From contig JAGHUF010000047.1 in the NCBI GenBank assembly GCA_018064935.1, positions 1 through 64,000 of the forward strand: a stretch of DNA of 64,000 nucleotides. The letters run 5' to 3'. The position numbers and the translations under genes were made by a program. Below are positions 1 to 64,000 of this stretch, in pieces. The notes under the pieces are model-generated. The model was not told where the DNA came from. It did not search any database and worked only from the letters and a program-made list of their open reading frames with translations. Within the stretch, counting starts at the first letter, position 1. The number at the start of each line of letters is the position of its first letter. The stretch comes from Candidatus Merdinaster equi (lineage in GTDB: Bacteria; Bacillota; Clostridia; Lachnospirales; Lachnospiraceae).

Positions 1-1562
1 TAGTATGTAAGTACAGCAACCAGATCGTTTACTGTTGTGATGAGTGGACCGGATGCAACTGCGGGGTCAACATGAATCTTGTGGAAGAACAGCGGTATTA
101 GCGTGCCCACGAGACTGGAAATAATCATCGAAAACCACATTGCAAGTCCTATACAACCGGATACGCAGAAAGAGAACATTGGCGATTTCCCTTTGGCCAG
201 CAGGATGTAGACTCCGATGCAGGCAAAAGCCAGTGAACCGACAAGTAAACCATTTGTGGCACCTACTCGAATCTCTTTGAAGACAAGCTTGAATTTGTCT
301 TTTGTTGTAACAGCTTCATCAACAAGAACACGAATGGTAACAGCCAGCGACTGGGTTCCTACATTTCCTGACATATCCAAAACAAGAGACTGGAAACATA
401 TAATCAGTGTTAACTGTGATACAACTGATTCAAAAATTCCAACTACGCTAGATACGATAAGGCCTAAGAATACAAGCGTAATCAGCCAGGGAAGTCTCTT
501 TGCTATACTGCTTCGAAGAGGTTCGTTCAGATCTTCGGATTCAGTCAAAGCAGCGAACTTTGCGTAGTCTTCGGAGAGCTCTTCATCGACTACTTCAACA
601 ATGTCCTGAGATGTGATGACACCAAGGATATGGTTTTCGTTATCCAGAACTGGAATTGAGTCCTCGGAGTAATCCTTCAGTTCATTAATACAGTTGTCTA
701 CAGACTCTTTTGCGTAGACATACGGATATGATGTGGATATAAAATCCTCAAGCTTTGCATCTTTTCGTGCAATTATGAGATCTTTTAAATCAATTGCACC
801 ATAGAAATGATCTTCTTCGTCAACTACATAGATAGTAGTGATATTATCATTTTCACCAGCCTGATCTACCAGACTTTTCATGGCCTGCTTGACGGGCATA
901 TCCTTGACAATGACGATGTAGTTGGTAGTCATCTTGCTACCAATTTCGTCATCCTCATAAGACTGAATCAAATCAATGTCATGTCTTGATTCCTCGTCCA
1001 TGAGTTCAATAAGCTCTTTACTCTTATCCTCTTCGAGTTCGTCAAGGACGTCGACAGCATCATCGGCATCCATGCTCTCAAGAATATCAGCAGCCTTGTC
1101 GGCATCGAGCTCTTCGATGTAGGTTCCGACATCTTCTACATATGTGAAAATATCAGACACAGCATCTATTCCAAGAACGCGGTATAGTTTGCGCCTCTGA
1201 AGAGCAGTTAACTCACCTAATACATCTGCGATATCGTTATCGTGGTAATTGTCGAGCTTCTCACGGAGTTCCTGATCAGAGATAGAGGTATCTTCCATAA
1301 TGGAAATGAGCTCTTTTGTATAGTCAGGACGTTCAGGGATTATTTCCTCGTCTGAATCAGCTTCACCCTCAGAGTCATTTTCCTTCTCAATTTCCTCTGA
1401 AACACTGCCTTCTGATGATTCTTCTGTTATAGCATCGTGGCTAGCTGTAATGTCTTCTGAGCTATCGATAACGACATCCGCGCTATTGTCATTCGTATCA
1501 GATGATTTATGGAGTTTGGAATCGAGTTCAGAAATCGGTTCGTTCAATATTTCTTTTTCCAT
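1..1562 (-). CDS. mgtE: Magnesium transporter MgtE (MgtE_N, CBS pair, TM domain), C-terminus cut by window edge
   Basis: Reverse-strand translation from ATG at 1562: acidic N-terminus, then ...ADVLGELTALQRRKLYRVLG..., CBS-like ...TTIYVVDEEDHFYGAIDL..., TM ...VLDMSGNVGTQSLAVTIR...; typical MgtE order. Confidence 0.93.
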   Translation of the reverse strand, partial: MEKEILNEPISELDSKLHKSSDTNDNSADVVIDSSEDITASHDAITEESSEGSVSEEIEKENDSEGEADSDEEIIPERPDYTKELISIMEDTSISDQELREKLDNYHDNDIADVLGELTALQRRKLYRVLGIDAVSDIFTYVEDVGTYIEELDADKAADILESMDADDAVDVLDELEEDKSKELIELMDEESRHDIDLIQSYEDDEIGSKMTTNYIVIVKDMPVKQAMKSLVDQAGENDNITTIYVVDEEDHFYGAIDLKDLIIARKDAKLEDFISTSYPYVYAKESVDNCINELKDYSEDSIPVLDNENHILGVITSQDIVEVVDEELSEDYAKFAALTESEDLNEPLRSSIAKRLPWLITLVFLGLIVSSVVGIFESVVSQLTLIICFQSLVLDMSGNVGTQSLAVTIRVLVDEAVTTKDKFKLVFKEIRVGATNGLLVGSLAFACIGVYILLAKGKSPMFSFCVSGCIGLAMWFSMIISSLVGTLIPLFFHKIHVDPAVASGPLITTVNDLVAVLTY

Positions 1563-1712
1563 ACAATAACAGTCCTTTCCATAGAAAAATAGGCACCAAA
1601 ACAAGTACCAGGTAATCAAAAACTGGAACGGACCAAACCTATATATCAACTCAAATCCAAGGGAAATACCGAATCAGAAAATCAGTAGAATAATTGCATG
1701 ACAGAAATAGAA

Positions 1713-1802
1713 TTATCTGCCAAGAACATAAAAACAGAAAGTGCTCTGCGTCTTGATTGAGTTGTTTATACACATTCGGCCCTTACTATCTCCCGAATCC
1801 AT
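1713..1802 (-). CDS. Putative 29-aa leader peptide upstream of mgtE
   Basis: Reverse strand ATG..TAA encodes MDSGDSKGRMCINNSIKTQSTFCFYVLGR; AGGAAG Shine-Dalgarno at good spacing (about 1810-1818); absent from the ORF track because of size. Confidence 0.5.
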   Translation of the reverse strand: MDSGDSKGRMCINNSIKTQSTFCFYVLGR

Positions 1803-1957
1803 GCAGATCACTTCCTTTCTAATAATAATCACTTTCTCTATTATATATTAAAATGGTAAAAGTGGAAGAAGAATTGTGGAAAATATGCTAAAATATTCAT
1901 ATCTATGCGAGTAACTATAAGCATTTAGCATAAAAATAAAAAACAGGAGTGATAGAA

Positions 1958-3148
1958 ATGAAAGTATTAGTTATTAACTGTGGTAGTTCATCACTAAAAT
2001 ACCAGCTGATTGATTCTGAAACCGAGCAGGTACTTGCAAAGGGATTATGCGAGAGGATAGGAATTGAGGGAAGCTGTATCGTCCACACACCCGGTGACGG
2101 CGACAAGATTAAGAAGGAAGTACCAATGGCTGACCACACGGCAGCTGTATCACATGTAATTGCAGCACTTACTGATAAAGAGCACGGAGTGATATCTGAC
2201 CTTAAAGAAATAGATGCAGTAGGGCATAGAATTGTCCATGGTGGGGAGAAGTTTGCCAGCAGTGTTGTGATTGACGACAAGGTTATGGAGGCAATTGAGG
2301 AATGTAATGAGCTCGCTCCTTTGCATAATCCGGCAAATCTTATTGGAATTCGTTCATGCCAGGAGCTTATGCCAGGTGTACCAATGGTTGGAGTCTTTGA
2401 CACTGCTTTCCACCAGACTATGCCTGCAAGAGCGTACCTGTACGGAATTCCTTACGAATATTATGAGAAGTACAAGGTTCGTCGTTATGGATTCCATGGA
2501 ACTAGCCATGATTTCGTTAGTAAAAGAGCAGGAGAGATTGAGGGAAAGGGCCGCGATAATATGAAGATTATCGTTTGCCATCTTGGAAATGGTGCATCTG
2601 TTTCAGCTGTTGATCATGGAAAATGCATCGACACAAGCATGGGACTTACCCCTCTTGAGGGTCTTATCATGGGTACCCGTTCAGGAGATATGGATCCAGC
2701 AATCGTTAATTATATTGCTGAAAAAGAGAATATAAGTGCCGCTGAGGTTACAAACATATTGAACAAGAAATCAGGTGTTCTTGGATTGTCTGGAATATCA
2801 TCCGATTTCCGTGATCTGAGTGAGGAAGCTGAAAAGGGTAATGAGCGCGCTAAGATAACTCTCGAGACATATGCTTACAGAGTTGCCAAATACATTGGAT
2901 CATATACGGCTGCAATGGGTGGCGTCGATATGATCTGCTTTACAGCAGGAATCGGTGAGAACAATGCTTATGTGAGAAAGCTGGTTATGGGCTATCTTGG
3001 ATTCCTCGGCGTTTCTATTGATGAAGAGAATAACAAGATGCGTGGCGAAGAGGTACTTATATCGACAACTGACAGTAGTGTCAAGGTAATGGTTATTCCT
3101 ACAAATGAAGAGCTTGCAATTGCAAGAGAAACAGTGAGACTGGTTTAG
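1958..3148 (+). CDS. ackA: Acetate kinase
   Basis: [46 protein letters not shown] motifs; RBS caggag; ATG at 1958 preferred over GTG at 1949. Confidence 0.97.
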
Positions 3149-3178
3149 TCTTTATTTTATCGAAATAATGAGCGCAAT

Positions 3179-4510
3179 ATGATTATTAAACTTCCTGAAG
3201 ATGTGAAAAATATCATACAGACACTTGAGACGGCGGGGTATGAAGCCTTTGCTGTCGGTGGTTGCGTGCGCGATTGTTTGCTTGGAAAAACGCCGCATGA
3301 CTGGGACATCACAACCAGTGCGCTTCCTCAGGAAGTTAAGGCGCTGTTTAGAAGAACCATTGATACAGGAATCCAGCACGGAACAGTTACCATCATGATA
3401 GGAAAAGAAGGGTATGAAGTTACAACCTATAGAATTGATGGTGATTATGGTGATGGACGACATCCTGATAATGTTACTTTTACGAGAAGTCTTGAAGAAG
3501 ATTTGAAACGCCGGGATTTTACAATTAATGCTATGGCATATTCACCTACACGCGGAGTTGTAGATTTGTTTGGCGGTCGTGAGGATCTTCAAAAAGGAAT
3601 AATCCGCTGCGTTGGGAATCCTCTCGAGCGATTTGGAGAAGATGCACTAAGGATGATGAGAGCAGTCCGTTTTTCGGCGCAGTTATCTTTCTCAATCGAA
3701 GACAAGACCAGGGAAGCAATCAGTGTTCTTCATGATAATCTCTCCAAGGTAAGTGCAGAAAGAATTCAGGTTGAACTAATTAAGACACTCGTGTCAGATA
3801 ATCCGGATTATCTAAAGATAATGTACGAAACAGAGCTTACAGCCGTGTTTATGCCTGAGTTTGATATATGTATGAAGACCCAGCAGAATAACCCTCATCA
3901 CATGTACAGCGTAGGCGAACATATACTGCATACGATGAAATATATTAGACCTGACAAGGTCTTGAGGCTATCTATGCTGTTTCATGACATGGGTAAGCCT
4001 GCAATGAAAACGACGGATGAGGAAGGAATAGACCATTTCAAAGGTCATCCTCAGAAATCGGCGCAAATGGCAAGAGATATACTCCACAGGCTGAAGTTTG
4101 ATAATAATACTCTGGGTCTTGTGCTTAGGTATGTTGAGTATCATGACAGGGATATTGAGCCTGATCTGAAGGGCGTCAGAAGAGCCATGAACAAAATGGG
4201 AAGTGATATTTTTCCAGGACTATTTGAGGTGAAAAAAGCAGATACTCTTGCGCAGAGTATGTATAAGCGTGAGGACAAACTAAATCGACTCGCCGAGTTG
4301 AACACTATTTATGACGAGATTGTCAGAAATGGCGATTGCGTATCACTTAAGGAACTCAAAATCTCTGGTAAGGATCTTATAGAAGCAGGAATGCAGCCGG
4401 GAAAACAACTTGGAGATGTTTTGAATGCGCTTCTTGACAGGGTGGTTGAAGAACCGGAGCTCAATGATACAGAGACACTTTTGAAGCTGGCCAAGGAACT
4501 GTCTAGTTAA
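3179..4510 (+). CDS. cca: CCA tRNA nucleotidyltransferase with HD domain
   Basis: AVGGCVRDCLLGKTPHDWDITTSA, RRDFTINAMAY, HD motif LFHDMGKP. Confidence 0.95.
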   Translation: MIIKLPEDVKNIIQTLETAGYEAFAVGGCVRDCLLGKTPHDWDITTSALPQEVKALFRRTIDTGIQHGTVTIMIGKEGYEVTTYRIDGDYGDGRHPDNVTFTRSLEEDLKRRDFTINAMAYSPTRGVVDLFGGREDLQKGIIRCVGNPLERFGEDALRMMRAVRFSAQLSFSIEDKTREAISVLHDNLSKVSAERIQVELIKTLVSDNPDYLKIMYETELTAVFMPEFDICMKTQQNNPHHMYSVGEHILHTMKYIRPDKVLRLSMLFHDMGKPAMKTTDEEGIDHFKGHPQKSAQMARDILHRLKFDNNTLGLVLRYVEYHDRDIEPDLKGVRRAMNKMGSDIFPGLFEVKKADTLAQSMYKREDKLNRLAELNTIYDEIVRNGDCVSLKELKISGKDLIEAGMQPGKQLGDVLNALLDRVVEEPELNDTETLLKLAKELSS

Positions 4511-4519
4511 ATATTAAGT

Positions 4520-6010
4520 ATGAAGAAAGTATATGCTATGTTTGCGCTTCTTGTCGTGGCGGTCATCGCCATCGTATGGTTTTCGCAAACACCAAAAAAG
4601 AATAATGCAAGTGGTCAACAGACTCAGAATACTCAGAATGTGGATGACACTGCTTACGGAATGGGGGATTATGACAGTGTAGATTCTGCCATAGTTCTTG
4701 CCAGAAATCTTGCAACAAAGACAATCACATTCCGCAACCTTGAATCTGGCAAGCAGTATACACTTGGGTATACTGGTGCATCCATGCTGTGTGATGCTAA
4801 TGGCAAGTCGCTTAGCATGGAGCAGATAGAACCAGGGCTAATTGTAGATGTTTCTTTTCTCAAGGGTTCCAAGCATCTGAATTCGTTGCGCGAGTCAACC
4901 AGTGCTTTTATTTTTAGGGATTATTCGGACTACAAAATATCCGATAGTGGTATGTCGATAGACATAGCCGGTTCTAAATATCATATAAGTGATAAGCTCG
5001 TCGTAGGTAGCGGGTTGGATCTTATTTCGCTGTTGGATATCCATGAAAATGATCGAATCACGATACGCGGTTTTGACAGAGAGGTCTACAGCATATGTGT
5101 GGATAAGGGTCATGGTTATCTAAGGCTTGAAAACGATGAGACCTTTATAGGTGGGTGGATTGACATAGGAGATACGCTCATAAGACCTATCAAGGAGAAC
5201 ATGATTCTCACTGTGCCAGAGGGAAAATATGACGTGAGTGTCACGAATAATGGCAGCGGTGGAATAAAGACGGTTACAATAGGGAGAGGCGAGGAGGTCA
5301 CTCTTGATGTTGCTGATCTGGTTACAGAGGCTAAGACAGGACGAGTTCTGTTTGCTTTGTCGCCATCTGATGCCAAGGTATATATAGACGGGGACAAGGT
5401 CAATCCGGAAGACGTGCTGACGCTAACCTACGGAATACATGAGGTTATATTTAAGGCAGAGGGTTATAAAACACTGGCAAAATACGTTAAGGTTGGTCAG
5501 GATATGGCTACGCTCACTATAACTATGGAGCCAGAGGGGCAATCTGCAGGAACAACTCCTTCTGCTCCATCTGGAACGCCAACGCCTATGATTACTATTC
5601 CGCCAGGAATGGGAGGAACAAACAACTTAACTCTTTCTCCATCAATTCAGGCACTACTAACACAGTTCCCTTCAAGTGATATTACTCCACAGGCAATACC
5701 ACTCCCAACGGGAACGGCTACGATTGGGGATGTGAATGTGACGGCAGTTCCATCTGCAGTTCCTACTCCTGGTGCAGATGTGGCGGACAAGTACTATGTT
5801 CATATAGATTCGCCGGAAGCTGTTGAGGTATATGTAGATGGCGATTATGTGGGATTATCGCCTGTAAAATTTGAGAAAAAAGCAGGTACCCATGAGGTAA
5901 TACTTCGAAAAGAGGGATACCAGACAAGGAGCTATACAATAGAGGTTACAGATGACCAAAGTGACATATCCTACTCGTTTTCAGAGTTACGTCAACCGAC
6001 GGAGGGGTAA
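4520..6010 (+). CDS. Membrane-anchored PEGA-domain protein
   Basis: N-terminal TM segment; two PEGA-like repeats (ALSPSDAKVYIDGDKV...; HIDSPEAVEVYVDGDYVGLSPVKFEKKAGTHEVILRKEGY). Confidence 0.8.
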   Translation: MKKVYAMFALLVVAVIAIVWFSQTPKKNNASGQQTQNTQNVDDTAYGMGDYDSVDSAIVLARNLATKTITFRNLESGKQYTLGYTGASMLCDANGKSLSMEQIEPGLIVDVSFLKGSKHLNSLRESTSAFIFRDYSDYKISDSGMSIDIAGSKYHISDKLVVGSGLDLISLLDIHENDRITIRGFDREVYSICVDKGHGYLRLENDETFIGGWIDIGDTLIRPIKENMILTVPEGKYDVSVTNNGSGGIKTVTIGRGEEVTLDVADLVTEAKTGRVLFALSPSDAKVYIDGDKVNPEDVLTLTYGIHEVIFKAEGYKTLAKYVKVGQDMATLTITMEPEGQSAGTTPSAPSGTPTPMITIPPGMGGTNNLTLSPSIQALLTQFPSSDITPQAIPLPTGTATIGDVNVTAVPSAVPTPGADVADKYYVHIDSPEAVEVYVDGDYVGLSPVKFEKKAGTHEVILRKEGYQTRSYTIEVTDDQSDISYSFSELRQPTEG

Positions 6011-6055
6011 CCACAAGAATAAGTCTTGAAAATGGCTTAAAATCGTTGTTTTTCC

Positions 6056-6084
6056 TTGACAAAGCAAGCAAAAAAGACTATATA
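6056..6084 (+). promoter_or_regulatory. Sigma-A type promoter for HU gene
   Basis: TTGACA (6056-6061), 17-nt spacer, TATATA (6079-6084). Confidence 0.75.
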
Positions 6085-6147
6085 TAGTTGTAGGCATTCA
6101 AAGAGAGTGCACTTATTATTCACTCATTTTTAGGGAGGAGTTTTGAA

Positions 6148-6420
6148 ATGAACAAGCAGGAATTAGTAGCAGCTATGGCTGAGAACGCTGGATTAACAAA
6201 GAAGGATGCAGAAGCAGCTCTTAAGGCTTTCACAGATGTTGTAACCGCAGAACTTAAGAAGGGTGAGAAGATCGCTCTTGTTGGTTTCGGTACTTTCGAA
6301 GTATCTACTAGAGCAGCTAGAGAGGGTAGAAATCCTCAGACTGGTAAGTCTATGAAGATCGCAGCTTCTAAGGCTCCTAAGTTCAAGGCTGGTAAGGCTC
6401 TTAAGGACGCTGTAAACTAG
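6148..6420 (+). CDS. hup: HU family DNA-binding protein
   Basis: [25 protein letters not shown]...[19 protein letters not shown]; strong RBS. Confidence 0.97.
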
Positions 6421-6442
6421 GATTTATAGATTATCCTGATAG

Positions 6443-6473
6443 AAAAGGACCGGCTTGATAGCCGGTCCTTTTC
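6443..6473 (+). terminator. Rho-independent terminator after HU gene
   Basis: aaaaggaccggc-ttgata-gccggtccttttc. Confidence 0.9.
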
Positions 6474-6490
6474 TTGTTATACATGATGAG

Positions 6491-6530
6491 CCAAGTACAG
6501 ATACATGCTTGCATGGTAATCTGTATTTGG
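6491..6530. repeat. Long imperfect palindrome / hairpin
   Basis: CCAAGTACAGAT-a-CATGC-tt-GCATG-gta-ATCTGTATTTGG. Confidence 0.75.
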
Positions 6531-6587
6531 CGAACGTATAATCGTGAGGAAGAAGCGAAGCGTATTCCGAATGATATACGAGTGTAT

Positions 6588-6657
6588 ATCGAGTAGGAGT
6601 CAGCCTACTCGATTATATATGATGAGTGTTTATCGAGTGGGTGTCAGCCTACTCGAT
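6588..6657. repeat. Two tandem near-identical hairpins
   Basis: ATCGAGTAGGagtcagCCTACTCGAT (6588-6613) and ATCGAGTGGGtgtcagCCTACTCGAT (6632-6657). Confidence 0.85.
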
Positions 6658-6665
6658 TATGAGAG

Positions 6666-6914
6666 GTGATTGGATTGAGATTAGATAAATATCTTAAAAT
6701 ATCCAGATTAATTAAGAGAAGAACAATAGCAAATGAAGCCTGCGATGCAGGTCGTGTATCGATAAATGGCAAGGTGGCAAGAGCATCCCAGGAAGTCAAG
6801 GTCGGGGATCAGATTGCAATAAGCTTTGGCAATAAGGAAGTAAATGTTGAAGTTCTTGCTATAGAAGAGACGATGCGCAAAGAAGAAGCGGAGCAGTTGT
6901 ACAAATATTTGTAG
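6666..6914 (+). CDS. rqcP: S4-domain RNA-binding protein, RqcP/YabO-like
   Basis: LRLDKYLKISRLIKRRTIANEACDAGRVSINGKVA; real start likely TTG at 6675 after gaggtg RBS. Confidence 0.85.
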   Translation: MIGLRLDKYLKISRLIKRRTIANEACDAGRVSINGKVARASQEVKVGDQIAISFGNKEVNVEVLAIEETMRKEEAEQLYKYL

Positions 6915-7065
6915 AGATGTGTGGTGAAAATGCCCAAAAACACACATCGTTTTCTGTCGAACTCCTACAAAAAAGAGGTTTACGTAAATTTTATTGTTGA
7001 CCGGGTTACATAATCCATATATATTTATGTTAACGATTGAATTATGGAAAGGGATTTCCGATAAA

Positions 7066-7371
7066 ATGGCCGGCAGAAAACCTGCATATAGAAAAAAGAG
7101 ATATAATCGCCTGGGTCTATTTTTGGTGACTGTATGTATAGTGGGTCTGATTACCGTAATCGGTGTTGGAAGCATGTCGCTGTCAGCAAAGCAGAAGAGT
7201 CTTGAAGAGAAGGAGCTTCTGTTAACGCAGCAGATTCAGGATGAAATAGAGCGAACTGAGCAACTCACGGAATATGAAAAGTATACAAAGACTAATGCTT
7301 TCGTCGAAGAGACAGCGAAGGATAAGTTGGGACTTGTATATGAAAGAGAGATTGTGTTCAGGTCTAATTAG
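7066..7371 (+). CDS. Septum formation initiator family protein (DivIC/FtsB-like)
   Basis: Basic N-terminus, one TM, then coiled coil ...LEEKELLLTQQIQDEIERTEQL..., C-terminal DKLGLVYEREIVFR; ORF opens at 6994 but ATG 7066 fits the family. Confidence 0.8.
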   Translation: MAGRKPAYRKKRYNRLGLFLVTVCIVGLITVIGVGSMSLSAKQKSLEEKELLLTQQIQDEIERTEQLTEYEKYTKTNAFVEETAKDKLGLVYEREIVFRSN

Positions 7372-7378
7372 TGTATTC

Positions 7379-7407
7379 AAAGGGGCGCACATAGCGCCCC
7401 TTTTTAT
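7379..7407 (+). terminator. Rho-independent terminator
   Basis: aaggggcgc-acata-gcgccccttttt. Confidence 0.9.
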
Positions 7408-7461
7408 ATCGCAGAGCCGGCGATAGGAATATGAATTAACACGGAAGGGGACGGCGGAGTA

Positions 7462-8865
7462 ATGCGAATAGATTTACGGCATATCGAAAGAGAAGACAAT
7501 CTTATACTCGGTATATCTGGCGGCGCTGACTCGGTCTGTTTATTTCACGTGCTTAGATTGCTTAACGAAGAGGGTTATAATCTTCATCTGCATGTTCTGC
7601 ATGTTAACCACGGGCTGCGCAAGGAAGCGTCAGATGATGAGAATTTCGTGAAAAAACTGTGCTTGGACTATGGGGTGTCATTCAACTCGGTTTCAGTTCC
7701 TGTCAAAGAGTATTCGCGTGAAAATGGTCTTGGAACAGAAGAAGCGGCGCGAATACTGAGATACAAAGCACTCCGAGATGAGCTGGAACGAGTGTTTTCC
7801 GGAATAGGAAAAATAGCGGTTGCACATAATAGTAATGACCAGGCCGAAACTATTCTGTTTAGAATGATGAGGGGAACTGGCCTTCGCGGCATGTCAGGAA
7901 TTCGCCCTATAGAAGGTAATATCGTAAGGCCACTTTTGTACGCGAGCAGGAGGGAGATTGAAGAGTATATAGCTAAAGGGGGTTATTCTTTTGTAACAGA
8001 TAAGAGTAATCTAACTGACGCTTATGCCAGAAACAGGATAAGAAACAATATACTTACTTACGCAAACAAGGAAATATGTGAGGGGGCGACTGAACATATT
8101 GCCGAACTTGCCGAGCAGGTCTCTATGGCAAACGAGGTGTTGGCCGAGGTTGTAATGCAGGCTTATGGCCGCGTTGTCAGAGTAGAAAGCACAGATGCGT
8201 GCGGGGCGGTCACTATATGTTCAGACCAACTATCATCGGTTCACCCGTATATAAAGAGTGAGATTGTAATGAATGCAATGACACAAGTGTCAGGAAAAAG
8301 AAAAGATCTCACAAGGCAGCATGTCGCAGACATACTGTCGCTATTTGACAAGCAGGTGGGGAGATTTGTTGTACTGCCCTACTCGATGAAAGCGCAAAGA
8401 GTGTACGAGGGAGTCAGGATTGAGCAGATAAGTGAGAACTGCGATAATGTAACTGGACTTAAGCTTGAGGTTACAGAAATCACAGGTTTCGATCCTGTGT
8501 ATGCCATGCAGCTGGTGAAGAACGGGTCAGGGTGCACTTCTACGCATAATAGTGCGCGAGAAGAAGCCATTAAAGCACCCCAAAACGATTACACAAAATG
8601 GTTTGACTATGATAAAATAATGGCGCCGATAGCGCTCAGAGCGGCGAGAGCGGATGATTATATTGTTATAGATGAATCAGGGCATAGAAAAAAAGTTTTT
8701 GATTTGCTTAAGGACAACAAAGTTGAGGCCGGAAAACGAGGCCGGGTGCCAGTTGTCACGGCAGGGGACGAGGTCATTTGGTGTATCGGGCATAGAATGA
8801 GCTCGGCTTATAAGATATCAGAAAATACCAGGCGAATAGCGGAAATCACTATCATGGAGGAGTAG
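7462..8865 (+). CDS. tilS: tRNA(Ile)-lysidine synthetase
   Basis: GISGGADSVCLFHVL, HVNHGLR, AHNSNDQAETILFRMMRGTGLRG. Confidence 0.95.
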   Translation: MRIDLRHIEREDNLILGISGGADSVCLFHVLRLLNEEGYNLHLHVLHVNHGLRKEASDDENFVKKLCLDYGVSFNSVSVPVKEYSRENGLGTEEAARILRYKALRDELERVFSGIGKIAVAHNSNDQAETILFRMMRGTGLRGMSGIRPIEGNIVRPLLYASRREIEEYIAKGGYSFVTDKSNLTDAYARNRIRNNILTYANKEICEGATEHIAELAEQVSMANEVLAEVVMQAYGRVVRVESTDACGAVTICSDQLSSVHPYIKSEIVMNAMTQVSGKRKDLTRQHVADILSLFDKQVGRFVVLPYSMKAQRVYEGVRIEQISENCDNVTGLKLEVTEITGFDPVYAMQLVKNGSGCTSTHNSAREEAIKAPQNDYTKWFDYDKIMAPIALRAARADDYIVIDESGHRKKVFDLLKDNKVEAGKRGRVPVVTAGDEVIWCIGHRMSSAYKISENTRRIAEITIMEE

Positions 8866-8866
8866 A

Positions 8867-9391
8867 ATGGCGGAGAGTATTAGCGTTCTCATATCAGAGG
8901 ATGATGTTGATAAGAGAATTAAAGAGATAGGAGCACAGATTAGTAAGGATTACGAGGGTAAGGATGTTCATCTCATATGTGTTTTGAAGGGTGGAAGCTT
9001 TTTTTTGTGCGAGCTGGCAAAAAGAATAACAGTCCCTGTTTCACTTGATTTCATGTCTTGCTCAAGCTATGGAGCGGATACAAAAAGCAGTGGAATAGTG
9101 AAGATTGTTAAGGATCTGGATGACCCTATCAAGAATAAGCATGTTATTGTTGTTGAAGATATAGTTGATTCCGGAAGGACACTCAGCTATTTGCTTGATA
9201 TGCTCGGAAAGAGAGAGCCGGCATCCATTAAACTGTGTACTCTTCTCGACAAGCCTGATAGAAGAGTTGTTCCGGTAAATGTTGATTATACATGCTTCAA
9301 GGTTCCGGACGAATTTGTTGTTGGTTACGGACTTGATTATGATCAGAAGTACAGAAATCTTCCATATATAGGTGTTGTACATCTGAATTAA
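8867..9391 (+). CDS. hpt: Hypoxanthine phosphoribosyltransferase
   Basis: CVLKGGSFFLCELAKRI, VIVVEDIVDSGRTLSYLL; downstream of tilS, upstream of ftsH. Confidence 0.96.
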   Translation: MAESISVLISEDDVDKRIKEIGAQISKDYEGKDVHLICVLKGGSFFLCELAKRITVPVSLDFMSCSSYGADTKSSGIVKIVKDLDDPIKNKHVIVVEDIVDSGRTLSYLLDMLGKREPASIKLCTLLDKPDRRVVPVNVDYTCFKVPDEFVVGYGLDYDQKYRNLPYIGVVHLN

Positions 9392-9438
9392 ATTAGAAAG
9401 ATTAGTTATATTAGTTATAGTTACAAAGGAGAGAATAG

Positions 9439-11244
9439 ATGCAGGGAAAAAGAGGAAGTATTCTTCCATTTCTTACAGTCATGATTCTGCTTGTTGCAGC
9501 CATATGGCTCAGTATGTCGCACACAGAACCAAATACCTACACCTACAATAATCTGGTAAGCGCGATAAAAGAGGGAAATGTTTCCAGTGTCAGCATTAAC
9601 CAGAATCAGCAGGTTCCTACTGGATCCGTTAAGGTAAATCTGAATGATGGATCAACTAAAACGCTGTATGTAACAGATGTTAAGGTTGCAGAGCAGCTCC
9701 TTAGGGATAATAATCTCAATCCTATTATTGAGGATGTTCCGCAGGAGAGCTGGTTCCTGAACTATGTTCTGCCCTTGCTCATTGGGCTCGTAGTTATTGT
9801 ATTCATGTTCGTTATGATGAACGGACAGAGCGGAGCTTCTAATTCAGCTAGTTCCAAGATGATGAACTTTGGAAAAAGCCGCGCAAAGATGGTAACAGAT
9901 ACGGAGAAGAAGCTGGATGATGTTGCGGGATTAAAAGAAGAAAAAGAAGATCTCGAAGAGATTATAGATTTCCTTAGATATCCTGAAAAATACATTAAAG
10001 TTGGTGCACGAATTCCGAAGGGAGTGCTCCTTGAGGGACCTCCCGGAACCGGTAAGACCCTCCTTGCCAAGGCGGTAGCTGGTGAAGCAGGAGTGCCTTT
10101 TTTCTCTATTTCAGGTTCTGATTTCGTCGAGATGTTTGTCGGTGTCGGTGCATCAAGAGTGAGAGACCTCTTTGCAGATGCGAAGAAGAATGTGCCTTGT
10201 ATCGTATTTATTGATGAGATTGATGCTGTTGCTAGACGTCGTGGTACAGGTATGGGCGGCGGACATGATGAGAGAGAGCAGACACTTAACCAGCTCCTTG
10301 TTGAGATGGATGGTTTTGGAGTTAATGCGGGCATTATCGTGATGGCGGCTACAAACAGAGTTGATATTCTGGATCCTGCTATTTTGCGTCCGGGAAGATT
10401 TGACAGAAAAATAGCTGTGGGAAGACCTGATGTTGGTGGAAGAGAGGATATCCTTAAGATTCATGCCAGCAACAAGCCTCTCGCAGAAGATGTTGATCTG
10501 ACACGTGTTGCAAAGACGACAGCTGGATTCACAGGTGCAGACCTTGAGAATCTTATGAACGAGGCAGCTATTCAGGCAGCAAAGGCCGACAGAGCCTTCA
10601 TCGTTCAGGAGGATATACAGAAGTCGTTTATCAAGGTTGGAATCGGTGCAGAGAAGAAGAGCCGAGTTGTATCTGAAAAAGAGAAGAAAATCACAGCATA
10701 TCATGAGGCTGGACATGCGATATTGTTCCACCTTCTTCCTGATGTAGGGCCTGTTCATACAGTATCTATCATTCCAACAGGTATTGGGGCAGCAGGATAT
10801 ACAATGCCTCTTCCTGAAAAAGATGAAATGTTTATAACAAGAGGAAGAATGCTTCAGGACATCATGGTTAGCCTTGGTGGTCGAATCGCGGAGCAGCTCA
10901 TATTTGACGATTATACAACCGGTGCGTCAAGCGATATTAAGAAGGCGACAAAAGAAGCCAGAAATATGGTTGTTAAATACGGTATGTCGGATAAAATCGG
11001 TGTTGTCTGCTACGATGACGAAGACGATGAGGTGTTTATCGGACGAGATCTTGCTCATGCCAAGAATCATTCAGAAAGAATTTCTGGTGAAATCGATGAA
11101 GAAGTTAAGAAGATTGTCGATGAATGCTATGATAAAGCAAAGAAGATTCTTACCGACAATATGGCTGTTTTACACAGCTGTGCAGAGCTGTTACTTGAGA
11201 AAGAAAGAATCACGAGAGAGGAATTCGAGGCACTATTTGTGTAA
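9439..11244 (+). CDS. ftsH: ATP-dependent zinc metalloprotease FtsH
   Basis: GPPGTGKTLLAKAVAGEAGVPFF, AAA SRH, HEAGH zinc motif. Confidence 0.98.
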   Translation: MQGKRGSILPFLTVMILLVAAIWLSMSHTEPNTYTYNNLVSAIKEGNVSSVSINQNQQVPTGSVKVNLNDGSTKTLYVTDVKVAEQLLRDNNLNPIIEDVPQESWFLNYVLPLLIGLVVIVFMFVMMNGQSGASNSASSKMMNFGKSRAKMVTDTEKKLDDVAGLKEEKEDLEEIIDFLRYPEKYIKVGARIPKGVLLEGPPGTGKTLLAKAVAGEAGVPFFSISGSDFVEMFVGVGASRVRDLFADAKKNVPCIVFIDEIDAVARRRGTGMGGGHDEREQTLNQLLVEMDGFGVNAGIIVMAATNRVDILDPAILRPGRFDRKIAVGRPDVGGREDILKIHASNKPLAEDVDLTRVAKTTAGFTGADLENLMNEAAIQAAKADRAFIVQEDIQKSFIKVGIGAEKKSRVVSEKEKKITAYHEAGHAILFHLLPDVGPVHTVSIIPTGIGAAGYTMPLPEKDEMFITRGRMLQDIMVSLGGRIAEQLIFDDYTTGASSDIKKATKEARNMVVKYGMSDKIGVVCYDDEDDEVFIGRDLAHAKNHSERISGEIDEEVKKIVDECYDKAKKILTDNMAVLHSCAELLLEKERITREEFEALFV

Positions 11245-11307
11245 AATGCACAAAAACACAATGCTTCTTTTGTAAAGTTTGTGAAACTCGTGAATAGACA
11301 AAGAAGA

Positions 11308-11338
11308 GGGGGTTTGCTAATATACACTTGTAACCCCC
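11308..11338. other. Hairpin in ftsH 3' region
   Basis: GGGGGTT-tgctaatatacacttgt-AACCCCC inverted repeat. Confidence 0.5.
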
Positions 11339-11392
11339 CAATACATTATTTTTTGCTATACCCCATAAGTAAGAAATACCTTCTCTAAGGGA

Positions 11393-11423
11393 AACGGTCG
11401 CTTCGGCGGCCGTTTTTCTTTTT
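11393..11423 (+). terminator. Rho-independent terminator, UUCG loop
   Basis: aacggtcgc-ttcg-gcggccgtttttctttttg. Confidence 0.88.
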
Positions 11424-11456
11424 GTTCACACGAGCCCGCAATTCGCTGGGAAAAAG

Positions 11457-11492
11457 AAAACCGAGCTGATGCCAATGCATAAGCTCGGTTTG
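11457..11492 (-). terminator. Terminator for the 11522-11920 gene
   Basis: aaaccgagct...agctcggttt inverted repeat; U-tract on the minus strand. Confidence 0.8.
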
Positions 11493-11521
11493 TCTATAGT
11501 CTTGAAAATATTCGAGATGAA

Positions 11522-11920
11522 TTATGCCATTGGCATGTCTTCTTTGTTTGCTGGCTCAACAACGATTGTATTGGTCCAGAAACCTGGCTTAATACGAGCC
11601 TTTGCATATGCAACTGTTCCTGCAGGAAGGTTGATCTGAAGGTCGTTACATCTACGTGTCATACCGCATGTTACGTGAAGATTGTGTGAACCTGCTGAAA
11701 CAGGAATGAATACGCTTTCTTTATTTGCAAGGTGTCCCATTGGCTGTCCGTCAAGGTAGATACCATATCCTACAGCGATACCGATGGGAGAACCCATTCT
11801 GTATAACTGGATTGCTGCTTCACCTGATGCAGAAAGCATGTTCTGACATTTGCAACATGGTGCATCCTGAAAGATATCCTGAACTGTTTGACATGTAGGG
11901 CATTTTACACGAATTTTCAT
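11522..11920 (-). CDS. Small zinc-ribbon protein with C-terminal beta domain, uncharacterised
   Basis: MKIRVKCPTCQTVQDIFQDAPCCKC...; C-terminal YLDGQPMGHLANKESVFIPVSAGSHNLHV (PEGA/DUF2846-like look). Confidence 0.65.
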   Translation of the reverse strand: MKIRVKCPTCQTVQDIFQDAPCCKCQNMLSASGEAAIQLYRMGSPIGIAVGYGIYLDGQPMGHLANKESVFIPVSAGSHNLHVTCGMTRRCNDLQINLPAGTVAYAKARIKPGFWTNTIVVEPANKEDMPMA

Positions 11921-12102
11921 TTTTTTCTCCTTAAGATTAGATATAAATTGCTGCCAGAAAAAAGAACTAGTCAGCAGAGATAATTAAATAATTATTTCCG
12001 AGTAGTAGTTTACCATATGATGATATATATGCGATAGAGCTTTTTCCAGTTTCCTTGAATAAAGTGCGTAAAAGACATATAATATCGGTTGGAGAGAGAC
12101 AT

Positions 12103-14235
12103 ATGGACAACAGATATACTTTTAGTGCTGAAGGTCAGCAGTTATACATTACCAAGATGCGCCCACTTCTTAGAAAGGGAGCGCTTTTTTCAGATACGAC
12201 AGCGGATTATGTAACACCTTGTCAGCCGAGGAGCTATGACATCCTGAAGATTCGTTTTAGAGCTGCGGTTGACAATATCGATCGAGTTTCGCTTGTAGTT
12301 CGTGGAATGAAATACCAGATGTATAAATACAGAACCGAGGGTGATTTCGATTACTATGAGACGGACTACCAGCTTGAGAATGAGAAGCTGACTTATTATT
12401 TCGAAGTAGTTGTAGGAAAATTGGTGTGCTATTACGATACCAGAGGAACAGTGAAGAGTCCTGATCCGATGTTTGATTTTTGCATTATCCCTGGATTTAT
12501 AACTCCGGATTGGGCAAAGGGAGCCGTTGCATATCAGATTTTTGTTGATCGTTTCTGCAATGGCGATGAGAGTAACGATGTTGAAACTAACGAATACATA
12601 TACATTGGAAGGAAGTCTGAGCGAGTAACAGACTGGTATTCTAACCCAGCGGATATGGATGTTCATCGCTTCTACGGCGGAGATCTTCAGGGAGTGTTGG
12701 ACAAGCTTGATTATCTTCAGGATCTAGGAGTAGAGGTTATATACTTCAATCCTCTATTTGTGTCACCTTCTAGCCATAAATATGATATTCAGGACTATGA
12801 TTATATTGATCCTCATTTTGGAAAGATAGTTGATGAGCAGGGAGAGCTGCTTAAGGACTATGAGAACGAGAATCGACTTGCAACAAAATATATAAATCGT
12901 GTTACTAATAAGAAGAATCTGGTAGCCAGTAACGAACTGTTTGCCAAGCTTGTGGAAGAGATTCACAAGCGTGGAATGAAAGTTATCCTCGACGGTGTAT
13001 TTAATCATTGCGGTTCGTTTAATAAATGGCTCGACAGAGAGAGAATATATGAGAATGCTCCTGGCTATGAAAAGGGTGCGTATGTTGCCGGGGATAGCCC
13101 ATTTAGAAACTATTTCTCTTTTAACAGACAGGATCAGTGGCCTTACAATGGAAGCTATGACGGATGGTGGGGACACGATACACTTCCCAAGCTTAATTAC
13201 GAGGGATCACGTGAATTATACGATTATGTTTTAAGAATAGGTCGCAAGTGGGTTTCTGCACCATATAACTGTGACGGTTGGAGACTGGACGTGGCTGCTG
13301 ATCTGGGACACTCTCCAGAGGAGAATCATCAGTTTTGGAAGGACTTCAGAAAAGCTGTTAAAGATGCTAATCCTAATGCAATTATTCTTGCTGAACACTA
13401 TGGCTCACCTAAGGATTGGCTCAGTGGAAGCGAATGGGATACCGTAATGAATTACGATGCGTTCATGGAGCCTGTAACCTGGTTCCTTACCGGCATGCAG
13501 AAGCATAGTGATGATTATCGCCATGATATGCTTGGAAATGCGGACTCATTCTGTGATGCTATGAAGTACCACATGATAGACTTCACGATGCCATCGCTAT
13601 ACACAGCAATGAATGAGCTGTCTAACCACGATCATTCAAGATTCCTTACGCGTACAAACCACAAGGTTGGCCGTATGAATAATATGGGATATGAAGCAGC
13701 ATCCCAGGGAATAAGTAAGCCCGTTATGCGTGAGGCGGTAATCATGCAGATGACATGGGTCGGAATGCCAACAATATATTATGGAGACGAGGCCGGCTTG
13801 TGTGGATTTACTGATCCTGATAACAGAAGACCATATCCATGGGGACGAGAGGATAAGGAACTTATTGCCTTCCATAAAGATATGATTAGAATACATAAGG
13901 AGAATAAGGAACTGAAAACTGGTTCTCTTAAGATTCTTATGAAGGATTACAATGTGCTGGCTTACATGCGCTTCAATATGGAAGAGCAGATTTTGGTTGT
14001 AGTGAATAATAATGATCATACATATGCACGTGAGATCTCTGTTTGGGAGGGTGGTGTTCCGAAGGAATGCAGCATGGAGACGCTTATCTTCACAAACGCA
14101 GACGGTTACAATACGGCTGATATGACGTATACAGTTTCCAGTGGAAAGGTATTTATCAACCTCTCGCCATTTTCAGCAATTGTTCTTAAACATAGAAGAC
14201 CCACCAAGAGTAAGAACTTTCTGATGCAGGATTGA
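12103..14235 (+). CDS. GH13 alpha-amylase family protein (neopullulanase/cyclomaltodextrinase-like)
   Basis: IFVDRFCNGD, DGVFNHCG, GWRLDVAADL, ILAEHYG, LSNHDHSR; start ATG 12103 preferred over ORF-track 12055. Confidence 0.92.
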   Translation: MDNRYTFSAEGQQLYITKMRPLLRKGALFSDTTADYVTPCQPRSYDILKIRFRAAVDNIDRVSLVVRGMKYQMYKYRTEGDFDYYETDYQLENEKLTYYFEVVVGKLVCYYDTRGTVKSPDPMFDFCIIPGFITPDWAKGAVAYQIFVDRFCNGDESNDVETNEYIYIGRKSERVTDWYSNPADMDVHRFYGGDLQGVLDKLDYLQDLGVEVIYFNPLFVSPSSHKYDIQDYDYIDPHFGKIVDEQGELLKDYENENRLATKYINRVTNKKNLVASNELFAKLVEEIHKRGMKVILDGVFNHCGSFNKWLDRERIYENAPGYEKGAYVAGDSPFRNYFSFNRQDQWPYNGSYDGWWGHDTLPKLNYEGSRELYDYVLRIGRKWVSAPYNCDGWRLDVAADLGHSPEENHQFWKDFRKAVKDANPNAIILAEHYGSPKDWLSGSEWDTVMNYDAFMEPVTWFLTGMQKHSDDYRHDMLGNADSFCDAMKYHMIDFTMPSLYTAMNELSNHDHSRFLTRTNHKVGRMNNMGYEAASQGISKPVMREAVIMQMTWVGMPTIYYGDEAGLCGFTDPDNRRPYPWGREDKELIAFHKDMIRIHKENKELKTGSLKILMKDYNVLAYMRFNMEEQILVVVNNNDHTYAREISVWEGGVPKECSMETLIFTNADGYNTADMTYTVSSGKVFINLSPFSAIVLKHRRPTKSKNFLMQD

Positions 14236-14303
14236 TGCGAAAAATAACGCTGATGCGCCTTTTTACAACAAGTTGCTCAGAAATGAGATAAATGTGAAAC
14301 AAA

Positions 14304-14981
14304 ATGCAGATCAAATTTAGTAACGAAGAAGAGAATATAAAAAGTGGAGTGTGCTACATAATTGGAGGCGGCAAGATTATTAGTGGCGGCTGGCTCTATG
14401 GACAGGTTAAGCCAGGGCCAGATGACTATGTCATCGCAGCTGATAAGGGCTATGCGACCTGTACCGAATGTGGCATTCCGATAAATCTGGTTCTCGGTGA
14501 CTTTGATTCGCTAGGGTATGTACCCGTTCATCCTAATCTCATTCGCCTTGCGACGGAAAAAGACGATACAGATATGCTGTATGCAATTAAAAAGGGACTG
14601 GAGCTCGGGTACAGAATGTTCCAGATTTATGGTGGAACAGGAGGAAGACCTGATCACACTTTGGCTAATTATCAGTGCCTGTCATATCTTGCTTCCAATG
14701 GGGCTTGTGGAATTCTGTGCAGCCCTGGTGTGAGAACTACAGTAATCAAAAATGATACAATTAAACTTCCAGCATATGATAGGGGCCTTGTGTCGGTCTT
14801 CTGCATGGGAGAAAAAGCGGAGAATGTTGTCATAGAGGGGCTTAAGTATTCAATGAATCATGCAACTATGACAAATGACTGTCCAATTGGAGTGAGTAAC
14901 GAATTCATTGGAAAGCCGTCAACTATTTCGGTTGAAAATGGCGCATTGCTAATTATGTGGGAGCTGGTTGTGAATGCCTGA
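14304..14981 (+). CDS. thiN: Thiamine pyrophosphokinase
   Basis: VIAADKGYATCTECGIPINLVLGDFDSLG, KDDTDMLYAIKKGLELGY, YGGTGGRPDHTLANYQCL. Confidence 0.92.
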   Translation: MQIKFSNEEENIKSGVCYIIGGGKIISGGWLYGQVKPGPDDYVIAADKGYATCTECGIPINLVLGDFDSLGYVPVHPNLIRLATEKDDTDMLYAIKKGLELGYRMFQIYGGTGGRPDHTLANYQCLSYLASNGACGILCSPGVRTTVIKNDTIKLPAYDRGLVSVFCMGEKAENVVIEGLKYSMNHATMTNDCPIGVSNEFIGKPSTISVENGALLIMWELVVNA

Positions 14982-15037
14982 TATACTCAATAAAAAATTG
15001 AGAAACTAAAAAACAGAAAAACAGTAAGAAAAAAGTG

Positions 15038-15066
15038 TTGACAATATATAACGCTTTCTGTAAAAT
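15038..15066 (+). promoter_or_regulatory. Sigma-A promoter for tRNA-Gly
   Basis: TTGACA (15038-15043), 17-nt spacer, TAAAAT (15061-15066), 31 nt before tRNA 5' end. Confidence 0.85.
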
Positions 15067-15097
15067 ATGTTTTGTTCGTCAGATAAATGACGAGTAC

Positions 15098-15168
15098 GCA
15101 GGTGTAGTTCAATGGTAGAACACCAGCCTTCCAAGCTGGATACGTGGGTTCGATTCCCATCACCTGCT
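15098..15168 (+). tRNA. tRNA-Gly, anticodon TCC
   Basis: GCAGGTG...CACCTGC acceptor stem, CCAGC-cttccaa-GCTGG anticodon arm, GGTTCGATTCC T-arm. Confidence 0.95.
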
Positions 15169-15179
15169 TTTTTTATTTG

Positions 15180-15219
15180 GTGCGCAAAGCTTTAGATTAA
15201 GGCCTTGCGCACTTTTTTG
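15180..15219 (+). terminator. Terminator downstream of tRNA-Gly
   Basis: GTGCGCAA...TTGCGCAC followed by tttttt. Confidence 0.8.
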
Positions 15220-15374
15220 CTTTCAAAACTAATGACATGTATAGAATAGCTTTCCCGTATTTTTCTTTTGTCTCATTGCCTGGCATATCATTGTAGAGCT
15301 TCTTAAATATTGTTATATTTTTTATACCCATTATTATTGAATATATATTAAAATAGTTTACAGGGAAGAAAATA

Positions 15375-15587
15375 GATGATTATAATCCGCCCCATTTTCA
15401 TGCAGAATATGGTGATGACAAGGCCTTGGTAGATATAAATAATGTTAGAGTATTGCAGGGAAAATTGCCATCAAAACAACTTAAGTTAGTACTGGCATGG
15501 ACGGTCATTCATCAAGATGAATTGTTAAGTGATTGGAAGCTGGCAATGGATTTAGAGGAGTTAATTAAAATAAGTCCATTACAGTAA
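15375..15587 (+). pseudogene. 5'-truncated DUF4160-like gene
   Basis: Frame reads DDYNPPHFHAEYGDDKALVDINNVRVLQGKLPSKQLKLVLAWTVIHQDELLSDWKLAMDLEELIKISPLQ*; a stop lies just upstream in frame and there is no start codon before the NPPHFHAEY core. Confidence 0.65.
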
Positions 15588-15604
15588 TAGGAGGAATACG
15601 ATAT

Positions 15605-15877
15605 ATGATTCCACAAATTGTTCAAGTTGTTCCAATTGAAGATTACAGAGTATATGTGTATTTTGAAGATGGAAAAATAGTCTTATATGATGTGAAGAAT
15701 TTGCTAAATAAAGGAATTTTTAAGATTCTGAATGATAAAGATTTCTTTATGAATAAGTGTATGATTTTGAATGATACGCTAGCTTGGGATGTTAGCGGCA
15801 ACCGTGACGAAACAAACTGCATTGATATTGCACCTGATACATTATATTCACTTCAGGCTGTTGCAGATATGGCTTAG
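15605..15877 (+). CDS. DUF2442 domain protein
   Basis: VVPIEDYRVYVYFEDGKIVLYDVKNLL...DTLAWDVSGNRDETNCIDIAPDTLY; RBS taggagg. Confidence 0.8.
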   Translation: MIPQIVQVVPIEDYRVYVYFEDGKIVLYDVKNLLNKGIFKILNDKDFFMNKCMILNDTLAWDVSGNRDETNCIDIAPDTLYSLQAVADMA

Positions 15878-16053
15878 CAGAGATAAGTAGGGGGGTAGAT
15901 ATATCCCTATAATTAACGCCATAAACAATCGACATGGAACAAATCAATTCTAATGGGGATTGTCTTCTTGTTTGTATAGCTGATGTCTCTTGGAAATAAT
16001 CAAAATTAAAGAGAAATAGTTTGGTAGTTTAAGTGCATAATTTGGGGAGTATA

Positions 16054-17577
16054 ATGAATAATATTTTTTATTCCATATATGTATGTGAATATAAAGAGGG
16101 AACTGAATATAAGGACATCGAGAGTATAATAGAGAAAACAGGGGCTACTAATAATGCCTATGTCAAGGATCTGTCGGATGCAAGTCCTGAAGAGAGAATA
16201 CATAAATTAAATGCGATTATTTCGGCAGAGAAAATCAGAAGCTATACTCCGAGTGAGGCTGATTTTTATCTTGTGTTTATTAGAACAAGTATAAAGGGCA
16301 GCTATTTTGTTATGCTGTCTGTTACAAGTAAACTTGAGCAATCAACCGCTTTTAAAAGACTATACAACATAGTATTTGCATTCCGTGAAAAGGCAGTATT
16401 TTCTCTCTATGCCGGAAAGAACTCGCTGGGAACAGACAAGGAATACTGGACGAATGTTATCTCCAAAAACAGTGCAATAGGTGAGAAAGAGATACTCAGA
16501 AGCAGTGACGTTGTCATGGAACGTTTTCCGATGGATGAAGAGCTCCAGAATCTGCTCAGCGAAGCGATTGAGACACGTAGGAAAAGTGTAAAAACTATTA
16601 TTCTGAGTGAGCTAGGAAGATTAATATGTCTAGGAGCAAAAGAGGACAGAATTGTAATATATGACGTCCACGATGGTGGCAAGCTCTCTCTTGCACCAGT
16701 ATTCATTGACAGATATCTTGATCGTGAAGCGGGGTACGAATCTGTTAAGAAACAGCTCGTCGGAATAGAGCATCATGACATGTGCACGGATGAGCAGCTG
16801 AGGTTGATTGGAAGGGAGAAGCTGAGTAATACCCCTGCGGTGACTTCATTGTTCATTACAGATAATAAATATGACTATTTCCTATCGTCGATGGAAAAGG
16901 ATGTGGTATATCATCTTGGAGCAATTATGCAGAATGATATTCCTTTTCATGTGCTATTCAGTTTGTGTAAGGGTGATATATCCATTACGTATGTCTATGA
17001 TGAGAAGCTACTTAGAAAACTGAGTCTTGAAGAGATACATAAAAATCTGTGTAAAATGCTTAAGAATAATCTTCTTGGCGCTGAGGAGACGGATGTTCCA
17101 GTTATCAGTGATCAGACAGAAGATGTTAATAAGCAGAGGGCTGAGAGCGTCAAGTATTCAGTGCTCAGACGAATTAGGATGTTTTCCAGCTATGCTGATG
17201 ATGAAGTGCGGCAGCTTGCAAGGTCATTTGAGGTATTATATAAGAGAGAAGAGCAGACCGTATACAATGTTGGAACAAGCGTAGATACGCTGTGCATTCC
17301 AGTTTCAGGCAAGCTGGAAGTGTTTGGTCTGAATAAATCTGAACAGCGTCCACTGTATCTGATAAAACAGGGGGATGTCTTTGGAATAGAAGGTCTCTTC
17401 GAGGATACTCAAAGCTCGGTTGGGTACAAAGTAATTTCTTCCGATTCGGTAATACTTACGATCGATATAGATACTTTTAAGCAGGAAGCCAGAATACATC
17501 CAGAGATATATGCATACCTGCTTGAAATTCAAAGTGAGCGATTGAATAAATTTGAGAGATTGTGGATGACGATATAA
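16054..17577 (+). CDS. Uncharacterised protein with C-terminal cyclic nucleotide-binding-like (cupin) domain
   Basis: C-terminus FSSYADDEVRQLARSFEVLYKREEQTVYNVGTSVDTLCIPVSGKLEVFG...LIKQGDVFGIEGLF; N-terminal ~350 aa unrecognised. Confidence 0.65.
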   Translation: MNNIFYSIYVCEYKEGTEYKDIESIIEKTGATNNAYVKDLSDASPEERIHKLNAIISAEKIRSYTPSEADFYLVFIRTSIKGSYFVMLSVTSKLEQSTAFKRLYNIVFAFREKAVFSLYAGKNSLGTDKEYWTNVISKNSAIGEKEILRSSDVVMERFPMDEELQNLLSEAIETRRKSVKTIILSELGRLICLGAKEDRIVIYDVHDGGKLSLAPVFIDRYLDREAGYESVKKQLVGIEHHDMCTDEQLRLIGREKLSNTPAVTSLFITDNKYDYFLSSMEKDVVYHLGAIMQNDIPFHVLFSLCKGDISITYVYDEKLLRKLSLEEIHKNLCKMLKNNLLGAEETDVPVISDQTEDVNKQRAESVKYSVLRRIRMFSSYADDEVRQLARSFEVLYKREEQTVYNVGTSVDTLCIPVSGKLEVFGLNKSEQRPLYLIKQGDVFGIEGLFEDTQSSVGYKVISSDSVILTIDIDTFKQEARIHPEIYAYLLEIQSERLNKFERLWMTI

Positions 17578-17610
17578 TATAGTACAATTAATTGTTGGCA
17601 CTCAATTAAT

Positions 17611-19296
17611 GTGGAGAGAGAATTAGTGGATAACCTTGAATTATTAAAAGAGAAAAAAGCAAAGAGAACCAGTTTGATGTTATATCTAATCTTTGCAGTT
17701 ACGTTTGCATTAGTAATTGCATGTATCATGATTAACAGACAAATGGGCGGAAGCGCTCTAATCGACATAGGTGCTTTATCAATACCTGTCAGTGCGCTTA
17801 ATGGTTGTATTCAGACCCTTTCGTTTGCAGGCTGTTTCGCGCTTGTATTAATTGATTATAAGCGTGGATTTAGACTGGCGATAATTACGTTGGTGACTTC
17901 GATTGCTGGGTCGGTTATGGCTATTGTCATGTCGAAAAGTGCAGCATCGCTTCCGGGTACACTCAACTGTGTAATTAACTTCTTCTCATGTCTGATGATA
18001 TCTATTCAGTTCAAGAAGAGTAAATTGGCAGAGATAACTGATAGAATAACAGGACTCAAAAACCGATATGGTTTCGAGGATATCATATTTAGGCGCGTTC
18101 GTTCCGGAAAAAAGGGATATGTTGTTTACATTCATCTTGGAGGCTTCCTGGATATTAACACGAATCTCGGCAGACACTATGGTGATAGTGCACTTGTTGA
18201 AATAGCAAGAAGAATCCGTGTTGCAATTAATGGTATGGGTTCAGCGTTCAAGATTGAGGGGGCGGAATTTGCTCTTTTGATTCCGGAAGGACAGGATTGC
18301 AGGAAAATTACGGATGCGGTAATTGCATATCTTGAGGAACCAATTATTGTTGAGAAGGACGGTATTCCTGTTAAGTGCAATCTGAAAGTGTGCGCAGGTG
18401 TGGCTAACAATGTTGATGTGGTTGCAAGGGCAGATACTCTCATGCGTAATGCCGATGTTGCAATGAATTATGCAATACGCTATGAAGACAAGAAGATTGT
18501 TGAATATGATGAGAATATAAGACGTGAGATTCTTCATCAGATAGAAATGGAGAAGCTGGTTAAGGAAGCAATTGAGAATGATTATTTCTTCCTCATGTAT
18601 CAGCCTCAGTTCGTAATCTCTGGAAAATATCTGCGTGGATTTGAGACGCTTATCAGAATGAGACTTCCAGATGGTTCCATTGTGAGCCCGGGTGAATTTA
18701 TTCCTGTCGCTGAGATGAGTGATCTCATCATCAACATTGACCAGTATGTTCTTAGAAAAGCAATGCTTCAGTTTAAACAGAAGTGTATTGAGTCAGATGA
18801 TTTCTTCGTTGTATCTGTCAACATTTCGGCGAAAGATGTTGCAATGGCAGATTTTGCAGACAGACTGTTTGCAATTATTGATGAGACTGGATTCCCTGCA
18901 GAGAAGCTTGAAATAGAGATTACAGAGTATTCTTTTGCAGATACAATGGGCAATACTGTTAATAATATCAACAGATTGCGTGAGCGTGGAATAATGATTG
19001 CGCTTGATGATTTTGGAACTGGATATACATCATTGTCGCAGCTTCTGAATCTTCCAGTAAATCTTCTCAAGATTGATAAGAGTCTTATCGACAATATCGA
19101 AGACAGTGAGGTTAACAGAGACTTCATTAAGACCGTTATTTACATGGGACATCTTATGGACTGTGAAGTAATTGCAGAGGGTGTTGAGGATGACAATCAG
19201 TTGAATCTTCTTCACGAAATGGCATGCGATTTTGTTCAGGGCTTCGTATGGGGAAGACCAATGGAGTATGACAGAGCAATCGAGCTGTGTGAATAA
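17611..19296 (+). CDS. Membrane GGDEF-EAL protein, GGDEF degenerate (EGAEF)
   Basis: ITGLKNRYGFE, FKIEGAEFALLIPEG; EAL part FLMYQPQFVISGKYLRGFETLIRM, EIEITEYSF, ALDDFGTGYTSLSQL, VIAEGVE. Confidence 0.9.
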   Translation: MERELVDNLELLKEKKAKRTSLMLYLIFAVTFALVIACIMINRQMGGSALIDIGALSIPVSALNGCIQTLSFAGCFALVLIDYKRGFRLAIITLVTSIAGSVMAIVMSKSAASLPGTLNCVINFFSCLMISIQFKKSKLAEITDRITGLKNRYGFEDIIFRRVRSGKKGYVVYIHLGGFLDINTNLGRHYGDSALVEIARRIRVAINGMGSAFKIEGAEFALLIPEGQDCRKITDAVIAYLEEPIIVEKDGIPVKCNLKVCAGVANNVDVVARADTLMRNADVAMNYAIRYEDKKIVEYDENIRREILHQIEMEKLVKEAIENDYFFLMYQPQFVISGKYLRGFETLIRMRLPDGSIVSPGEFIPVAEMSDLIINIDQYVLRKAMLQFKQKCIESDDFFVVSVNISAKDVAMADFADRLFAIIDETGFPAEKLEIEITEYSFADTMGNTVNNINRLRERGIMIALDDFGTGYTSLSQLLNLPVNLLKIDKSLIDNIEDSEVNRDFIKTVIYMGHLMDCEVIAEGVEDDNQLNLLHEMACDFVQGFVWGRPMEYDRAIELCE

Positions 19297-19341
19297 TAGT
19301 TTTGCGAGAGTAAAAACCAATTCGCTTTAGGAGGATTAAAA

Positions 19342-19647
19342 ATGGCAAATTTGGAAATTCAAAAGAAAACTGAGGGAACAAAGCTTATCGTAACAGTAAT
19401 TGGACGTATTGATTCTGTTACAGCACCAGAGCTTGAGAGTGATATTAAGGCTTCTGTTGAAAACGTTGATAATCTTGAGATTGATTTTGAGAAGGTTGAG
19501 TATATTTCATCAGCTGGTCTTCGTGTTCTTCTTGCAACACAGAATATTATGGATAAGAGAGGCGGAATGATTCTTAAGAACGTGTCTGAAGAGGTAATGG
19601 AGATTTTTGACGTGACAGGTTTCTCAGACATTCTCACAATTGGATAA
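19342..19647 (+). CDS. STAS domain anti-sigma factor antagonist family protein
   Basis: VIGRIDSVTAPELESDI...VEYISSAGLRVLLATQ...EVMEIFDVTGFSDIL. Confidence 0.93.
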   Translation: MANLEIQKKTEGTKLIVTVIGRIDSVTAPELESDIKASVENVDNLEIDFEKVEYISSAGLRVLLATQNIMDKRGGMILKNVSEEVMEIFDVTGFSDILTIG

Positions 19648-19716
19648 ATACGTTGGCGGGATTGCGGCGATGTTTGGGCCGTAACAGACCATGATACCGT
19701 GATATTATAAATTGTA

Positions 19717-19757
19717 AAAATAGAGCGCATACCATATTGTATGTGCTCTATTTTTTT
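19717..19757 (+). terminator. Rho-independent terminator after STAS gene
   Basis: aaaaatagagcgcatac-catatt-gtatgtgctctattttttt. Confidence 0.9.
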
Positions 19758-19842
19758 ACATATAAAGGTGCTATAATGTTATAGACTTTATGGTTATGGT
19801 ACAAGTGCGATAATATGGTTAATTTAGGGCTTGGGAGATAAT

Positions 19843-20772
19843 ATGACATCAGCAAATCAGAAAAAAGAAAAATATGTCGGCCGATTTAATCAGGTTAAAG
19901 TATATTTTTTGAAATTTGTTCGTATTTTCTTTGCCGAGAAGCAGTGGTTTATGATTGTCATGGCTGCTGTGATTGCCTGGATTGTAGCATTTGTTGTCGG
20001 AAGAGCGTTCTTTGTTACAATGGAAGGAACACTGTTAGGCGCACTTGCGCTTGTGTGTGTGTGCCTGTGGAATGGAGTATTTAACTCTATTCAGGTTGTG
20101 TGTAAAGAGAGGCAGATAATTAAGAGAGAGCATAGAAGCGGTTTGTCTATTACTTCATACGTTGCTTCACATATGCTGATACAGATGATATTGTGTGCGA
20201 TTCAATCGATAGTCACGATATTAGTCCTGGCTATTTGTGGTGTTCATTTTCCAGAAGCAGGTGTAGTTACTCCTGTATTTGTAATAGATTTGTTTGTGAC
20301 AGTGTTTCTGACCACATATGGGGCAGATATGCTTGGACTTATGGTTTCCTGCATTGTGAGAAACACAACACTTGCAATGACGGTAATGCCATTTCTTCTG
20401 ATTGTTCAGCTTGTGTTTGCAGGGGTAGCATTCCCGCTTGCTGGATTTGCAGATAAGGTATCTGAATTGACAGTAACTAAGCATGGTGTAACTGCTATAT
20501 GTTCGATAGGAGATTATAATTCGCTATCTTCCATGTCGATACTTAATCCACTCCGAAAAATTGAATCGAGATCGCAAATAGTAAAAGAAGCTGTGGAAAT
20601 GGTAAGTGAGGAGACGATTGCCCGCGAAACAGCCAAAATGATGCAGGATGAGAACTACAATCCGACTGTAGAGAATGTCTTGATTCAATGGGCAACACTT
20701 ATTATATCCTCGGCAGTGTACGTGCTGATTGGGTGGGTAGCCCTAAAATTTGTTGATAAAGACAGGCGATGA
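19843..20772 (+). CDS. ABC-2 type (ABCG-like) transporter permease
   Basis: Multiple TM segments; ...NGVFNSIQVVCKERQIIKREHRSGLSITSYVASHMLIQMIL... typical of ABCG-type permeases; ATPase gene follows. Confidence 0.82.
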   Translation: MTSANQKKEKYVGRFNQVKVYFLKFVRIFFAEKQWFMIVMAAVIAWIVAFVVGRAFFVTMEGTLLGALALVCVCLWNGVFNSIQVVCKERQIIKREHRSGLSITSYVASHMLIQMILCAIQSIVTILVLAICGVHFPEAGVVTPVFVIDLFVTVFLTTYGADMLGLMVSCIVRNTTLAMTVMPFLLIVQLVFAGVAFPLAGFADKVSELTVTKHGVTAICSIGDYNSLSSMSILNPLRKIESRSQIVKEAVEMVSEETIARETAKMMQDENYNPTVENVLIQWATLIISSAVYVLIGWVALKFVDKDRR

Positions 20773-20825
20773 CAGATTTTGATAACTGCAAATGCTGATT
20801 ATTTTTGTAAGAGGTCAAAACACAC

Positions 20826-22814
20826 GTGGCGAAGAGTAAAACAACCGACAAGATTATAGAGGTGGCACTTCCTAGGAGGATAGAGTCTAATAATTCTCTG
20901 GAAGTGCAGAAGGAAATAGAGCGGGTTGCATCTGATAACGGCGGCAAAAAACTCAGATTGAATGCAATGGGCACTGAGTATATCTCAAGTGCAGGACTTA
21001 GAGTTCTTCTCACTTTACAGAGAGATGAGATTATTGAAGAGATATGCAATGTTTCAGATTATGTTTATGGAATACTGGATGTCACAGGCTTCTTGGATAT
21101 TCTGAAGGTCAGAAGACATCAAAATGAAGAGGATACTGACCAGGAGAATTTAATTGGCAAGGATGCCTATGGCGAATTGTATAAAAAAGACGATGAGAAT
21201 GTAATTCGTGTATATAAATCACTTAATTCAGAAGAGATTGAAGCTGGTCGGAAATATTCGCAGCTTGCAATGAAGTCTGACATTTCCGTTGCGATATATT
21301 GCGGCAAGGCGAGTACGGCGCAGGGAACTGGTCTGGTTTATGCGGCAGATGGTTCGGAATCTTTAGCTAATCACATTAGAAAGAACCCGAGAGAGCTTGA
21401 CGAGATTCTCAAAGGGTTTGTGGAGCAGATAGAACTCTTCCACAAGAATGAAGAATTAAAAAAGAACGTAAAGAAAATAACTGATTATTACAGAGAACGC
21501 ATGGACGCCAATACAAAGCTTTCTACTGATGTTAAGAGAGTTGCTGGTGAAGTGTTTACCATGCTGTCTCGAAGCAATGCGGTAATCTTTGAGAATGTAA
21601 ACAGCGAAACTGTGCTGTATGAGAATGGAAAGCCGCTGTTTGTTGATCTGTCTCTGCTTAAATATGGTAATCCAGTTTTTGAATTGGCTGGTATGTACAG
21701 GAACAGAATCGAGTTCGGAAAGTTTCTGGGAGAGAGCGAAAACAAGGGACAAAGGACCTGGCAGAGGCTGCTGGAATTATACTTCCCAGACTGCACTGCT
21801 GAGGAAGTATCTCAATTTGATACTGTGGCAAGAAGTCTTGGAAGACTGTTTAGCATCCTATGTTATAACGGAACGAGAAAAGCAGATACAAGTAAGATAA
21901 TAAAGCAGATACAAGAAGACTTTGTTGATAATGAAACTTCGTTCAAAGCTATTATCACTAAGCTTAAGGATATTCAGGGCAAGTCTTCAGACTCAACTGT
22001 GGGGCAACTTCAGATAGATATTAAGGAGAGAACAACCAAGCATTTGTTTGGTAAGAAGACACTCCTCAAAGATATAAAGATGGAAATAAATCCGGGAGAG
22101 ATGGTACTTCTTCTTGGCGGCTCTGGAGCTGGAAAAACGACCTTCCTCAATGCGGTTACCGGATATGAGAAGGCCGATGCTGTAATTAAGAGTGGAGACC
22201 TTGATATTTACAAGGACTACAGTAGCTTGAAACATAAGATTGCCTTCGCGCCTCAGCAGGATATTCTTAGAGATGAGGATACTGTTTATAACACAATAAG
22301 AAATGCAGCTGAGATGAGACTTCCAGTTTCAGCATCCAAGGAAGAGAAAGACAATGCAACAGAGAGGATGCTGGATATATTTGGCCTGAGGGACATGCGA
22401 AATAATGTCATCAGAACATTGAGCGGTGGCCAGAGAAAAAGAGCAAGCATTGCAGTAGAGTTTGTATCTGATCCATTGTTCTTTTTCCTGGATGAACCAG
22501 ATTCCGGACTCGACGGAGTTATGGCCAGATCGCTTATGGAAGATCTTAGAAAGCTGACGGGCGAAGACAAAATTATTATTGTTATTTCGCATACGCCTGA
22601 CAGAGCGATAGAATTGTTCGATAAGGTAATAATTCTGGCGAAGAGTGAGCAGGACGGAGCAGGTCACCTGGCATTCTATGGAAGCCCTGGTGAAGCAAGA
22701 GAGTTCTTCTGCTGCAAGACTATGGAGCAGGTGCTCAAGCAGGTTAATAGAAAATCAGAGGGCGGCGAAGGACGTGCGGATGAGTTTATACGCAAGTACA
22801 GTCATTGGAGATAA
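20826..22814 (+). CDS. STAS - degenerate kinase-like domain - ABC ATPase fusion
   Basis: N-term STAS (TEYISSAGLRVLLTLQ...DVTGFLDIL); middle LIGKDAYGELYKKDDENVIRVYK...FVDLSLLKYGNPVFELAGMY; C-term ABC: LLGGSGAGKTTFLNAV, LSGGQRKRASIA, FFFLDEPDSGLD, VISHTPDRAIE. Confidence 0.88.
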   Translation: MAKSKTTDKIIEVALPRRIESNNSLEVQKEIERVASDNGGKKLRLNAMGTEYISSAGLRVLLTLQRDEIIEEICNVSDYVYGILDVTGFLDILKVRRHQNEEDTDQENLIGKDAYGELYKKDDENVIRVYKSLNSEEIEAGRKYSQLAMKSDISVAIYCGKASTAQGTGLVYAADGSESLANHIRKNPRELDEILKGFVEQIELFHKNEELKKNVKKITDYYRERMDANTKLSTDVKRVAGEVFTMLSRSNAVIFENVNSETVLYENGKPLFVDLSLLKYGNPVFELAGMYRNRIEFGKFLGESENKGQRTWQRLLELYFPDCTAEEVSQFDTVARSLGRLFSILCYNGTRKADTSKIIKQIQEDFVDNETSFKAIITKLKDIQGKSSDSTVGQLQIDIKERTTKHLFGKKTLLKDIKMEINPGEMVLLLGGSGAGKTTFLNAVTGYEKADAVIKSGDLDIYKDYSSLKHKIAFAPQQDILRDEDTVYNTIRNAAEMRLPVSASKEEKDNATERMLDIFGLRDMRNNVIRTLSGGQRKRASIAVEFVSDPLFFFLDEPDSGLDGVMARSLMEDLRKLTGEDKIIIVISHTPDRAIELFDKVIILAKSEQDGAGHLAFYGSPGEAREFFCCKTMEQVLKQVNRKSEGGEGRADEFIRKYSHWR

Positions 22815-22862
22815 TAAATAAAGTGTGCAAATGCAGACTATGTATAGAGAGAAAGGAAAGAT

Positions 22863-23849
22863 ATGGAAACAGTAACAATCACACCACAGGAACTTGAAAA
22901 GAGCAAAGACATTCTTCAGAAAATTGCAACTTACTACTACAGCAAGATGGTAGGTCAGCAGAGACTTGGTTCAGCATTACTTATCTCAATTATGTGTAAT
23001 GGACACATTCTTATTGAGTCTGTACCAGGACTTGCAAAGACAACTGCTGCAAAGACAATGACAGAGGCTGTTGGAGGTATGTTCAGCCGTATTCAGTGTA
23101 CACCGGACCTTCTTCCAAGTGATATCATTGGTACTCAGATTCTGAATTATACCAATAATACTTTCGAGACCAAGCTGGGACCTGTTTACGCAAACTTCGT
23201 ACTTCTTGATGAGATTAACCGTTCAAGTGCAAAAACTCAGTCAGCCATGCTCGAAGTCATGCAGGAGCATCAGACAACAATTGCAGGTGTGATCTACCCA
23301 ATGCCTAAGATCTTCACTGTAATTGCAACCCAGAACCCTATTGAGCAGGAAGGAACTTATCTTCTGTCAGAAGCACAGCTCGACCGTTTCTTAATCAAAG
23401 AGACAATGCAGTATCCTTCAATTGATGAAGAGTTTGAAGTTCTTACCAGAATTGAGAATAAAGTATTTGAGCCAGGTTCAGCTGTTGTTACTCTGGATGA
23501 TCTCAAATTCCTTCAGACACTTACTCAGAGAGTATATATTGATCCAGCAGTTAAGAAGTATATTGTTGCAGTTATTAACTGTACAAGAAAGCCTGATCAG
23601 TACATTGATGCAGAGCTGGCTAAATATGTGACAATGGGATCAAGTACCCGTGGTGCTATCGCACTCATGGAAGTTGCGAAAGCAGTTGCACTTATGAATG
23701 GAAGAGCATATGTAATTCCAGAAGATGTAAAAGTAATGATGCACTCAGTTCTTCGTCACAGAATTACCCTGAATTTTGCTGCTGTTGCAGACGGGGTATC
23801 TGAGGATGATATCATCACAGCAATGATGGGAGCAGTTCCTACACCATGA
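22863..23849 (+). CDS. MoxR family AAA ATPase
   Basis: HILIESVPGLAKTTAAKTM, FVLLDEINRSSAKTQSAMLEVMQE, IATQNPIEQEGTYLLSEAQLDRF. Confidence 0.95.
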   Translation: METVTITPQELEKSKDILQKIATYYYSKMVGQQRLGSALLISIMCNGHILIESVPGLAKTTAAKTMTEAVGGMFSRIQCTPDLLPSDIIGTQILNYTNNTFETKLGPVYANFVLLDEINRSSAKTQSAMLEVMQEHQTTIAGVIYPMPKIFTVIATQNPIEQEGTYLLSEAQLDRFLIKETMQYPSIDEEFEVLTRIENKVFEPGSAVVTLDDLKFLQTLTQRVYIDPAVKKYIVAVINCTRKPDQYIDAELAKYVTMGSSTRGAIALMEVAKAVALMNGRAYVIPEDVKVMMHSVLRHRITLNFAAVADGVSEDDIITAMMGAVPTP

Positions 23850-24721
23850 CATTAGACCACATTAATAAAATACGTGGCAATTTTGAAATCTATGCAGCCA
23901 AGAAGGCAGATAATATCCTTGAGGGTTCATACCATTCAGTATTCAAAGGTCGAAGCCTGAACTTTGATGACTTAAGAGAGTATGTTCCAGGTGATAACAT
24001 CAAAGACATTGACTGGAAAGCATCTTCAAGAGCAAGAAACCTCTTGGTAAAAAGATTCATTGCCGAGAAAAAACATAATATTGTTCTCGTAACAGATACT
24101 GGGCGCAAGATGTCTGCGCATAGTACTGATTTGGAGAAAAAGAAAGACATTGCACTTCAGGCCATTGGCACGCTTGGATATATTGCGGCCAAGAACGGAG
24201 ATAATGTTGGGGCATTTTACAATGACGGTGAGCTTCTGCAGCACTACCAGACCAAGCAGGGATTCTATAATCTTGAGAGAATTCTTACTGATATGGACAG
24301 ATGCATGGAGACCAAAACTCCTTATGGAATAGAAAGACCCCTCGAGTATATTCTTAAAAATATTTCCAGAAGATTGATCATCATAATCGTATCTGATATA
24401 GAGGGTATGGCAAGAATTGATGATTCAGTGCTGAAGCAGTTGTGTGTTCGCCACGATGTTGTTTGCGCGCAGGTAAGTGATGCTAACTACATTGGAGGCA
24501 ATCCCTATGAGGTTAATGGCGAGAGTTATGTACCGCCATATATTGCCCATAATAAAAAACTTCTGAAGATGGAACAGAAGTTGAAAAATGATAGAAACGA
24601 CGAGATTGAGAAGAAATTTCTTCGCAATGGAGTAGTATCTGTTCAGATTGATTCTGAGCAGGATGTAACTGAGAAACTTATAGAGCTGATGGAAAGGCAT
24701 AAATATGCGTCTCGCCACTAA
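23846..24721 (+). CDS. DUF58 family protein
   Basis: GSYHSVFKGRSLNFDDLREYVPGDNIKDIDWKASSRARNLLVKRF. Confidence 0.94.
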   Translation: MTLDHINKIRGNFEIYAAKKADNILEGSYHSVFKGRSLNFDDLREYVPGDNIKDIDWKASSRARNLLVKRFIAEKKHNIVLVTDTGRKMSAHSTDLEKKKDIALQAIGTLGYIAAKNGDNVGAFYNDGELLQHYQTKQGFYNLERILTDMDRCMETKTPYGIERPLEYILKNISRRLIIIIVSDIEGMARIDDSVLKQLCVRHDVVCAQVSDANYIGGNPYEVNGESYVPPYIAHNKKLLKMEQKLKNDRNDEIEKKFLRNGVVSVQIDSEQDVTEKLIELMERHKYASRH

Positions 24722-25202
24722 TTTGCAGGATTATTTTACAGTTGATTTACAGGGACCACAGTCATATTCTATTGTTCCGATTATTATTACTGTGCTTGTG
24801 CTTTTTGCGAGCTTTGTTGCTCTTTTATTCATTTATTTAGTAAAGAAAGCAAAACAGCGTCCAAAGAAAGTATTTGTTCCAAAGAAGGTAAAACTTCCAC
24901 TTCCTGTACTCAAAGAGAAATATCTCTATATGACTACGGAGCTGGAGGACAGATTCCGTGCTGGAAAAATCGATGAAAAGTTTGCATACGAAGAGCTCAG
25001 CTCACTTACAAGGCACTTTGTTTTTGATGCAACAGATGTTAAGGTACAGAATTATTCTCTTGAGGAAATTGCCAGAATGGGTATGCCAGGACTTAATGAG
25101 TTGATTAAGGAGTGCTATCCACCAGAATTTAAACCAGGTGAAAAAGGTGATATTCTGGCATCTCTCGATCATGCAAGGAGGATTGTAGCGCAGTGGAATT
25201 AA
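24705..25202 (+). CDS. Single-TM protein of MoxR/vWA operon (DUF4381-like position and architecture)
   Basis: One TM, then basic linker and helical domain; overlaps neighbours at both ends (translational coupling). Confidence 0.6.
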   Translation: MRLATNLQDYFTVDLQGPQSYSIVPIIITVLVLFASFVALLFIYLVKKAKQRPKKVFVPKKVKLPLPVLKEKYLYMTTELEDRFRAGKIDEKFAYEELSSLTRHFVFDATDVKVQNYSLEEIARMGMPGLNELIKECYPPEFKPGEKGDILASLDHARRIVAQWN

Positions 25203-27079
25203 CATATCCTTGGGTCTTATACATAGGTATCCCGATAGTATTTCTTTTGGCATTTCTAGTATTCAAAAGAAGCCAGAAATATAAGGATGGAAGGCGAGTC
25301 GTTGGTGCAGGATACCTCGAAGAAACTCCTTATTTCAAAAAAATAAAAAGACGTTACAAGCTTCTTAAGCTTATGCCACTTGTTGGTATTTTACTATGTC
25401 TAGTTCTTGTGACGTTCATGATTGCAAGACCGATTAAGGTTGAGACAATTAATGAAGAGGCGCATAACAGAGATATTTTCTTATGCATGGATATATCTGA
25501 TTCCATGGATGAGGTAAATCTGGTTATCTGTAATCAGCTTAAGGAATTAGTATCAGAGCTGGAGGGTGAGCGCTTTGGTATCTCAATCTTCAACGGTCAG
25601 TCAGTTCTTTTGGTTCCTCTTACATCGGATTATGATTATGTAATGGAAACCCTCAACACATTGAGTGAGGTTTTTGAGTATAGCACATCCTATACAGGTC
25701 TGTTCTATGATTTCGATTATGAGATGTACTACTACAAGTATGAGGGAACTCTGTGTGACAGAGGTAGTTCATTTATCGGTGAAGGACTTGCATCTTGTTT
25801 ATACAGTTTCACTGATTTAGAGGAGGATCCTGATAGAACAAGACTTATTATTTTCACAACAGATAATGAGCTTAATGGTGAGCCTTTAGTAACTCTTAAA
25901 GATGCGGCAGGATACTGCAAGAAGAGAGGTGTAAGGGTATATGGCCTGACACCTGGAAATGTATATGAGCAGTCCATTTTCCAGCCGGCAATGGAGGACA
26001 CAGGTGGTGGCTATTATGAAGTAGGCGATCCTGATGCGATTAATGATATCCTTTCTGCTATTAGAAGAACTGGTACAAATGTAACTGAGAATATCAAGAC
26101 AGTAATCACTGATCACAAGGAAATACTTATTTTTACAACTATTCTCCTTGATGTGATTTTCATTCTCATGGTTCTCTTGCCATATATCATGCTTCATGGA
26201 AAGAGTGTAGTGAATCACGTTATTCAGGGAATTGCACTTTTGCTTGTAATAGCTTTGAATATCAGATTGATGGCAGCTCAGGAAGAGGTATCAGAATATA
26301 CAGGCAACACAGATGTAATGTTCGTTGTGGATAACACGATAAGTATGCTTGCGGAAGACTACAATGGAAATGGTCGACGTATAGATGCGGTTAAGGAAGA
26401 TATTGCTTATATAATGGAGCAATTCCCGGGCGCAAGATATTCGGTAATATCCTTTGCCAACGATGCCAGAAGGCTGATTCCATATACGACTGATATAACA
26501 TCTGTTGAGCAGGCACTTAAGTCATTGAATGGATTGACTAAGAGTAACGCAAATGGAACAGGACTTAATGCACCTCTTTCAGTTATGAAGCCTGCACTCA
26601 AGAGTGGATATGAGCGGGGTAACAGACAGCTGGTATTCTTCATAAGTGATGGCGAAATTACTGATGATAAGCAGCAAAATATTAGTAATTACGGAGTTCT
26701 TGCTGAGTTCATCGACGGCGGAGCTGTTCTGGGATATGGAACAGAGCAGGGTGGTAAGATGCAGGTTCTTTCGTATGCATCGGACGAGGATCCGCAGTAT
26801 CTGCAATATTATGATGGTGGATATAAGGATGCAGTTTCTGTTATTGATGAGGCGAACTTACAGTTTATTGCCAAGGGATTAAAGGTGCCATATATCCATA
26901 TGACGGATCAGAGCAAGATTTATCCGGAGGTAATCAAGCTTGCAAATGATATAGATGTAGACAGAGGAAAGAATGATGATGAAGAAGGAACGAATATTCC
27001 AGGATTGTTATACTTCCTGACAATTCCTCTTTTCCCTGCACTTGCATGGGAATACATTTATGTTAAGAAGAGACTCTAG
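25193..27079 (+). CDS. Membrane protein with two von Willebrand factor A domains (BatA/BatB-like fusion)
   Basis: vWA1 IFLCMDISDSMDEVN; vWA2 DVMFVVDNTISMLAEDYNGNGRRIDAVKEDI; TM segments at N-terminus, between domains and C-terminus. Confidence 0.88.
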   Translation: MELTYPWVLYIGIPIVFLLAFLVFKRSQKYKDGRRVVGAGYLEETPYFKKIKRRYKLLKLMPLVGILLCLVLVTFMIARPIKVETINEEAHNRDIFLCMDISDSMDEVNLVICNQLKELVSELEGERFGISIFNGQSVLLVPLTSDYDYVMETLNTLSEVFEYSTSYTGLFYDFDYEMYYYKYEGTLCDRGSSFIGEGLASCLYSFTDLEEDPDRTRLIIFTTDNELNGEPLVTLKDAAGYCKKRGVRVYGLTPGNVYEQSIFQPAMEDTGGGYYEVGDPDAINDILSAIRRTGTNVTENIKTVITDHKEILIFTTILLDVIFILMVLLPYIMLHGKSVVNHVIQGIALLLVIALNIRLMAAQEEVSEYTGNTDVMFVVDNTISMLAEDYNGNGRRIDAVKEDIAYIMEQFPGARYSVISFANDARRLIPYTTDITSVEQALKSLNGLTKSNANGTGLNAPLSVMKPALKSGYERGNRQLVFFISDGEITDDKQQNISNYGVLAEFIDGGAVLGYGTEQGGKMQVLSYASDEDPQYLQYYDGGYKDAVSVIDEANLQFIAKGLKVPYIHMTDQSKIYPEVIKLANDIDVDRGKNDDEEGTNIPGLLYFLTIPLFPALAWEYIYVKKRL

Positions 27080-27084
27080 AAAGG

Positions 27085-27864
27085 GTGAAAATAGTGAACT
27101 GGTTAAAACGATCGCTTATTGCTGTATATGTAATTGCAATATTGTTCTTGGCAAAGCTGGTATTCTCCATGGCTTTCAATGAGTATATAGTGGACCGCTA
27201 TAAAAAGGGTGATTACTCTGTGAATGCGACCCTTCTCACTTATTTGAACTGGCCAGAACCAGAGGTTGCCCTGTACAATAATGCGCAGCTGTATTACAGA
27301 AGATGTCAGTATCCTGAAGCAATAGAATCATATCAGCAGGCTTTGGATTTGAATCTGGCTGAGGGAAAAGATTGTGATACAAGAATAGGATTGGCGCTAT
27401 CCATGATAATGAATCTGGGTGACGATTATGCTCTTATTGAGAATATTGATAACTCAATTCAGGTTCTTGAGCAGGCGAGGGATATTCTGCTTGCAAATGG
27501 TTGTGCGACAGATGAAGACGATGGACATCATGAGGAAGCCCAGACTCTTAAAAATGAAATTGATAAACTGATTGAGGAGCTCAAACAGCAACAGCAGGAG
27601 CAGCAGAATCAGGATCAAAATCAGGACCAGAACCAGGATCAGAACCAGGATCAGAATCAGGACCAAAATCAGGATCAGAACCAGGACCAAGATCAGAACC
27701 AGGACCAGCAGCAGAGCCAGGAAGATCAGAAGGAGCAGCAGCTCAAAGATCAGCTCCAGGAGAATCAGGGCGAGGCTTATCAGCAGAGACAGCAGGAACA
27801 GCAGCAGGTTGATGAATGGGAGAATGAAGGCGGCGGTGGCGGCTCCTATGGCAAGATTTGGTAA
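27085..27864 (+). CDS. TPR-type membrane protein (BatC-like) with Gln/Asp/Asn repeat tail
   Basis: N-term TM; NAQLYYRRCQYPEAIESYQQALDLN TPR; (QDQN)n tail; GTG start after gaaagg RBS. Confidence 0.75.
   Translation: MKIVNWLKRSLIAVYVIAILFLAKLVFSMAFNEYIVDRYKKGDYSVNATLLTYLNWPEPEVALYNNAQLYYRRCQYPEAIESYQQALDLNLAEGKDCDTRIGLALSMIMNLGDDYALIENIDNSIQVLEQARDILLANGCATDEDDGHHEEAQTLKNEIDKLIEELKQQQQEQQNQDQNQDQNQDQNQDQNQDQNQDQNQDQDQNQDQQQSQEDQKEQQLKDQLQENQGEAYQQRQQEQQQVDEWENEGGGGGSYGKIW
27604..27711. repeat. 12-bp in-frame repeat encoding Gln-Asp-Gln-Asn
   Basis: caggatcagaac / caggaccaaaat variants in tandem. Confidence 0.85.
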
Positions 27865-27893
27865 AGCGAATTAGAAAAGGGTGAAAAGCAAAA

Positions 27894-29381
27894 ATGAGAA
27901 TTGGATTTGATAATGATAAATATTTGAAGATTCAGTCAGAGCATATTCGTGAAAGAATTGCAAAATTCGGTGGAAAGCTGTATCTGGAGTTTGGAGGAAA
28001 GCTCTTTGACGATTACCATGCATCAAGAGTGCTTCCAGGATTTCAGCCGGATTCTAAGCTTAAGATGCTTATGCAGCTTAAGGATCAGGCTGAAATAGTA
28101 ATTGTAATTAGTGCAGCTGCTATAGCAAATAACAAGATGCGTGGAGATATTGGAATCACATATGAAGAGGATGTTCTCCGCCTTATGGATGCATTTCAAG
28201 CATGTGGGCTGTATGTGGGTTCTGTATGTATTACACAGTATTCAGGAGAGGCAGCAGCAGATCATTTCCGTCAGCGCCTTACAGACCTCGGAGTGAAATC
28301 ATATTATCACTACATCATCGATGGATATCCGAGTAATATTGAGAAAATTGTCAGCGATGAAGGATATGGCAAAAACGATTATATTGAGACGACAAGACCG
28401 CTGGTTGTAGTAACTGCGCCTGGACCAGGAAGTGGAAAAATGGCCACCTGTCTGTCACAGCTGTATCATGAATATAAGCATGGTGTGAAAGCAGGTTACG
28501 CAAAATTCGAGACCTTCCCGATATGGAATATTCCACTTAAGCATCCGGTTAATGTTGCATATGAAGCAGCAACCGCAGATCTTAACGATGTTAATATGAT
28601 TGATCCTTTTCATCTTGAAGCGTATGGAGAGACAACAATCAACTATAACCGTGATATTGAGATATATCCAGTTTTGGATGCAATGTTCACCAAAATTCTG
28701 GGGACAAATCCTTACAAGTCACCAACTGACATGGGTGTCAACATGGCGGGCAAATGTATAATCGATGATGACGCTTGTAAGGAGGCATCAAATCAAGAAA
28801 TAATTCGAAGATATTATAGTGAGGAATGCAGCTTAAAGAGAGGAAGAGGTTCCAAGGAATCGCTCATGAAGCTTCAGCTTCTTATGAAGCAGGCAGGACT
28901 CACACTTGAAGACAGACCAGTTGTAAAGGCAGCTCTTGAGAGAGAGAAAGAAACTGGAGGACAGCCTGCGGCTGCAATTGAGCTTCCAAATGGAAAGATT
29001 GTAACTGGAAAAACAACAGACCTTCTTGGTGCGTCTGCAGCAGCAATACTGAATGCACTTAAAGAGCTTGCAGGAATAGATCATGAGACACATATGATTT
29101 CTCCTGAGGCAATTAAGCCCATTCAGTCACTTAAAACACAGTATCTTCAGAGTAAGAATCCAAGACTTCATACGGATGAGGTATTAATTGCATTATCACT
29201 TAGTTCTAATACAGATGAAGCGGCAAAGAGAGCAATGGATGCCATACCACTATTAAGAGGATGTGAGGTTCATACATCTGTACTGATATCAGCAGTAGAT
29301 GAGAATACCTTCAAAAAGCTGGGACTTAGATTAACCTCTGAGCCTAGATATGAAACTAATAAAAAGTTCCACGTAAATTAA
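27894..29381 (+). CDS. DUF1846 domain protein
   Basis: MRIGFDNDKYLKIQSEHIRERIAKFGGKLYLEFGGKLFDDYHASRVLPGFQPDSKLKML. Confidence 0.92.
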   Translation: MRIGFDNDKYLKIQSEHIRERIAKFGGKLYLEFGGKLFDDYHASRVLPGFQPDSKLKMLMQLKDQAEIVIVISAAAIANNKMRGDIGITYEEDVLRLMDAFQACGLYVGSVCITQYSGEAAADHFRQRLTDLGVKSYYHYIIDGYPSNIEKIVSDEGYGKNDYIETTRPLVVVTAPGPGSGKMATCLSQLYHEYKHGVKAGYAKFETFPIWNIPLKHPVNVAYEAATADLNDVNMIDPFHLEAYGETTINYNRDIEIYPVLDAMFTKILGTNPYKSPTDMGVNMAGKCIIDDDACKEASNQEIIRRYYSEECSLKRGRGSKESLMKLQLLMKQAGLTLEDRPVVKAALEREKETGGQPAAAIELPNGKIVTGKTTDLLGASAAAILNALKELAGIDHETHMISPEAIKPIQSLKTQYLQSKNPRLHTDEVLIALSLSSNTDEAAKRAMDAIPLLRGCEVHTSVLISAVDENTFKKLGLRLTSEPRYETNKKFHVN

Positions 29382-29406
29382 TTTGTAAAAAATAAGGGGT
29401 TACAGA

Positions 29407-31434
29407 ATGAAATTTGTTAATGAGAATGGCGCACTTGTTTTCTATCATCAGGGAGAGACAGTGCGAGTTGAAGCATGGGGTAAAGACTCACTTCGTGTTC
29501 GTTCAACAATGCTTCAGGAATTCACTAATTGTGATTGGGCTTTGACAGAAAAGCCAGATGTTACTCAGGGAAAAGTGGAAACCTTTTTCAGAGATAACTG
29601 GGTTGGTGATGGAACGATTAATCAGGTTGAATATGCTTCTATTACAAACGGAAGAATACGCTGTGAAGTAAACTTTGTCGGTGTAATGTCTTTTTTCCGC
29701 GATGATAAATTAATCCTTCGCGAGTATTATCGTTCATATGGAGGAACGATATCAAAGTGCAGTAGATGTCTTAAGATTATCAACCGCGAGTGGAAAGGTG
29801 TAATTGGTGGAACAGGCTTCAAGCTCAGTGTGAAGTTCGACGAGAATCCTGGTGAAAAGATTTACGGAATGGGTCAGTATCAGCAGCCATATCTGGATCT
29901 CAAGGGCAATGTGCTTGAGCTGGCGCAGAGAAATTCTCAGATTTCAGTTCCATTTATGATTTCTTCGCTTGGCTACGGACTCTTATGGAATAACCCTGCA
30001 GTAGGTCGAGTAAGCTTTGCAAAGAGCTTCACTGAGTGGGTTGCAGAGAGTACCCGAGTGATGGATTACTGGATTACTGCCGGCGAGAATCCAAAGGAGA
30101 TTCTTAAGTCATATACAGCTGTGGCCGGTCGTGCACCAAAATTCCCTGAGGATTTGATGGGATTATGGCAGTGCAAGCTCCGTTACAGAACACAGGATGA
30201 AGTTCTTGAGGTTGCTCGTGCATATCAGAAGGAAGGAATTAAGATTGATCAGATAGTTATCGATTTCTTCCACTGGACAGTTCAGGGCGATTGGAAGTTT
30301 GACAGCAAGTATTGGCCTGATCCTAAGGCAATGGTTGATGAGCTTCATTCAATGGGAATCAAGGTAATTGTTTCGGTATGGCCTTCAGTTGATAGAAAGA
30401 GTGAAAACTTCTATCCAATGATGGAGGAGGGATTGCTCATCAGAACAGAGAGAGGTGCTGCGCAGACTTATGATTACCAGGGAGACTGTGTAGAAATCGA
30501 TCCATTCAATCCAAAGACAAGAGAATATGTTTGGAATGTCTGCAAAAAGAATTATTATGACTACGGAATCGATGCTTTCTGGCTTGATAATTCAGAGCCT
30601 GATTATGGGGTATATGATTTCGAGAATTACAGATATTCAGTTGGACCAGCACTTGAAGTGTCAAATATGTATCCACAGATGTACAGCCGAGTATTCTACG
30701 ACAAGATGAAAGAAGAAAAAGACGGAGTGGTTGTCAATCTTCTCCGCTGTGCATGGGCAGGAAGCCAGAAATACGGAAATGTAGTTTGGTCAGGTGATGT
30801 ACCAAGTACCTTTGAATCCTTCTATGAGCAGGTTCAGGCCGGACTCAATATGGGTCTTGCAGGAATCCCTTGGTGGACAACAGATATCGGCGGATTCATG
30901 ACTGATGACGTGAATGATCCGGATTTCAGACAACTCCTTATCAGATGGTATCAGTTTGCGGTATATTCGGCAGTGCTTCGTATGCATGGAGACAGAGGAC
31001 CTTACAATATTCCACCTCTTGACACAAGAGACTGGGGTGGCGGCTATCTTCATACAGGTCAGCCAAACGAGCTGTGGAGCTATGGTGAGGACAATTACAA
31101 GATCATGAGAAAATACTACGATGTACGTATTTCAATGCATGATTATATCAAGTCGCTGTATGATGAGGCATCTAGCAATGGCTCTCCACTTATAAGAACC
31201 ATGTTCTATGAATTCCCTGAAGATGAAAAATGCTGGGATCTTCAGGATCAGTACATGTTCGGTGATAAATATCTGTGTGCTCCTATTTTTGAGCTCAACT
31301 GCTATGAGAGAACAGTATATCTGCCAAAGGGTGCGAAGTGGAAGCTTACCAGTACCGGTGAAGTATTTGATGGTGGACAGTGTGTAAAGGTAGACGCGCC
31401 AATCGAGTACATGCCAGTATTTGAGAAGAATTAA
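29407..31434 (+). CDS. GH31 alpha-glucosidase/alpha-xylosidase family protein
   Basis: YGMGQYQQPYLDLKG, FWLDNSEPDYG, VVWSGDVPSTFESF, GIPWWTTDIGGF. Confidence 0.93.
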   Translation: MKFVNENGALVFYHQGETVRVEAWGKDSLRVRSTMLQEFTNCDWALTEKPDVTQGKVETFFRDNWVGDGTINQVEYASITNGRIRCEVNFVGVMSFFRDDKLILREYYRSYGGTISKCSRCLKIINREWKGVIGGTGFKLSVKFDENPGEKIYGMGQYQQPYLDLKGNVLELAQRNSQISVPFMISSLGYGLLWNNPAVGRVSFAKSFTEWVAESTRVMDYWITAGENPKEILKSYTAVAGRAPKFPEDLMGLWQCKLRYRTQDEVLEVARAYQKEGIKIDQIVIDFFHWTVQGDWKFDSKYWPDPKAMVDELHSMGIKVIVSVWPSVDRKSENFYPMMEEGLLIRTERGAAQTYDYQGDCVEIDPFNPKTREYVWNVCKKNYYDYGIDAFWLDNSEPDYGVYDFENYRYSVGPALEVSNMYPQMYSRVFYDKMKEEKDGVVVNLLRCAWAGSQKYGNVVWSGDVPSTFESFYEQVQAGLNMGLAGIPWWTTDIGGFMTDDVNDPDFRQLLIRWYQFAVYSAVLRMHGDRGPYNIPPLDTRDWGGGYLHTGQPNELWSYGEDNYKIMRKYYDVRISMHDYIKSLYDEASSNGSPLIRTMFYEFPEDEKCWDLQDQYMFGDKYLCAPIFELNCYERTVYLPKGAKWKLTSTGEVFDGGQCVKVDAPIEYMPVFEKN

Positions 31435-31456
31435 GTGAGCTAAAAAGAACTAAGAA

Positions 31457-31503
31457 AAACCGTCTCAGACATCTTGTTTAACAGGGTGTTTGAGGCGGTT
31501 TTA
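31457..31503 (+). terminator. Hairpin terminator, possibly bidirectional between convergent genes
   Basis: aaaaaccgtctcagaca...tgtttgaggcggtttt. Confidence 0.75.
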
Positions 31504-32121
31504 AATTGTATCAATCGTAGATTGGATATTTTTTATTATAGAATCCTTAAGAGGTGTGTGAATCGATTCTGCTTTTTCTAATAATTGTTCGAGACTGGCT
31601 TTGTCTTTGCGGGCAGAATACATAGTCGCTAGTTCCTTGTATGTTCCCGACACATCCGTGCCAATTGATACCGCATACTCGAAAACACGTTGAGCATCAT
31701 CAAGTCTGTCTCTCTTAATTAGCAGCATTCCCCATTTTTGAAGAGATCTGGCGAGGAGAGTATAGTTCTGATCGTAGATTGTCAGCTGGTTGATATTGGC
31801 GGCGCCGTACTCAAGCTTAAGATCTGTATTTGTTTTGCCTGTAAAATTAACAGTTTTGCGTGAGCCGTCCGAGAAGGTAAGCAGAAGCGTTTCCACTTCG
31901 AGCAGTTCTTCATCATCCTGAGGGTTAATAAACGGAAGGTCGTTTTTAGGAAGAATAACAAAAGGAAGATTATCAAGTGAAACTGCTTCTGTTTCATTGG
32001 CAGCTTTTTCTCTTGCCCAGAAATCTTCAGTTGGTTTTTGGTCCTTTTTTTTCACTCTTAATCGTACGATTGTAAGCCATATGCCGAAGAGTACAAAAGT
32101 TGCAAAGAATGGTAAATTCAT
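31501..32121 (-). CDS. TM-anchored protein with TPR-like C-terminus, uncharacterised
   Basis: MNLPFFATFVLFGIWLTIVRLRVKKK TM; C-term LARSLQKWGMLLIKRDRLDDAQRVFEYAVSIGTDVSGTYKELATMYSARKD. Confidence 0.65.
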   Translation of the reverse strand: MNLPFFATFVLFGIWLTIVRLRVKKKDQKPTEDFWAREKAANETEAVSLDNLPFVILPKNDLPFINPQDDEELLEVETLLLTFSDGSRKTVNFTGKTNTDLKLEYGAANINQLTIYDQNYTLLARSLQKWGMLLIKRDRLDDAQRVFEYAVSIGTDVSGTYKELATMYSARKDKASLEQLLEKAESIHTPLKDSIIKNIQSTIDTI

Positions 32122-32156
32122 CTATAATTCCTTTTGATAGTTAGACGGAGGTAGAT

Positions 32157-32264
32157 ATGTTCAACTTCTATAGTAAAAAAAATAAGAAAATCATAACTGC
32201 AGTTATCATCACAATCTTGGTAATTGCAATGGTTGTACCAACAGTATTATACGCGATTCAGTAG
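32157..32264 (+). CDS. 35-aa single-TM small protein
   Basis: ATG..TAG encodes MFNFYSKKNKKIITAVIITILVIAMVVPTVLYAIQ; RBS acggaggt; not in ORF track. Confidence 0.7.
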   Translation: MFNFYSKKNKKIITAVIITILVIAMVVPTVLYAIQ

Positions 32265-32277
32265 AAATAGGGAAGTT

Positions 32278-33888
32278 ATGAAGAGACTAGTTAATAAGCT
32301 GACACTGATGTCATTCGTTGCGCTTCTTATCGTGACAGCATCAATGGCGTTTGTTTCAAACCAGGCGAATGCTCAGGGTGAAGGAAGCGTTGTATATACT
32401 GGTACTATCGCCCAGCGTGGAAGAGAGATTCCTTCAGGAGTATACGCTGGACACATTGATATATCAGGAATGAATGACTCTGAAATAAAGAGTGCAGTTG
32501 AAGAATATGTAAATACGAGAAGTCAGTCTATTCTTGTGTTCACAGATGCTGAGGGAAATGGATATGAAATCCCTGTAAACTCTCTAAATCTGTGCTGGAC
32601 TAATTCACAGATAGCTGATGAGGCGGGAGGGCTTCTCGAGAACGAGAATGCTCTTGAAAGATATATCTCAAGGACAGACTTAAATAGAACTCACAAGGTT
32701 TATAGTATTGATCTGAGTTATGATAATACTGCCCTTAAAACACAGCTTGAAGAAATAGCTGCAAACCTTGCGTCTGAGTATACGAATGCAACGCTCACAC
32801 GTGAGAATGGAGAATTTGTTGTTGTTCCAGGCGAAGCAGGCTATGGAATGGATGTGGATTCTACAATAATTAACGTAGATGAGGTTCTTTTAGGTGGTGC
32901 TAATACTCAACTTATCTCGGTTGATTTGGCTATGGGTATTGTTGAACCAGACTGGAGTGAATCTGATCTGGCCAAGGTTAAGGATCTCCTTGGCACTTTT
33001 ACGACAAGCTACAAGTCGTCTGGTTCATCAAGATGTAGCAATATAGCAAATGCGTGCTCCAAGGTAAATGGTACCGTGCTCATGCCAGGTGAGGAATTCT
33101 CTACTCTTGCGACGATCACTCCTTTTACCATAGCGAATGGATATAAGGAAGCTGGTTCGTATGCTGGCGGAAAAGTCGTCCAGTCTATTGGAGGAGGTAT
33201 CTGTCAGGTATCTTCTACGCTTTATAATGCAGTTCTTTTGTCTGAACTTGAAGTAACAAACAGAAGAAACCATGCGATGATGGTCGACTATGTTAAGGTT
33301 GGAATGGATGCAACGGTTTCTAACGATTCCGGAGTTGACTTTACATTTGTAAACAGTACAAATTATCCAATTTATATAGAAGGATTCACTGAGGGAAAAA
33401 CAATCACAATCAGCATTTATGGTGTTGAGGAGAGAAGTGAGTCACATCAGGTGAGCTATGAAACAACTATAGTATCAAAAACGCCTCCTGAGGGAGAAAA
33501 GTGTTATGCGGATCCTTCTCAGCCTGCGGGATATATAGAGACTCAGCCGGCTCATACTGGATATGAAGCAGATGTCTATAAGATTATTACTGAGGATGGG
33601 GTGGAAGTATCCAGAGAACTCATGACTCATAGTAAATATAAAAAGACTGACAAGTATGCGATTGTGGGAACGGCAACGAATAACCCTGTTGTATATAATG
33701 CCCTTATGAATGCAATTGCGACAAATAGTATTGGAACGGTAAGGAGTGTAATTAAGCAGCTTCAGGCTGGAACATATACCCAGCCGACACCTGTACCGGT
33801 TGCACCTGTGATTGATCCGGCAACAATTCCGCCAGTCGATCCGGCAGTTGTACCAGCCGTGCCAGTAAGTCCTGATACACCAGGATGA
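32278..33888 (+). CDS. VanW family protein with YoaR-like peptidoglycan-binding region
   Basis: SIGGGICQVSSTLYNAVLLSELEVTNRRNHAMMVDYVKVGMDATVS; Pro-rich C-term; start ATG 32278 (MKRLVNKL) preferred over 32224. Confidence 0.92.
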   Translation: MKRLVNKLTLMSFVALLIVTASMAFVSNQANAQGEGSVVYTGTIAQRGREIPSGVYAGHIDISGMNDSEIKSAVEEYVNTRSQSILVFTDAEGNGYEIPVNSLNLCWTNSQIADEAGGLLENENALERYISRTDLNRTHKVYSIDLSYDNTALKTQLEEIAANLASEYTNATLTRENGEFVVVPGEAGYGMDVDSTIINVDEVLLGGANTQLISVDLAMGIVEPDWSESDLAKVKDLLGTFTTSYKSSGSSRCSNIANACSKVNGTVLMPGEEFSTLATITPFTIANGYKEAGSYAGGKVVQSIGGGICQVSSTLYNAVLLSELEVTNRRNHAMMVDYVKVGMDATVSNDSGVDFTFVNSTNYPIYIEGFTEGKTITISIYGVEERSESHQVSYETTIVSKTPPEGEKCYADPSQPAGYIETQPAHTGYEADVYKIITEDGVEVSRELMTHSKYKKTDKYAIVGTATNNPVVYNALMNAIATNSIGTVRSVIKQLQAGTYTQPTPVPVAPVIDPATIPPVDPAVVPAVPVSPDTPG

Positions 33889-33968
33889 TAATTTTTTGAA
33901 AATAGATTTTCAAACTGTATTGATGATTTTGGTTCAGCAAGCTGATTGAAATCATTTTGGAGCAAAAT

Positions 33969-34943
33969 ATGAAAGCAGGCAAATTACCGGAGAATATTCT
34001 TCTCCGATCTGTGATTAAGCCGGTACATAAGACAGAAACCGGAAATATGATAAGCAGCGCAGGAGTAGGGGAAGACTGCGCTGTTTTCATGTCCGAAAAC
34101 GATACAAATACGGTCACATCTATTAATACAACGGTGCTTGTCAACGATGGAATGCCAACAGTTTCACTACTGGGAGCTATCAATTCTGTCGCGGCAGGAG
34201 GAGCAAAACCAAGGGCGGCACTCATTTCACTGGTTCTTCCAGTATCGTCAAATGAGAGATGCCTGAAGGATATAATGAATGAACTCATTGGTGCGGCAAA
34301 AATGCTGGGTGTCGATATTGCAGGTGGACATACAGAGAGTTCAAAAAGTGTGCAAAATCCAATTCTTACAATTACTGCAATTGGTGAAAGAGCAAAGGCT
34401 AGTAGTATTAGAAAGGCCAGACCTGGGGATACTCTTTTGGTGACGAAGGACATAGGTCTAGCGGGATCTTATATTATTGCAAGAAATCAGAGGCAGAAGC
34501 TATTGGACAGATATCCTGCTTCTTTTATAGATGAGGCGCTTTTGACCAAAAATCATCTTAGTGTTGTCCCAGAGGCTGCAGTCGCCGCCTCGTCCGGTGA
34601 CATAGCTATGCATGACGCATCTCATGGTGGAATATACACAGCAATGTGGGAGATGGCTGAGGCAGCAGGTGCCGGACTTGATATTGAACTTGAAAGGATT
34701 CCAATCAGACAGCAGACAGTCGAAATCTGTGATTATCTTGACTTAAATCCGTATGAACTGTTAGCAGGTGGGAGCCTTCTGATAGCCACAAAGGATTCGC
34801 AGAAGGTGATAGACGAATTAAGCAGGGCAGGTGTTGATGCTGTAGCGGTTGGAAGGTTTACAGAAGGGTCGGACAGAATAATTAGAAATGGTGAAGAAAC
34901 CAGATTCCTTGAACCCTTCCGCGGTGATAATGTTATACTATAA
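33969..34943 (+). CDS. AIR synthase-related (HypE/ThiL-like) protein
   Basis: GVGEDCAVFM, INSVAAGGAKPRAALISLVLP, VDIAGGHTESS, MHDASHGGIYTAMWEMAEAAGAGL. Confidence 0.85.
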   Translation: MKAGKLPENILLRSVIKPVHKTETGNMISSAGVGEDCAVFMSENDTNTVTSINTTVLVNDGMPTVSLLGAINSVAAGGAKPRAALISLVLPVSSNERCLKDIMNELIGAAKMLGVDIAGGHTESSKSVQNPILTITAIGERAKASSIRKARPGDTLLVTKDIGLAGSYIIARNQRQKLLDRYPASFIDEALLTKNHLSVVPEAAVAASSGDIAMHDASHGGIYTAMWEMAEAAGAGLDIELERIPIRQQTVEICDYLDLNPYELLAGGSLLIATKDSQKVIDELSRAGVDAVAVGRFTEGSDRIIRNGEETRFLEPFRGDNVIL

Positions 34944-34977
34944 AGAGTGAGTTTTGTGCTTAGAAAGGATGCGTAAT

Positions 34978-35478
34978 ATGATGACAGATTCAAATATTCG
35001 TGAAAGAATTCTGGCTGTAATTGAGAAAAACAGTCGTATTGAAATTAATGAGCTTGCAACGGTACTTGGTTTGACAGAAATTACTGTTGCTAATGAGATA
35101 AAGGCACTTGAGGAAGAGGGCGTTATCTGTGGTTACCTTACCATGATAGATTGGGAAAAGACTTCAATTGAGAAGGTTTCAGCCCTTATTGAGGTCAGAG
35201 TTACTCCACAGAGAGGGCAGGGCTTCGATACAATAGCTGAGAGAATATATAAGTACCCCGAGGTAGATGCGGTTTATCTCATTTCTGGTGGTTATGACCT
35301 GCTTGTTTGTATCGAGGGAAAGACACTTAAAGAGGTGTCATCTTTTGTATCACAGAAGCTGTCAACCCAGGAGAGTGTACTCAGTACAGCAACACATTTT
35401 ATTCTTAAGAAATACAAGGATCATGGAATTGATCTTAATAAAGGACTTGAAGACGGAAGGGAGCTGATTACACCATGA
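34978..35478 (+). CDS. Lrp/AsnC family transcriptional regulator
   Basis: IEKNSRIEINELATVLGLTEITVANEIKALEEEGVICGY HTH and RAM-like C-terminus. Confidence 0.9.
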   Translation: MMTDSNIRERILAVIEKNSRIEINELATVLGLTEITVANEIKALEEEGVICGYLTMIDWEKTSIEKVSALIEVRVTPQRGQGFDTIAERIYKYPEVDAVYLISGGYDLLVCIEGKTLKEVSSFVSQKLSTQESVLSTATHFILKKYKDHGIDLNKGLEDGRELITP

Positions 35479-36644
35479 GAAACCCTTTGTCGGATACAAT
35501 AGTCAATATTAAGCCATCTGGAATACGTAAGTTTTTTGATATAGTTGCAGATATGCCAGATGCAATTTCGCTTGGAGTTGGTGAACCTGATTTTGAGACA
35601 CCATGGCACATAAGAGATGAGGGAATCTATGCTCTTGAGAAAGGAAAAACTTTCTATACCTCCAACTCGGGATTAAAAGAATTAAGAGCGGAGATATGTA
35701 ATTATCTCGATAGAAAAATAGGTGTAAAGTACGAACCCCTGTCAGAGGTTATTATTACTGTTGGTGGCTCGGAAGCTATTGATATAGGTCTTCGCGCAAT
35801 GCTCAATCCTGGCGATGAAGTTCTCATCCCACAGCCAAGCTATGTGTCGTATGAACCTTGTACAATTCTTGCAGGAGGAAAGCCTGTATTTATTCCATTA
35901 AAGGAAGAAAATGAATTCCGTCTGACAGGACGTGAGCTTCTGGATGCGATTACTGATAAGACAAAGGTGCTTATCATGCCATTTCCGAACAACCCAACGG
36001 GTGCAATTATGGATAAGGATGACCTCGAAGAAATAGCAAAGATCTGTGTTGAGAAGGATCTTATCGTTATGTCTGACGAGATTTATTCAGAGCTGTCTTA
36101 TCATGGTGAGCATGTGTCTATTGCAGCAATGCCGGGTATGAGAGAGAGAACTGTTCTAATAAATGGATTCTCTAAGGCATTTGCCATGACAGGTTGGAGA
36201 TTGGGATATGCATGCGGACCCAAGGAAATAATTGAGCAGATGACCAAGATACATCAGTTTGCAATTATGTGTGCACCTACTACAAGCCAGTATGCTGCAG
36301 TGGAAGCACTTAAAAATGGAGACGATGATGTGAAGATGATGCGTGAGTCGTATGATCAGAGAAGACGTTTCCTGATGCAAGCATTCAAAGACATGAAGCT
36401 TCAGTGCTTTGAGCCCTTTGGAGCATTTTATGTATTCCCATGTATTAAGGAATTCGGAATGAGCAGTGAAGAGTTCTGTACAAGATTCCTCATGGAGGAG
36501 AAAGTTGCTGTGGTACCTGGAACTGCTTTTGGAGACAGTGGAGAAGGCTTTGTCAGGGTATCCTATGCTTACTCACTTGAGAAGCTGAAACTTGCTATGG
36601 GCAAGCTCAATAACTTCATTACCAAGTTAAGAGGCGAGAAATAG
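35475..36644 (+). CDS. PLP-dependent class I aminotransferase
   Basis: ISLGVGEPDFETP, FPNNPTGAIMD, SDEIYSELSY, INGFSKAFAMTGWRLGY; ATGA overlap with regulator. Confidence 0.95.
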   Translation: MRNPLSDTIVNIKPSGIRKFFDIVADMPDAISLGVGEPDFETPWHIRDEGIYALEKGKTFYTSNSGLKELRAEICNYLDRKIGVKYEPLSEVIITVGGSEAIDIGLRAMLNPGDEVLIPQPSYVSYEPCTILAGGKPVFIPLKEENEFRLTGRELLDAITDKTKVLIMPFPNNPTGAIMDKDDLEEIAKICVEKDLIVMSDEIYSELSYHGEHVSIAAMPGMRERTVLINGFSKAFAMTGWRLGYACGPKEIIEQMTKIHQFAIMCAPTTSQYAAVEALKNGDDDVKMMRESYDQRRRFLMQAFKDMKLQCFEPFGAFYVFPCIKEFGMSSEEFCTRFLMEEKVAVVPGTAFGDSGEGFVRVSYAYSLEKLKLAMGKLNNFITKLRGEK

Positions 36645-36649
36645 CAGAT

Positions 36650-37147
36650 ATGAATATAGTACTTCTTGAACCGGAGATACCGGCAAATACTGGAAATATT
36701 GGAAGGACCTGTGTCGCAACTGGCACGGTCCTTCACTTGATTGAACCATTGGGATTTAGCCTGTCTGAGAAACAGTTAAAAAGGGCAGGAATGGATTACT
36801 GGTCCATGCTCGATGTGAGAACATATGAAAACTATGCTGATTTTCTGATGAAGAATCCAGGCGCGAAGATATGGTATGCAACAACCAAAGCGCATCAGGT
36901 GTATTCGGATGTAAGTTTTGGCGAAAACGACTTCATAATGTTTGGTAAGGAGAGTGCAGGAATCCCAGAGGAAATATTAGTTGATAATGAGAATAGCTGT
37001 ATAAGAATTCCAATGTGTGAAAGCATCCGCTCCCTGAACCTGTCCAACAGCGCTGCAATTGTTTTATATGAAGCGCTGAGGCAGAATGGATTTAATGGAT
37101 TAGAGGAAAATGGGGAACTTCACAAATTGTCGTGGAAGACAACATAA
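36650..37147 (+). CDS. trmL: tRNA (cytidine(34)-2'-O)-methyltransferase
   Basis: MNIVLLEPEIPANTGNIGRTCVATG, LIEPLGFSL, FGKESAGIPEEIL, RIPMCESIRSLNLSNSAAIVLYEALRQ. Confidence 0.95.
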   Translation: MNIVLLEPEIPANTGNIGRTCVATGTVLHLIEPLGFSLSEKQLKRAGMDYWSMLDVRTYENYADFLMKNPGAKIWYATTKAHQVYSDVSFGENDFIMFGKESAGIPEEILVDNENSCIRIPMCESIRSLNLSNSAAIVLYEALRQNGFNGLEENGELHKLSWKTT

Positions 37148-37205
37148 GATAATAACTTAAGAAATTTTAAGAAATACCATAAGAGATAACGAAAAGATAA
37201 CGTAA

Positions 37206-37252
37206 AATAAAAACAAGGGGTCGGTTCAAAAATATGAGCCGGCCCCTTGTGG
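37206..37252 (-). terminator. Terminator between convergent genes
   Basis: acaaggggtcggttc...gagccggccccttgt; U-tract on minus strand. Confidence 0.8.
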
Positions 37253-37290
37253 GGAAAGAGAGAGAAGATAAATTTTATATACAGATACTA

Positions 37291-37695
37291 TCAGATCTTT
37301 GCTTCCCATAAACCATGCAGGTTACAGTAGGCATATACGCCCTTTACCGTCTCTGTTTTCTTTATGCAGAACACGGCATGAGGTTTTTTCTCTGGGCACA
37401 GGGACTTAGCGTATATTTTGCAATCTGTTTCAAGAATAATCCACTCGATATAATGTGACTCGTCCATTGGATGAGGCTGTGAGCCAACCTCAATGCGAAT
37501 TTTGTGATAATCGCCAGGACAATTTTCTTTTTCATCTACACAATACACAGGAACGTGTTTTTCAACTGCACCATCGGTACTGCAGCTCTTTAATTCTGTC
37601 ATTGACTTACCGCAGCAGACTGGTGTAGATCCACCATCTTTTAATACTTCAAACTGATTTCCGCAGACTTCACATTTATAGAATTTCATATGCAT
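37291..37695 (-). CDS. dfx: Desulfoferrodoxin / superoxide reductase
   Basis: KFYKCEVCGNQFEV...PVCCGK (desulforedoxin-like centre), EKHVPV, HYIEWI, YCNLHGLW. Confidence 0.95.
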   Translation of the reverse strand: MHMKFYKCEVCGNQFEVLKDGGSTPVCCGKSMTELKSCSTDGAVEKHVPVYCVDEKENCPGDYHKIRIEVGSQPHPMDESHYIEWIILETDCKIYAKSLCPEKKPHAVFCIKKTETVKGVYAYCNLHGLWEAKI

Positions 37696-37828
37696 CCTCC
37701 TCGTATATTTGATTAGCTTACTTGGCGAAATTATTTCGAATTAATTGCCTGTCTGTAAATCCTAATATATAGGTATTCTGCATATGATACAGCCACGAAC
37801 GGTGTCAATCTATATGGGTGGACGCGTA

Positions 37829-38443
37829 TTATTTTTCTATATCCTTTGTGAGAGACATATAACCATTAGAATCATTGAGGACTGCATTCTCGCCTTCTTG
37901 AAGAGCATTCTTAAGGAAAGGCAGGTTGGGCTGAACATTGGTTGGAGCTGAAAGGGTGTTCTTCTTTGCTGCCATCTCATAATTATGAATAATCACACCG
38001 GCCTGAGTTACTCTGTCCTTCATTGGAGTCTGAAGGTGTGCTGTCATCAGATTAAGGATTCCGCGCGGGCTGCTGCCGTGACCACCGTAGAACAGATACA
38101 GAAGCTGGCGTATTCCTTCTACAGGAAGGTCATCCAATAAAATAAACAGAGCCTGTTTGATTTTCTTAAATTCCTCGGAATCGTTTATTCCCTGCAAATC
38201 GGGGAACAGATATTGGAACATGTATGGCAGGGGGCTGACCTTGAGAGCTCTGAACCATTCCATGACCTGATCAATTGAGGGCGAGGTGGAACCCTTTTCC
38301 CAGTTTTGAATAGTCTTTCTGGCAACACCTAATTCAATTGCCATGAACTCCTGGGATTTGCCCATGTTTGTACGTGTGCTTCCAAGAATGACACCGAGGC
38401 GTTTTCTGTCTTCTGACATGTAATTATTTTCTTTGCTTTCCAT
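37829..38443 (-). CDS. XRE-family HTH transcriptional regulator
   Basis: LGVILGSTRTNMGKSQEFMAIELGVARKTIQNWEKGSTSPSIDQVMEWFRAL. Confidence 0.88.
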   Translation of the reverse strand: MESKENNYMSEDRKRLGVILGSTRTNMGKSQEFMAIELGVARKTIQNWEKGSTSPSIDQVMEWFRALKVSPLPYMFQYLFPDLQGINDSEEFKKIKQALFILLDDLPVEGIRQLLYLFYGGHGSSPRGILNLMTAHLQTPMKDRVTQAGVIIHNYEMAAKKNTLSAPTNVQPNLPFLKNALQEGENAVLNDSNGYMSLTKDIEK

Positions 38444-38778
38444 TATTTGATCTCCTTTGCTTGGTGCGAATGTTGATGGCTACAAATTATTGGATACTGC
38501 TTCGAAAACTGATAAATATCAGCTTAGGGCAATATATTACTCGCAAATTTAAGTAAATGGTAACGCGAAAAAATGGAATTGTATAGTGTAAATAGTAGTC
38601 TAAATTCACCACACAATGCGAAAAATATTACGCTCGTAATTCTATGTGGACTGAGTATGGCATATACTATAATATATATGGTGAGAAAGAAAGCACACTA
38701 TATATATCTTCAGCTTGATGATAATAGGATTATTTGACCAATAATCTGTATGATTAACACGAAAAAAGGGCAATTGAG

Positions 38779-39978
38779 ATGAGCAGAATTGAAGAAACAA
38801 AAAATACTAATCATGATGGAAAAAGACAGACGAAATCAGTGTTATTGCTTGCCATGGCAGTAATACTTGCGGCGTGTGCACTCTGTGGCTGTGGTAATTC
38901 GGAGCAAAAGGAAGAAGCAAAAGCAAGCATTGTTGTTGACGATATAGTACAGACCCCCACGAAGGTTCCAACTCCTACGCCGACTCCGACTCCAACACCT
39001 GAACCTGAACCGGAATATGAGCCTGTAATCATAGGCTTCGTTGGAGACGTAATGCTCGGAAATCAGGTCTATAAGAATTATAAGGATGCTGGTGATGATA
39101 TATCGGCAGTGCTTAAGGATGGTATGCTTGACCATTTCACGGGTGTAGATGTTATGGTTGCAAATCATGAATACTGCACTACTACATCCACGGCAATAGA
39201 TACTAATCAGATATACAATATAAAGACGTCAAAAGAGCATGAACCCCTGTGGCTGGACATGGGAGTTGATGTTGTGTCGCTCGCCAACAATCATATGCTT
39301 GATTTTGGGCGTGTAAGTGCGACTGATACAATACAGGCAATGGATGAAATCGGCGTTCTGCATTGTGGGGCTGGAGAGAATCTTGAAGCAGCGCTTAAGC
39401 CTGTTATCCTTGAGAGGAATGGCAAGAAAATTGCAATCATAGCTGCGACAAGAGTAATCTGTGCCTACGGGTGGAATGCTACCAGTGAAAAGCCAGGTGT
39501 AATGACCACATATGAGAGTACTGAATACTTTGGAATGATGAAGGATGAAATCAAAAGACTGAAGGAAGAAGAGAAGTGTGATTTTGTAATCGCATATGTA
39601 CATTTTGGCACGGAACACACTACTGAAATAAATGCGTCTCAGAAGAAGATATCCTATGAGTATATCGATTCTGGGGCAGACTTAATAATGGGAGCGCATG
39701 CGCACACACTTCAGGGCGTAGAGTTCTATAAGGGAAAACCGATTTATTACAACATGGGTAATTTCCTTTTTGGATCACAGAGAGATGAAACCATGTTTGT
39801 TGAGATTACACTAAATGAGAATAACAGCTGCTCAACAAAGATATATCCTGGAGTCACAACTGGTTCAACTGTATCACTCGCAGCAGATGAAAAAAGGCTC
39901 GAGATAATAAGATACGTTGAGAAGATATCTGTCAATGCGCAGATAGACGATGATGGAAATGTTACTCAAGTGAGATAG
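38779..39978 (+). CDS. CapA family lipoprotein (poly-gamma-glutamate capsule family)
   Basis: Lipobox LAACALCGCG; PTPTPTPEPEPE linker; IIGFVGDVMLGNQVYK, SLANNHMLDFG, MGAHAHTLQGVEFYKGKPIYYNMGNFLFG. Confidence 0.92.
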   Translation: MSRIEETKNTNHDGKRQTKSVLLLAMAVILAACALCGCGNSEQKEEAKASIVVDDIVQTPTKVPTPTPTPTPTPEPEPEYEPVIIGFVGDVMLGNQVYKNYKDAGDDISAVLKDGMLDHFTGVDVMVANHEYCTTTSTAIDTNQIYNIKTSKEHEPLWLDMGVDVVSLANNHMLDFGRVSATDTIQAMDEIGVLHCGAGENLEAALKPVILERNGKKIAIIAATRVICAYGWNATSEKPGVMTTYESTEYFGMMKDEIKRLKEEEKCDFVIAYVHFGTEHTTEINASQKKISYEYIDSGADLIMGAHAHTLQGVEFYKGKPIYYNMGNFLFGSQRDETMFVEITLNENNSCSTKIYPGVTTGSTVSLAADEKRLEIIRYVEKISVNAQIDDDGNVTQVR

Positions 39979-39987
39979 TAGAGACTG

Positions 39988-40344
39988 CTATCTCCACTTA
40001 TCAAACAGAGAGTCATAATAGATATACATCTTCTGAACACTGTTCTCTAAAATAAAGTAATGTCGGATATATGGAATGAGCAATATGAGAAACATTCCAG
40101 ACAGGATGGCAATTGATAAATCAAGAGTAAACAGGCAGATGACGATAAGCCCCACTGTTGCAATGGCAAAGAAGAGGGTGACCAGGAGATGTATCAGCCT
40201 TTCATGTTGGAAGAATTTGATTTGAGTTAGTATTTTTTCTCTGAGAAATGAATCTTCACTAGCAGAAGCTGGTGCGTTGTCAGCAAGCTCAGAGAGATAA
40301 TTTAAATATGCTTTGATTCTTTTTTCCATGTGGATATAGCCCAT
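39988..40344 (-). CDS. Small membrane protein, uncharacterised
   Basis: Two hydrophobic segments LIHLLVTLFFAIATVGLIVICLFTLDLSIAILSGMFLILLIPYI. Confidence 0.6.
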   Translation of the reverse strand: MGYIHMEKRIKAYLNYLSELADNAPASASEDSFLREKILTQIKFFQHERLIHLLVTLFFAIATVGLIVICLFTLDLSIAILSGMFLILLIPYIRHYFILENSVQKMYIYYDSLFDKWR

Positions 40345-40430
40345 CTTTCATAATCTATGCACATATAATACCATATCTTACGTTTTGTTATTGAAATCCA
40401 GACTGATAAAAATTAAAAGTTGTCCTAGAT

Positions 40431-42242
40431 TTGAGGAGAATAGAGACCATGAATGAGAATCTAAAATGGGTTGCTATGTGGGGGAATGCCGTATCGATAT
40501 CGGAGAACAGACCGGAGAGCTATGCAAAAGATATTACTCTGCGTTACCCGGTTTTTTGCCCCTTTGCTGGAAACAAAATACGGATTACATTCGATAATTA
40601 TTGCGGACTTGAGGCTGTTTCAATCGCCAGAGCGACTGTTATGGTGGAGGGTGTTTTCTCGCAGGTTAGCTTTGGAGGCAGCGAAAATGTCACGATAGGG
40701 GCAGGTCAAAAGAGCACATCTGACGAAATCGATGTCTGCGTTAAAAGTGGGCAGACAATGTACGTAAGCTTCTATCTGGAGGACTATACCCAGATGAGAT
40801 CGTCTGTCTATGTTCAGGGACCCTTGTCTGGTGGAATGTATTCGCTTGGTGACGCAACCAGGGAAGTAGAATTCGATATTAACCGCTCCAGAAAAACAAA
40901 TATCTATTACTTTCTCAGCAATATTTCAATACTGACAGGTGTGGAGAACCAGGCAATTGTCTGCTATGGAGACTCAATTACTGCACAGGACTGGCCGGAT
41001 TATTTGCAGCTAGAACTCAGGGAAAATGGGCTTAACCAGTATTCTGTTATCAGAAGAGCAACCAGCGGTTCAAGAATTCTTCGAGAATATTCATGTATTA
41101 CATACGAGTCGTATGGCTTAAAGGGAACAAACAGATTTGAACATGAGGTTCCGACAGATGGGGCAACGCATGTGATTATTCAGCAGGGAATTAATGACAT
41201 TATTCATCCTGTTGGTGTGGAAGTGAATCCTTTTAGACCGATGAGCGATATGCCAGGGCTTGAAGAGCTGGAAGCAGGGATGGAATGGTATATTGCGAAG
41301 GCAAAGTCCTATGGATATAAGGTGATTCTTGGAACACTTCTTCCGATTGAGGGTTGGAGGACGTACGCTCCTTTTAGAGATGAATTCAGAAATGCATTTA
41401 ATGAATATATGCGAAATAACCACGGAGTCGATGGCGTGATTGATTTCGATAAAGCGGTTCGGGATGTACGCGCTCCGAAAGCCTTTGGCAAAAGCTATGA
41501 CAGCGGGGATCATCTCCACCCGAGTGGTAAGGGTTATGAGCGAATGGCGCAGGAAGCATTGGGATTCTTTCTGCCTGGCAATATTAAGAAAAAGAGAAGC
41601 GCCAGTTCCATGACGCGTAAGGAACGTGCACGTTTGGTTATAGAAAAGCTGAAGAGTGAATATCCAGATTCAGGGTGCTCTTTAGTATATGAAGAGCCGT
41701 GGAAGCTTCTGATATCAGTGAGACTTGCAGCGCAGTGCACAGATGAAAGAGTTAATAAGATTGTTCCAAAACTGTATGAGAAATATCCGACGATAGAGGC
41801 AATTGCAAATGCGCCGTTATCTGACATAGAAGATATAGTAAACCCATGTGGTCTTGGAAGAAGTAAAGCGCGGGATATAAAAGCTTGCATGCAGATGCTC
41901 CATGAAGTATATAAGGATATTGTTCCGGATTCTATGGAAGAGCTTCTGAAACTCCCGGGAGTAGGCAGAAAAAGTGCAAATCTGATCATAGGTGATGTAT
42001 ATGGAAAGCCAGCGATTGTGACGGATACACATTGTATCAGATTATCGAATCGTATTGGGCTTGTCACTGATGAGAAAGATCCGGCAAAGGTTGAAAAAGC
42101 TTTGTGGAAGATTGTGCCACCAGAGGAAGGGAACGCTTTGTGTCATAGGCTTGTGGATCATGGTCGTCTTATCTGCACCGCCAGAACAGCACCATATTGC
42201 GACAGATGCTGTTTGAGAGATGTTTGCAAAAGTGCAAAATAG
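40431..42242 (+). CDS. SGNH hydrolase fused to endonuclease III
   Basis: SGNH blocks VCYGDSIT, QQGINDI, DHLHPSGKGY then in-frame Nth LPGVGRKSANLIIGDVYGKPAIVTDTHCIRLSNRIGL, C-x7-C-x2-C-x5-C Fe-S loop. Confidence 0.9.
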   Translation: MRRIETMNENLKWVAMWGNAVSISENRPESYAKDITLRYPVFCPFAGNKIRITFDNYCGLEAVSIARATVMVEGVFSQVSFGGSENVTIGAGQKSTSDEIDVCVKSGQTMYVSFYLEDYTQMRSSVYVQGPLSGGMYSLGDATREVEFDINRSRKTNIYYFLSNISILTGVENQAIVCYGDSITAQDWPDYLQLELRENGLNQYSVIRRATSGSRILREYSCITYESYGLKGTNRFEHEVPTDGATHVIIQQGINDIIHPVGVEVNPFRPMSDMPGLEELEAGMEWYIAKAKSYGYKVILGTLLPIEGWRTYAPFRDEFRNAFNEYMRNNHGVDGVIDFDKAVRDVRAPKAFGKSYDSGDHLHPSGKGYERMAQEALGFFLPGNIKKKRSASSMTRKERARLVIEKLKSEYPDSGCSLVYEEPWKLLISVRLAAQCTDERVNKIVPKLYEKYPTIEAIANAPLSDIEDIVNPCGLGRSKARDIKACMQMLHEVYKDIVPDSMEELLKLPGVGRKSANLIIGDVYGKPAIVTDTHCIRLSNRIGLVTDEKDPAKVEKALWKIVPPEEGNALCHRLVDHGRLICTARTAPYCDRCCLRDVCKSAK

Positions 42243-42343
42243 TATGATTTATGGTCTGGGCCATATGATAAACATTGTTTATTGAATTGCTATTGTTTGG
42301 TAAAATATAAATGATGTGTATCGATAAAATATGAGGGGTTCAT

Positions 42344-42583
42344 ATGTTTTCTTTTTTTCGAAAAACAAATAAAGAATTAGATCAGATTATTTCAAGACTT
42401 GAAGCGAATATGTCCAATAATTATAAGGACGCGGCGCAGGATAATTTCAGGGAATTTGAAGAGAAAATGAATGAGCTGGATTTGTCTGATGCGCAGAAGA
42501 AGGTATATTCAGCGAAGCTCGAGGATTATAGATCGAGACTTAAGGAATTCACGCACAAGGATCAGAAACCATATTGGACATAA
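42344..42583 (+). CDS. 79-aa uncharacterised helical protein
   Basis: RBS tgagggg; overlaps maf by a few nt. Confidence 0.7.
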   Translation: MFSFFRKTNKELDQIISRLEANMSNNYKDAAQDNFREFEEKMNELDLSDAQKKVYSAKLEDYRSRLKEFTHKDQKPYWT

Positions 42584-43218
42584 TATCAGAAGAACTCAAT
42601 CAAAAATATAATATAGTTCTTGCATCCGGGTCGCCCAGGCGAAAAGAGATACTCACGCAGGCAGGACTTGATTTTACAGTAATAAAAAGTGAAGGCGAAG
42701 AGGTCATTACAAATTCAGATCCTTCAATGGTTACTATGGAGCTGTCAAGACAGAAGGCGATAGAGGTGTATGACAGAATAAATGGTACGTACGAAGCCAG
42801 CAGCGATATCTATGCGAAGGAAAAGCCAATCATAGTTATTGGTTCTGATACGGTTGTTGCCATAGACGGACAGATTCTGGGAAAACCCAAGGATGAAGCG
42901 GAAGCTGTGTGTATGATACAGAAGCTTCAGGGCAGAAGTCACAGCGTTTTTACTGGGGTAACTATTGTATTGCAGTCAGGCGAAGCGGAGAATACGGTCA
43001 CGTTTGCATGTGAGACTAAGGTGCATGTCTATCCCATGAGTAATCAGGAGATAGAGAATTATGTACTGACAGGGGAACCGATGGACAAGGCGGGAGCATA
43101 TGGTATTCAGGGATTATTTGCCAAATATGTCGAGAAGATAGAGGGCGATTATCTCAATGTAGTTGGCTTTCCGTTATCTGCCTTCTGGAGAGAACTGCAA
43201 AAAATGTTAAACAGATAA
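42574..43218 (+). CDS. maf: Maf family nucleoside triphosphate pyrophosphatase
   Basis: IVLASGSPRRKEILTQAGLDFTVI, VIGSDTVVAIDGQILGKPKDEAEA, GRSHSVFTGV, EPMDKAGAYGIQGLF. Confidence 0.95.
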   Translation: MDIISEELNQKYNIVLASGSPRRKEILTQAGLDFTVIKSEGEEVITNSDPSMVTMELSRQKAIEVYDRINGTYEASSDIYAKEKPIIVIGSDTVVAIDGQILGKPKDEAEAVCMIQKLQGRSHSVFTGVTIVLQSGEAENTVTFACETKVHVYPMSNQEIENYVLTGEPMDKAGAYGIQGLFAKYVEKIEGDYLNVVGFPLSAFWRELQKMLNR

Positions 43219-43244
43219 AATACTATGGGGATAAGGAGAGATAT

Positions 43245-44297
43245 ATGGAAATCAAAGGTTATACTTATGGCTTTTTTGGAAAAAGAGGAGAATACCGCTC
43301 TGAAGAGGGAATTGCTTCACAGGATGCCTTATATGACACCGGTGTCAATTGGATGTGCCTTGCAGTTGTCATGATGCAGAAGACCTGCATGAGTACAGAG
43401 ATGCATTTCAGCTTCAGGGATTCGGCGAGCGATAGGGATTTGATTGCTGCGATTGATCGTGCGCATAAGAAAAATGTTAAAGTCTGCCTCAAACCTATGG
43501 TTAATTCAGAGGATAATATTTGGAGGGCAAGAATATCATTCCCTGATGGAGAAGATGATAGCGATCCATACTGGGATGAGTGGTTTAAGAATTATACTGA
43601 TTTTATGACATACTATGCTGAGCTTGCTGAGGAAACCGGGTGCGAGATGCTGTGTATTGGTTGTGAAATGTGTGGAACAGAGTACAAGGAGAAGCACTGG
43701 AGAAAGCTGATAGCAGAAGTGAGAAAAGTATTCTCTGGCAAGGTTATGTATAACACGAATCATGGTAATGAGCTCAGTGCAAAGTGGTATGATGATCTTG
43801 ATTACATCGGAACGAGCGCATATTTCCCTGTCGGTGTTAAGACTCCAGATAACATTGAAGAAGTCGAGAGAAAAGCTGCGGAGGTTGATGCTGGACTTGC
43901 AGATCCCTCGGAGATGCCAGAACTTATCCCATGTTCTGACTACGATGTAATGGTAAAGAATTGGAAACATATAGCTGATGAGATTCAGAAGGTATACGAC
44001 AGATGGAAGAAGCCAATTCTGTTTGCTGAAATAGGCTGCAGAAGTGCCAAGACCTGTGCGTCTATGCCTTGGGATTTCAAGCATACTGATCTTCCACATG
44101 ATGAACAGGAGCAGGCTAATTTCTATTCATCATGTCTTGAAGTGTTTGCCGAGAAGCCTTGGTTTGCCGGTGCCTTCTGGTGGGACTGGAGTACAACAAT
44201 TTATCATACCAGAGAGGAAGCAGCGAAGGATAATGGATTCAATATCCACCTGAAGCTTGCGGAAACAGCATTGAAGGAAGCTTATGCTCGCCTGTAG
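43245..44297 (+). CDS. GH113-like glycoside hydrolase (TIM barrel)
   Basis: GFFGKRGEYRSEEGIASQDALYDTGVNWMCLAVVMMQ, IGCEM, FAEIGCRS. Confidence 0.75.
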   Translation: MEIKGYTYGFFGKRGEYRSEEGIASQDALYDTGVNWMCLAVVMMQKTCMSTEMHFSFRDSASDRDLIAAIDRAHKKNVKVCLKPMVNSEDNIWRARISFPDGEDDSDPYWDEWFKNYTDFMTYYAELAEETGCEMLCIGCEMCGTEYKEKHWRKLIAEVRKVFSGKVMYNTNHGNELSAKWYDDLDYIGTSAYFPVGVKTPDNIEEVERKAAEVDAGLADPSEMPELIPCSDYDVMVKNWKHIADEIQKVYDRWKKPILFAEIGCRSAKTCASMPWDFKHTDLPHDEQEQANFYSSCLEVFAEKPWFAGAFWWDWSTTIYHTREEAAKDNGFNIHLKLAETALKEAYARL

Positions 44298-44359
44298 TAA
44301 TGCTGATTTGCTGATTGTGAATAAAAAAGAAGACAAATAATAAAAAGAAGAATACTACT

Positions 44360-46534
44360 ATGAAAAAAACATTTAGTTTCTATTTTGCATTATGGTTTAC
44401 AAAAGCGATGCGACAGTTCATGCGTTTACTGGGCAAGAATGCTGCGCATCTTCCGGGAAAATTTGCTATCAAAATTTGCCCCAAATTCCTTGCCATGATG
44501 GATAAACCTAAACATACTATCGGTGTCACAGGAACAAACGGTAAAACGACAGTATCCAATCTTCTTGTCGATATGCTAATGGCACAGGGATATGCCGTAA
44601 CAAATAACAGACTCGGTTCGAACATGAAAGAAGGAGTGGCAAGCGCGCTGATTGCGAACTCTACTCTGGGTGGCAAATCGAAAAATGATTATGCAGTCCT
44701 GGAAATCGACGAGCGAAGTTCAATGCATATCTACCCATACATCAAGCCGGAATATGTAATCTGTACAAATCTTTTCCGTGATTCGATTCTTAGAAATGGA
44801 AGTCCAGAGTATATTCAGAGTATTGTGACTGCCCATATGCAAAAAGAAACTACGCTGATTCTCAATGCGGATGATTTGATTAGCGGTTCAATTGCACCAG
44901 AAAACAAAAGAGTATATTACAGCATAAGACGCATGCCAACTGACACACCCGAGTGTACGAATATTGTCAACGATTGTCAGATTTGTCCTAAGTGTGCGGC
45001 AACTCTCAAGTATGAATATGTTCGTTATCATCAGATTGGAAAAGCGGTATGCCCGTCATGTGGATTTGCATCTCCAAAACCTGATTATGATGCGCAGGTC
45101 AACAATGATGATGGCACAGTTACAATCTACGAAAGAGGTGTTGCAGAGAATTATAAACTGCTTAATAATTCAACCTTCAATATCTATAACCAGCTGTGTA
45201 TAACGGCATTGCTCAGAGAACTTGGAATATCTGCTGATCAGGTGCGCGACGGTCTGTCCAAAATTGCATTGCCAGATTATCGCTATACTCAGTTTACACA
45301 AAATGGTATGCACGTCGTTGATATGATGGCAAAAGAGCATAATCCGATAGCATGCTCGGTTGTCTTTGACTATGTGTCTAAGGAACCAGGAATGAAAGAA
45401 GTTCTGTTCCTACTAGATGACGAGACTCCCAAGGAGAGCATGTGCTGGATATATGACTGCGATTATGAGAGACTGAATTCTCCTCTGATTAAACATATTA
45501 TTATTCCAGGCAGCAGAGCATTAGACCAGAAGTTGAGACTTCTGATGGCTGGCGTTCCGGAAGAAAAGATAATCATTGGAATGGAAGATCTTGAAGCACC
45601 ATCATATCTTGAATTCGATGGGACGGATACGGTTTTTGTTCTGCACCAGCACTGGAAACCTGAGATGGATAAGAAGGTTGTGGCTAGAATACGTGAACTC
45701 TTAAGTGAGCGCGGTGAGGACATAGGAAGTTCATCGAATGTTATGAACAGTGATGACAAGGCCAAGACGAAGGAAGTCGACGGGAGACAAGAGAATGTCC
45801 CAAGTGAGCAGGGAAGAGGTAAAATTGTTGAGAGCTTGTTCCCAGAGATTGCTAATCTCTACGGAGATACTGGTAATGTCCGTTACCTTTGGAAGTGTAT
45901 GCCGGCAGCAGAATTTGTCAATGATTCATTGAATGACGTGCCTTCTTTTGTGGCTACAAGGCCGGATATTATCTACATGGGACCAATGTCAGAGCACGCA
46001 CAGGAACTTGTCATTGACAGGCTTAAGAAGTATAAGGACAGGCTTAAGCAGCTGATAGATGATAATGTTGTTTTCCTGATGACAGGTAATGCTGCTGAGG
46101 TGTTCTGGAAAGCCATTGAGAATGAAGATGGTACTATAATTGAAGGACTTGGATTGTTTGATTATGTTGCGAAAAGAAAAATGTTTGCAAGATACAACAG
46201 ACATGTTATGGGTGTGCTAGAAGGTTCGATTGAAATTGTAGGCTATAAGAACCAGTTTACACACAGCTATGGGGACAATTCATCTGAATTCTTCTTTGAC
46301 GTAACAAAGGGAGACGGACTTAACAGAGAGAATGCCAAAGAGGGTGTCAGAAAGAATAATTTTGTAGGAACTTACCTGCTAGGTCCTATTCTTATACAGA
46401 ATCCTCATCTTACAGAATATGTGCTTAAGCTCATTGGAGTTGATAATCCTAAGCTTGCCTTTGAGAAAACAATCGTTGCAGCATATGATAGAAGACTTGC
46501 TGAATATAAAGAGATTGAGTTTATTATTCAGTAG
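44360..46534 (+). CDS. MurT-GatD fusion (lipid II isoglutaminyl synthase-like)
   Basis: Mur ligase GVTGTNGKTTVSNLL, Zn ribbon CPKC..CPSC, then GatD-like SLFPEIANLYGDTGNVRYL...RYNRHVMGVLEGSIEIVGYKNQFTHSYG. Confidence 0.88.
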   Translation: MKKTFSFYFALWFTKAMRQFMRLLGKNAAHLPGKFAIKICPKFLAMMDKPKHTIGVTGTNGKTTVSNLLVDMLMAQGYAVTNNRLGSNMKEGVASALIANSTLGGKSKNDYAVLEIDERSSMHIYPYIKPEYVICTNLFRDSILRNGSPEYIQSIVTAHMQKETTLILNADDLISGSIAPENKRVYYSIRRMPTDTPECTNIVNDCQICPKCAATLKYEYVRYHQIGKAVCPSCGFASPKPDYDAQVNNDDGTVTIYERGVAENYKLLNNSTFNIYNQLCITALLRELGISADQVRDGLSKIALPDYRYTQFTQNGMHVVDMMAKEHNPIACSVVFDYVSKEPGMKEVLFLLDDETPKESMCWIYDCDYERLNSPLIKHIIIPGSRALDQKLRLLMAGVPEEKIIIGMEDLEAPSYLEFDGTDTVFVLHQHWKPEMDKKVVARIRELLSERGEDIGSSSNVMNSDDKAKTKEVDGRQENVPSEQGRGKIVESLFPEIANLYGDTGNVRYLWKCMPAAEFVNDSLNDVPSFVATRPDIIYMGPMSEHAQELVIDRLKKYKDRLKQLIDDNVVFLMTGNAAEVFWKAIENEDGTIIEGLGLFDYVAKRKMFARYNRHVMGVLEGSIEIVGYKNQFTHSYGDNSSEFFFDVTKGDGLNRENAKEGVRKNNFVGTYLLGPILIQNPHLTEYVLKLIGVDNPKLAFEKTIVAAYDRRLAEYKEIEFIIQ

Positions 46535-46608
46535 AGTGGCGCGTAGCGTAGCAACTTATTTGCTTACAATCCGCCTGAGCATTGAAGACTGACTTCATCG
46601 GATAGAAA

Positions 46609-46643
46609 CAAAAAACCATGGGATATTATCCCATGGTTTTTGC
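46609..46643. terminator. Bidirectional terminator
   Basis: aaaaaaccatggga-tatta-tcccatggttttt. Confidence 0.9.
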
Positions 46644-46680
46644 ATTACATAATTTAATTTGATTTGATTCAAAGATACAA

Positions 46681-47166
46681 TTAGTTGTCGAATGAGTAAG
46701 AACCAAGAACAGTTCCATCAAAATCAACATAAGTAAATGTAACAGTGATTGTATCTGTAACACCAGCTTCCTGTGCACATGCAGAAGCAACAGTACCAGC
46801 CATTGACTCAAGTGCAGCTTCATCAGCTGAGAACTGGCTAGGATCTACAATGCCTTCCTGGAAGGTGTATGTGTAGATGATGCTGTTATCAACAAAATCA
46901 AGAGTGATGCTTGAGTACATACTAGCAAGCTGTTCACGGGAAGGATCAATAGCCTTATCCATAGCAGCCTTCTTATCAGGTGTGTTGTAGAAAGAACCAA
47001 GAGTAGTCTTGCCTGATGTTGCGTTATCAGTAGTAGTATTTGTGTTATCAGTGGTAGTGTTTGTTGTGTTATCAGTAGCTGCAGGTGCAGTGGTCTGAGC
47101 GCCACATGCGCAAAGTGTCATTGCTGTCATAGCAACTGCGAGTACAAGTGCTCCAAATTTTTTCAT
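46681..47166 (-). CDS. DUF4854-like lipoprotein with Thr/Asn-rich linker
   Basis: Lipobox MTLCACG; TDNTTNTTTDNTNTTTDN linker; paralogous C-terminal domain in 51097-51504. Confidence 0.75.
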   Translation of the reverse strand: MKKFGALVLAVAMTAMTLCACGAQTTAPAATDNTTNTTTDNTNTTTDNATSGKTTLGSFYNTPDKKAAMDKAIDPSREQLASMYSSITLDFVDNSIIYTYTFQEGIVDPSQFSADEAALESMAGTVASACAQEAGVTDTITVTFTYVDFDGTVLGSYSFDN

Positions 47167-47328
47167 TTTTTCTTCCTCTTTTTCTTGTTTTTCGACTTAG
47201 TATTTAGTTCCGTCACATTTTTTGGCACATATTCCATTTTAACTGCAAAACCCATATGTGAAAAAGTGACAAAACCAACATACAGTATTTGTGCAAATAT
47301 GTCAATGCAAAAACATGTTCATCGAGTA

Positions 47329-49062
47329 CTATTTTCCATGCGCCCATTCTACAATATCTGTAATATCCTTAATTGCAAGAACGATTTTGGATTGATTATT
47401 TTGCTCATAGCAGAAGTTAAAGCGATAGCAGGCCATACTTCCATCATCCCTAAGCACGTGGTTGAAATAGGATAACAGTTCTTTTTCCTTAAGTGCTTCA
47501 ACAATTTTGTCTAATTGCAAATTGCGAATAAAGTCTTCTCTTTCCTCAGGAACAATAACATTTTCAGCGATAAGTTCAGTTCCAGCCTTATAGCTTATGT
47601 CCTCAACCTCCTTGAAAACACGAAGCTCCTGTGAAAAAACATCCTTCATATGGACATTCTCAGTCTCCAAATCAATTATGCCGATCATACTGTATTCTTC
47701 ACGAAGACCTGCAATCATACGGAACTCATCCGACATCTCCTGACGCTGCTCCATTCGTTTAGCCATAGAGGCATCCAAATCCTGAGAATAATAGATGACT
47801 TTAGATACTTCACCTGCAGAGACTTCCATTCTCCAGAAAACAGCTTCACGCCATTCACCATTTATAAGCTGATATGCACAGGATATGTGGTCTTCTTCTA
47901 ATAACCTCTTCTTCAGGTTTTCTACCTGACCTACCTCTTCTCTAAGTTTCTGATATTCGCTAGCGACATATGTTCTTGAAAAATACATGTTTCTCAAAGA
48001 ATATACGCCTCTTTCTGTCTCATTTTCGGCGATGCTGGTCTCGCTCTTTTTCATGATGCGATATTCATCTAATTCAAGATCAATCAGTAACAGTGCCTCG
48101 TAGGAGTCAGTCAAGACTTTTACCAGCTCATCCATTTCTTTTTTGAAGTTTTCTTCAGCGATAGCTCGTTTAAATTGAGGAAAATTCTCGTAAAACTCCT
48201 GCTTGTCCGCATACATCATTTGTTCAGCTATCGTTGTAACAGTCTCAAGCTCATTGGTAATGCCGTAGGCGTATCCAATCGAGGCAGTGGGAACATTGTC
48301 TGACTTGATTAATTCTTCAAAAGCCTTCGCCCTCTGGTAAAAAGAGTCCTCATCCTCACCGGAATAAATCACAATAAATTCATCACCGCTTACACGATAA
48401 CAATTCCAGTCCCAAAAGAATTTTTTCAATTTATCTGCGAAAGTGCGAATGTAGTGGTTTCCCGCCTCGTGCCCTTCCGTATCATTTACATATTTTAATC
48501 TGTTCAGATCTCCGAACATTACTCCAACAGTTTTCTCACACAGACTCGCTGCAAACGAATTACAGAATGAACGATAGGAATAGAAATTCGCAAGACCAGT
48601 CATGGTATCGTAATTACAATAGAATTCGAGCTCTTTATTGTGTTCAAGCTCTTTTACATATGCATCATGCACATCCTGAATATACAAAATAACGATTTGG
48701 TTATCTTTTTGATATTCAGAAGACTTCATGATTTCCATTACCACCCATTTGAATTCTCCATTCGTATTTCGGCGATAGCGGAATCTCATTCTTTCATCAC
48801 TTTGTTCAAAATGTGACTTGATGTTATTTATATCAGTAAATTTTAGGTACATATCGCAGTCCCTGGAATCTACCTGACCCGTCAGTGCAAACTGCTTTAG
48901 CCATTCAGATATTTTTTCAGAATACCCTTTCTGCGTACTTCTCTCCTCTGCATACATTTTCAATTCTGTATGCGAATCCTCTGTCAGATTAATTCGCAGT
49001 ATCTTGTGATAGTTATTTGCTAACAACTGTAATGAATCTTCAAGCGTAAAATTCGTGTTCAC
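47329..49062 (-). CDS. GGDEF domain protein (predicted diguanylate cyclase)
   Basis: NYDTMTGLANFYSYRSF, VMFGDLNRLKYVNDTEGHEAGNHYI, YRVSGDEFIVIY. Confidence 0.9.
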   Translation of the reverse strand: MNTNFTLEDSLQLLANNYHKILRINLTEDSHTELKMYAEERSTQKGYSEKISEWLKQFALTGQVDSRDCDMYLKFTDINNIKSHFEQSDERMRFRYRRNTNGEFKWVVMEIMKSSEYQKDNQIVILYIQDVHDAYVKELEHNKELEFYCNYDTMTGLANFYSYRSFCNSFAASLCEKTVGVMFGDLNRLKYVNDTEGHEAGNHYIRTFADKLKKFFWDWNCYRVSGDEFIVIYSGEDEDSFYQRAKAFEELIKSDNVPTASIGYAYGITNELETVTTIAEQMMYADKQEFYENFPQFKRAIAEENFKKEMDELVKVLTDSYEALLLIDLELDEYRIMKKSETSIAENETERGVYSLRNMYFSRTYVASEYQKLREEVGQVENLKKRLLEEDHISCAYQLINGEWREAVFWRMEVSAGEVSKVIYYSQDLDASMAKRMEQRQEMSDEFRMIAGLREEYSMIGIIDLETENVHMKDVFSQELRVFKEVEDISYKAGTELIAENVIVPEEREDFIRNLQLDKIVEALKEKELLSYFNHVLRDDGSMACYRFNFCYEQNNQSKIVLAIKDITDIVEWAHGK

Positions 49063-49238
49063 AGCTATACCACCTTCCAGTTTATTGTAGTATCATTAAT
49101 TGTTTTCTTTCCGCGTATTATTATAGTCTTTTTGTCGAATTTTTCAAAAAATATATAATTACTTTCTCCGCGAAAGTGATATAATTATCCGTTGGAAAAT
49201 CAGTTTTTTCATACTACTACATAGATCACGAGGCTCTT

Positions 49239-49907
49239 ATGAAATTAGTTGAATTACTAAATAATCAGAGATTAACTATTCAGTTATTGTGGGGGGAGCA
49301 GAAAATAGAATTCTTCTCGAATGTAATTGGAAGAGAAGAATCAACAGTGTTCGTTACTCCTTATGTTCATAACGGAAGCGAGTTGCAATTGAATGTCGTG
49401 CAGGAAAATGATGTTATATGTAACGTGTTTACAAATAATCCGTCTACCAAGCAGCGTATCGCCTGGAAGAATGTTGAACTTACGACGGTGACTCGTGATG
49501 ATAAGATGATGTATTGCCTTAAGACGAATGGGTACAACCATATTGCAACACATGATGACAGACGTAAGCATGACAGACTGATTGTTCAAATTAATGCGCA
49601 GGTTTTTGATGCACAGTCCGCAGAGGGTATTGATATTATTATTCACGATATCAGTGACATTGGAATATCCTTCTATGCCCCCAAAACCTATAGTCCGAAA
49701 GAGAACCAGCTCACTATCGCATTTTCGGATATCATCGGAACTAAGACGTTTGATATAAGAGTCGACTGTGTTATTGCCAGAACAGCAAACAAAGCGGGCA
49801 ATCAGCTCGTTGGTTGCAGGATTGCCAAAGAGAATAAGAATTATCAATTGTACGGATTCATGAAACATTTGGGAGATAAGAATAAGGCGAGCCAGCGCGT
49901 TGTGTGA
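49239..49907 (+). CDS. PilZ domain c-di-GMP receptor (YcgR-like)
   Basis: RKHDRLIV (RxxxR) and DISDIGISF (D/NxSxxG) motifs; YcgR-like N-terminal half. Confidence 0.85.
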   Translation: MKLVELLNNQRLTIQLLWGEQKIEFFSNVIGREESTVFVTPYVHNGSELQLNVVQENDVICNVFTNNPSTKQRIAWKNVELTTVTRDDKMMYCLKTNGYNHIATHDDRRKHDRLIVQINAQVFDAQSAEGIDIIIHDISDIGISFYAPKTYSPKENQLTIAFSDIIGTKTFDIRVDCVIARTANKAGNQLVGCRIAKENKNYQLYGFMKHLGDKNKASQRVV

Positions 49908-50023
49908 AGTAAGTAAAGCAGGAATAAATAAGTAGTTCAATTCTTTTGACCGCTGTATATACAAAAATACACTTGCCATAAAATGGTGTTACTACTATAA
50001 TTACTTCGTAACAAAAACAGAAT

Positions 50024-50160
50024 ATTCTTCGGGGGCGGGTGAAATTCCCTACCGGCAGTAAAGTCTGCGAACCTCTGGTTTATTAATATTTTCCATTGGC
50101 CGATTCGGTGCAATTCCGAAACCGACAGTAAAGTCTGGATGAGAGAAGAGATGCAAGGAA
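50024..50160 (+). ncRNA. FMN riboswitch (RFN element)
   Basis: ttcgggggcgggtgaaattccctaccggcagtaaagtctgcgaac...gattcggtgcaattccgaaaccgacagtaaagtctggatgagagaagag. Confidence 0.97.
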
Positions 50161-50203
50161 CAATCTTATGTGCTGTACCAGCACCAAGTTTGTGTGTGTT
50201 TAT

Positions 50204-50233
50204 TGCCCCGCCATATTATGGCGGGTTTTTTTA
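50204..50233 (+). terminator. Intrinsic terminator of FMN riboswitch expression platform
   Basis: gccccgccata-t-tatggcgggttttttt between aptamer and ribU. Confidence 0.9.
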
Positions 50234-50341
50234 TTCACACGAGCCCGAGGTAAGAATTATTGCCATGCAACACGGACTCGCGATACATCCTTAGCACTTC
50301 AAGAAGAATTTTCTACAGGAAAAGCAAAAGGAGAAAAAACA

Positions 50342-50971
50342 ATGAACAAAAAACAAACCTTCAAAGTACGTTATCTTGCACTAACTGGCATGCTTGCAGC
50401 TCTTGCTTTCGTGCTACAGTATCTGGAATTTCCAGTTCCTTTCCTAATTCCAAGCTTCATCAAATTTGATTTTTCGGATCTTCCAGCACTCATTGGCGCA
50501 TTTGCATATGGCCCCATCGCAGGTGTTGTCATTGAGTTAGTTAAGAATGCTCTTCACTGTCTTGTATCACAGAGTGCAACTGTCGGAGAGCTGTCAAACT
50601 TCATTTTAGGTGCAGTATTCACATTCACTGCGGGATCTATTTACAAATATAAGAAGACCAAAAAAGGTGCGCTTATAGGAGCTCTTTCCGGATCAGTTCT
50701 CATGGGACTTATCAGCATTCCTTCAAATCTTTTTGTTGTATATCCTTTCTATTACAACTTCATGCCTGAAGAGGTTGTTCTTGGAATGTATCAGGCCCTC
50801 TTACCATCAGTAGATAGTATTTTAGCATGTCTTCTGATCTTCAACCTTCCATTCACAATTATCAAGGGACTGATTTCTCTTGTAATTACACTATTAATAT
50901 ATAAGCCCCTGTCACCTATCCTTCATGGCAGTAGCCAATCGGTAGGTAAAAAGGAAAAGGATAAAGAATAA
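50342..50971 (+). CDS. ribU: Riboflavin ECF transporter S component
   Basis: LEFPVPFLIPSFIKFDFSDLPALIGAFAYGPIAGVVIELVKNALH; downstream of FMN riboswitch; real start 50342. Confidence 0.93.
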   Translation: MNKKQTFKVRYLALTGMLAALAFVLQYLEFPVPFLIPSFIKFDFSDLPALIGAFAYGPIAGVVIELVKNALHCLVSQSATVGELSNFILGAVFTFTAGSIYKYKKTKKGALIGALSGSVLMGLISIPSNLFVVYPFYYNFMPEEVVLGMYQALLPSVDSILACLLIFNLPFTIIKGLISLVITLLIYKPLSPILHGSSQSVGKKEKDKE

Positions 50972-51096
50972 TTTTCTTGTAAATTTTCTATTGGCAGAAT
51001 ACACATACTGTGGTAAATTAGACGAGATGTGTGCTAGCGTAATTAGAGCGCAAGTACATATAAACCAATAAACATAATTTACAGAGGAGAATTATT

Positions 51097-51504
51097 ATGA
51101 AAGCAATGAAGAAAATCAGCGTTCTTGCACTTGCAGTTATGATGGTAATTGTAGGTCTGTGTGCATGTGGCGCAAAAAAGACAGTTGAGAGCTACTACAG
51201 CGATGCTAGCGTTGCTGCTACAATGAAGTCACAGGTTGACGGCCTTAGAGAGGCAATGAGCGATTACTACAGCAGCATTGAGTATTCAGTAAGCGGCAAC
51301 ACATTCGTTTATGAGTACACATTCACAGAGGAAGGTGAATCATATTACGATGCAGATACAACCAAGTCTGGACTTGATGCACAGAAGGATACATACCTTA
51401 ACTCTATGAAGAGTGAGACTGGTGTAGAAGATACAATCACTCTTGTATTCAAGTATTATGATTCAAACAACTCACTTCTTGACGAGTTCACTTATAACAA
51501 CTAA
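51097..51504 (+). CDS. DUF4854-like lipoprotein
   Basis: Lipobox VGLCACG; similar to 46681-47166 product (YYSSIEYSVSGNTFVYEYTF; GVEDTITLVFKYYD). Confidence 0.75.
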   Translation: MKAMKKISVLALAVMMVIVGLCACGAKKTVESYYSDASVAATMKSQVDGLREAMSDYYSSIEYSVSGNTFVYEYTFTEEGESYYDADTTKSGLDAQKDTYLNSMKSETGVEDTITLVFKYYDSNNSLLDEFTYNN

Positions 51505-51565
51505 TTTGCCATAATTGGAAGTTGAGAGATTTCCCGTATCGATTTTGATCTGGGATGTCAGAACA

Positions 51566-51611
51566 TAAAAAAACCGAGTTAGTGCCATTGGCACCAGCTC
51601 GGTTTTTTTAT
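51566..51611. terminator. Bidirectional terminator
   Basis: aaaaaaaccgagttagtgcca-ttggcaccagctcggttttttt. Confidence 0.9.
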
Positions 51612-51617
51612 GTTACG

Positions 51618-52850
51618 TTATGCTCCATGTTTAGCCTGCACCGCATCGTTAATTTCATAGCCACAATACTGGCAGGTTGGATGATCAGAAAGTGTTCCTA
51701 TAAGTGCTGCACCACACATCGGACAGGTATCTTTTTTGATTTCTCTTGCTAGACCAATCACAAATTTGTTTTCTATAAACATGAGGCTGCAATGACGAAG
51801 GTAGCCTCTTTTTTGCATTTCACGGAAAATGGAAACCTTCTGTTCATCTGTCATTTGTTTCTTATTAGCAGAATGCGAGGTTATCATCTTGCGAATATTT
51901 TCCACAATCAGGCCTGAAGGAGCCATCATCGGTTTGGGAGCCTTCGCTGCATTATTAGAAAATCGCCTTGCTGCCACGATATAGAGCACGTTTTTGTGAT
52001 GCACATAAACATTGTAAATGAAGGGCATCATGATTAGAAATAATCCCAACAAAAGAGATGGTTTTTCTTTGCCTTCTATAACATCTATCAGAGCTAATCC
52101 CATTAATATCAAAAGAAAAAACACAGCGAAACCGTGCAGAGCCATACGTGAAAACTCGTGCCGCTCACTACTTACATCAGAATACCCTGTGATGTAGAAA
52201 TAGCTTGGAGTAGTCTCGTTTGTCCCTGCCACAGTGCCTTCCTTTTGCTCGGGTTCTTTCTGCACATGCTGGATGGAGTAGACCTTATTATCTGTAATAA
52301 CCTGCGCAAAAATATCCAAACTACCGCAGTAAGGGCAGGTTCCGGCAAAGTAAATCTTCTTATCTATTACAGCGCCGCAATTTTTACATTTACACTTGAC
52401 CTTCTTGCTCTCCAGCTCGATCAATACTTCATTTCCAACCGTCTGGACGGTAAATCCTGTCATGCATTTCCGGCGTAGCTGGAGAAGTTCCCTACCTGCT
52501 TTCCTGGCATCCTCACCCATTACAGCAGCCAGTTCTCCAGATCTTATATTTCCATCCAGATCATTTTCAAAATAAGCATTGATAAACCGCGCCTTTTTAA
52601 TCTGGTTTCGGATTCGTACACTCAGGAAAAGCTTCAAAAAGCCCAGCAAACTAAAAAAGAGGAAAAAGAAAATCACAAAAAGATAGATTAGAAAATCATC
52701 CTTTCGCCGGCTGGTACTTTTTTCTGAAACAATGGAAAATATCATTCCTCCAGACCAAAAGAGGCTGGAAATCCATCCCCACACAAGAAGTGCTTTAGAG
52801 CGAGATTGCATTTTACTTATGTTTGATTCTAATAAATACATTTGCTTCAA
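51618..52850 (-). CDS. Membrane protein with two zinc ribbons, uncharacterised
   Basis: CKCKNCGAVIDKKIYFAGTCPYCGS and C-terminal CPMCGAALIGTLSDHPTCQYCGYEI; four hydrophobic segments. Confidence 0.7.
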   Translation of the reverse strand: MKQMYLLESNISKMQSRSKALLVWGWISSLFWSGGMIFSIVSEKSTSRRKDDFLIYLFVIFFFLFFSLLGFLKLFLSVRIRNQIKKARFINAYFENDLDGNIRSGELAAVMGEDARKAGRELLQLRRKCMTGFTVQTVGNEVLIELESKKVKCKCKNCGAVIDKKIYFAGTCPYCGSLDIFAQVITDNKVYSIQHVQKEPEQKEGTVAGTNETTPSYFYITGYSDVSSERHEFSRMALHGFAVFFLLILMGLALIDVIEGKEKPSLLLGLFLIMMPFIYNVYVHHKNVLYIVAARRFSNNAAKAPKPMMAPSGLIVENIRKMITSHSANKKQMTDEQKVSIFREMQKRGYLRHCSLMFIENKFVIGLAREIKKDTCPMCGAALIGTLSDHPTCQYCGYEINDAVQAKHGA

Positions 52851-53001
52851 CCCCTACGATATTACAATCCCATAAAATTGTTATTCTAGCAATAAAAACC
52901 TTGAAAAAAAACTGAAAAGTTGTAAAATTATGACGTTTATGGAGTAAATTCTGTAAGCTATTATTTTTGGGTAGCTTTTTGGCAAAACCGAAAGGAAAAT
53001 T

Positions 53002-53478
53002 ATGTATATTCTACTATTTCTTCTATGGATCGTTTTTAACGGACAGTTCACTTGGGAAATCGCAATTTTCGGTGTTGTTGTCAGTGCACTCGTTTTCGCG
53101 TTCATGTGTGCATTTATGGACTACAGCATAAAAAAAGAGATATTCCTGTTAAGTCGAATCCCTTATTTTCTTGTCTATGTATTTGTACTGATAAGAGAGA
53201 TTATTAAGGCTAATATTGTCATGGCTAAATATATTACTGTTAAGCAGGAATATGAGCTTCATCCGGTTATTTTCAGAATTGATACCAAGTTGAAGAGCCA
53301 TTTGTGCAGAACACTTCTGGCAAATGCAATTACACTTACACCAGGTACAATTACCGTAAGTATGGAAGAAGAAACATTGATTATCCATGCCGTTGACGAA
53401 TCCCTTGCGATAGAAGAGGTTGAGAATTTTGTGTTTGAGGGAATCCTTCTCAAATTAGAAGGAGGTAGAACAAAATGA
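53002..53478 (+). CDS. mrpE: Na+/H+ antiporter subunit E (MnhE/MrpE)
   Basis: LWIVFNGQFTWEIAIFGVVVS, NAITLTPGTITVSMEEETLIIHAVD. Confidence 0.93.
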   Translation: MYILLFLLWIVFNGQFTWEIAIFGVVVSALVFAFMCAFMDYSIKKEIFLLSRIPYFLVYVFVLIREIIKANIVMAKYITVKQEYELHPVIFRIDTKLKSHLCRTLLANAITLTPGTITVSMEEETLIIHAVDESLAIEEVENFVFEGILLKLEGGRTK

Positions 53479-53798
53479 CACCAGTAATAGATAGTATTCT
53501 TACTGTAATGTTAATTATACTTGCACTCATGGTTTTGCTGTGCCTTATCAAGGCGATTATTGGACCACGTGTTGGCGACAGACTTGTATGTGTAAACATG
53601 ATGGGAACGCTCGTTATTGTCATAATCTGCATACTTGCAATCAAGATGAAAGAGGGATATCTGGTGGATATTTCTATTATCTATGCAATGATAAGCTTCC
53701 TTGCAGTTGTTATTTTCTGCAAGGTGTACATGGGTGCATTTCTTCAGAAAAAAGCAGAGTCAGAGAAGAAGGAGGATGAAGCAAATGGAAACGATTAA
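53475..53798 (+). CDS. mrpF: MrpF-like subunit
   Basis: IIGPRVGDRLVCVNMMGTLVIVIICILAI; position. Confidence 0.9.
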   Translation: MTPVIDSILTVMLIILALMVLLCLIKAIIGPRVGDRLVCVNMMGTLVIVIICILAIKMKEGYLVDISIIYAMISFLAVVIFCKVYMGAFLQKKAESEKKEDEANGND

Positions 53799-54153
53799 TA
53801 TGATTTGCCAAATTGCCGGTATTGTCTTTTTATTTCTGGCTATGCTGGTTTTTGTGTTCCAGATTGTTGGTATCTTCAGATACAAGTTTCTTCTTAATAA
53901 AATGCACGTTGCGGGAATGGGAGATACTCTTGCACTTTTCCTCGCAGCGATTGGATTAATTCTGTTGTCTGGATTCAACATGACAAGCGTCAAGCTTGCG
54001 CTTGTTTTTGTCTTCATGTGGTTTACATCACCAACATCGTCTCACCTGATAGCTGGAATGGAAGTTCTCACGGACAAGACAGTGAAGAACCATGTGGATG
54101 TTCAGGTTGATAATGTTGAAGCCTTCGTTGATGGAAGGGAGGGAAGAAAATGA
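53785..54153 (+). CDS. mrpG: MrpG-like subunit
   Basis: VGIFRYKFLLNKMHVAGMGDTLALFLAAIGLIL, FMWFTSPTSSHLIAG; ATG 53785 preferred to ORF-track 53701. Confidence 0.9.
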   Translation: METINMICQIAGIVFLFLAMLVFVFQIVGIFRYKFLLNKMHVAGMGDTLALFLAAIGLILLSGFNMTSVKLALVFVFMWFTSPTSSHLIAGMEVLTDKTVKNHVDVQVDNVEAFVDGREGRK

Positions 54154-54491
54154 TTATTTTTATGGTCATTTTAATGGGAATCCTCATGGTGTGTGCTATA
54201 GCAGTTACCGCGACGAAGAGCCTTCTTAACTCTGTTTTGGTTTTCATGGGCTTTTCCATTGTCATGAGTATCATTTGGATTTTATTCGAGTCGCCCGATC
54301 TTGCAATTACCGAGGCTGCTGTAGGTGCAGGTGTAACTACTGTTTTATTCCTGGCAACTCTTAAAAGAATTAAAGCAATTGATCTTGAGGAAAATTTGAT
54401 AATTGAAGAAAACGATCAGTCCGAGATTCCTTCATGGGCTGTCGCTGAAAATAATGAAAAAGTAGAGGGAGGTGCTTCCGATGAGCTTTAA
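54150..54491 (+). CDS. DUF4040/MbhD-like subunit
   Basis: LNSVLVFMGFSIVMSIIWILFESPDLAITEAAVGAGVTTVLFLATLKR. Confidence 0.88.
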   Translation: MIIFMVILMGILMVCAIAVTATKSLLNSVLVFMGFSIVMSIIWILFESPDLAITEAAVGAGVTTVLFLATLKRIKAIDLEENLIIEENDQSEIPSWAVAENNEKVEGGASDEL

Positions 54492-55404
54492 GAGCTGGAT
54501 TAACGGCGAAGAAGACCTTCTGCTTAATAATTTAAAAACAACAAGACGTGAAGATGATCATGTAAAGCCCCTTCTCACTGATGAAGAGAAAAAGAGCGAG
54601 AATTCCAAGGTATTAAATAAAATATATAATGTCGAAGACAACAGAAGACTTAAGAGATTTGATAAGACATATCGCGTTGTAGCAATAGTTTTCTGTGTGC
54701 TTCTCGCTGCGGCAATGCTCTTTACAATTTCCTATCTTCCTAAGGTTGGAGATCCTGACACACCGGCTAATTCAAGCGTTGTATCTGAGAGATATATTGA
54801 GTCCGGACTTCAGGAAACTGGTGCAACCAATATAGTTACCGGAATGATTCTGACGTACAGAGCATTTGATACTTTTGGCGAGACAAATGTGTTATTTATT
54901 GCGACAGTCTGTGTCATGGTTCTTCTTATGCTTGATGAGAAGATTCTTGAGAAGCTCGATAAGACCAGCGATAGAATCTACGAGCCCGATTATGATCCAA
55001 TACTCACACTTGCAGCTAAGGTTCTGTGTCCAATTATCTTGCTGTTTGGCATTTATATTGTGCTCAATGGACAGTTGTCACCGGGTGGTGGATTCTCAGG
55101 TGGTGCGATACTTGGAGCGGCAATGATTCTGTATAATGCCGCAATGGGATTTGGTAAAACCCAGCGCTTTTTCAACGAGAATATATACAAGGTTGCCAAG
55201 ATTACGGCACTTTGCATGTATGGATTGATTGGAACATATTTCTATATTACCGGAGCAAACGGAATAGATAACATGATTCCACTCGGTACAGTTGGTGCAA
55301 TTCTATCCGGAGGTATTATTCTTCCGATTGATATTGCGGTTGGTATTGAAGTTGCCTGCACAATGTATGCGTTTTATGCATTGTTCAGACGTGGTGGATT
55401 ATAG
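54481..55404 (+). CDS. MnhB-related subunit (MbhE/MbhF-like fusion)
   Basis: LTYRAFDTFGETNVLFIATV; NGQLSPGGGFSGGAILGAAMILY. Confidence 0.88.
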   Translation: MSFKSWINGEEDLLLNNLKTTRREDDHVKPLLTDEEKKSENSKVLNKIYNVEDNRRLKRFDKTYRVVAIVFCVLLAAAMLFTISYLPKVGDPDTPANSSVVSERYIESGLQETGATNIVTGMILTYRAFDTFGETNVLFIATVCVMVLLMLDEKILEKLDKTSDRIYEPDYDPILTLAAKVLCPIILLFGIYIVLNGQLSPGGGFSGGAILGAAMILYNAAMGFGKTQRFFNENIYKVAKITALCMYGLIGTYFYITGANGIDNMIPLGTVGAILSGGIILPIDIAVGIEVACTMYAFYALFRRGGL

Positions 55405-55419
55405 GAAGGAGGGAGCAAA

Positions 55420-55794
55420 ATGGGTCCAAATCTGTTAGCGAATTATTCTGAAGCGGTTGCTTTTATTTTGTTCGTAATTGGTTTTGCCAATCTCCTTCTT
55501 CAGAAGAATCTGATTAAGAAGATAATTGGTCTTAATATCATGGATTCAGGTCTGTATCTCTTCCTTGCTGCGAAGGGATATATTACAGGCAGGGTTGCAC
55601 CCATCGTTGTGGATGGAGTGCAGAGCGTAGAGGCATATATCAATCCAGTTCCCTCAGGATTGGTTCTTACAGGAATTGTTGTATCTGTGTCTGTAACAGC
55701 GTTCATGCTTGCACTGACTGTTCGTCTGTATAAGAGATACCACACCCTCAATCTCGATGAGATTTCGATGTGGCTTAATAAGGAGGGTAGGTAA
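55420..55794 (+). CDS. mrpC: MrpC/NuoK-like subunit
   Basis: GFANLLLQKNLIKKIIGLNIMDSGLYLFLAAKGY; VVSVSVTAFMLALTVRLYKRY. Confidence 0.9.
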   Translation: MGPNLLANYSEAVAFILFVIGFANLLLQKNLIKKIIGLNIMDSGLYLFLAAKGYITGRVAPIVVDGVQSVEAYINPVPSGLVLTGIVVSVSVTAFMLALTVRLYKRYHTLNLDEISMWLNKEGR

Positions 55795-57357
55795 ATGGAT
55801 TTTGTACGTAATCTTCCAGCAATATCTATCCTCGCATGTATGTTTGCGGCTATTATTTCTTCCGGACTTCCCAGAAGAGCGGCTAGATTTCTTAATTATG
55901 TCCTGATAGCAGCAGTTGGCGGAATGTCTCTCATGTGCCTTGCATACGTGATGAATATTCAGGGGAGTGTAGTATATGTGATGGGTAAATTCCCGGCCCC
56001 CTGGGGTAATGAGATTAGGTTCGGTGTCCTCGAATGTCTGATGGCACTGTTCTTCAGCGTTGTTATGTTTCTGGCTGTTTTGGGCGGACGTCATAAAATG
56101 CGCGATGAGGTAGCAAAGGGAAAGGAATTCCTATACTACGTTCTGATTGATTTGCTGTTCAGTTCGCTTCTGGCACTTGTTTATACCAATGATATATTTA
56201 CTGCTTACGTTTTTGTTGAGATTAATACAATTGCGGCAGCAGGTCTTATTGTTATTCGTGAAAACGGAAGAACAATCGAGGCTGGCGTTAGATATATGGT
56301 TATGTCCCTAATGGGATCAGGCCTCCTGCTTGCCGGTATCATGATAATGTATGATGTTACCGGACACCTTCTGATGAGCAATATCAAAGAAGCAGTTGAT
56401 CAAATAATTTCGTCTGGCGAATATTATATTCCGGTCATTGTGGCTATTGCACTTATGACAACAGGTCTTTGTATCAAGAGTGCTCTTTTTCCATTTCACA
56501 GCTGGCTTCCAGATGCGTATGGATACTCAACAGTATCTTCAGCAGCCGTTCTCTCGAGCCTTGTATCTAAGGGATATATATTCCTTCTGATTAAGCTGTT
56601 CTACAGAGTGGTTGGTTTTGAGGTAATCAGTAATTCGCACATCCTCAGGATAATGTTCGTATTTGGCCTTATCGCAATGATAAGTGGATCAGTGAGCGCA
56701 ATCAAACAGAGTGATATCCGAAGGATGATTGCATTCTCTTCTGTCGCTCAGATTGGTTATATTTACATGGGATTTGGAATGGGTACTGAAGCTGGAATGA
56801 TTGCTTCAATCTACCATATAATGTCACATGCTGCGACAAAGTCCATGCTGTTTATATCTGCAATCGGACTTACTGATGTATCCAGAGGATCAAGAGATTT
56901 CAAGGATCTAACTGGGGCGGCTCTGAGAAATAAAGTGGCCGGTGTGGGATTTTTAGTCGGTTCACTGTCAATGGTCGGAATACCGCTGTTCTCAGGATTC
57001 ATCAGCAAGCTTCAGTTTATGAATGCAGCAGTTGATCTGTCACTTCAGAAAATGCTTCCGTCACTCATTGTTCTGGGTATAAGTACTATTCTTAATGCGG
57101 TTTATTTCATGAAGACAGTAATTCGTATCTATACCCCTGTAACAAAAGTTGAAGGCGGTATGGAGGAACTTACCGTTATGGAGGGAGAGAGAATTGGTAT
57201 AAATGGTGTTGTCCATGAAGAGGACAGAATAACCTTTAGAAAACAGATTCTCTACGGAACCGTGATTATATTATTCATTCTGTTAAATATTATCCTGGGA
57301 GTATTCTCAAATGAGATTATTACCATGATCAGAATGGGATTGGAGATGTTCGCATGA
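55795..57357 (+). CDS. MrpD/NuoN-like proton-pumping subunit (1 of 4)
   Basis: KSALFPFHSWLPDAYGYSTVSSAAVLSSLVSKGYIFLLIKLFYR. Confidence 0.92.
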   Translation: MDFVRNLPAISILACMFAAIISSGLPRRAARFLNYVLIAAVGGMSLMCLAYVMNIQGSVVYVMGKFPAPWGNEIRFGVLECLMALFFSVVMFLAVLGGRHKMRDEVAKGKEFLYYVLIDLLFSSLLALVYTNDIFTAYVFVEINTIAAAGLIVIRENGRTIEAGVRYMVMSLMGSGLLLAGIMIMYDVTGHLLMSNIKEAVDQIISSGEYYIPVIVAIALMTTGLCIKSALFPFHSWLPDAYGYSTVSSAAVLSSLVSKGYIFLLIKLFYRVVGFEVISNSHILRIMFVFGLIAMISGSVSAIKQSDIRRMIAFSSVAQIGYIYMGFGMGTEAGMIASIYHIMSHAATKSMLFISAIGLTDVSRGSRDFKDLTGAALRNKVAGVGFLVGSLSMVGIPLFSGFISKLQFMNAAVDLSLQKMLPSLIVLGISTILNAVYFMKTVIRIYTPVTKVEGGMEELTVMEGERIGINGVVHEEDRITFRKQILYGTVIILFILLNIILGVFSNEIITMIRMGLEMFA

Positions 57358-58898
57358 CAAATCTAATGCTTATTGCCATTCTATTTCCAATTTTTGCTGG
57401 TGTGCTTCTGCTTGTTCTTCCAATTAAGGAAGAAAAAAGAAATATCATCGTTGCATGGACTGCAGTTTCGCTTGCGATTTCTCTAGTACTGATTGCACTT
57501 AGTGCTTTTCTGGTACCAGAGCAGAGCGCAGAGCTGGTTCGCTTTAATGACACGCTGATTATTTCTTTTAAGCCAGATTCACTTGGAAGACTGTTCTCAT
57601 TGATTATGGGAATTGTGTGGGTGTGTGCAGGCTTCTATTCTTTTGAATATATGAAGCATGAGAAGAAGAACAAACGTTACTTCGGAGTATTCCTTCTGGT
57701 TCTCGGTGTGCTTATCGCACTGTGTTATGCAGAGAATCTGGTAACCTATTATACATTCTATGAATTCATGACAATTGGTTCTTTTGCGCTCGTTCTTCAT
57801 AACCAGTCAAGGGAAGCAATTATGGCCGGACTTAAGTATCTGTTCTACTCATTTGCCGGTGCATACATGGTGCTGTTTGGATTGTATTTTGTTCATCAGT
57901 ATTCAGTCGATCCTGCAATGACATTTATGCAGGGGGGAATAATTGATACCTTTAAGGCGGCAACTGCAGGTGCTCTTACCCTGGCGGGGACAGCTGCAGG
58001 AAAAGGAATTCTGGGAATATCAATGCTACTTATGATTCTTGGTTTTTCTGTCAAGGCAGGTATGTTCCCAATGCATGGATGGCTTCCTACTGCGCATCCA
58101 GTTGCACCAGCTCCAGCATCGGCAGCACTATCTGCAATTATCGTTAAGGGCGGTGTGCTTGGAGTAATCCGTGTTATTTATTACGTATTTGGAAGCGAGC
58201 TATTCAGTGGTTCCTATGTTCAGACCGTCGTTCTTATTCTTTCGCTTACAACGGTATTTATTGGTTCAATGCTTGCCTATAAGGAAAAGGTATTCAAAAA
58301 GAGACTGGCATATTCTACTGTCAGCCAGGTTTCATATATTCTGTTTGGATTGTTTATAGTTAATACTACAGCCTTTGAAGGAAGTATACTGCATGTTGCT
58401 GCTCATGCAGCAATCAAGAGCACCTTGTTCATGGTTGCAGGTGCAATTATCTATAAGACAGGATGTACCAGAGTTGGACAGCTCAGAGGAATTGGAAGAA
58501 AAATGCCGGTTCTTATGTGGTGCTACACGATAGTATCGCTGGGACTTATTGGTATTCCACCATTTGGAGGATTTACAAGTAAGTGGTTCCTGTGTGTAGG
58601 CTCACTTACATCTGGAGTGCCCGTTTTTGACTGGCTCGGACCTGTAATTCTTCTGGTATCAGCTCTGCTAACTGCAGGATATCTTCTGCCGATTACTATA
58701 AATGCGTTCTTGCCGGGAGCCGACTTCGAAAAAGAGGCGCTCGCTGTTTCTGATGCAGGAAATGACTCGCCAGATGGCGAATATCATGCATATCTGACAG
58801 CAAAAGAACCTAAGCTTATTATGCTTGTACCAATACTGATTCTGACACTTGCGTCAGTCGTGCTTGGTCTGTTTCCGGAGGTGCTGTCATGGGTATAA
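57354..58898 (+). CDS. NuoL/M-like subunit (2 of 4)
   Basis: VKAGMFPMHGWLPTAHPVAPAPASAALSAIIVKGGVLGVIRV. Confidence 0.92.
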   Translation: MTNLMLIAILFPIFAGVLLLVLPIKEEKRNIIVAWTAVSLAISLVLIALSAFLVPEQSAELVRFNDTLIISFKPDSLGRLFSLIMGIVWVCAGFYSFEYMKHEKKNKRYFGVFLLVLGVLIALCYAENLVTYYTFYEFMTIGSFALVLHNQSREAIMAGLKYLFYSFAGAYMVLFGLYFVHQYSVDPAMTFMQGGIIDTFKAATAGALTLAGTAAGKGILGISMLLMILGFSVKAGMFPMHGWLPTAHPVAPAPASAALSAIIVKGGVLGVIRVIYYVFGSELFSGSYVQTVVLILSLTTVFIGSMLAYKEKVFKKRLAYSTVSQVSYILFGLFIVNTTAFEGSILHVAAHAAIKSTLFMVAGAIIYKTGCTRVGQLRGIGRKMPVLMWCYTIVSLGLIGIPPFGGFTSKWFLCVGSLTSGVPVFDWLGPVILLVSALLTAGYLLPITINAFLPGADFEKEALAVSDAGNDSPDGEYHAYLTAKEPKLIMLVPILILTLASVVLGLFPEVLSWV

Positions 58899-60388
58899 AT
58901 ATTAGCAATGTTTGGTATTTAGTATTAGTGCTTTTTCCTATAATTGCGGGCTGCGGAGTATTGCTGTTTCCTAAGACGAAGAGAACTGCGATGTGCGTCT
59001 ATACTGAGGCGGTGACCATTCTGACATCAGTTCTTAGTTTTATTATGCTGTTTAACAGACCTGCAGAACCAATTACGGTCATTGATTTTGTGGGTAAGTA
59101 CGATGTCGTGTTTGGATTTGATGGAATGGGTTCTATATTTGCGGGACTTATTTCTTTCCTGTGGCCATTGGCTTCGTTATATGCCTTTGATTACATGAAG
59201 CATGAGGCGAACGAAAAGAGTTGTAAGGAGAGTACATTCTTCGGATTCTATACCATGACTTTTGGTATAACACTCGGAATTGCCGCATCTGCAAACCTCC
59301 TCACCATGTATGTGTTCTATGAGCTTCTGACACTTGTAACTGTGCCACTCATTATTTTCTCTCTCAAGAGAGAGGCAGTTCTTGCAACAAGAACTTATCT
59401 GTATTATTCGCTTGGTGGTGCAGCATTTGGCTTCGTGACGCTTGTATTCCTGGCTAACTATGGGGAGACGCTTGCATTTACGCTTGGCGGTGTGCTTGGT
59501 ACAGGGGCAGAGGGACATGAGACATTACTGAGACTGATTTACATCTTTGGTTTCTTTGGCTTTGGCGTTAAGGCAGCTGTATTTCCACTTAGTGGCTGGC
59601 TTCCTAAAGCGGGTGTCGCACCGACTCCAGTTACGGCGCTGCTTCACGCAGTTGCGGTCGTAAAATCCGGAGCCTTTGCTATTCTTAGAATTACATATTT
59701 CTGTTTTGGCACTGAACTCTTACGTGGAAGCTTTGCACAGTTTGTTCCAATGATTTTTGTTATATTCACAATTGTCTATGGCTGTTCACAGGCTGTAAGG
59801 GAAAGACATTTCAAGAGACGTCTTGCATATTCAACGGTATCAAACCTGTCTTATGTTCTGTTTGGTTGTCTGATTATGAGCCCTGCAGGATTGATTGGTG
59901 CGCTGGCGCATATGGTATTCCATGGAATTATGAAAATCTGCAGCTTCTTTGGAGCAGGTGCTGTAATCGCTTACACACATAAAGAGTATGTGTATGAGCT
60001 CGACGGAATTGGAAGAAAAATGCCTGTTACTTTTGCTGCTTTTACGGTTGCATCGCTGGCGCTTATGGGTGTACCAGGGTTGGCCGGCTTTATCAGTAAA
60101 TGGAATCTTGCGACAGCAGCTGTTTCTTCAGGAAACTGGCTTGCATATATAGGAATAGGAGCATTACTTGTGTCAGCACTTCTGACAGCAATATATATGC
60201 TTCAGGTTGTAATCAGAGCCTTCTTCCCGGAGCAGGGATTCAATCCGGACAGTGTGGCTAAGATTCATGATCCAAACTGGAAGATGCTTGTACCATTCAT
60301 CGTATTTATTATTGCGATTGTGTATTTTGGTATTTTTTCGGGCGGATTCATTGGACTTCTTGAAAAAGTGGCAATAGGTCTCTTCTGA
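58889..60388 (+). CDS. NuoL/M-like subunit (3 of 4)
   Basis: GVKAAVFPLSGWLPKAGVAPTPVTALLHAVAVVKSGAFAILRI. Confidence 0.92.
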   Translation: MGINISNVWYLVLVLFPIIAGCGVLLFPKTKRTAMCVYTEAVTILTSVLSFIMLFNRPAEPITVIDFVGKYDVVFGFDGMGSIFAGLISFLWPLASLYAFDYMKHEANEKSCKESTFFGFYTMTFGITLGIAASANLLTMYVFYELLTLVTVPLIIFSLKREAVLATRTYLYYSLGGAAFGFVTLVFLANYGETLAFTLGGVLGTGAEGHETLLRLIYIFGFFGFGVKAAVFPLSGWLPKAGVAPTPVTALLHAVAVVKSGAFAILRITYFCFGTELLRGSFAQFVPMIFVIFTIVYGCSQAVRERHFKRRLAYSTVSNLSYVLFGCLIMSPAGLIGALAHMVFHGIMKICSFFGAGAVIAYTHKEYVYELDGIGRKMPVTFAAFTVASLALMGVPGLAGFISKWNLATAAVSSGNWLAYIGIGALLVSALLTAIYMLQVVIRAFFPEQGFNPDSVAKIHDPNWKMLVPFIVFIIAIVYFGIFSGGFIGLLEKVAIGLF

Positions 60389-60432
60389 TAATCAGAAGAG
60401 TTTGATAATAGGAACTGAGAGGTGTTCTGTAA

Positions 60433-62253
60433 ATGGAACTATTGAATAGCATCTGTGGACACGGCCTGTCATTCACGATTGACGGCTTCAGAATTGTATA
60501 TGTAGTCATAGCCTGTTTTATGTGGGCAATGACAGGACTGTTTTCGCCCGAATACTTTCAGCATTACACGCACAGAAAGAGATATTACTTCTTTTTCATA
60601 ATGACATTCGTAGCTCTGATTGGAGTTTTCTTATCAGCTGATTTGTTTACGACATTTGTCTTTTTTGAAATCATGAGCTTTACGTCCTATGTGTGGGTTG
60701 CGCAGGATGAGAAGCCAATGTCATTAAGAGCAGCTGGAACGTATCTTGCAGTTGCGGTAATCGGTGGTCTTGTGATGCTGATGGGTATCTTCATGTCGGA
60801 GGCAGGAGGATTCTCACCTTATGTAACAAATGGACTTATTTTCGTTGGTTTTGCAGCAAAAGCAGGTGTATTTCCGTTGCATATCTGGCTTCCAAAGGCA
60901 CATCCAGTTGCGCCAGCACCAGCGTCTGCACTCTTGTCAGGTATTCTTACAAAATCAGGTGTGTATGGAATTCTGATTCTGAGTTTTCAGAGAATGCTTG
61001 GTGATATTTACTGGGGGAAGACAATGTTGCTTCTGGGACTCATCACCATGGTTCTGGGGGCGGTTCTCGCTCTGTTCAGCACGGACCTGAAGAGAACACT
61101 TGCATGTTCATCAATGTCCCAGATTGGTTTTATTATGACAGGTGTTGGCTGTGGAACTCTTCTGGCAGAGGAAGGTGCTCTTGCAATGAGAGGAACCATG
61201 CTTCATATGGTAAACCACTCGCTCATTAAGCTTGTGCTGTTCATGGCAGCCGGAGTGGTGTACTACAATCTTCACAAACTTGATTTGAATCAGATTCGTG
61301 GTTTTGGACGAAATAAGACTTTCCTGAAAATCTGTTTTGCAGTAGGTGGTCTTGGAATTGGAGGTATTCCTCTTTTCAACGGTTATGTGAGCAAAACACT
61401 TCTTCACGAAGGCATTCTGGAAAGTGCAGAAATCCTTGGTGGACCGATAGCTACAAGCGTAGAGTGGATATTCTTGATTTCAGGTGGATGTACACTTGCT
61501 TATATGATTAAGTTATTTGTTGCAGTATTTGTTGATAAAAACGAGGATGCTGCTGTACAGGAGAAATATGATGGAATGGCGAAGTCGTATATGAAGCTTC
61601 CAACCAGAATAGCCCTTGGCTTATCGACAATAGTTCTTCCTGTTCTGGGAATTGTTCCGGGACTGACAATGGATAAGATTGCGGACCTTGGAAGCTCGTT
61701 TTTGAATGCGCCTGAGATGGAGCATGCGGTTCACTATTTTGCATGGGAGAATATCAAAGGTGGACTTATTTCGATTGGTATAGGACTCCTGATTTATTTC
61801 CTGATTATCAGACTTCTTATGATGAAGGATGGTCGATATGTTGACAGATGGCCAAAGAAACTGGATCTTGAAGATTCCGTATACAGGCCACTGATACTCA
61901 GACTACTTCCGGCAATTGGTATATTCTTCGCAAGAATATGTGACAGTATTATTGATGGACTGATAGTGCTTCTTAGGAAGACATTATATTGTGAAAAGGC
62001 TATTGATAAGGAGCCGCAGGAAGGAAATGTCTTCACGCATGCGATTGGTGGTCTGCTTGACAAGATTCACTATAAGCTCACCGGAACTGACAGGGAAGCG
62101 AGAAGAAGCTATGAACACCGCATGTCAATCAAGGCACTTCAAAAATCGGAGAATTCAAAGATAATATCGAGATCACTATCATGGGGACTTGTTCTTGCAA
62201 GTGTGGGTCTTCTTGTGGTTGTAGGATACATGTTGATTGTTTATCTGTTCTAG
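60433..62253 (+). CDS. NuoL/M-like subunit (4 of 4)
   Basis: FAAKAGVFPLHIWLPKAHPVAPAPASALLSGILTKSGVYGILIL. Confidence 0.92.
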   Translation: MELLNSICGHGLSFTIDGFRIVYVVIACFMWAMTGLFSPEYFQHYTHRKRYYFFFIMTFVALIGVFLSADLFTTFVFFEIMSFTSYVWVAQDEKPMSLRAAGTYLAVAVIGGLVMLMGIFMSEAGGFSPYVTNGLIFVGFAAKAGVFPLHIWLPKAHPVAPAPASALLSGILTKSGVYGILILSFQRMLGDIYWGKTMLLLGLITMVLGAVLALFSTDLKRTLACSSMSQIGFIMTGVGCGTLLAEEGALAMRGTMLHMVNHSLIKLVLFMAAGVVYYNLHKLDLNQIRGFGRNKTFLKICFAVGGLGIGGIPLFNGYVSKTLLHEGILESAEILGGPIATSVEWIFLISGGCTLAYMIKLFVAVFVDKNEDAAVQEKYDGMAKSYMKLPTRIALGLSTIVLPVLGIVPGLTMDKIADLGSSFLNAPEMEHAVHYFAWENIKGGLISIGIGLLIYFLIIRLLMMKDGRYVDRWPKKLDLEDSVYRPLILRLLPAIGIFFARICDSIIDGLIVLLRKTLYCEKAIDKEPQEGNVFTHAIGGLLDKIHYKLTGTDREARRSYEHRMSIKALQKSENSKIISRSLSWGLVLASVGLLVVVGYMLIVYLF

Positions 62254-62255
62254 AA

Positions 62256-62300
62256 GCAAAAAAGCAGGCTGAAGCTAAAAGGTTTCAGTCTGTTTTTTTG
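62256..62300 (+). terminator. Terminator of antiporter operon
   Basis: aaaaaagcaggctgaagc-taaaag-gtttcagtctgttttttt. Confidence 0.85.
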
Positions 62301-62347
62301 TCAAAAATAAGTGTAAAATGTAATAAATACGTGATGGGAGAGAGACT

Positions 62348-63625
62348 GTGAGTTCTTTTTTGGGTTTTTTTGTTTTTATTTTACTTCTCGTTGTGATTTT
62401 TGTGATGATAAACGAGAAACTTGTGAAGATAACAAGTGAGATTGCGTTGTTAATTTTTTCGCTGATAATTGGTGTTGCACTCGCGATTTTCAGGATGGTT
62501 GCACCTGAGAATAATCCGGTTGAGCCGCTTATCAAGGCTATTGCTGAATTCAGAATAGATAAAGTATTGTTGGAGGTTCTCCTGTGTTTCATGATGTTCA
62601 ACGGAGCAAGCGAGCTCAAGTTGGGTGCACTAATTAAGAACTTCAAGCCAATTTGTATGCTGGCATTCTTAACTACAGTTCTTTCTTCAGCACTTTATGG
62701 ACTGTTGTTCTGGGGATTGGCTTCGATTATGGGACTTGGAATTGGCTTTGAGCTATGCTTCCTGCTCGGTGCAATCATATCGCCCACGGATCCAATCGCT
62801 GCAACTGGAATTCTGAATAAAATGGGTTTGCCGAAGAATGTTACTGCAATAATGGAAGGTGAGTCATTGTTCAATGATGGAACAGGTGTGGCACTATTCA
62901 TTTTCCTGAAGGACTTGTACCTTGATACCCCTGGATCCAATTTCTTCCTAGTAATGGGACGCGAGCTGTTTGGGGCAATCCTTGTTGGATTTGTTATTTC
63001 GTTTGTTTTGTCTTTTGTTATTAAGGCAACAGATGATCCTAAGAAGCATATCCTCATTTCGCTTCTGGCAGTATCATCGTGCTATTTCCTGTGCGAGCTG
63101 TTTGGTTTCTCGGGTTGCATTGCCTGTGTTGTATGTGGTATTTATTTCTCGACCTTCATGGATAGACTTCGTGCAAAGAAGAAGGATCTGGATCCGAATG
63201 ATTATTACAAGGACTTCTGGACAATTGTTGACACGATACTAAATGACATATTGTATGTGATGATTGGTTTATCATTTATCTTCGTCACCAGAATCAATCT
63301 GTTTATTATTGTTGCTATCGCAGCAATTGTATTCAACCTTGCATCTCGATTTGCTGGTGTATATGTTTCAATGCTTGCGACAAGGCAGTTTCCTGACGGA
63401 TACAGAACAACGCCATTTACGCTGCTAATGACTGTAAGTGGATTAAAAGGAGGATTGTGTCTCGCTCTTGCAATGAGTGCAAGCGAATTCCTTCCAGAAC
63501 ATGCATATACGGTTATTCTGTTCATAACGTATGTAACCATTTTGTTTACTACAATCGTTCAGGGATTATCTGTGGGGCCTGTCTATAAGTGGATTAAGAA
63601 GAAGTGGCCTAGACAGGAATGCTAG
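62348..63625 (+). CDS. Na+/H+ antiporter, NhaP/CPA1 family
   Basis: GAIISPTDPIAATGILNKMGLPKNVTAIMEGESLFNDGTGVALF. Confidence 0.94.
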   Translation: MSSFLGFFVFILLLVVIFVMINEKLVKITSEIALLIFSLIIGVALAIFRMVAPENNPVEPLIKAIAEFRIDKVLLEVLLCFMMFNGASELKLGALIKNFKPICMLAFLTTVLSSALYGLLFWGLASIMGLGIGFELCFLLGAIISPTDPIAATGILNKMGLPKNVTAIMEGESLFNDGTGVALFIFLKDLYLDTPGSNFFLVMGRELFGAILVGFVISFVLSFVIKATDDPKKHILISLLAVSSCYFLCELFGFSGCIACVVCGIYFSTFMDRLRAKKKDLDPNDYYKDFWTIVDTILNDILYVMIGLSFIFVTRINLFIIVAIAAIVFNLASRFAGVYVSMLATRQFPDGYRTTPFTLLMTVSGLKGGLCLALAMSASEFLPEHAYTVILFITYVTILFTTIVQGLSVGPVYKWIKKKWPRQEC

Positions 63626-63687
63626 AACGATGATGAGGAGATAGTGTGAAAAACAACGCAAGCGGTTACTCAGAAATGAGGAATAGT

Positions 63688-64000
63688 ATGAAGAAAACAG
63701 GAATAGTGGCCATAGTAGTTGCACTTTTACTGACGGGGTGTGCGCAGCCAGATGCAGCGAGCTTTCATGATAATAATGTAAAACCGCAGGAAGAGGATAT
63801 TACGGCTACGCCCGAAAACCCTCAGGATGGAGATATTACACCTGCTCTAGTTGATGATAGTAATGAACTCATAGAATTATCGTATTATGGTGCAGATGAA
63901 GTTCTTATTCTTGATAAGGACAGTGGAGATTATACCAGCGTTAAGCTGGAAGATCTCACGGGTTATCCATGGGGCTATGAGAGTGTACTTTATTTTCTCG
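63688..64000 (+). CDS. Putative lipoprotein, C-terminus beyond window
   Basis: ATG at 63688: MKKTGIVAIVVALLLTGCAQPDAASFHDNNVKPQEED...; lipobox LLTGC; open to window end. Confidence 0.75.
   Translation, partial: MKKTGIVAIVVALLLTGCAQPDAASFHDNNVKPQEEDITATPENPQDGDITPALVDDSNELIELSYYGADEVLILDKDSGDYTSVKLEDLTGYPWGYESVLYFL

Follow-up and report, generated by a model that had tools for sequence, protein, structure and literature searches.

A hallmark of the MlaFB complex of Escherichia coli is contact between a STAS protein and the helical subdomain of an ABC nucleotide-binding domain (NBD). Binding of the STAS protein MlaB to the ABC NBD is established and is weakened by a phosphomimetic at the site equivalent to the STAS phosphosite, and for MlaB a role of STAS phosphorylation in regulating ABC ATPases has been raised as a question but not settled (PMC7367683). 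A STAS domain fused to an Mce/Mla permease (DUF140) has been reported (PMC1810536), and Rv1747 of Mycobacterium tuberculosis is an FHA-FHA-ABC exporter (PMC5549992, PMC3908365). In the literature that we searched, nothing was found for STAS, FHA, ABC transporter and pseudokinase combined, nor for TIGR02172, and no description was found of the STAS-APH family considered below, in which active-looking APH-fold kinases are tied to partner-switching genes. Here we describe a gene from the window (the whole stretch of 64,000 nucleotides analysed) whose product joins a STAS domain, a degenerate APH-like kinase and an ABC ATPase; the fusion is a new combination of domains that are themselves known.

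The gene is one uninterrupted open reading frame with a GTG start, laid out as follows (all on the plus strand):

20826..22814, plus strand: gene for the fusion of STAS domain, predicted APH-fold pseudokinase and ABC ATPase, 662 aa
20838..21119, plus strand: STAS domain, aa 5-98 (Pfam and alignment of 49 relatives)
20988..20990, plus strand: codon of Ser55 within YISSAGL (alignment of relatives)
21150..21860, plus strand: predicted APH-fold pseudokinase, aa 109-345 (profile and alignment of relatives)
21207..21209, plus strand: Arg128, at the site of the invariant catalytic Lys (Lys in 49/49 relatives)
21588..21611, plus strand: FENVNSET, aa 255-262, at the site of the catalytic-loop HGDxHxxN (alignment)
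21645..21647, plus strand: Asp274, the only APH metal-site Asp kept (Asp in 49/49 relatives)
22008..22811, plus strand: ABC ATPase (NBD), aa 395-662 (full motif set)

A preliminary description of the DNA had called a STAS domain, a kinase-like middle region and an ABC ATPase, and all three calls hold when assessed with Pfam, NCBIfam and a family profile. The Pfam STAS model (PF01740) matched aa 5-98 with 24.9 bits, above its gathering cut-off of 22.6, and ABC_tran matched aa 414-559 with 87.6 bits (E 1.4e-24), also above cut-off. The middle domain of ~240 aa, taken alone, matched no Pfam family and had no match in a phmmer search against the PDB; in NCBIfam, TIGR02172 (APH-like) matched this region at E 5.6e-11 with 42.7 bits, below its curated cut-off of 228.2. 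A profile of the kinase part was made from 49 STAS-APH homologs, taken from genomes within the source organism's family and class, with the window protein left out; it matched the window domain at E 3.3e-34 over positions 5-245 of 254 and reported none of 200 shuffled versions of that domain. The family profile also matched known structures of hygromycin-B, choline and aminoglycoside kinases, Pfam APH (PF01636) was matched by all 37 homologs scanned, and the alignment of the homologs with the window protein runs from the STAS domain to about residue 378. Single-sequence AlphaFold2 of aa 101-393, run with no alignment, gave a poor model (mean pLDDT 44.5, pTM 0.42), and a PDB fold search with this model returned nothing below E 0.001, the matches listed being meaningless. 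Because structure prediction without an alignment was poor, the APH fold rests on sequence homology, and it is the family profile that bears out the proposed resemblance of the middle region to aminoglycoside phosphotransferases and choline kinases. Of 38 members of the STAS-APH kinase alignment that were scanned, 22 also matched TCAD9 (ternary complex associated domain 9; best E 3.4e-7).

Among the relatives, Lys128, His255, Asp257 and Asp274 are each kept in 49/49, and Asn262 and Glu141 each in 48/49. The window protein carries K128R, H255F, D257N, N262T and E141G, with Asp274 alone surviving; a P-loop glycine is altered as well, and 14 of the 33 family-conserved kinase positions are kept (the lowest relative keeps 71%). 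The catalytic Lys and the HGDxHxxN motif of APH-type kinases are thus both absent, their places being taken by R128 and by FENVNSET, which alignment with homologs sets against HGDxHxxN just as the preliminary description had done. Since five catalytic or core residues have been lost, the middle domain is, as judged from its residues, a pseudokinase, that is, a homolog in fold and no active member, and the earlier suspicion that the kinase is inactive gains support from the retention of these residues in 48-49 of 49 relatives. The STAS domain has 15 positions with conservation of 90% or more in the 49 relatives, and the window protein keeps 13 of them, including Ser55. This residue, proposed earlier as a candidate phospho-acceptor within YISSAGLRVLL, is conserved in 48/48 relatives having a residue at the site and corresponds in alignment to Ser58 of SpoIIAA, the residue phosphorylated there. 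The retention of Asp274, together with a predicted fold that matches APH kinases along its full length, would suit a ligand sensor, in which the APH-fold domain binds a nucleotide or small molecule without catalysis and gates the ATPase, the STAS domain serving as a dimer or assembly element. However, the altered Lys, alpha-C Glu, catalytic loop and P-loop glycine argue against ordinary ATP binding and no ligand is known, and we consider such a sensor improbable.

The ATPase carries all five motif types (Walker A GGSGAGKT, 431-438; Q-loop APQQD, 475-479; signature LSGGQ, 532-536; Walker B LFFFLDEP, 551-558; H-loop ISHT, 587-590) and is complete, as first described. Its best NCBIfam match is TIGR00955 (ABCG pigment precursor), scoring 163.7 bits (cut-off 736.35); it resembles ABCG and lies outside the membership of that model, and the ABCG-like assignment made earlier stands in this sense. 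Immediately upstream of the fusion gene, and separated from it by 53 bp, is a second transporter gene:

19831..20772, plus strand: ABC-2 permease, 313 aa, putative membrane partner (ABC2_membrane, E 2.3e-14)

The ATPase has close relatives, with 40-60% identity, in 22 of the 397 family genomes, and most adjoin a permease of the window type; the permeases adjoining NBD relatives are 35-52% identical to that of the window, with the order reversed so that the ATPase comes first. The permease at 19831-20772 therefore probably pairs with the fusion ATPase as a two-gene ABC-2/ABCG-like exporter. A scan of genome contigs gave two distant ABC matches only; one ABC ATPase relative (L007, G142:C112:686-1426) has an in-frame TGA inside the match.

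The N-termini of the ATPase clade vary. Tandem FHA domains are present in L064, L078 and L077, weak or degenerate FHA domains in L058 and L059 and, by eye, in L060 and L062; other N-termini are hydrophobic, of 165-195 aa with about 3-5 membrane stretches, and such a region (~165-195 aa) replaces the FHA part in L061, L063, L066, L069, L076 and L079. In the window protein Pfam matched no FHA domain. The likeness to mycobacterial Rv1747 drawn in the preliminary description was well chosen, as the nearest ATPases do carry tandem FHA domains, and more distant relatives are single-chain FHA-FHA-ABC-permease proteins of the Rv1747 type. Some FHA members adjoin genes for Ser/Thr kinases (L077, L078) or PP2C phosphatases (L064, L080). 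In a tree of the NBD, the shortest paths from the window protein lead to FHA or degenerate-FHA members, the fork itself being unresolved. The FHA-type N-termini and the tree position of the NBD relatives make it likely that an ancestral N-terminal region of FHA type was replaced by the STAS-pseudokinase region.

No other match to STAS-APH within an ORF of fusion length was found in 397 genomes of the family, 391 of the class and 399 of the phylum (these sets overlap, and the first-look filter may miss some matches), and viral contigs gave no match. The fusion is thus known from one genome, a single draft that is 75% complete and in 113 contigs, so that its conservation cannot be shown. Both the draft state of the source and the lack of a second instance in those overlapping sets would suit an artefact of assembly or a decaying fusion without regulatory function. 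Against this, the frame is open across 662 codons, the STAS and NBD motifs are intact, and GC content is little changed across the junction (0.403, 0.406, 0.441); moreover, the permease on the STAS side of the junction is of the kind typical of the ATPase clade, and a join would need to have paired the two by chance. An assembly join is unlikely because of this permease, the open frame and the little-changed composition, and we regard artefact and decay taken together as highly improbable.

Of the 397 family genomes, 38 encode STAS-APH proteins, and further families of the class have them too. A separate STAS gene lies no more than 4.5 kb from the STAS-APH gene at 21/47 loci, a SpoIIE-type phosphatase gene at 19/47 and an RsbW-like HATPase_c_2 gene at 11/47, and at 12/47 a HATPase is fused to the module itself, C-terminal to STAS-APH, which is the position of the NBD in the window protein. 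Overall, at least one partner-switching part, adjoining within 4.5 kb or fused, accompanies 26/47 STAS-APH loci versus 0/29 loci of ABC relatives; the remaining 21/47 are without such a neighbour, the stand-alone copy in the window's own genome included. Pfam confirmed SpoIIE in 7 neighbours, of which 4 have HATPase_c_2 attached. With partner-switching parts at 26/47 loci, the STAS-APH module belongs, at least often, to partner-switching systems. STAS-APH-HATPase_c_2 fusions with intact kinase motifs adjoin SpoIIE phosphatases and STAS genes (L088:7527-9128, minus strand), and further loci with this fusion are L126, L128, L137, L150, L153, L157-L159 and others. The stand-alone STAS-APH gene of the own genome (G000:C9:8468-9625, L090) lies between a GH42 beta-galactosidase gene and an iron-alcohol-dehydrogenase-like gene, with partner-switching neighbours absent.

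Besides the permease, the fusion gene is flanked by the following features:

19342..19647, plus strand: free-standing STAS protein of the anti-sigma-antagonist family (TIGR00377, E 2.2e-21)
19716..19755, plus strand: hairpin with a T-run, downstream of the free-standing STAS gene (by folding: stem of 17 bp, -22 kcal/mol, z -9.4)
22863..27864, plus strand: Bat-like cluster of MoxR ATPase, DUF58, 165-aa ORF, double-VWA and TPR genes (Pfam/NCBIfam)

The free-standing STAS protein is a possible partner-switching mate of the fusion, and its gene is the only neighbour of that kind, no gene for an RsbW-like kinase or phosphatase being found around the fusion. The hairpin is a probable terminator, which would separate the STAS gene from the permease gene; scans for promoters and terminators gave matches at chance level only. 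Downstream, the MoxR gene begins 48 bp after the fusion gene, and the Bat-like cluster possibly belongs to the same operon. Within this cluster, 25193-27079 encodes a single protein with two VWA domains whose halves match BatA-type and BatB-type models, and the TPR protein encoded by 27085-27864 contains a tract of low-complexity QDQN repeats. The 514-aa product of 16033-17577 ends in a cyclic-nucleotide-binding domain, and its ~400 N-terminal residues match no Pfam family. Elsewhere in the own genome there is one clear RsbW-like protein (contig C82), and SpoIIE-type phosphatase domains score above cut-off at two places, both away from the fusion locus.

We propose that the gene product is an exporter motor in which an FHA-type input was swapped for a STAS-pseudokinase input and which is switched by phosphorylation of Ser55, a reading that we hold to be about evenly balanced between right and wrong. 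Together with the permease at 19831-20772, the product would form an ABC-2/ABCG-like exporter encoded by two genes, in which it supplies the motor. In its ancestors the N-terminal region was most likely of FHA type and read phosphopeptides, as in the nearest ATPases, and a whole STAS-APH signalling protein would have taken the place of that region. The kinase half, its catalytic residues lost, most likely became a rigid relay or docking platform between the STAS domain and the ATPase. An RsbW-like kinase would most likely add a phosphate to Ser55 and a SpoIIE-type phosphatase remove it, and binding or release of the RsbW-like kinase, or of another STAS partner, would alter ATPase activity. Since the STAS-APH family is tied to RsbW-like kinases and SpoIIE phosphatases by neighbourhood and by fusion, partner switching is plausible for the window protein. 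The partner-switching gate suggested in the preliminary description has thus gained in plausibility from the family's RsbW and SpoIIE neighbours and fusions, whereas the gating of the transporter by the STAS-pseudokinase input is a step that we infer.

The main rival to this proposal is direct contact as in MlaB, in which the NBD of the fusion would be stabilised, structurally or allosterically, by its own STAS domain bound to it in a fixed manner, with no phosphorylation cycle and no outside kinase. The MlaF NBD depends on MlaB to be stable and to assemble, and phosphorylation of MlaB has not been demonstrated (PMC7367683), and the absence of a kinase gene beside the fusion agrees with such an arrangement. 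However, the STAS domain of the fusion comes from a family tied to RsbW-like kinases and SpoIIE phosphatases, Ser55 is retained while the kinase half decays, the NBD is nearer to FHA-type exporters than to Mla, and the adjacent permease is of ABC-2 type and not MlaE; on these grounds we think that a fixed stabiliser is doubtful. Returning to the switched motor, the comparisons suggest that a switch usually wired to gene expression acts here directly on a pump. The fuller history, in which the exporter left control by FHA domains and Hanks-type kinases for STAS/RsbW/SpoIIE partner switching, the whole STAS-APH protein being swapped in and its kinase then dying, is more tentative and in our view somewhat less likely to be right than wrong.

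If true, the proposal would mean that the input of a phospho-regulated exporter is modular and exchangeable, and that STAS partner switching, instead of controlling transcription, can directly control a transporter motor, transport itself being the direct output of the switch and the pseudokinase its relay. The fusion would also be a test case for the question, raised with MlaB, of whether STAS phosphorylation regulates ABC ATPases (PMC7367683). Like MlaFB, it combines an ABC ATPase with an attached STAS domain that has a Ser/Thr at the phosphosite position; unlike MlaFB (PMC7367683), the STAS domain is covalently fused by way of a pseudokinase, belongs to a family linked to partner switching and serves a putative ABC-2 exporter. 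The STAS-DUF140 proteins (PMC1810536) likewise join STAS to an ABC transporter subunit, but there it is the permease, whereas in the window it is the ATPase, reached through the pseudokinase. With Rv1747 the window protein shares the design of an ABCG-type exporter ATPase with an N-terminal phospho-signalling region, and relatives of its NBD share the FHA-FHA-ABC plan; in contrast to Rv1747, its input is STAS plus pseudokinase instead of FHA, its permease is a separate gene, and its neighbourhood lacks a Ser/Thr kinase gene like pknF. The first ~378 residues align over their full length with clostridial STAS-APH proteins, whether stand-alone (TIGR02172-like) or fused to HATPase_c_2, and the fused ones also carry an effector at the C-terminus, but only in the window protein is the kinase degenerate and the effector an ABC ATPase. 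Finally, as in the SpoIIAA/RsbV - SpoIIAB/RsbW - SpoIIE/RsbU systems, the STAS Ser is conserved, and the neighbours of STAS-APH genes include RsbW-like and SpoIIE-type proteins; unlike in those systems, the partners are not encoded beside the window gene, and the switch would presumably act on a transporter motor in place of a sigma factor.
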